Shown here piece after piece: positions 1 to 29,546 of a DNA stretch of 29,546 nucleotides. The notes under the pieces were generated by a model. The model was not told the DNA's origin. It saw only the letters and a program-made list of their open reading frames with translations, and ran no database searches. A program made the position numbers and the translations under genes. Each line of letters starts with the position of its first letter. Position 1 is the stretch's first letter. The DNA lies in IMG/VR virus record IMGVR_UViG_3300037598_000078, positions 1-29,546 of that record; one strand, 5' to 3'. Source of the stretch: a virus.

Positions 1-1
1 T

Positions 2-1483
2 TATGGTAGGGTAAATGTTACAGCTATATCAGCGGGTAATATTTTACTCTCTTCTTGTACAGGCGATTTAGACGATATAGCCAATGGAATTTACGGTAAG
101 GTTCTGACCACAGCTATATCAGCAGGGCATATTTTATTGTCATCTTGTACAGGGTCGCTTGACAATATAGCTGATGGTTCAACTTATGGAAAAGTGGCGT
201 CCACAGCTATATCAGCGGGTAAAATAGTCCTTACGAGTTCCGGTGTAACAGGTGTACTACCTACTGCTTTGTCAGCAGCTAAATGTACGAATGCCTTAGC
301 AGATCAAACATCGGTCAACATAGCACTGGACACAACCAAAGTAAACGGGTTGGCGTCGGGAACATTGATCGTGGGGGGGTATATAGGAACGGGTTTAATT
401 CTCGCAAACTCCATTAGGGCTGGGGCAGTGACGGCACCAAAAATGCACGCTGACTCCCTGTCAACTGCCAAGTTTTATTGTTCGGACTCTAACTCAGCGG
501 GGTTTTCAACTTTTAAAAACTACACCACCACATCAAATTCAACATTTGCTATCGGCGGGGTAAACACATGGACAGGCTTCGGCGGCGGTGTTGTCGGTAG
601 GTCAGACGGAACTAATACCAGTAGCTTCGGCGTGCAGGGTCTTTGTAATCTTGGTTTTGGTGTAGAGGGTGTGGCTACAAACGGCAAGGGTGTCTATGGT
701 CGAGCTTCAGGCGGGAGTGGGGTTAAGGGTAAGTCCGGTGGTTGGGCGGTTGAAGGTGAGACAACTGAGACGAGTGGGTATTGGGGGTTTAAAACAGATC
801 AAAAATGCTATGCCTTGGGAGGGTATTCTCCGTTTACCGGGAGCCACTTGGGATTTTCAAAGATGACTCACAGTGTTGGTGATATCGTATGTTCGGAAGG
901 CTCTCTACTCCTCTCAGTCAATGAAGCATCTCCATTCCTTACACGCTCAACAACAAGCTTCGATAAAGCTGCAATCGGGGTTGTATCCTGTGTGGATAAG
1001 ACAACAAATATCGCAGAATCAGGGGCTATGGCACATATCAAAAAAGATAAACGGTTTTTTAATAAAATTCCGATCAATGAGCGAACCATTATCGAAGAGG
1101 AAGACAATCCAGACAGAAGTGTTAAAAAAGGGGATGCGGAGATAGTCAACGATGGGTACAAATACACACCCAAAACCAAAGCAATCAAAAAAAAGAAAGG
1201 AACAGGGCTGCATCCGGATAATATCATAGATGTAATTGAGAGTCGAGAATACCGTGTAATAGAAATCAACGCCCTGGGGGAAGGAGGAATCAATATTTGC
1301 TCAGAAGGTGGGGATATTGAAATCGGGGATTACATTTGCACATCAAATACACCTGGAAAAGGTATGAAGCAATCAGATGATCTACTGCATAATTATACAG
1401 TCGCCAAAGCCTTAGAAAGTGTGTTTTGGATAGACGAAACTAAGGACACCAAAATGATAGCTTGTACTTATCATTGTGGGTAG
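2..1483 (+). CDS. Tail fibre-like protein, C-terminal part (5' end outside window)
   Basis: The reading frame is open from the first bases of the window, so the gene starts upstream and 493 residues are visible. Three N-terminal units of 30-31 residues share TAISAG-x-I-(L/V)-L followed by SSCTG and LD(D/N)IA-(N/D)-G; units of this style occur in phage tail-tip and fibre proteins. A glycine-rich middle section, about nt 560-830, repeats a G-x-GV-x-G pattern, suggesting a shallow beta-helix or trimeric shaft. The last ~170 residues change character: a charged Lys-rich patch, then GDYICTSNTPGKGMKQ and NYTVAKALES, which resemble the C-terminal chaperone/autoprocessing (Peptidase_G2-like) domains of trimeric fibres. 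Role inferred: host recognition or baseplate appendage. The fibre class is well supported, the chaperone call is moderate, and receptor and attachment point are unknown. Confidence 0.72.
   Translation, partial: YGRVNVTAISAGNILLSSCTGDLDDIANGIYGKVLTTAISAGHILLSSCTGSLDNIADGSTYGKVASTAISAGKIVLTSSGVTGVLPTALSAAKCTNALADQTSVNIALDTTKVNGLASGTLIVGGYIGTGLILANSIRAGAVTAPKMHADSLSTAKFYCSDSNSAGFSTFKNYTTTSNSTFAIGGVNTWTGFGGGVVGRSDGTNTSSFGVQGLCNLGFGVEGVATNGKGVYGRASGGSGVKGKSGGWAVEGETTETSGYWGFKTDQKCYALGGYSPFTGSHLGFSKMTHSVGDIVCSEGSLLLSVNEASPFLTRSTTSFDKAAIGVVSCVDKTTNIAESGAMAHIKKDKRFFNKIPINERTIIEEEDNPDRSVKKGDAEIVNDGYKYTPKTKAIKKKKGTGLHPDNIIDVIESREYRVIEINALGEGGINICSEGGDIEIGDYICTSNTPGKGMKQSDDLLHNYTVAKALESVFWIDETKDTKMIACTYHCG
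20..222 (+). repeat. Tandem coding repeats in fibre gene
   Basis: The sequence acagctatatcagc recurs exactly at 20, 110 and 203, giving in-frame units of 90 and 93 bp. The first two units are also similar across their whole length; the third diverges after about 25 bp. More units may lie upstream of the window. Confidence 0.8.
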
Positions 1484-1498
1484 AGTAGTAATTACCTA

Positions 1499-1527
1499 TA
1501 GACAAACATTAACTTATCGGATATACT
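1499..1527 (+). promoter_or_regulatory. Putative sigma70-like promoter of the head/structural operon
   Basis: TAGACA at 1499-1504 (5 of 6 to the -35 consensus) and TATACT at 1522-1527 (5 of 6 to the -10 consensus) are separated by exactly 17 bases, predicting initiation near 1534 and a leader of about 25 bases before the portal start codon. It lies in the 76-base gap between the fibre stop and the portal gene. N4 late genes are known to be read by host sigma70 polymerase helped by a phage protein, which suits this site. No terminator is visible in the gap, so read-through from the fibre gene is also likely. Confidence 0.5.
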
Positions 1528-1559
1528 TGCCACCAAACCAGTAACTACTAAGGTGAAAT

Positions 1560-3764
1560 ATGACAAAAGAGTCGGAGACAAATACCGAATTAACCAAAAG
1601 GCTCCAGCCTGGTTGGGTGAATGAACCCTCTGTGGAGAACCTGAAACTTGATCTGGATAATGCAGATCAAGACCAACAGTCTCACAATCGGAATGTTGAA
1701 AGATGGTTAAGTAATCTCATGGTTACTGGTACTGCTAAACCCAAGACAGTTAAGGGAAGGTCCTCTATTGCTCCTAAGTTAATTAGGAAACAAGCAGAGT
1801 GGAGGTACCCGGGTTTATCAGAACCCTTTCTTAGTTCACCGGATATCTTTAATGTTCTACCTACCTCTTCTGGAGATAGGTCACGGGCTATACAGAACTC
1901 TCAGATATTGAATAACCAATTCAATCATAAGATTGACCGGGTTGCTTTCGTTGACGCGTTTGTGCGGGATGTTGTTGATCTTGGTACGGTTATATGTAAA
2001 GTAGGTTGGCTGACCGAAGAGGAAGAGATCACTTCTATGGTTCCCACTTATAACTATACTGAGGTCGTAGATCCAGAACAATATCAACAGATGGCTCAGC
2101 AGTATACGCAGCTTGCTCAGTTGAGTTCTACTAACAAGGATCTCTTCTACGAGCACTCCAATCCTGGAATTGAGAAAGCCATTGAGGTTTTTATGACTAC
2201 AGGACAGATCCTCATGCCTGAACAGACAGGTGAAGAGCCTGAAACCAAGATGGTTGAAACTGTTAATCAACCGACAGTAGAGGTCTGTATCTCCGCTAAC
2301 ATGATTATGGACCCGTCATGTAATGGGGATCTAAGTAAAGCCAATTTTGTGGGTGAGAAGTTTAAGTCCAACCTTGATGAGTTGAGGAAAGATGGACGGT
2401 ATGTCAACCTTGATCATCTTGATGTATCCGATACTGACCCAATTTCTAATCCTGATTACGAGGAGACAAAAGACGTTGAGTCTTTTGGCTTCACCGATAA
2501 ACCCAGGAAACAGTTCGTTGTCCACGCATACTGGGGTAACTGGGATATTGATGGTTCCGGTATGACCAAACCCATTGTTGCTTTTTGGGTCGGGACTGTA
2601 ATGATCAGACTTGAGGAGAACCCCTTCCCTGACAGGAAACACCCATTTGTAAGTGTACCTTACATGCCCATGCGTAAATCGTTATTCGGTGAACCTGATG
2701 GCGAATTACTCTTTGAGAATCAGCAGATCATTGGTGCAGTTACCCGTGGTGCAGTGGATCTTATGGGTAAGGCAGCCAACGGGCAGACCGGCTTCAAGAA
2801 CGGTCTACTGGATGTAACCAATCAGCGGAAGTTTGATCGTGGTGATAACTACAAGTTCAACTCCAATGAGGATCCAAGACAGGGGATACATACTCACACC
2901 TATCCTGAGATACCTGGTTCAGTATTCAATATGATCACCATGCAGACTAATGATGCCGAAAGTATGTCAGCCATTAAGGCCTACAGCTCAGGAATCACTG
3001 GAGCTTCTCTGGGTGAGTCTGTAAAGAATGGTAGGAGTGCTCTTGATGCTGCCAGTAAACGTGAGACAAGTATCCTCCGTAGGTGTGCTTCCGGTATGGT
3101 GAAGATTGGCCACAAGTTCATCTCCATGAACTCTGAATGGTTATCTGAGGAAGAGGTTGTCAGAATCACCAATGAGAAGTTTGTCACAGTCCGGAGAGAT
3201 GACCTCGCTGGTCACTATGATTTAACACTGACCATCTCTACTGCTGAAGAAGATAATAAGCAAGCAGAGGAATTGGCCTTCATGCTTCAGACCGATGTGA
3301 ACATGGACCCTGATATGCGTAAGATGCTCCTGTCTGATATTGCTCGACTCAGGAAGATGCCTGATATGGCGAAGAAGATAGAAGAGTATCAACCACAGCC
3401 AGATCCTAAAGCAGAGGCTAAGTTTGAACTTGAGATGAAGTTACTTGAGGCACAAATTGCTAAGGAACTTGCACTGGTTGCTAAACACCATGCTTCTGCA
3501 GAATTGAACGGAATGCAGGAAACCAGGGAGATCAGTCAGTCAGCTCTTAATACAGCTAAGATTAGTACTGAACAAGCAAAAGCTCGTGACCTTGGTAGTA
3601 CAGCAGATGCGAAGGATTTAGATTTTGTTGAGCAAGAGTCCGGTGTACACCAAGAAAGGGACTTGCAGAAAATAGAAAAGACTGCTACTGTTAAACCAAA
3701 AACAGAGTCAAAAGCAAAGCCTGCGCCAAAAAAGGTTGCAGCTAAACCAAAAAAGAACAAATAA
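1560..3764 (+). CDS. Portal protein (N4 gp59-like)
   Basis: This 734-residue protein is predicted to form the dodecameric portal ring at the capsid vertex, used for DNA packaging and exit. The length fits N4-type portals (roughly 750 residues). The N-terminal part has the style seen in podovirus portals: basic RKQAEWRYPGLSEPF, then an asparagine-rich helix and VDLGTVICKVGW. The end is helical and probably coiled (about residues 600-690) and finishes in a Lys/Ala/Pro-rich basic tail that could contact DNA. The ATG at 1560 follows aaggtg at suitable distance. It is first in the structural series, directly followed by the small head gene, scaffold and capsid genes, as in N4. No catalytic motif is expected. 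Assignment rests on size, composition and gene order. Confidence 0.8.
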   Translation: MTKESETNTELTKRLQPGWVNEPSVENLKLDLDNADQDQQSHNRNVERWLSNLMVTGTAKPKTVKGRSSIAPKLIRKQAEWRYPGLSEPFLSSPDIFNVLPTSSGDRSRAIQNSQILNNQFNHKIDRVAFVDAFVRDVVDLGTVICKVGWLTEEEEITSMVPTYNYTEVVDPEQYQQMAQQYTQLAQLSSTNKDLFYEHSNPGIEKAIEVFMTTGQILMPEQTGEEPETKMVETVNQPTVEVCISANMIMDPSCNGDLSKANFVGEKFKSNLDELRKDGRYVNLDHLDVSDTDPISNPDYEETKDVESFGFTDKPRKQFVVHAYWGNWDIDGSGMTKPIVAFWVGTVMIRLEENPFPDRKHPFVSVPYMPMRKSLFGEPDGELLFENQQIIGAVTRGAVDLMGKAANGQTGFKNGLLDVTNQRKFDRGDNYKFNSNEDPRQGIHTHTYPEIPGSVFNMITMQTNDAESMSAIKAYSSGITGASLGESVKNGRSALDAASKRETSILRRCASGMVKIGHKFISMNSEWLSEEEVVRITNEKFVTVRRDDLAGHYDLTLTISTAEEDNKQAEELAFMLQTDVNMDPDMRKMLLSDIARLRKMPDMAKKIEEYQPQPDPKAEAKFELEMKLLEAQIAKELALVAKHHASAELNGMQETREISQSALNTAKISTEQAKARDLGSTADAKDLDFVEQESGVHQERDLQKIEKTATVKPKTESKAKPAPKKVAAKPKKNK

Positions 3765-3779
3765 CCCAGGAGATTCACA

Positions 3780-4109
3780 ATGTCAGAACAACAAGAAATT
3801 CAGATTAGTATTGAAGCAGCCCAAGCAAAAGTTAAAGTCAAAGAGGATATGCTGAAACTGCAAAGGAGCCCACTCTTTAAAAAAGTCATTATGGAAGGGT
3901 ATCTTAAGGACTACGCACTTGGTCTTGTCATGTTTAAAGCTTCCCCTCCTGCTGCCGGTGAGCAAGCACAGACTCGGATTGATGCTGAGTTAAACGGTAT
4001 CAGTCGTTTTAATAACTTCATGAAGATGGGAATCAACGAAGGTTTGCGGGCAGAGATGGATCTGGCCAATCACGAAGCAGAGCTTGCTCTGATTGAAGAC
4101 GAGGAGTAA
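3780..4109 (+). CDS. Small conserved head-module protein (N4 gp58 position)
   Basis: A 109-residue, mostly helical, charged protein with no membrane segment or signal peptide. A long N-terminal helix (EAAQAKVKVKEDMLKLQ) leads to PLFKKVIMEGYLKDYALGLV, a pattern I associate with a small conserved protein encoded between portal and scaffold genes in many podoviruses. The C-terminus is acidic. It starts 15 bases after the portal stop behind a clear AGGAG site and stops 3 bases before the scaffold-like gene, so translation is probably coupled. A head-assembly or portal-associated role is inferred from position only; no biochemical function can be assigned. Confidence 0.65.
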   Translation: MSEQQEIQISIEAAQAKVKVKEDMLKLQRSPLFKKVIMEGYLKDYALGLVMFKASPPAAGEQAQTRIDAELNGISRFNNFMKMGINEGLRAEMDLANHEAELALIEDEE

Positions 4110-4112
4110 ATC

Positions 4113-5282
4113 ATGCCTGATCAGGAAACAGATGTACTGAATATGTCCGATGAGGACTTCCTCAAACTGCCAACTCCTGAACCAGTAGTAGAGGCAGAAG
4201 AGGAAATTGTTAATGATCCGGAAGTTGACGAAGCTGCGGCACTGGCTGCAGAAGAGGCACAGAAAGCAGAGGATGCTGCTGCGCTTGAAGCAGATAAGGA
4301 CAAAGACGAAACCGGTGCAGACACCACAGTAGTGGATGATGTAGACAAAGATAAGGACGGCACAGCAGACGATCAGGCCAAAACTGATGTAAAAAAAGAG
4401 GACCTTGATGCGTCTGCTGCTGCCCCCGATCCAGAAAAAGAAGAGGTTGTCATTGACTACAAAGCGGAGTATGAGAAACTACTTGCTCCCTTCAAAGCCA
4501 ATGGTAGTGAGATGCAGGCTAAAAATGGTGATGATGCACGGAGTCTCATGCAGATGGGAGCCAATTACCATAAGAATATGCAGGCATTAAAACCTCAGAA
4601 GAAGATGTTAAAGCTCCTGGAAAAGAATGGTCTAATGGACCAGAAGCAACTGAATTACTTGATTGACCTCAATAACAAGAACCCCGAGGCAATCACAAAG
4701 CTTTTGAAAGATAGTGGGATGGACCCTTTGGACATGGTAGAAGATGTCAAAAAGGAAAGTAACTACTCGCCAACCCAGCGTGAGGTATCTGACACAGAGA
4801 TGGCTTTAGAAGGAGTGCTTGAAGACATTCGATCAACTCCGTCTTACAGTCGTACTCTCAATATCATTACCAAAGAATGGGACGACACAAGTTGTGATGC
4901 GCTTGCTGCTACGCCAGAAATCATTAAGACGATCAATGGGCATGTGGACAATGGTATTTTCGATAAGGTCACAGAGGCAGTTGCATACGAACGCAGTTTA
5001 GGTAGACTTACTGGCGTTAATGATTTTGAGGCCTACAAGCAGATAGGAGATGTCCTTGAGCAGGCAGGCGCATTTGAAAAACCAACCAGCAAGGGGCCTA
5101 AGAACGTGGTCGTAGAAAAGACTGAAACTCCGTCAAAGGCAGAACTTGAAAGGATTGCAAAGAAGAAAGGTGCTGCGCCCGTGAAGGCCGCTAAAGCTCC
5201 GGCCTCAACTAAGCATAAAGATCCTCTTGATATGTCTGATGAGGAGTTTACCAAACTCGACAAGAAACTATTTCGCAGTTAA
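4113..5282 (+). CDS. Scaffold-like head assembly protein (N4 gp57 position)
   Basis: A 389-residue protein directly upstream of the capsid gene. The first ~115 residues are very acidic and rich in Ala, Asp and Glu (low complexity, probably disordered), followed by a helical middle part and an Ala/Lys/Pro-rich stretch. Almost the same short motif stands at both ends: LNMSDEDFLKL at residues 9-19 and LDMSDEEFTKL at 372-382, followed only by DKKLFRS. Acidic, helical composition and location before the capsid gene are typical of scaffolding proteins that line the procapsid and leave before DNA fills the head. The duplicated terminal motif may bind capsid subunits. No protease catalytic motif was seen. 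The scaffold role is inferred from composition and synteny. Confidence 0.65.
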   Translation: MPDQETDVLNMSDEDFLKLPTPEPVVEAEEEIVNDPEVDEAAALAAEEAQKAEDAAALEADKDKDETGADTTVVDDVDKDKDGTADDQAKTDVKKEDLDASAAAPDPEKEEVVIDYKAEYEKLLAPFKANGSEMQAKNGDDARSLMQMGANYHKNMQALKPQKKMLKLLEKNGLMDQKQLNYLIDLNNKNPEAITKLLKDSGMDPLDMVEDVKKESNYSPTQREVSDTEMALEGVLEDIRSTPSYSRTLNIITKEWDDTSCDALAATPEIIKTINGHVDNGIFDKVTEAVAYERSLGRLTGVNDFEAYKQIGDVLEQAGAFEKPTSKGPKNVVVEKTETPSKAELERIAKKKGAAPVKAAKAPASTKHKDPLDMSDEEFTKLDKKLFRS

Positions 5283-5304
5283 CCCTAATTGAAGGAAAAG
5301 ACAA

Positions 5305-6816
5305 ATGGTAGCAATTTACGGTGGTGGAAATAACTCTTCCATAGGTGTACAGCTAACCGAGCATTATTGGTGGAAAAAGGCTCTTATTGATCTGGTCAAA
5401 GAAAGGTATTTCGGTAACCAGGCCAGTACAATCAACATGCCCAAGAATATGGGTAAGAAAATCAAACGGTATCATTATCTACCCTTGCTGGATGATGCCA
5501 ATGTAAATGACCAGGGTATTGATGCAAACGGTGCAGCCACAGATAACGACTATGTGGAGGCATCCGTTGCAGTGGGTCTTGACGGTGGAGGTATTCCCGA
5601 TATCCCACCTTATTACGGTACTGCTGCCGATTTTAAAGTATGGTTTACGGGTATCGGTGCTGATGGTGCTGCTGCCGAAGCTGATGCTACTGAGAAACTC
5701 CGGCAGTGGATGGTAGGTACGGTTGCAGGTGGTGGGCTTGGTTTGGTAGCTATTGACGCAGCAGCAACTATTCTTGCTATGGCTCCTGCTGGCGCAGCTT
5801 ATGTAAAAGGTTTTAGGTTCTATGATAACACAGGTGCTGAGATTGCTACAACTGCAGCCTTGGATACTACTGCTGTTCCCCACTCTGGTAATCTTTATGG
5901 TTCCAGTAAGGATATCGGAACCATTGCCGGTAAAATGCCCACACTGACTGAGGTTGGTGGACGGGTCAACAGGGTTGGTCATAAGAGAATTGACTTGGAA
6001 GGTACGCTTGCCAAGTTCGGTTTCTTTGATGAGTACACCCAGGAAAGTCTGGACTTCGATACTGACGATCAGCTTCTTTCTCATATCTCCCGGGAAATGC
6101 TCCGTGGTGCAAATGAGATCACAGAAGATGCATTGCAGATCGACTTGATCAATGGTGCAGGTGTTGTCCGGTTCTCCGGTCCTGCAACCAGTTTGGCTGG
6201 TATGTCCGGTGTGACTGAGACTCTGACGGAGGTTTCTTACTCTGACTTGTCCAAGCTGTCCATTTCCCTGGATAACAACAGGTGTCCTAAAGCAACCAAA
6301 CTGATCTCCGGGTCACGAATGGTTGATACCCGGACAGTTGCTGCCACTCGTTTGATGTACATCGGTTCCGAAATGCAGACTACTTTCGAGAAGATGAAAG
6401 ATCATTTTGATAACGCTGCATTCATTCCTGTTCAGAACTATGCGGCTGCAGCCGACATTGTAAATGGGGAGATCGGTACTGTCGGTCACTTTAAAATCAT
6501 TGTTGTTCCTGAGATGATGCATCACGCAGGTGTTGGTATTCTTGAAGGCGTAAATGCTGGATACCGTGTAACCAACGGTAAGTATGATGCCTATCCTTTG
6601 ATGGTAATCGGTGATGAGTCCTTTACTACAATTGGTTTCCAGACCTCCGGAAAATCTGTGAAGTTTAAAATCTATCACAAGAAACCGGGTGAGGGTATGG
6701 CCACCAGAGAAGATCCTTACGGTGAGCTTGGGTTCATGAGTATCAAATGGTATTATGGCTTTATGCTTTTGAGACCAGAGCGACTTGCTGTCACATGGTC
6801 TGTTGCTCAATGGTAA
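5305..6816 (+). CDS. Major capsid protein (N4-gp56 family)
   Basis: A 503-residue protein with the hallmark block of the N4-gp56 capsid family around residues 210-290: LTEVGGRVNRVGHKRIDLEG, then a glycine/phenylalanine turn, LDFDTDDQLLSHISREMLRGA, and ITEDALQIDLINGAG. The C-terminal part ends in a hydrophobic aromatic segment (SIKWYYGFMLLRPERLAV), as in HK97-fold shells. It is longer than the N4 protein (about 400 residues as I recall). The surplus seems to lie between residues 90 and 205, an Ala/Gly-rich stretch placed ahead of the family block, which could be a surface domain. A GAAGGA site precedes the ATG. It would be the most abundant virion protein; no separate decoration gene is obvious next to it. 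Confidence 0.88.
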   Translation: MVAIYGGGNNSSIGVQLTEHYWWKKALIDLVKERYFGNQASTINMPKNMGKKIKRYHYLPLLDDANVNDQGIDANGAATDNDYVEASVAVGLDGGGIPDIPPYYGTAADFKVWFTGIGADGAAAEADATEKLRQWMVGTVAGGGLGLVAIDAAATILAMAPAGAAYVKGFRFYDNTGAEIATTAALDTTAVPHSGNLYGSSKDIGTIAGKMPTLTEVGGRVNRVGHKRIDLEGTLAKFGFFDEYTQESLDFDTDDQLLSHISREMLRGANEITEDALQIDLINGAGVVRFSGPATSLAGMSGVTETLTEVSYSDLSKLSISLDNNRCPKATKLISGSRMVDTRTVAATRLMYIGSEMQTTFEKMKDHFDNAAFIPVQNYAAAADIVNGEIGTVGHFKIIVVPEMMHHAGVGILEGVNAGYRVTNGKYDAYPLMVIGDESFTTIGFQTSGKSVKFKIYHKKPGEGMATREDPYGELGFMSIKWYYGFMLLRPERLAVTWSVAQW

Positions 6817-6825
6817 ACATAATGC

Positions 6826-6854
6826 TTGACACTAAGTAAGTTGTAGGTTACATA
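6826..6854 (+). promoter_or_regulatory. Possible promoter before the homing endonuclease gene
   Basis: A perfect TTGACA lies at 6826-6831, just after the capsid stop codon. At 17-base spacing the -10 hexamer is TACATA (6849-6854), which is poor; the better TATACT at 6853-6858 is 21 bases away, which is too far for a normal sigma70 site. The AT-rich setting and the perfect -35 keep it worth listing, but the assignment is weak. Confidence 0.3.
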
Positions 6855-6892
6855 TACTCCTGGAAGACAACTAATAATCTGAAGGGAGTATA
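6853..6892 (+). promoter_or_regulatory. Inverted repeat masking the endonuclease ribosome binding site
   Basis: TATACTCC at 6853-6860 is perfectly complementary to GGAGTATA at 6885-6892, with a 24-base loop. The right arm contains the only good Shine-Dalgarno sequence (AAGGGAG, 6882-6888) for the ATG at 6899. In a transcript entering from the capsid gene the site would be paired and poorly accessible. This resembles the known control of some phage homing endonucleases such as T4 I-TevI, in which a stem-loop hides the ribosome binding site. The repeat is seen directly; its effect is inferred. Confidence 0.5.
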
Positions 6893-6898
6893 ACTACA

Positions 6899-7516
6899 AT
6901 GAGAGAGATCACAAAATTAGGTATCAAGGGTACGTGTAGTACCAAAAGTTACTCATTATTTGAGTGTCCTGTTTGTTTAAAGCAGTTGGAAATACGGACC
7001 AGTAGGGGCATAAAGCAAAATACATGTAAAGACTGTAGAGGGACTCAGAATGTCACTCATGGTTGCTCGAATACCAAACAGTACTACGTTTGGCAGAGTA
7101 TGAGGCAAAGGTGTAATAACCCTAAGAATGTAAAGTACCATATCTACGGTGGCAAAGGTATTATAGTAGATCCTGATTGGGATACCTTCGCAGGATTTTG
7201 GAAAGACATGGGTGATGCATATGTAGAAGGCTTAACAATAGACCGGGAAGATAGTAGTAAGAATTACTGTAAAGAGAATTGTAGATGGGTTACTCTTTCA
7301 CAGAATTCAAGAGAAACAACTAAACGTAGGCCAGTACTACAGTTTAGAGTAGCAAAAAAACCGATTACACAGTATGTGTTCATACAGGAATTTGAGTCTG
7401 CCGGACAAGCAGCAGAAGTTTTAGGATTGACTGCAGCACACATTACTGTAGTATGTAGAGGTAAACGCAAAACTCATGGTGGGTTTGCGTGGCGATACAA
7501 AGAAGAGAACATTTAA
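6899..7516 (+). CDS. Free-standing HNH-type homing endonuclease
   Basis: A 205-residue protein unrelated to virion assembly. Residues 23-46 form a zinc ribbon (C23-x2-C26, C43-x2-C46). Residues 62-132 match the phage HNH/His-Me endonuclease pattern: YYVWQSMRQRC, YGGKGI (83-88), a tryptophan-rich segment, GLTIDRED around D115 and NCRWVT (127-132). Residues about 155-205 look like a NUMOD1-type DNA-binding helix-turn-helix (FESAGQAAEVLGL then CRGKRKTHGGFAWRY). Such enzymes cut alleles lacking the insertion and spread by repair. The gene sits between capsid and the next virion gene, where N4 has no such insertion in my recollection, and interrupts neither reading frame. Adenine-rich codon choice differs somewhat from its neighbours. 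The exact metal-binding histidines cannot be fixed by eye. Confidence 0.85.
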   Translation: MREITKLGIKGTCSTKSYSLFECPVCLKQLEIRTSRGIKQNTCKDCRGTQNVTHGCSNTKQYYVWQSMRQRCNNPKNVKYHIYGGKGIIVDPDWDTFAGFWKDMGDAYVEGLTIDREDSSKNYCKENCRWVTLSQNSRETTKRRPVLQFRVAKKPITQYVFIQEFESAGQAAEVLGLTAAHITVVCRGKRKTHGGFAWRYKEENI

Positions 7517-7531
7517 ACGGAGATCACACCC

Positions 7532-8188
7532 ATGACCGATTTAGAAAAAAAGTATACAAATCCGAGTCCCTTTGACGAACCCACAGATGATGCCCTTGAA
7601 CCAGTTGATGAGTTGGCCTCCCTGAAAGCCAGGGCAGCTACCATGGGTATCACACATCACCCTAAAATTGGGGTGGATAAGTTGAAAGCCAAGGTCAATG
7701 CAGCCCTTAAAGGTGAGCCCGATCCCGATGATAAACCTGCTGAAGAGGTTACTCCTCCGGTTGTTGAAGAGCCTGCAAAGGCCGAGCCAGCCAAGAGAAC
7801 CAAAACAAAGAAAGAGTTGCTGGCTCTCTACCATACCAAACTACGTAAAGAGGCAAATAAACTGGTCCGGATCAGACTCACATGCATGAACCCTGATAAG
7901 ACTCAATGGCCTGGCGAAGTCTTCGATGTGGGTAATTCTATCACTGGTTCAATTAAAAAGTTTGTACCCTTCGAAGCAGAAGACGGTTACCATGTCCCTT
8001 ACATGATCTACGAGGTTCTCGTTAATCGGAAGTATCAACAGCACAAGAAAGTCAGACTACCCAACGGAGCTTGGGGAATTAAGTCCGGACTGGTTAGAGA
8101 GTTTGCTGTTGAGTTGCTTGACCACTTGAAGCCTGTAGAGATGAAGGAATTGGCTACTCGCCAGGCACTTAACCATAGTATTGATTAA
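7532..8188 (+). CDS. Conserved virion/head protein with SAP/LEM-like motif (N4 gp55 position)
   Basis: A 218-residue protein with three parts. Residues about 25-60 (ASLKARAATMGITHHPKIGV followed by DKLKAKVN) look like a HeH/LEM or SAP-type helix-extended-loop-helix, a small fold often used for DNA or protein contact. A Pro/Glu/Lys-rich linker covers about 62-95. The C-terminal ~120 residues (RIRLTCMNPDKTQWPGEVFD, VPYMIYEVLVNRKY) form a beta-rich domain conserved in this position in N4-like and other podoviruses. It starts behind CGGAGA, 15 bases after the endonuclease stop; without the inserted endonuclease it would directly follow the capsid gene. A structural role is inferred from context; no enzyme motif is visible. 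Confidence 0.65.
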   Translation: MTDLEKKYTNPSPFDEPTDDALEPVDELASLKARAATMGITHHPKIGVDKLKAKVNAALKGEPDPDDKPAEEVTPPVVEEPAKAEPAKRTKTKKELLALYHTKLRKEANKLVRIRLTCMNPDKTQWPGEVFDVGNSITGSIKKFVPFEAEDGYHVPYMIYEVLVNRKYQQHKKVRLPNGAWGIKSGLVREFAVELLDHLKPVEMKELATRQALNHSID

Positions 8189-8198
8189 GGATTGAGCC

Positions 8199-9677
8199 AT
8201 GACAACAAGTATTGATAAAATTCAGTTGGTGGCTGATGCAGCCACTAAGGTTCCTGATGTTGCACGGTTGACATCACAAAGTCTGCCGGGTACTGGTGTC
8301 TTCGATGTCCTGATGAATACCAATAAACTTCATTTACTGGAAGAGTATAAAGCAGGACGGATTACTGGTGAGGAATACACCACGGTATATCTGGGTATGC
8401 TTAATAGTGTAATGCAGGCCTCAGTTCAGTTCCTTTTAAACTTCCAACAGGAGGAAAAGATACAGGCTGAGATTGCCTTGGTTAGACAGAAGACAGTTAC
8501 CGAGTTGGCTAATACTGACAATACCATCCCACTGGGTCTTGGCTTCAATGGTGATACCACTGTTGAGGGTCTGGTTGCTCTCCAGAAAGAGAAGCTAGAG
8601 TTAGAGAAGACTTTGGCTGCATCAGAAATCAAGAAAGCGGATGCTGAGCAGTTATTACTGAGATATAAGGGAACAACAGAAGTCGCGCAAACGATGGACG
8701 AAGTGCCATCTTTATACGATATTTCAGGTAATCTTTTATCTATAGATACTATGGGTGTCAATATACCTGTAGCTGGGCTTGTTAAAAGTACAAAAGATAA
8801 GGCTAAAGCTGAGCAGGTGCTTTTAGCTTATAAGGGAACAACAGAAGTCGCACAAACGATGAATGAAGTACCTGCTGTACATGACGCTATAGGTAACCTC
8901 TTACCGGTAGGGACTTTGGGTGTACCCTATCCTGTAAGTGGGCTTGTTAAAGACACAAGAGATAAGTTAAAAGCAGAGCAGGTACTTTTAGCTTATAAAG
9001 GCGCTACAGAAGTTGCCCAGACAATGGACGAAGTGCCTGCTCTCCATGATCTTTCGGGTAACCTCTTGTCAGTAGGGACTTTGGGTGTACCCTATCCTGT
9101 AAACGGACTTGTTAAAAGTACAAAAGATAAGTTAAAAGCAGAGCAACTATTAATACGGTATAAAGGCACTACAGAAGTTGCCCAGACAATGGACGAAGTA
9201 CCTGCTCTCCATGATCTTTCGGGTAACCTTTTACCGGTAGATACTATGGGTATACCATATCCTGTAAGTGGGCTTGTTAAAAGTGCGAAAGATAAGACTA
9301 AAGCTGAGCAACTATTACTGAGATATAAAGGCACTACAGAAGTCGCACAAACGATGGACGAGGTACCTTCTCTCCATGATCTAAGTGGGGTTCTGCAACC
9401 TGTCGGCAGTATGGGTGTACCATATCCTGTAAGTGGTGTAATCGGTAAACAGAAAAACCTTTTTGAAGCACAGACTAATGGGTTTGCCCGGGATGCTGAA
9501 CAGAAGGCAGCTAAGATTCTTACAGAGGCTTGGTCTATTGATGCCGCATCTGGTGATGCCAAGAGAACCGCATCATCATATGTAGATTTAGAGGGTGTCA
9601 CACATGTGGGCAACGCTTTGGATGATCCGTCATTAGGTTCTGTAATTGCCATACTGAAGGCAGGTGTGACAGTCTAA
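8199..9677 (+). CDS. Virion protein with five 55-residue repeats
   Basis: A 492-residue, mainly helical protein. The N-terminal ~145 residues (GTGVFDVLMNTNKLHLLEEY, AGRITGEEYTTVYLGMLNSVMQ) and the C-terminal ~70 (QTNGFARDAEQKAAKILTEAW) look like conserved flanks of a podovirus structural protein family. Residues 149-423 between them are five repeats of exactly 55 residues, each with AEQ-(L/V)-L, YKG-(T/A)-TEVAQTM-(D/N)-EVP, a short (H/Y)D turn and VPYPV-x-GLVK. Each repeat probably forms a long helix plus a beta-like loop, giving an extended rod. No signal peptide or membrane segment. Its place between capsid-associated and ejection-type genes suggests an internal or tail-connecting structural protein. 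It starts behind AAGGA 10 bases after the previous stop. Function unproven. Confidence 0.6.
   Translation: MTTSIDKIQLVADAATKVPDVARLTSQSLPGTGVFDVLMNTNKLHLLEEYKAGRITGEEYTTVYLGMLNSVMQASVQFLLNFQQEEKIQAEIALVRQKTVTELANTDNTIPLGLGFNGDTTVEGLVALQKEKLELEKTLAASEIKKADAEQLLLRYKGTTEVAQTMDEVPSLYDISGNLLSIDTMGVNIPVAGLVKSTKDKAKAEQVLLAYKGTTEVAQTMNEVPAVHDAIGNLLPVGTLGVPYPVSGLVKDTRDKLKAEQVLLAYKGATEVAQTMDEVPALHDLSGNLLSVGTLGVPYPVNGLVKSTKDKLKAEQLLIRYKGTTEVAQTMDEVPALHDLSGNLLPVDTMGIPYPVSGLVKSAKDKTKAEQLLLRYKGTTEVAQTMDEVPSLHDLSGVLQPVGSMGVPYPVSGVIGKQKNLFEAQTNGFARDAEQKAAKILTEAWSIDAASGDAKRTASSYVDLEGVTHVGNALDDPSLGSVIAILKAGVTV
8643..9467 (+). repeat. Five in-frame 165-bp tandem repeats
   Basis: Units begin at 8643, 8808, 8973, 9138 and 9303, each exactly 165 bp. 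The units keep long identical DNA stretches, including at synonymous positions (for example acagaagt-cgc-caaacgatg variants and gggtgtaccctatcctgtaa shared by neighbouring units), which points to recent duplication or gene conversion rather than old divergence. The first unit differs most, in its second half. Confidence 0.93.
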
Positions 9678-9685
9678 ATAATAAT

Positions 9686-9710
9686 GGGGGGTCAGATGAT
9701 CCCCCTTTCT
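9686..9710 (+). terminator. Hairpin with short T-tract, possible attenuating terminator
   Basis: GGGGGGTC (9686-9693) pairs with GATCCCCC (9698-9705), eight pairs including one G-T, around the loop AGAT, followed by TTTCTC. It lies in the 46-base gap between the repeat protein and the 780-residue gene. The T-run is short, so partial termination is more likely than a full stop: it would lower expression of the downstream ejection proteins relative to head proteins. Confidence 0.6.
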
Positions 9711-9723
9711 CAATGGAGTAAAC

Positions 9724-12066
9724 ATGGGTTTTTTCAGCCGTAAAACAAGGGTCTATGTTTCTTCTACGGCTTACCAGTTAGGGGAAACAGATCCGGACGC
9801 AGTAGCCACGAACACGCTCCTGGCTATCTATTCACAAACACCTATCAGTGCCGTGCTTAAAAACATGGTACTTTCTGGTATGTCTAATAAAGTTAAATTA
9901 GCTCGCAAATACGCCAAAGAAACGTACACTTTAGGACTACCTTCAGGTAATTTTAAGGCTGCTGTGGAAGTGGCCGATTCTACAATGGCTACAGTTATTG
10001 CTACTGATATCGGTTATCCTTTAGGAGTGGTAGTGGATCATACTACTGTTGAGCCTCTTATACCTTATCACTTGGTACGTGATTACCTCTACAACACTCG
10101 TGGTTGGGATGAGGTAAAAAACACTATTAGTGTCCTACCACCTGCTACATTACCCACTGGACCTGCTCCTGACAAACCCACCTCATACACATGCGTACTG
10201 ACTGATTTTGTGCCCAATGCCGCTGGTACAGTAGCGACCATCACGTATACTGTAACCTGCTGGCAGGATAGCTTTACTAATAACTATATTGGTTCATTCC
10301 CGACTGGTAGGGGTGATATACTAACAGCACAGTATAGGTGGGGTTGGTCCCCTGGAATCTTCGCAACTCTGGAAGTGACCGAATCCTTTACACTACCCAT
10401 TGGTTATATCATAGGTAAAGAGCACTATATTGTGCGTTATAAGAAGATAACTACTGATGGTTTTGATCCTACTATGCGTACCTGGTACTATGCTGTCGGA
10501 AATAAAACCTATCCGGTATTGGATAATGCAATAGATGTTCCGGATGCCTTCTCGGGATTACCTGTCATACCCATACGGTATGACAATGTGGATCTGTGTT
10601 CCGTAGCTAAGCAAGATACTGACTTATACAAGACCAGTAAAGTGTTACTGGATAAGCTGGGTATAAATATCCTTGACATTGCTGACGCAATCAATACTAA
10701 TGAGAGTAGTCCTGATATTGATCATGCCTATGTCATGTTTGGTATTGATATGCAGACAGTGGAGCAGAGTAGTATTACCTACTTGGTTCACTTCTTTGAT
10801 AAACTTGCTGATAAGGCAATTCAGTCAGGTATCGTTGACCGATCACAAATCGCTACAGCAAAGGCTGTTCTACAAAAGAAGATAATTTATCATAAAGACT
10901 CCTACACAATTATTAACCAACATGTTGTAGATACGGAATCAGTCTCTCTGGTCGAGCATGGCCTGGACATCAGGGTGTCATATAATTGGATCATATCTGA
11001 ATTACGGGTAGGTAACATTGGAACTGTTGAGAAGCCAGCTAAGGAGGGTTTTGCCACCAAAGATTATGTTCGTCAAGGATTATCAAATGATTATGTAAGA
11101 ACAAATATGTTTGCTTTTAATAGGAGTAAGTGGGATAAGTCCAGACTTATTTTGAAACTACAGATTACTGATAATATTTACCAGTATGTAGAGGTTGAGG
11201 GTTTACAGCAGTCAAATCTTATTTACCAGAATAAGAGTGTATACACCACACTCACGAATGTGATAGACGATCCTGATGAGCACAATCTGATCATACCTGT
11301 TGATTATAATATTGCTATGAATCTCGGTATATTAAAGAGAAACGCCTTGTACGAGGAATCGCTACAACTGGTGATGAACAGTGTTAAGTTTGTAAAGGAG
11401 AAATGGTATCAAACTGGTTGGTTTAGGGTAGTATCTTTTATCGTTATGGCCATTATCATCTACCTCAGTTGGGGTACTTTAAGCCCTGCTATTGCAGGAG
11501 CCTTTGCCAGTTTACAGGCCTTTGTTCAGTTTGTGGTTATGTCGATCATACTTGGTGCAGCTATGAAAGCAGGCTTCTCCTGGTTAGCATCACAAATCGG
11601 TGCAGAGTGGATGGCGATCATTGGAGTTGCGGTTGCAGCAATTTCAATTTACATGGGTCAAGCACACCCAATGGCCCATTCAGTAGGTACAGCTCAGATG
11701 TGCCTGAAGATGTCTATAAGTTTGATCGAAGCAGGTACAATAGAACTACAGAATGAGATCGAGGATATCGGGCAAGAGTACGATCAATTCCTATTAACTT
11801 CCTCAGAGCAGGTGGAGAAACTGCAAGCTGCTCAGGAGTTGTTAATAGTTGATCCATTAGGGGGAGATCTCCTCTATGCCCAGACAAATCGTTTTAATCC
11901 ACATCCATTAAGTGGGAGTCCTGAAATGTTTTATGCCTTGACTATCCATACTGGTAATATAGGTACGGTGGTGTTAGATATCATTCCCCAGTATCATACC
12001 ATTGCACTAACTCTCCCTACAGTTGAGGAATCGACAGGGCTACAAAATTATGGTATGACTGTATAA
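9724..12066 (+). CDS. Large virion protein with three hydrophobic segments, putative ejection protein
   Basis: A 780-residue protein. The start GFFSRKTRVYVSSTAYQLG resembles the beginning of a structural protein found in several large podoviruses (basic patch, then YVSS and a Tyr-Leu/Asn motif). The first ~550 residues look globular and beta-rich. Residues about 567-586, 590-620 and 629-645 are strongly hydrophobic (for example VVSFIVMAIIIYLSW and WMAIIGVAVAAISIYMG), followed by a helical, charged stretch and a beta-type end. Without a signal peptide, such internal hydrophobic helices in a late phage gene suggest a protein that enters or spans the host membrane during DNA ejection. It lies in the gene block ending with the virion RNA polymerase. 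GGAG precedes the ATG. Function inferred, family uncertain. Confidence 0.58.
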   Translation: MGFFSRKTRVYVSSTAYQLGETDPDAVATNTLLAIYSQTPISAVLKNMVLSGMSNKVKLARKYAKETYTLGLPSGNFKAAVEVADSTMATVIATDIGYPLGVVVDHTTVEPLIPYHLVRDYLYNTRGWDEVKNTISVLPPATLPTGPAPDKPTSYTCVLTDFVPNAAGTVATITYTVTCWQDSFTNNYIGSFPTGRGDILTAQYRWGWSPGIFATLEVTESFTLPIGYIIGKEHYIVRYKKITTDGFDPTMRTWYYAVGNKTYPVLDNAIDVPDAFSGLPVIPIRYDNVDLCSVAKQDTDLYKTSKVLLDKLGINILDIADAINTNESSPDIDHAYVMFGIDMQTVEQSSITYLVHFFDKLADKAIQSGIVDRSQIATAKAVLQKKIIYHKDSYTIINQHVVDTESVSLVEHGLDIRVSYNWIISELRVGNIGTVEKPAKEGFATKDYVRQGLSNDYVRTNMFAFNRSKWDKSRLILKLQITDNIYQYVEVEGLQQSNLIYQNKSVYTTLTNVIDDPDEHNLIIPVDYNIAMNLGILKRNALYEESLQLVMNSVKFVKEKWYQTGWFRVVSFIVMAIIIYLSWGTLSPAIAGAFASLQAFVQFVVMSIILGAAMKAGFSWLASQIGAEWMAIIGVAVAAISIYMGQAHPMAHSVGTAQMCLKMSISLIEAGTIELQNEIEDIGQEYDQFLLTSSEQVEKLQAAQELLIVDPLGGDLLYAQTNRFNPHPLSGSPEMFYALTIHTGNIGTVVLDIIPQYHTIALTLPTVEESTGLQNYGMTV

Positions 12067-12075
12067 ACCTTAGAA

Positions 12076-12096
12076 ATGTCTTTCGCATAAAGGCAT
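12076..12096 (+). other. Small intergenic hairpin
   Basis: ATGTCTTT (12076-12083) can pair with AAAGGCAT (12089-12096) around CGCAT, eight pairs with one G-T. No T-run follows, so it is not a standard terminator; it could stabilise or mark an RNA end between the 780- and 117-residue genes. The remaining 73-base gap holds nothing else convincing. Confidence 0.3.
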
Positions 12097-12139
12097 AACA
12101 ATATACAATGGAAAAAACTTTAATAGAGGGGTGACAATT

Positions 12140-12493
12140 ATGGGTATATTTGATTTCTTACAGGACAAACCAATGGATAGTGGTACTTGGTTGACCAAGA
12201 CAGACCCTAATACTGGTATGAGTAAACAGGGTTGGGGTAACTTCGGTCTTAGTGCTTTGCTGGCTGGTGCTGGTATGTACCTGGGTAATAGGCAATTGGG
12301 TTTGGCAAAGGATCAGTTTGCTGAAGCCAAGCGTCAGTTCGGTAAGAACTTTGGTGCACAGGTTCAGAACTACAATACGAATATCAGAGACAGACAAGAC
12401 AGGCGGTACTCTGGTGCTGGCGGTGATCGTGTAGCCTCTAACCCATATCAGAAAACAGACGAGTATATGGCCCAAAATAGGATGGTAGGTTAA
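12140..12493 (+). CDS. Small virion-associated protein (N4 gp52 position)
   Basis: 117 residues from the ATG at 12140. An upstream GTG at 12131 is in frame but touches the AGAGGGG ribosome binding site; the ATG stands at a normal distance from it, so it is preferred. The protein has a glycine-rich hydrophobic stretch (FGLSALLAGAGMYLGNRQLG), then a charged amphipathic helix (LAKDQFAEAKRQFGKNF) and a basic Arg/Asp-rich tail. Small proteins of this layout precede internal virion proteins in many podoviruses and may coat or insert with them. Its stop overlaps the next start (TAATG), implying translational coupling. No enzymatic motif. Confidence 0.62.
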   Translation: MGIFDFLQDKPMDSGTWLTKTDPNTGMSKQGWGNFGLSALLAGAGMYLGNRQLGLAKDQFAEAKRQFGKNFGAQVQNYNTNIRDRQDRRYSGAGGDRVASNPYQKTDEYMAQNRMVG

Positions 12494-14490
12494 TGGCAAC
12501 CCCAATTACATGGAAGAATGTCGGAGCAACCATAAGCGGTGACGCTGCCGGTGAGACTATGGAAGGCGGTGTAAAAACCGCCATGGGTGCATTTGATCCC
12601 TTACAACGATTGCGTAGAGAAGCCCAAGACATCTCTGATCAGAACTATGAGCAGGGTGGTGTGAATCTGAACCTTGAGGAGCAGGCACGACAGAAAGCTG
12701 GCTCCCTCTTAGAATATAATCAGATGAAGGCATCAGGGCAATTCGATGATGCTGCAGCCAAAGAAAGGCTTGGTGTCAGGTATGATCCTGTAGCAGCCGA
12801 AGCAGCAAGGACAAAGCAACAGGCTGATCTCCGGACTACTGCTTCCGGAGAGGCTATGGCTGCTGGTGAAACTGCTGGTGATGAGGCCAGTTCTTCTCTT
12901 GCTGGAACACAGGCTTATGAAGCTAAACTCAGAGAGTTGGGTGCGTCTGAAGAGTATATTAAATCCTCGGCAGCTAATTATATGAAAGATGATGTTGTCA
13001 ATCAGGCCCAGTACAAAGCAGAGACTGAGAAAGTTACCGATGAGGTAATGAGGGGAAAAAAGTTTGGTAGTAACGCTGAGATTGAAGAATACATTGCTGA
13101 ACAGAAAGGTATTCATGGCAACTCCTTTGACGGTAACCGTGCCAGATCCCAAGCTCAGAGTTTAATGAAGGGCGGGTTTGATGATGAGGTCAGAGATGAG
13201 GCTAAGCTTAAAAAGGTCAGGACAAAGGCACTTGATCAAGTTGCTGGTAAAATCATGACAGATGTCACTGCTGGTAAAAGCTTAGATGAGATTAAACAAT
13301 ACATTGCTACTTTGCCTGAAGATCAGCGAGAAGATGCATATGCAAGAGCACAAGCCATTGAGTCATCAATTAACAGTATGACTGCAACTGAAAAGATTGA
13401 TCATCAATTTGCTGTTAAGCAGATTACACATATGGGTATCGACCTTAAAGAAAGGCAAGCCAGCGAATTGGGTATTCTTGATGCCCAAATTGAGGCTCTT
13501 GATTTGGCCCCATCTCCAGAAATCCAAGGTGCAGTAGCCAAACTCAATGCAACTATGGGAGTAGGCTCAGGTGTAGAGGCCACGTATGAGAAAGGACTTG
13601 CTGCTGGCATAGTAAATGCTTTGTGGGCTGGTCCTGATATGCAGACAGGTACTAAAGTTGGTGATACAGTCAGAATCAGATTGGACCGTTTACTACTGGA
13701 TGGTGGTCTAACTCGTGATGAGGCAGCCGGTATCATTTTTACTGCTGAACAATTTGCTCGCCGAAGCGGTGGTGCAGGTACAATGAAGTTTGACAACAAA
13801 ACCTTTGAGGCTATGGTCAGTAAGATGAACAGGGATGTTCTTGCCGCTAAAAAGTTAAAGGTACAACGTGCTTCTAAACAGTCAGAGCATATGCTACAGA
13901 ATTCAGGTTTCCGCACTGCTGCTGCTGCATGGGAACGTGATTCTGCAAAGAGTCTACTCGGAAGTGGTAAAACCAAAGTTCAACCATTTGGGTTTACTGT
14001 CAACCCGAGTAAGGGTAAGACACCCGAGACTGATGTAAATACTGAGGCTGGGAAAGTCATTGAAGGTGTTGGCGGTAAAGGGAAGACTACTATAGTTGCT
14101 GCTGCTGGGCAAACTGTTGACCCACCACAAACAGCTATAGCCAACCGAGCTGCAGAGATAAAACTACTGAAGTCAGTAAAAAATGTAACTGAAAACGAGG
14201 TAAAGAATACTCCTAATATTTTAAACTCTATTAAGGCACAAGATAATATATTGAAAGCACTGGGCACCACTCTTGAGAGAGATATTGTCAAAACTGAAGA
14301 AGACCAGGTTAAAGTAAAAGAAGCTATTGATAAAATAAAGGCTTCTTGGGCAAAACAAAGAGAAGCCAGTAAAGCTAAACATAGGCAAGCACAGTTATCC
14401 GAAGCTGAATACACAAAAGCCATGATGGGTACGATAACTAAAGCTTTACGGAGTTCTGGTATATCCGACTATGTACATGGTAAACAATAA
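12493..14490 (+). CDS. Helical internal virion protein, putative ejection protein (N4 gp51 position)
   Basis: A 665-residue protein rich in Ala, Lys, Glu and Gln, with long predicted helices throughout and a coiled-coil-like C-terminal third (residues about 540-650). There is no signal peptide, membrane helix or recognisable catalytic site. The middle part contains an Ala/Gly-rich stretch with LDRLLLDGGLTRDEAAGIIF, reminiscent of helical bundles in podovirus internal core proteins. It starts at the TAATG overlap with the previous gene and lies directly upstream of the virion RNA polymerase gene. In podoviruses, proteins in this position are packaged in the head and leave with the DNA. Role inferred from composition and order. 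Confidence 0.55.
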   Translation: MATPITWKNVGATISGDAAGETMEGGVKTAMGAFDPLQRLRREAQDISDQNYEQGGVNLNLEEQARQKAGSLLEYNQMKASGQFDDAAAKERLGVRYDPVAAEAARTKQQADLRTTASGEAMAAGETAGDEASSSLAGTQAYEAKLRELGASEEYIKSSAANYMKDDVVNQAQYKAETEKVTDEVMRGKKFGSNAEIEEYIAEQKGIHGNSFDGNRARSQAQSLMKGGFDDEVRDEAKLKKVRTKALDQVAGKIMTDVTAGKSLDEIKQYIATLPEDQREDAYARAQAIESSINSMTATEKIDHQFAVKQITHMGIDLKERQASELGILDAQIEALDLAPSPEIQGAVAKLNATMGVGSGVEATYEKGLAAGIVNALWAGPDMQTGTKVGDTVRIRLDRLLLDGGLTRDEAAGIIFTAEQFARRSGGAGTMKFDNKTFEAMVSKMNRDVLAAKKLKVQRASKQSEHMLQNSGFRTAAAAWERDSAKSLLGSGKTKVQPFGFTVNPSKGKTPETDVNTEAGKVIEGVGGKGKTTIVAAAGQTVDPPQTAIANRAAEIKLLKSVKNVTENEVKNTPNILNSIKAQDNILKALGTTLERDIVKTEEDQVKVKEAIDKIKASWAKQREASKAKHRQAQLSEAEYTKAMMGTITKALRSSGISDYVHGKQ

Positions 14491-14549
14491 TCCTTTGTCT
14501 TTTACCAAATTTGGGTTATACCTTGCTTAAATAATTTAATAGGAGAGCT

Positions 14550-17500
14550 ATGCCAATTACTTTACAAGAACTGAAAGATTCCCCAGCATACAAAGGAACT
14601 GATCAGTTATCACAGCAACGGGCTGAGGAAGCCGTAACCGGCTCAGCATGGGAAGCAAATGTTGTAGATACTGGTTATGCGGGTGCAACTGAACAAGAAA
14701 GGGTTGATATTGAGTCTACTTTTGATATCAAACACCCTTTAGGGCCAAATATCCGGGTTGCACAAAAGGGCAGAGAAAAGTCCTTTAGTGAGAACCTGGG
14801 CGGGGCACTTGTTGAGAGTGGTTATATGGTAAAAGATGCCATGACTGTGGCCTTGGATGCCGGTATGGATAGTAAACAGACTGCTGTCACGTTGGCTGCT
14901 GCTGCTAAACGGAAAAAGTTAAACTATATACCCAGTGAATCAGAATCGGTTAATGAGTTATTGGGTAAAACAACCAGGGAATATGATGAGGCTGAGGGGT
15001 TTACGGAAACAGGTAAAGTAGTATTTTCTGCGGTTCTTGGTGGGTTAAAGGAGATTGTTGATAATCCTGCAGGTATTCTGCTTCTCGGTGCCCAGTCCCT
15101 GGGATTTGCTGCTCCTTCTATGGCAGGTGCATTGGCAGGATCAGCAGTGGGTGGTATTCCTGGCGGTGTTACTGGTGCGTTCATTGGAGCATTAGGGCCT
15201 GAAGCTGGTGCCAGGTTTGAAGAAGAGGTCACAAAAGAGTTAAATAAGAGGAGGCTCCTACCTACTGTAGAAAACATAATGTCCTTACAGCAAGATGAGA
15301 CATGGCTGGCTATGGCCACCAAGAAGGCACATCTCAAAGCTGTCGGTACTGCGTTGTCTGATGCTCTTATGGGTCCCATGATTGGTAGGAGTGCAACTGC
15401 CCCTTTTCGACAAGGACAGAAAGAAGCCAGAAAAGCATTGATGGGTGCTGGTCAAGATGTCACCAGGGAAGCAGTTGATGCTTTGGCACCTCGATTCATG
15501 AAACCACGTTCCTTCTCAGCAACTCTGGGTAGTAAAGCCAAAACATATGCTCAGCAGATTGGATCCGAAGTGGTCAGTGAAGGTATAGGTCAATTAGCTG
15601 CTGGAGATAGTTTAGATGCTGGTAACCTTTTAGGTGAGGCACTGGGTGCAGTTGGAGCAGGTCCTATTATGACTGCTGTTGATAAGGCAGCATATGGAAC
15701 CAAGTCTTCAGTAAAGACAGCCGGTAGTATCAAGAAAGCTTTATCACCTGAAGGTAAGGCAGCCCGAGCAGAAAAGAAAGTCAATAAAGCACTCAGTACT
15801 CCAGAGACGACATTTGGTTACAAGGACAAGGTATCCACGGTTGCTGAATCCGGTGATGCTTCTACGTACAATGATCCAAGTAAATCAACTTATTCCCCAG
15901 GTATTGAGATAGCAGCTCTTAAAGAGAAGAATATGGAGGAAGGCGTAACCACTGCTGAGCAGGCTGACACTTATGAGCAGGCCAGTGTAGCCTATGATAA
16001 AATGTATGATCAGATGACTTCCTTAGATGAGGAGATTACTGCCCTTGTTGCTAAAGAGACTCCGACCAAGGAAGAGATGGATAGGTTGGATACTGCTATG
16101 GGTAAACTGGATTCCCTTGAGATTCTTCAGCCTAAAGTAAAAACCATGCTGGAAAGTATGAAAGCTGATAAGACCAAAGCTCCAGAGTTGATGGAACAGC
16201 TCCGGACTATGATGAAGGATAGTAATGATGAAGGTGCAATAAATACTGTAAAAGAGATATTCGGTTCCCATGGTGGAGCATTCCTTTCTGAATCTGACAG
16301 TATTGCCCTTGATGACATAATAGGTAAATCTGCTACTACCCCAGAAACAAAAACAGTACTTGAGCAGGTTAAAGCATATGTCAATACCAAGACTGTTGCT
16401 GAGAAAGCCCAAGGTAAGAAGATGGAACAAGTTTCCCGGGATATCAAAGAAGGTGGTATTGACTTTGTTGGTACTGATGACCATCTCCAAGGTATTGCTG
16501 CTGCAAGTACCCCCAGGGTAGCAAGCAATAGACTTGCTAAATTAAAGAAACATGTTGATGCTGTACAGCTTAAGGCTGACACATTCCAAAGTGTTTATGA
16601 GACTGCCCAGGGCGCACCAGAGAATTCGGCTGCCCAGGCACAGATGGATAAGTATAATAAAGAACGAGTAGAGCCTTATAATATTCATACTGGTTCAGGT
16701 AGATTAGTTGAACAAATAATTAATGATGCTAAAGTAGTCCAAGCTGCTATGGCTCTTGGTAATACATTGGTTCATGGGCCTTCTTCGACAGAGATAGCCG
16801 CAAAGCAGGATTCTCCTCCTGTACAGTCCGGCACTCAAATTCCTGTTACATCAAAACCTGCCGGGACTGAGCAGGTTGATGGGGATGCTCCTTCCACTCC
16901 CAAACAATCGGGAGCTGGGACGGGTCAGTCTAAAGCAGATACTCTTGAAGATCTGTATGTCGATCCTGCTGCTGAAATCAATGAAGAGGATTATATCGAT
17001 TCTCCTCTCCCTCCCACTCCCGAGGACCAAGAGGCAGAGTCTCTCACTCCTGTGGCGCAGGCGCAGCCGAGCACTCAGGATGAGGTAGACGTAGCCGATG
17101 GTCCGGCAGCAAATACTATTTTAGCTAAAAGCACTCCATTTGTTGTAGCCAAAAAACTTAAGAAAAACGTAAACTTGATGCTACAGCATTTCCCTGTACT
17201 CTTGGATCAATTCCGTGAAAATATACTATCCAAGACACAAGGGATCTTCACTAAAAAGAATCCTTATGATGAAAATGCTCAGGTACTGGCTGAGTCTATT
17301 AACCGGTTTGGTCGTAAGTTTGAGGCCAACCATAACCAGATATTTAAAGCAAAGATTTTAGAAGGGGTTATCTATAACCAAAAAGGGAAGAGACTCTCCC
17401 CTCAAGAAGCAGATAACCTACTTTTGAACAAAGGTATCGCCTATACAAAGGGACGTAAGGAACTTACCCAGGAACAGTTCCAAAAGAAGATGGATACCCG

Positions 17501-20500
17501 GGGTGACTTATTCACCGAAAATGACCCTATTCAGCACTTTGTAAACAAGAAAACAGGTAAACTGTCACCTGCAGTTGTCAATGCTATGATGGCTGCCTCC
17601 TTTAAATTCATTGCTGCCGAAGGATCATCCACGCTGTATAATGATGATCGGGCTATGAATGGGATCATGGGTACCCCCAGTAAAGATCCTGTATCAGATA
17701 GTGCAAGGAAGTTACTTACTCAGCTTGGTACTCAACAAGATTATCTAAAAGACCAGTTAGGGCAGGATATATTTGACTTACTCAAAGTTGACATTGCTTC
17801 TGGTGCAGACTTCGACTTCAAAGAAAGGTTGGTTAGTTCTTTGGGTTTACAAGCCATTGCCACTATGCAGTATATGCACTTTCTTAAAGAGACTAAGGTC
17901 ATTACAGGTGGTGGTGAGATAACAATCCCAGGTACTGATAAAAAAGTACAAATAGCAGCATCAGCAATTACCAATGGTTTGATGGGCTTAAAGAATGAGC
18001 AGACTGATCCTGATAAAACAAAGTTTAGTGGGTTAGAGAACAACTTCTTCGTAGATCCTAAAGCTCCTACTCGGTCCCAGTTGGAGAGGGCTTTACGTGA
18101 AAAGGATATTAGTAAGGCACGTATAACAGAGACTGAAAGCCAGTTAGAGGCACTTAAAGGTAGAGGTACAGTAAGCTTTTACAAAATTGCATCTCAACCC
18201 AGGTCTGCTAAAGATGCTACCCGAGTTCCGCACGAAACCTTGCAAGAGGATTATATGTCTCCTTTTCATGGTTCAAAACATACTTGGGATCTTATCTTTA
18301 AGGGTGAACCCAGTAGAAAGGATTATAGTTGGGGCAAGTTTAACTTCAAGAAGGGTGAACGGTTACGTACTAAGAAAGCAGGTGGTCTGTTTACTGAGGA
18401 ACAATCCAGTAACATGATCAAGAATATGAACAGCCCGATAGTGGCTAATGCACCAGTAATGAATGCATTTTATTTTCTTGGTGAAGATCAGAGAGCAGAG
18501 ATTTTGGGGTATACTGGTGATAAACCAGCTCATGTTAGTCTCGCAGAAACCAATAAGGGTAAAGACTTAGGTATTCTCCGAAGTATGGAGGCAGTAAATA
18601 ATTGGCTGCTGGATGCATGGCAACAGGAGTATGGTACGGATTCTGAGTTCTTTATCCCTTCCGAGGCATGGAAACAAGAGAGAATGGGTCAAGCATCTTC
18701 CATTACTCTTCAGGGCGATAAACTACACCGGTCCCTGTACAACATGGCTTCCTGGAAACATAAAGTCACCATAGGAAACAATGATCAGTATTACGCATTC
18801 ATGCTGGGTGTTGGTATGTACATGGACCTTGAGTTTACCAAAGAAGGGGGTTTATTTGAGACGGTAGATGCAACTGAGAAACTTATGGCATCAGACGAAA
18901 TAGTTAAAGCAGTCAAGGCATTACAGAAACTCCAAACTCAACTGGATGATTCTCCGGTGGTTCCCGGGCAGGCACAGCCTGACCTTATGACCCAATTAGG
19001 TAATGAGACTGACCAAAATGGTATTGCCATAAATGCAGAAGACCAGGCTGCCATAGTTGCTGCTGTAAAGATCGGAAAGGTGCAAGCACAGTCTCTTAAA
19101 GCACTGGTAGAGTATGCTGCATATAAGACAGCCGTGGAGTCTGGAGCCAAAGACTTTGAAACATTTATGACCATTGAGATTGATGGTACAGCCAATGGTT
19201 CTGCATTCGGTAGATGGCAGTTAATGGGAGGAGGGTTTGAGCCTCTTCTCCATCTTGCTGCTTTGCAGACAAGTGGGTTTCGTTTTCATGGTGATTCGTC
19301 ATGGGACCTGTCCGAGCATCTTGCTGAGGCACTGAACCATGATGCGTATCAAATTACTGGTTTCGCAAATGCTTATACCCTGATAAATAAGCAAGAGTTC
19401 CTGTCTGATAGAAGTGACACAGCCGAGACTCCTGGCAAACGGGCAGCCGCACTCGGTGCACTTGCGAGAATGCAGGCTATACAGTATTTCCTTGGTTCAC
19501 CAATTGATGCTGAGACTGGTAATGTTTCCAAGGATATGAGGAAGTTATCCAAGCACCCTACCATGAAGACTATGTATGGTATGGGTAAAACAAAACTCAC
19601 ATTAGGGTTGATTAATACTATTATTGAGAAGATCCATGAAGACATTGCTGCACTGGCCACAGCCAAAACTGCTGATGAGGTAATTAAGGCAAGGGAGACA
19701 CTAAAAGAGATCAGTTACCAGGTATCTGTACTGTCCGGTGAAATGAAGTTCGTTAACCGTGAACTTATCTTTGTCAACGGTGACCCATTAATTCACAAGA
19801 ATTCCATAGACACAATGGGTTTAGACGAGCTTGTTAATGTTGAATTATCCAAGGATACAATAAAGAAGATACATGCACATGTGGTGAAGAATGAAGGGCC
19901 TGCCTTATATGCCGCTATTATCAGTGTTTTCAAACCCATTAAAGATAGCTCCAGTAATGTCAATAATGCACTGAGCATGGCCACTGCTTATTATAATGTG
20001 ATGCGGAAAGCATACATTGATAAAGCAGTGAATGAGAAGTGGGGTAAAGACAAGCCTATTGAGATAGAGAAAGTGTTCTTGACAGTTGCTGAGATGGAGG
20101 CAATTGATGCTAATCTTAGGGATCTCTATCCCCAGGTACGCAGTGCAAATGGTGGTGTGATGCCTATAGCAAAAAGGGACAAAACCAAGGATTACAAAGA
20201 GGGTCATGATGTAATTCAACAATACCAAGCGAAGGATAAAGGTAAAGGTAAAGTTGGTCAGAAGATCGCCTACTCCCAGAAGTATAACCGACTGGAGGAT
20301 CCAGGTGTAAGTGGTGTTGTTCTTATGGTGCAGTCTATGGATGCAGCAGTGGCCAATCGGCTTATGGAGCACTTTGATTTCCTTAACAACCATGATGGGT
20401 TTACCATCGGTGCAAACATGGGAGCTGAACTGGCTGATAAAGCCAACGAAATCTTTGTGGATATCAATTCAAACTACTCTATTGCAGGGGTAGTTGAAGA

Positions 20501-23500
20501 ACTTCTTCTTACAAGCAAAAGGAGGTTTGAAGAGAAAGCTGCAGAGATCGGTCTGGATATTGAAGAGGCCTTATACCAGGAACTCAAAGAGCTATCCATA
20601 GGCAAGAAGTATGATGAAGATGCTATTGATCCTATTACTAAGAAGCCTGGTACTTTTGTTCCCATGACCAAAGAAGAGATGTTTGCCGACTCTACTCAGT
20701 ATGCTGACAGAGCACCCATGGATGTACAGGCAATACTTGAAGGTGATCCTGAAGGTTTACCTACTAATGTTCAGGATAATATTGAGAATTACCTTCACGG
20801 AACCCTGCTTTCTAATATCGCTCAGCGGGACGAGTTGGCCGGTAAACTGGTTGGAGCCTCCCAGTATGCGTATGCAAGCCGAGAGTACCTGACAGGTAAC
20901 AAACCTGCAGAAGAGATATTTGGTGTTAAACCTGGTGATATTACCAAGGCCAAGCAAGGGCAGTTACAAAGTATCATTGATATTATTCAGGGGAAGATGG
21001 AGGACATTAAAGATACTTCTCCTCAGAATACTTTGGGTAGTAAGGCTGATAGTACCCTCACCACAGACAAAGCAAGGTATACTCTGCATCAGGAAGTAAA
21101 TAAACTGAATGTGGTAGATACATACGATATTCTGCAGGGTGACAGTGCTGTTAAAGACAGTCAGTCTCACTACGATCACCTTAAGGGGTTAATGGCCGAT
21201 GTTGTTCAGAAGGTAATGAACCCTGTCAAGTTGCACATGATCAAAGATGGTTACAGAGAATCCGAGGGTAAGTTCGTATTCGACCCTAATGGTAAGCATG
21301 ATATGTTTATCACGAGTCAGGTTAATGCTCCTGTATCCGGTGCACTGAACCATGGAATAAGAATGTCTACAGGTGAGGTCTATGCTCATGAGTTGGTCCA
21401 TGGTATCACACTCTTTGGTTTAAAGAATGATGAGGGACTCCGGAACAAGGTAGGTGTCTTGTATGACCTTACTATGAAAGGGATCGCAGAGAAGTACCCT
21501 GATGGTGACGGTTTTAGGCTATTCCTAAGTAGACCCGGTATAAACATTAAAGATCCTGCTTATGTTCCCGAGGTACAGGCAGCCAAAGAGAGGTATGAGT
21601 ATTTCCTGGGAACTGGAGCAGTCCGGACAGAGAAAGTAATAAACCCAACAACTGGTATTGAGTCCAGTAAAAGGTTCTCTAACCATCTGGAGGAGTTTGC
21701 TGCCTTTGGAGCTACCAATGAGACTTTTGGTAACTTCTTGAAGACTGTTACTATGAGTAGGGCGAAGTACACCAAGTCTTCTTGGGGTGATATGAAAGGT
21801 GATAACATCCAGCAGACCCTGATCAATGTATTCCAGAAGATCATGGATTTCTGGACTGGGACCATACGTGGTGGTAGGACTGGAACTGATGTAAATCAAG
21901 AGTTGCTGTCTTTGGTTGCCAGGCTAAGTGAGGTTGAGAGTAGGTATAAGAATAACCTAATTGATTCTGTATCCAGTAGATTGGATCCAATTACAAAAAA
22001 AGCATACGATAAAGGTAATCAATGGATTAAGAATGCTTTTGTCAGTATGCCCGTTACACGATTAGCTACTGGTCTGCGAGGTATGACTGAATCTATGAAA
22101 GATTCCGATTCCATACTTGGACAGCTTATGAGGGATCTGGATGCTCAATGGTCAGCAATGGATGAGGGTATATTCAAATCCTTAGTAACTGAGCTTAAAG
22201 GACGAACAGATAGGCTGACTCCGCTATACGAAATTCTTAACCGGGCAGCCGTATTTGTTGATGGAGCCAGGACTACTCATACTGGTATTACAGAATCTGT
22301 AGCCAGGGAGGCTTTTCTTCGTAACCAGTCTGAAGATACAAAGAAACACCTTACCCAGGATGAGTCCATGGGTGTTACCAAAGTACTGTTGAAGACAGAT
22401 GCTACTGTGTTAAATAAACTACTACCAAAAGGCAGGCTGCTGAAGGTTCTCCAGAGTTCTGCAGAATTACAAAAAACAATACTCGATACAATTAAGGAGA
22501 TGAGGACAGTCGGTAAAGATGGTGTGGATTTGAACCAGTATGTTGATTACTACAGAGCAGCGTCAGATGCAGCCGGACACAGAATGGCTACAGGGACTGG
22601 TCGAAAGAATGAGATATACTTCCGCTCCTCCAAGGTAATTGTAGAAGGGAAGAATACTTCCCTGGAGTTGAAGATGACTACCGAGGAGAAAGCAAAAGCA
22701 GACGATTTGGTGTCTAAACTGATTAGTTTGTATGCTCTTCAGTACACACCAGCCGATCATAAGAAGACTGTAGCTAAGTTGATGGTAGAGGATGCAGACG
22801 GAGTAAAGGCTGTCCTGTCCCTACACAGTCATCTAAAGGAAGAGGCAAAGAAGAAAGCCTTTGGGGATAATGAGTATCTAATGGAGAAAGGGTATACTAA
22901 AGAGTTACTCAACACCCGTATCCAGTATGAGTACGGTACCCTCGCCGATGAGGAGATTATGATCGCTGCTGGTTATACCCGTGGTCGTACGGCTGTAGGC
23001 AGGGACGATGATGATCTGACAAAAGACATTCCTATGTTTATTTACACTTCTAAGATTGGTCGGGTAAATGACAGGTTAGCGACTATGACTGGTTTCCAGA
23101 ATAATGCAGCCAAGGGTACAAGTACCAGGGATCTCAATAACCAGTTAGATATTGATACTATTCAAGGAGCCAAGAATAAGCAGCATATTATGAAGCAGAA
23201 GTGGGCCAAGCTCGAAAGCATGACCCAACCTGGGTTTGTTCCTGGCGATGTCGGTAATGTGTTTGACCCTATTGTTGATGGTCTGGGTAACATAACCGAT
23301 TACCGTTACACCATGTCCGAATCAACCAAAGATGGTGTCCTTGAAAAGATAAATGATTATGAGACTATTCTTGGTTCAATGGCGGGTCAAGTTATTGGTA
23401 AGGAGAGGAGCCCTATTGTCAATACTGAAGTAGTTCTTGCTTTGAAAGAGTTATATGACAAAGAGTACAAAGCTAAACCTGACTCCTATGTAACCATTGG

Positions 23501-24698
23501 GCCTGATGCTACAGACCCAAAACTGGTAGAACTCTACTATCTTTTCCCTGATCAGATGAAAGCTGATATCCGTAGGGAGTGGGGAGGGAAATCTATAAAG
23601 GTATCCAAAGATGTTATGACCTTAGTATTTGGTTATCGTCAGTACTCCACTACGGAGGCATTTACCAAGGATCCAAAAGAACGTAATCTATACGAGAAGA
23701 TTATGGTGGCAACCTTTAATTCTATAGCTATTCCTCTTGGTTCAACAGGTATTACATCTTTGCATAATGCAGAGCAGTTTGCCTCAGCAACTGCTGCGTA
23801 TGCAAAGAACACGATTGTTGTGAAGACTGGTTTTGTTACAATGGCCAATATGGGTTCCAACTTAATGAACTTGAAAATGAAAGATATCCCTACAATGACT
23901 ATTCTCCGGAAGTCCCGGGAAGCACTGGTCATGGGTAATAAATACCAGGCTGACAAGAAGAAACTGGATAAGACTAAATTGAGGTTGGAGATTGTTAAAG
24001 ATCAGAGGGGGTATACTGCAGGTCTTGAGAATGAGGTTATGCGATTAGAGAACTCATTGGCACGGAATCCTGTAACAGAGGGTATTGAATCAGGCCTAAT
24101 ACCTACCTTGATGGATGATGCAGATACTACCGTAAGTAAGACCAGACACCCTCATGAGTTTCAGAAAGCTGTTGATAAGCAGGTAGCTAAACTACATCCA
24201 GTGATCGCTGGTGCAGGTAAACAGTTACTTCTGACCCAAGACACTCAAATGTACAGGTTGCTCAATAATGCCGTTAAAATGACTGACTTCGTTGGAAGGC
24301 ATGTCTTGTATGACCATTACGTTAAAACGCTTAAAATGGATAAGAAAGAGGCTGCCGCTAAAGCAATCGAAGAGTTCATCAACTTTGCTCCTCCCACACA
24401 TCAGTTTATTGATTATTTAAACAGGATGGGTATATTGATGTTTACCAAGTATGGTGTTAGAGTTTTAAAGACGATGGCAACTAATGCAGTAGATAAACCT
24501 TTTAGTGTACTTATGACTTTAGGTTCTGCAAGTGTCTTGGGAATGTCTACGATATTTGGATCCATTCCAGGTGTTACGAAAGGTCTTCTTAGCAACTGGT
24601 CAAACCCTGTAAGCATGTTCACTGGCTCGTTTATGGAATCCCTCCCTCTTGCAGGAATGGAATCTGTGTCTGAAACTCTTCTAAGTGGTGGTAAATAA
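14550..24698 (+). CDS. Giant virion RNA polymerase (N4 gp50-like) with metallopeptidase-like site
   Basis: 3382 residues. In N4 the homologue is packaged, injected with the DNA and transcribes early genes from hairpin promoters. Residues 1-743: helical, with a Gly/Ala-rich hydrophobic section at about 172-220. Residues 744-860: Pro/Ser/Thr/Glu-rich linker. Polymerase from about 861 to 2010: motif A EIDGTANGSAFGR with D1545; motif B with R1664, K1668, Y1676 and G1677, the exact R-x3-K-x7-YG spacing of T7 polymerase; motif C NHDGFTIG with H1948 and D1949. The TxxGR region appears as QERMG around R1378. Residues 2280-2284 are HELVH, with E2381/E2382 in LEEFAAFG as candidate third ligand, a gluzincin-type zinc site. 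The end has INFAPPTHQF (from 3277) and a hydrophobic stretch at 3318-3345, perhaps for encapsidation or membrane passage. AGGAGA precedes the ATG. The polymerase call is strong, the peptidase moderate. Confidence 0.92.
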   Translation: MPITLQELKDSPAYKGTDQLSQQRAEEAVTGSAWEANVVDTGYAGATEQERVDIESTFDIKHPLGPNIRVAQKGREKSFSENLGGALVESGYMVKDAMTVALDAGMDSKQTAVTLAAAAKRKKLNYIPSESESVNELLGKTTREYDEAEGFTETGKVVFSAVLGGLKEIVDNPAGILLLGAQSLGFAAPSMAGALAGSAVGGIPGGVTGAFIGALGPEAGARFEEEVTKELNKRRLLPTVENIMSLQQDETWLAMATKKAHLKAVGTALSDALMGPMIGRSATAPFRQGQKEARKALMGAGQDVTREAVDALAPRFMKPRSFSATLGSKAKTYAQQIGSEVVSEGIGQLAAGDSLDAGNLLGEALGAVGAGPIMTAVDKAAYGTKSSVKTAGSIKKALSPEGKAARAEKKVNKALSTPETTFGYKDKVSTVAESGDASTYNDPSKSTYSPGIEIAALKEKNMEEGVTTAEQADTYEQASVAYDKMYDQMTSLDEEITALVAKETPTKEEMDRLDTAMGKLDSLEILQPKVKTMLESMKADKTKAPELMEQLRTMMKDSNDEGAINTVKEIFGSHGGAFLSESDSIALDDIIGKSATTPETKTVLEQVKAYVNTKTVAEKAQGKKMEQVSRDIKEGGIDFVGTDDHLQGIAAASTPRVASNRLAKLKKHVDAVQLKADTFQSVYETAQGAPENSAAQAQMDKYNKERVEPYNIHTGSGRLVEQIINDAKVVQAAMALGNTLVHGPSSTEIAAKQDSPPVQSGTQIPVTSKPAGTEQVDGDAPSTPKQSGAGTGQSKADTLEDLYVDPAAEINEEDYIDSPLPPTPEDQEAESLTPVAQAQPSTQDEVDVADGPAANTILAKSTPFVVAKKLKKNVNLMLQHFPVLLDQFRENILSKTQGIFTKKNPYDENAQVLAESINRFGRKFEANHNQIFKAKILEGVIYNQKGKRLSPQEADNLLLNKGIAYTKGRKELTQEQFQKKMDTRGDLFTENDPIQHFVNKKTGKLSPAVVNAMMAASFKFIAAEGSSTLYNDDRAMNGIMGTPSKDPVSDSARKLLTQLGTQQDYLKDQLGQDIFDLLKVDIASGADFDFKERLVSSLGLQAIATMQYMHFLKETKVITGGGEITIPGTDKKVQIAASAITNGLMGLKNEQTDPDKTKFSGLENNFFVDPKAPTRSQLERALREKDISKARITETESQLEALKGRGTVSFYKIASQPRSAKDATRVPHETLQEDYMSPFHGSKHTWDLIFKGEPSRKDYSWGKFNFKKGERLRTKKAGGLFTEEQSSNMIKNMNSPIVANAPVMNAFYFLGEDQRAEILGYTGDKPAHVSLAETNKGKDLGILRSMEAVNNWLLDAWQQEYGTDSEFFIPSEAWKQERMGQASSITLQGDKLHRSLYNMASWKHKVTIGNNDQYYAFMLGVGMYMDLEFTKEGGLFETVDATEKLMASDEIVKAVKALQKLQTQLDDSPVVPGQAQPDLMTQLGNETDQNGIAINAEDQAAIVAAVKIGKVQAQSLKALVEYAAYKTAVESGAKDFETFMTIEIDGTANGSAFGRWQLMGGGFEPLLHLAALQTSGFRFHGDSSWDLSEHLAEALNHDAYQITGFANAYTLINKQEFLSDRSDTAETPGKRAAALGALARMQAIQYFLGSPIDAETGNVSKDMRKLSKHPTMKTMYGMGKTKLTLGLINTIIEKIHEDIAALATAKTADEVIKARETLKEISYQVSVLSGEMKFVNRELIFVNGDPLIHKNSIDTMGLDELVNVELSKDTIKKIHAHVVKNEGPALYAAIISVFKPIKDSSSNVNNALSMATAYYNVMRKAYIDKAVNEKWGKDKPIEIEKVFLTVAEMEAIDANLRDLYPQVRSANGGVMPIAKRDKTKDYKEGHDVIQQYQAKDKGKGKVGQKIAYSQKYNRLEDPGVSGVVLMVQSMDAAVANRLMEHFDFLNNHDGFTIGANMGAELADKANEIFVDINSNYSIAGVVEELLLTSKRRFEEKAAEIGLDIEEALYQELKELSIGKKYDEDAIDPITKKPGTFVPMTKEEMFADSTQYADRAPMDVQAILEGDPEGLPTNVQDNIENYLHGTLLSNIAQRDELAGKLVGASQYAYASREYLTGNKPAEEIFGVKPGDITKAKQGQLQSIIDIIQGKMEDIKDTSPQNTLGSKADSTLTTDKARYTLHQEVNKLNVVDTYDILQGDSAVKDSQSHYDHLKGLMADVVQKVMNPVKLHMIKDGYRESEGKFVFDPNGKHDMFITSQVNAPVSGALNHGIRMSTGEVYAHELVHGITLFGLKNDEGLRNKVGVLYDLTMKGIAEKYPDGDGFRLFLSRPGINIKDPAYVPEVQAAKERYEYFLGTGAVRTEKVINPTTGIESSKRFSNHLEEFAAFGATNETFGNFLKTVTMSRAKYTKSSWGDMKGDNIQQTLINVFQKIMDFWTGTIRGGRTGTDVNQELLSLVARLSEVESRYKNNLIDSVSSRLDPITKKAYDKGNQWIKNAFVSMPVTRLATGLRGMTESMKDSDSILGQLMRDLDAQWSAMDEGIFKSLVTELKGRTDRLTPLYEILNRAAVFVDGARTTHTGITESVAREAFLRNQSEDTKKHLTQDESMGVTKVLLKTDATVLNKLLPKGRLLKVLQSSAELQKTILDTIKEMRTVGKDGVDLNQYVDYYRAASDAAGHRMATGTGRKNEIYFRSSKVIVEGKNTSLELKMTTEEKAKADDLVSKLISLYALQYTPADHKKTVAKLMVEDADGVKAVLSLHSHLKEEAKKKAFGDNEYLMEKGYTKELLNTRIQYEYGTLADEEIMIAAGYTRGRTAVGRDDDDLTKDIPMFIYTSKIGRVNDRLATMTGFQNNAAKGTSTRDLNNQLDIDTIQGAKNKQHIMKQKWAKLESMTQPGFVPGDVGNVFDPIVDGLGNITDYRYTMSESTKDGVLEKINDYETILGSMAGQVIGKERSPIVNTEVVLALKELYDKEYKAKPDSYVTIGPDATDPKLVELYYLFPDQMKADIRREWGGKSIKVSKDVMTLVFGYRQYSTTEAFTKDPKERNLYEKIMVATFNSIAIPLGSTGITSLHNAEQFASATAAYAKNTIVVKTGFVTMANMGSNLMNLKMKDIPTMTILRKSREALVMGNKYQADKKKLDKTKLRLEIVKDQRGYTAGLENEVMRLENSLARNPVTEGIESGLIPTLMDDADTTVSKTRHPHEFQKAVDKQVAKLHPVIAGAGKQLLLTQDTQMYRLLNNAVKMTDFVGRHVLYDHYVKTLKMDKKEAAAKAIEEFINFAPPTHQFIDYLNRMGILMFTKYGVRVLKTMATNAVDKPFSVLMTLGSASVLGMSTIFGSIPGVTKGLLSNWSNPVSMFTGSFMESLPLAGMESVSETLLSGGK

Positions 24699-24755
24699 AA
24701 TGTAAATATTGCTTGCAATTCCCTCCCGTGCAACGGTAACGGCAAAGGAGGCAGT

Positions 24756-25004
24756 ATGAGGATCTGTAAATGCGGGGGAACCGACACGAATATTAATGTG
24801 GAAGTCAATATTGACAACAGGGACACGGCTGGAGCAACATCCAAATCAAACCCAACTGTCAAATCTGCACCCACTGTTAAGTCTACTGTCAGCCCAAAGA
24901 CAGATACGAAGGTAACCTCTAAAGCTAAATCGAAGTCCAAAGCTAAGGGAAAAGTAGTTGTAGAAGATGATGCACCTGGTAACTCTGGCAACGGGAACGA
25001 TTAG
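24756..25004 (+). CDS. Small basic low-complexity protein
   Basis: 82 residues behind an excellent AAAGGAGG site, 57 bases after the polymerase stop and just before a strong terminator. The N-terminus holds a cysteine pair (CKCGG at residues 4-8); the middle and end are Ser/Thr/Lys repeats (TVKSAPTVKSTV and AKSKSKAKGK) closing in an acidic tail with GNSGNGND. It looks disordered and could bind nucleic acid or the capsid interior. I recognise no family. The reading frame has a good start, and it is the last gene of the structural transcription unit, so it is probably real. Confidence 0.55.
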   Translation: MRICKCGGTDTNINVEVNIDNRDTAGATSKSNPTVKSAPTVKSTVSPKTDTKVTSKAKSKSKAKGKVVVEDDAPGNSGNGND

Positions 25005-25010
25005 TAAACC

Positions 25011-25057
25011 AAAAGGCACATCTCTACTTAATTGTGGGGGTGTGCCTTTTCTTATTT
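25011..25057 (+). terminator. Rho-independent terminator after the structural operon
   Basis: AAAAGGCACA (25011-25020) and TGTGCCTTTT (25041-25050) are perfectly complementary over ten bases with a 20-base loop, followed by CTTATTT. The A-run on the left arm lets it act on the opposite strand too. It ends the transcript carrying the virion RNA polymerase and the 82-residue gene. Confidence 0.85.
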
Positions 25058-25070
25058 AAAGGAACTAACC

Positions 25071-25079
25071 ATGACATAA
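25071..25079 (+). other. Start-stop minigene (Met-Thr-stop)
   Basis: A good AAAGGA site (25058-25063) is placed 7 bases before ATG ACA TAA. After the stop the same frame stays open for 24 more sense codons and reads like protein (LDENEKVIASPDLEN), so this may be the damaged start of a former gene; alternatively it is a two-codon leader controlling the following small frame. Confidence 0.3.
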
Positions 25080-25089
25080 TCTGTGTTAG

Positions 25090-25209
25090 ATGAAAATGAA
25101 AAGGTTATTGCAAGTCCTGATCTGGAAAATTGCACTGGATCACTTAGCTGAAATTCCTGACTATTACACCCGGTTGGCTGCGATGGAGGCTGCTGCAAGA
25201 CCTATATAA
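25090..25209 (+). CDS. Possible 39-residue protein or gene remnant
   Basis: The frame starts at ATG 25090, with a second ATG two codons later, and ends at TAA 25207-25209. The C-terminal part (IALDHLAEIPDYYTRLAAME) looks like a genuine conserved small-protein segment; the first dozen residues are basic and less convincing. No ribosome binding site stands at the right distance: the nearest is the one used by the start-stop minigene 19 bases upstream, so expression would need re-initiation. A one-base frameshift near 25120-25140 plus the early stop at 25077 would explain the pieces as a decayed gene. Function unknown. Confidence 0.35.
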   Translation: MKMKRLLQVLIWKIALDHLAEIPDYYTRLAAMEAAARPI

Positions 25210-25247
25210 AATAAGGGAAGACAATTACCCATTTTCTATGTATACTA

Positions 25248-25298
25248 CGTGTCAATATTAACCTTATGTGTGAGGAAATGTATAATGATATTGACACG
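25248..25298 (+). repeat. 11-bp perfect inverted repeat around a promoter
   Basis: CGTGTCAATAT at 25248-25258 is exactly complementary to ATATTGACACG at 25288-25298, 29 bases apart. The arms bracket the promoter core at 25258-25286. The arrangement fits paired operator half-sites for a regulator, or a loop blocking polymerase. Bound protein unknown. Confidence 0.6.
25258..25286 (+). promoter_or_regulatory. Putative promoter of the lysis/adhesin unit
   Basis: TTAACC (25258-25263, 4 of 6) and a perfect TATAAT (25281-25286) are 17 bases apart, predicting initiation near 25292 and a leader of about 50 bases before the holin-like gene. It follows the terminator at 25011-25057 and precedes the first gene of the next group, as expected for a separate transcription unit. 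Confidence 0.55.
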
Positions 25299-25342
25299 CT
25301 GGTATTCATCTCACAAAGTATCTGACAAAGGTGGAATACCAA

Positions 25343-25588
25343 ATGATTGAAAATATTAAACTATTGCTTGGTTGGCTCAAGGATCTTGTCAATACAATTC
25401 GGATGGGAGATGTGGGTATGATGAGCATAACAACTGGTATTACTATCCTTGGCACAATCTGTACTGGGTTGATCCCTATTATAGCCATTGTTGCTGGTGT
25501 TTACCAACTAATGATTTTTCGTACTCGTTTAAAAACTGAACGTGTTAAGTATGATGCTACTTGTAATCCAAAGGAGGATGAGTTATAA
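25343..25588 (+). CDS. Holin-like small membrane protein
   Basis: 81 residues from the ATG at 25343, which stands 7 bases after AAAGGTGG; an in-frame GTG at 25331 overlaps that site and is not preferred. An amphipathic N-terminal helix (IENIKLLLGWLKDLVNTI) precedes one strong membrane segment at about residues 33-58 (GTICTGLIPIIAIVAGVYQL), then a basic, charged tail. One membrane helix with a charged tail and about 80 residues is usual for holins, which open the inner membrane so that endolysin reaches the cell wall. An M15-type endolysin gene lies 3.6 kb downstream in the same direction. The family cannot be named; another small membrane protein remains possible. Confidence 0.6.
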   Translation: MIENIKLLLGWLKDLVNTIRMGDVGMMSITTGITILGTICTGLIPIIAIVAGVYQLMIFRTRLKTERVKYDATCNPKEDEL

Positions 25589-25608
25589 GTAAACTTACTT
25601 ACAGTAAA

Positions 25609-25645
25609 AAGATCAGTGAAGAGGTTTTCACTGATCTTATAATAT
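25609..25645 (+). terminator. Strong hairpin, probable (bidirectional) terminator
   Basis: AAGATCAGTGAA (25609-25620) pairs perfectly with TTCACTGATCTT (25627-25638) around GAGGTT, preceded by an A-run and followed by the AT-rich ataatatt. The downstream T-tract is weak on the + strand, so partial termination after the holin-like gene is likely. A smaller repeat (TAAGTAA/TTACTTA at 25586-25601) lies just before it. Confidence 0.65.
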
Positions 25646-25684
25646 TGGGATAAACAGTTTAATAAAACATAGAGAGGTTTAATC

Positions 25685-26029
25685 ATGCCAAAAGCATTAG
25701 CGGCGGCAGAGGGACAAGAAGAGTTTTACGCACAAGAAGCTGACGTGGACATTGTAACAGACGGTGTTACTTGGCATCCAATCACCATTCCTGCCCATAA
25801 GCAATGCCGTCGTCTTGTTTTGCAATGCCAGAAGGCAGTACCTGTGTTTGATGTGGATGTAGATATGGCCTCTTTTCGGGTGTCTGCTAAAGATACAGGT
25901 CCAGGTGGTCAGTTTGGTCCTCAAGGTGTGTCTTTACCTCTGGCCTTTGCCCCTACACCAGTAGCAACAACTGTTCGTTACGTTCTGGCTCCTGCAGGAT
26001 ATAAAATCTATGTAGGTTTGATCTACTAA
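25685..26029 (+). CDS. Small beta-rich protein, function unknown
   Basis: 114 residues behind GAGAGG. After a helical start (PKALAAAEGQEEFYAQ) the protein is rich in Val, Thr, Pro and Gly with alternating hydrophobic residues (VDIVTDGVTWHPITIPAH, YKIYVGLIY), typical of a small beta-sandwich. There are two cysteines, no membrane segment and no signal peptide. It stands 13 bases before the large adhesin gene and may be a virion decoration, a fibre-attachment protein or a base for the adhesin. I do not recognise the family. Confidence 0.5.
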   Translation: MPKALAAAEGQEEFYAQEADVDIVTDGVTWHPITIPAHKQCRRLVLQCQKAVPVFDVDVDMASFRVSAKDTGPGGQFGPQGVSLPLAFAPTPVATTVRYVLAPAGYKIYVGLIY

Positions 26030-26042
26030 AGGAGATTACGAT

Positions 26043-28580
26043 ATGTTTGCTGTTTATGAAGCAGATGTCAGCGGATTAGTCTCATTAGGTAGTGATTCAA
26101 TTATCCTACCATCAGGCCGCCAATTCACCAAATATGCCTTCTACTACAGCCCCCTGCTCGGCAAGGATATGGTCAGTGGTGCCTTGATCCAGGGCAACCC
26201 TGTAATTGGTGCTGACGGGTTGCTGAGTACCTGTGGGCCGTACACGGTGCTGAATGGGATGAGCAATGATATTAGTGATCCTTATTGGAGTGAAATCATT
26301 GTCACGGTATTAAGTCCTAATTCTTTTGTAGCCCCCTCACAGTGGTCATACCTCCAGAAGAGTATTAATACAGTCGATGGGAAACTATACACAGTGTCTT
26401 TTTACGCATATGTAGAACCTGGAGGACAATTAGATGGCTATGAGATTAAACATAGTAGCAGCGCCTCTGGGAATCAAGCGTACATATCTTTAACAGAAGA
26501 AAGAAAGAGGTACACTAAGACTGTCATAGGAAAAACAGGTGGTGGTGTAGTGCAATTTGGTATAGCAGATAACAACATATCTAACTGGTCAAAGGTCTAC
26601 ATAGACACAATCAATATCACAGCAACCCCCTACGCCATGCCACCTGCAATCAACACAACTACAGGGCAGTTGTCAGTTCCCAGTAGCTTTGCTGGTCTTG
26701 GTGTTGGGCCTAAGTTCCCAGTCGGCTCTGCCTTGCCTGATCTTGCTTCGGATTTCTGGACTGTGGTTGGGGGTGAATTGCTACCAGCAGCGGTGGACTT
26801 AACTTCGGATTGGCAGGCAACAATAGATTGTGTCATAAACGATTTGAGTTCTTTCACAACATCTGTGAATTCGAGAGGGGTATTCACAGCATCCACCGTT
26901 CTTATTGTAGGTAGTTATTATGAAATAAGTATAATTGCCTCATCCACAAGTGATCTCATGGCTGTTTCGTACAGCACTGTCACAGGCTCAGCGACCTCGG
27001 TGAACGTACTTAAAGATGGGACTCCGGTAAGGATGTTAGCAGGTGCTGACAGGCTATATATCAGGAATACTACAGCGGCAACAACAGAGTTGATTTCGGT
27101 GTCACTCAAACAAATCCAACCCTCCCAAGCCTGGCAAGCCTGCGGAGATAATTTACTGAATAGTTTTGACGGAGCGGCTGATGGGGTGGAGTTAACTGAT
27201 TATGAAACGGATAAATCATATGGGGATTGTACGAGAATAAGTGGAGCAAGTTATGCCATTGCCACTATTTTAAATGATTCAGGGTATAAAGATGGTGGTA
27301 TACTGATACCAGGGGCAGAATACGAGGCTACCTTCAGAATCTTTGATTATGTTGAAGGTGCTATGCAGGTCAGTGAGTTCAGTGGTGCTGGGGCAATTAG
27401 CAGAGATGCTAATGGGACTTACACTGAAAGATTTACAGCCCCCGATAATATTTTAGTATTCAAGAGAACTGTAAATCCCACAACGCTTAAATTTGAAATC
27501 ATCTCAGTCAAAGAAATCTCCCCGGCTCAAGGTGAACTTGTTGTCGAGTGGATGCCTATGTTCTCCACAGCCAATGTCACCGGGGTTGTTAATATTCTGA
27601 CTGCTAATGACGATGCAGGAAGCTTTCTCTTTTACAACGGAGCTACCCAGGAGATTCATGCTTTTGACGGTGTTAATACAGCCACGGTTCCTTGTGTACC
27701 AGTTGCAGGCCAGTTGTACGAAATTGGGTTTACCTGGGGTGAGAATACCGGGCAAAAGATGCAACTCTCTTTAGACGTTTCAATAGGGAGCATTACCCCA
27801 TATAACGGCAGGGTGCCGGTTGCCGATGCATTGTCTTTCGGATGGACTGCCACTGATTGGCAGAGCTTTGGACATGTAAAACTATTGAAGGAGCCTGTAT
27901 GGACACCCACCATCTTCACCTTTGATGTAAATGCGACTCAAGTGATTACGGGTGCGTTTTCCACAACAGTAGGGGAAACAATCACGGTAGATTGGGGTGA
28001 TGGGACCAATGATACATACACGGGCACAGACCAGTCATATAGCAAGGACTATGGTTCTGTCGGGGACAGGGTGGTTAGCATCTATGGAGCATCCGGTGCT
28101 GTAATAACCAAGTTCACAATGACCACATCAGGTGCGGATATCTCTTTTGATATAACTAATGCTCCTTCAGGGCTAACTTATCTGGATATCTGGGGAGCTA
28201 ACACAGTATCTGGAGATCTCGGAACTGCTCCTTCAGGGCTAACTTATCTGGATATCAGGGGATCTAACACGATTTCAGGAGATATCGGAACTGCTCCATC
28301 AGGATTGACTTCTCTACTTATCACCGGATCTAACACGATTTCCGACTACATAACCAAAACCTGGACCACGATACCAGTAGCTTTTGACTTGCGTCCCGTA
28401 TCACCAGGCGGCTTATCCACAGCGGAAATAGATCAACTCCTGATCGACCTGGACACTGACTTGACCTGGACATCAGGCACAATAACACTAACAGGCACTA
28501 ACGCCCCAAGATCGGCAGCCAGTGACGCGGCTGTGGCTAATCTAATTTTAGAGGGTGTGACCGTCACCACTACTCCATAA
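26043..28580 (+). CDS. Modular adhesin / tail spike-like protein with PKD-like and leucine-rich repeats
   Basis: 845 residues, almost all beta-structure. A short N-terminal domain (VYEADVSGLVSLGSDSIILP) probably anchors it to the virion. Residues about 75-200 and 240-355 look like carbohydrate-binding jelly-rolls (QWSYLQKSINTVDGKLYTVS; YYEISIIASST with LYIRNTT). A third such section is followed by a concanavalin/laminin-G-like stretch around 500-620 (AGSFLFYNGATQEIHAFDG). Residues about 633-705 are PKD-like, with DWGDG at 650-654. From residue 707, three 22-residue leucine-rich repeats read APSGLT-x-L-x-I, G-x-NT(V/I)S. No hydrolase site is evident, so binding to host surface sugars is more likely than degradation. 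AAAGGAG precedes the ATG. The two following small genes may help its folding. Confidence 0.7.
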   Translation: MFAVYEADVSGLVSLGSDSIILPSGRQFTKYAFYYSPLLGKDMVSGALIQGNPVIGADGLLSTCGPYTVLNGMSNDISDPYWSEIIVTVLSPNSFVAPSQWSYLQKSINTVDGKLYTVSFYAYVEPGGQLDGYEIKHSSSASGNQAYISLTEERKRYTKTVIGKTGGGVVQFGIADNNISNWSKVYIDTINITATPYAMPPAINTTTGQLSVPSSFAGLGVGPKFPVGSALPDLASDFWTVVGGELLPAAVDLTSDWQATIDCVINDLSSFTTSVNSRGVFTASTVLIVGSYYEISIIASSTSDLMAVSYSTVTGSATSVNVLKDGTPVRMLAGADRLYIRNTTAATTELISVSLKQIQPSQAWQACGDNLLNSFDGAADGVELTDYETDKSYGDCTRISGASYAIATILNDSGYKDGGILIPGAEYEATFRIFDYVEGAMQVSEFSGAGAISRDANGTYTERFTAPDNILVFKRTVNPTTLKFEIISVKEISPAQGELVVEWMPMFSTANVTGVVNILTANDDAGSFLFYNGATQEIHAFDGVNTATVPCVPVAGQLYEIGFTWGENTGQKMQLSLDVSIGSITPYNGRVPVADALSFGWTATDWQSFGHVKLLKEPVWTPTIFTFDVNATQVITGAFSTTVGETITVDWGDGTNDTYTGTDQSYSKDYGSVGDRVVSIYGASGAVITKFTMTTSGADISFDITNAPSGLTYLDIWGANTVSGDLGTAPSGLTYLDIRGSNTISGDIGTAPSGLTSLLITGSNTISDYITKTWTTIPVAFDLRPVSPGGLSTAEIDQLLIDLDTDLTWTSGTITLTGTNAPRSAASDAAVANLILEGVTVTTTP
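28161..28358 (+). repeat. Three 66-bp coding repeats (leucine-rich)
   Basis: In-frame 66-bp units start at 28161, 28227 and 28293. The first two share gct-cct-tca-ggg-cta-act and following bases exactly; the third diverges at its end. Each encodes a 22-residue leucine-rich unit. High DNA identity suggests recent copy-number change. Confidence 0.88.
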
Positions 28581-28592
28581 GGAATATAAGGT

Positions 28593-28826
28593 ATGATTGA
28601 AAGTGAAATAGTAGAAAGACAAACCCAAGATGGGGCGTTGGTAATGTACAACAGGTCAAGTGCAATAGGGACTCGGAAAGTTGTATATGACGGAGATGAA
28701 ATCATCCTTGATGTTTTCGGGGACGGAGTTGTTGAAACCCAAAAGCTGATTCTTTGTGGCACAGAAAAACAAGTCGATGATGAAATAAAGAGACTTAACT
28801 TAAAGGAGCCAGTATCATGGGTGTAA
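28593..28826 (+). CDS. Small protein downstream of adhesin, unknown
   Basis: 77 residues with a good AAGGAA site and a start 12 bases after the adhesin stop. Alternating beta-type sequence (ALVMYNRSS, RKVVYDGDEIILDVFG) and a charged C-terminal helix (EKQVDDEIKRLNLKEP). Its stop codon lies inside the next gene, which starts 10 bases earlier in another frame. Small genes right after a fibre or adhesin gene are often assembly factors, but nothing in the sequence proves that here. Confidence 0.55.
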   Translation: MIESEIVERQTQDGALVMYNRSSAIGTRKVVYDGDEIILDVFGDGVVETQKLILCGTEKQVDDEIKRLNLKEPVSWV

Positions 28827-29200
28827 CAAGATTCTTTAAATGTACACCTGAACAGTCAGAAGGCTTCAATTCAACTCTTATGCCTGATGGTGATACTCTC
28901 GCTTTGGACGTATTCAAAAACTCCAAGGAGGTCTACAGAGATGAGACTATGGTTATTTGTCATGTCATTCTTGATGACATCACATTGACGATGATAACAG
29001 AGATGACAGAAGTGGGTGATCCCTTGAGTATAGAAGCTGTGAAGGCACTTGGTATCCAAGGGTCTTATGCCGGGAAAGACAGGACAGAGGTTTTGGTAAA
29101 TTTCCCTGAGTTGGTTGGTCAGAAGAAAGTGGGTGTCGATGAAGATGGGAAGGATATCATGGTGAATAAGTTAATGAATCATAGATGGTTGGGGGAATAA
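28817..29200 (+). CDS. Small protein between adhesin and endolysin, unknown
   Basis: 127 residues. The ATG at 28817 lies inside the end of the preceding gene and is preceded by AAAGGAG at ideal distance, so the overlap is real and coupling is likely. An acidic, mixed alpha/beta protein with VILDDITLTMITEMTEVG and a C-terminal KLMNHRWLGE; no membrane segment or known catalytic motif. Its stop overlaps the endolysin start (TAATG). Possibly an adhesin chaperone or a lysis-cassette accessory; no family recognised. Confidence 0.55.
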   Translation: MGVTRFFKCTPEQSEGFNSTLMPDGDTLALDVFKNSKEVYRDETMVICHVILDDITLTMITEMTEVGDPLSIEAVKALGIQGSYAGKDRTEVLVNFPELVGQKKVGVDEDGKDIMVNKLMNHRWLGE

Positions 29201-29546
29201 TGTCTGAATATTTGTATGGTAAAGGTTCCCAGGCTAAACTGGGTACTATCAATCCCGCATTGGTGGAGGTATGCTGGCGGGCACTGGGGTATGGTATCAT
29301 GGATGCTTCAGTAATCCAGGGAGTAAGGGGTAAGACTGAGCAAAATCATTATTTTAACACTGGCAAAAGTAAAGTGAAGTGGCCAGATGGTAAGCATAAT
29401 GTGGAGCTTCCAGAAGAACTATGTGATGCTGTAGATATTGCTCCTTACATAAATGGTAAGGTGTCATGGAGAAAAGAGCATTGTTACGTTTGGGCTGGGT
29501 TGATGTTGGCGGCTGCCAAGGAGGAGGGGGTGGTACTGCGGTGGGG
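29200..29546 (+). CDS. Endolysin, M15-type L-alanyl-D-glutamate peptidase (3' end outside window)
   Basis: The first 115 residues are visible, starting at the ATG overlapping the previous stop. The Peptidase_M15_4/VanY pattern is clear: SKVKWPDGKHN with H66, then DAVDIAPYINGKVSW with D79 (D76 is near) as the first two zinc ligands. The sequence ends at LRWG, where the family continues with a GGDW-type segment and the catalytic and last zinc-binding residues, so that half is missing only because the window ends. These enzymes cut the L-Ala-D-Glu or neighbouring bond of peptidoglycan stem peptides, as in phage T5. No signal peptide is present, so release depends on a holin, probably the membrane protein at 25343-25588. 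Confidence 0.85.
   Translation, partial: MSEYLYGKGSQAKLGTINPALVEVCWRALGYGIMDASVIQGVRGKTEQNHYFNTGKSKVKWPDGKHNVELPEELCDAVDIAPYINGKVSWRKEHCYVWAGLMLAAAKEEGVVLRW

Follow-up and report, generated by a model that had tools for sequence, protein, structure and literature searches.

A predicted zincin-like metallopeptidase domain in the virion RNA polymerase of an N4-like phage, one domain downstream of the N4 site

What might be the role of a HExxH motif that lies within a virion RNA polymerase (vRNAP), beyond its polymerase motifs? The question is raised by the virus record IMGVR_UViG_3300037598_000078 of IMG/VR, analysed here over its whole length of 29,546 nt (the window). A preliminary description of this DNA had noticed the motif HELVH in a helix-like context, C-terminal to the polymerase motifs, together with a downstream glutamate that could be a third metal ligand, and had proposed a gluzincin-like metallopeptidase carried into the host with the polymerase. 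We show below that the site is conserved and that it lies in another domain than in N4, and we discuss what it probably does.

The site and its host gene

The gene that holds the motif belongs with the vRNAPs of the Schitoviridae: it matches the PHROG_2206 'virion RNA polymerase' profile and stands in an N4-like gene order, with portal, tape measure, major head and structural protein families of N4-like phages encoded upstream. Because related phage genomes span 66-78 kb, the genome represented by the 29,546-nt record is probably incomplete. Searches of the window with Pfam, NCBIfam and PADLOC returned no relevant family, the metallopeptidase region being without Pfam or NCBIfam coverage, and a nucleotide-level search among phages found no relative of the window. 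Two neighbouring ORFs are without a PHROG match: one of 665 aa immediately upstream (12493-14490), in the position of N4 gp51, and one of 845 aa downstream (26043-28580). The relevant features are as follows, slots A and B being the two places of the site described in the next section.

14550..24698, + strand: vRNAP gene, N4 gp50-like, 3382 aa (PHROG_2206, E ~ 0; phmmer against N4 vRNAP PDB chains, E 7e-28)
19182..20399, + strand: single-subunit-RNAP-like motifs DGTANG (aa 1545), KTMYGMGKT (aa 1673) and NHDG (aa 1947), as string positions only, not a computed domain boundary
21162..21740, + strand: predicted zincin-like metallopeptidase domain, slot B, about aa 2205-2397 (AlphaFold2 model, profile homology)
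21375..21377, + strand: E2276, glutamate four residues ahead of HELVH (76/76 intact slot-B sequences)
21387..21401, + strand: HELVH, aa 2280-2284, with proposed zinc ligands H2280 and H2284 and proposed general base E2281 (76/76; 51/51 in alignment A8)
21693..21695, + strand: E2382, proposed third zinc ligand (76/76; absent in 121/121 non-redundant slot-A-type vRNAPs)
21717..21719, + strand: N2390, within the conserved EF-x-A-x-G-x-TN motif (76/76)
21747..24695, + strand: C-terminal region, whose homologue in N4 is the later part of C2 (alignment, aa 2602-3339 matching N4 2751-3460)

The three polymerase motifs are all N-terminal of HELVH, which is the sole HExxH of the 3382-aa ORF. The downstream stretch LEEFAAFGATN (aa 2380-2390) offers two glutamates, E2381 and E2382, and conservation points to the second, 98 residues past H2284: among the sequences with an intact slot B, glutamate is found at its position in 76/76, against 11/76 for E2381. 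E2276, H2280, E2281, H2284, E2382 and N2390 are likewise invariant in all 76, also in the most distant ones, about 16% identical to the window, and the loss of site residues in close homologues, looked for as a refutation, was not seen, all close relatives retaining them. That HELVH could be a functionless accident is untenable in view of this conservation: while 0.06 HExxH motifs are expected by chance in a protein of such size and composition, five site residues are invariant in 76/76.

An AlphaFold2 model of aa 2145-2470, computed with 51 sequences (the alignment rows being the window and IMG/VR), reached a pLDDT of 86.1 and a pTM of 0.83. A helix (2205-2222) is followed by three strands (2226-2233, 2239-2243 and 2250-2257), by the active-site helix (2274-2293), which holds HELVH as had been supposed, and by a separate, second C-terminal helix (2379-2389) bearing the third-ligand glutamate, with extra elements in between. 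Zincins are defined by an N-terminal helix, a three-stranded sheet and two C-terminal helices (Iyer et al. 2017), and the predicted structure supports a zincin topology for the domain. Foldseek comparison of the model with the PDB gave nothing at E <= 0.001; in BFVD it retrieved other vRNAPs and, weakly, a granulovirus SprT (prob 0.54). The invariance of ligands and general base, the predicted fold and the relationship by profile, described below, with zincin domains known from N4-type vRNAPs all agree with the metallopeptidase domain initially proposed.

Two places for one domain

A zincin-like metallopeptidase is already known in N4 vRNAP, at aa 2130-2448 (Iyer et al. 2017). The cryo-EM structure of that protein delineates a domain C1 (aa 2124-2375), with a conserved HExxH at 2228, and a domain C2 (2376-3500) reported to be without structural homologues (Bellis et al. 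2025, PMC12633501), and a 2021 review repeats the zincin domain for Cbunavirus (PMC8472413). The domain is therefore known as a kind; its different slot in the window is something that we did not find described. Nor did we find a description of the two-slot pattern in the literature, whose supplementary files may contain one.

When 29 vRNAP C-terminal regions were aligned, each HExxH fell either in column 450, which we call slot A (N4, KP8, PEV2, S6, Zuri, R7L, Pylas and others), or in column 919, slot B (the window, JA-1, pVco-5, phi50-12, VBP32, pVa5, PT15-A5 and others), PG11 alone carrying both. The expectation that the same residues would be found at the equivalent place in N4 gp50 was thus mistaken: the HExxH of the window is in column 919 and N4 H2228, in column 450, belongs to a different, upstream domain. 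The N4 stretch that is homologous to the window domain, matched by the slot-B profile at 2435-2603 (E 2e-11), lies downstream of the N4 HExxH and has lost the site. Its predicted structure (49 sequences, pLDDT 80.5) is all-helical, with no strands at the expected position of the sheet.

The scan made use of three tighter sub-alignments, which replaced a 16-member C2 alignment. Profile-profile comparison found intact and decayed slot B to be homologous (P 99.9%, E 9e-32), and matched the slot-B family of the window with that of N4-type slot A (P 97.7%, E 1.5e-12), the HExxH and glutamate columns being aligned; a larger slot-B profile also gave a weak match to slot A of N4, in which HELVH and the NEFMAWG glutamate stand in register. 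On these profile comparisons, slots A and B are distantly homologous. In the window and in the other slot-B phages the slot-A domain is absent rather than decayed; the residues that a forced alignment had placed in 'slot A' of these phages were discarded as a decayed domain, being polymerase sequence around HDA/HDG.

To see how general this arrangement is, a census was assembled from IMG/VR loci recruited by the late C-terminal region (21747..24695), a site-independent anchor, whatever the state of the site, and from loci found with the slot-B profile. It comprised 238 regions: 157 with slot A intact and slot B lost, 74 with slot B only, 2 with both and 5 with neither; after dereplication at 90%, the respective numbers were 121, 60, 2 and 4. 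An intact site in one slot or the other is present in 175 of 176 informative vRNAPs (site-independent loci and phage records), a count that leaves out 58 loci recruited by the slot-B pattern, since this recruitment was biased to intact sites. The loss of slot B is all-or-none, the full ligand set being gone where slot A alone is used: among the 121 non-redundant slot-A types, the decayed slot B kept the first histidine in 0, the second in 1 and the glutamate in 0.

Among the five regions with neither site, three are truncated contigs (L215, L246, L248). A fourth (L098) has a slot-A HELVH at about nt 7638, out of frame with the rest of the vRNAP, which reflects a frameshift or a sequencing error in the record. 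The last (L234) is a real exception, a full-length vRNAP in which slot A is deleted and slot B decayed. It displays a HELAH at aa 1372 (locus nt 4115), N-terminal to the polymerase region, in a stretch with no Pfam match, and this suggests a relocated zincin. In Dinoroseobacter phage R7L (L023) an extra HETAH, possibly a second metallopeptidase, is located at aa 208 of the fetched part, far upstream of the intact slot A. Several independent switches between the slots had also been considered. This claim was dropped, as a single slot-A clade withstood an AU test (p 0.58), the constrained tree scoring better; the tree of the C-terminal region is compatible with such a clade and does not settle the number of slot changes.

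A probable protease step after ejection

We consider it probable that the slot-B zincin is an active, specific metalloprotease, ejected with the vRNAP and acting after ejection. H2280, H2284 and E2382 would bind a single zinc ion, and E2281 would be the general base of catalysis; the ejection machinery would carry the enzyme into the host along with the vRNAP, where it would act on a substrate-specific target. As N4 vRNAP is found intact both on packaging and after purification, and as the module also occurs without a polymerase, the vRNAP itself, ahead of packaging, is a less likely target than some other protein that is ejected or a protein of the host. In the literature on vRNAPs we found no metal or protease activity reported for any of them; no degradation was reported for purified N4 vRNAP, and its HExxH was left as that of a metalloprotease or of another enzyme type (Bellis et al. 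2025, PMC12633501).

The occurrence of the module without a polymerase is seen with the slot-A profile, which matches residues 420-560 of an internal virion protein of 1337 aa (PDB 9sfn chain G; E 1.6e-18), including HEAVH and the glutamate motif KELVAWGLT, and, at E 0.0018, the ejection protein gp48 (8vb2). A tblastn search with the 420-560 stretch recovered phiKMV gp37 and its relatives, Pectobacterium vRNAPs and a DarB-like protein. These matches in ejected proteins indicate that a related zincin travels both with and without a polymerase. As a side observation, phiKMV gp37 (NC_005045 32823-33245), annotated as 'internal virion protein with endolysin domain', holds a zincin-like stretch related to slot A of vRNAPs.

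It is possible, if doubtful, that the enzyme would rather cleave its own polypeptide after ejection, so that the polymerase would come loose from the C-terminal domain, or the membrane part at the N-terminus would be set free. The domain does have the polymerase on one side and the C-terminal domain on the other, and the C-terminal region of N4 vRNAP inhibits transcription in vitro (Bellis et al. 2025, PMC12633501); autoprocessing has moreover been proposed, with the cleavage of P1 DdrB cited (Iyer et al. 2017). Yet N4 vRNAP is packaged unprocessed, the recombinant protein shows no degradation, and in phiKMV gp37 the related module has no polymerase to free.

A metal site without catalysis, stabilizing only the fold or a domain interface, would suit a domain packed among large ones (N4 C1 touches the RNAP), but we regard it as unlikely. 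The general-base glutamate is retained in every intact site, as strictly as the ligands, which goes beyond what a purely structural metal site needs, and decayed copies persist as a helical scaffold once the metal site is gone, so that the scaffold is independent of the metal. Quite improbable, finally, is another type of HExxH enzyme, such as a 2-oxoglutarate/iron HExxH oxygenase, an alternative class mentioned for N4 C1, where the HExxH of radical-SAM-associated enzymes is named beside zincins (Bellis et al. 2025, PMC12633501): the strictly conserved downstream glutamate and the order helix, three strands, helix, helix fit zincins.

Returning to a protease that would act after ejection, we are inclined, by a small measure, to think that vRNAPs need one working zincin whose place is free: slot A, slot B, rarely both, possibly ahead of the polymerase as in L234, an unused slot B becoming a helical pseudo-protease at the start of N4 C2. 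If this were true, selection would bear on protease activity as such and not on the architecture of the polymerase. The near-universal presence of an intact zincin, its lineage-dependent position and the related module of phiKMV ejection proteins speak for a protease step that ejected proteins have in common. The start of N4 C2, a domain for which no structural homologue was reported, can be read directly as a decayed zincin.

Comparison with known systems

For SprT/Spartan proteases, besides the weak granulovirus match in structure, profile matches are weak (E 0.005-0.03), and membership in that family is not significant. The phiKMV-like gp37 (1337 aa; PDB 9sfn chain G) differs from the window by being devoid of a polymerase, and its zincin-like stretch is nearer to slot A than to the slot B of the window. 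The vRNAPs of Vibrio and Alteromonas schitoviruses (JA-1, pVco-5, phi50-12, VBP32, pVa5, PT15-A5) share with the window a slot-B site with all ligands and the lack of slot A, while they are about 24-32% identical to it over the domain; these counterparts are mostly annotated just as vRNAP, coil-containing or hypothetical protein. The zincin of N4 vRNAP is found in the same protein and on the same side of the polymerase, with ExxxHExxH, a downstream glutamate in EF-x-A-x-G-x-x-N and profile homology. The window, unlike N4, lacks slot A and has its site one domain downstream, where N4 retains (at about 2435-2603) a decayed, helical remnant.
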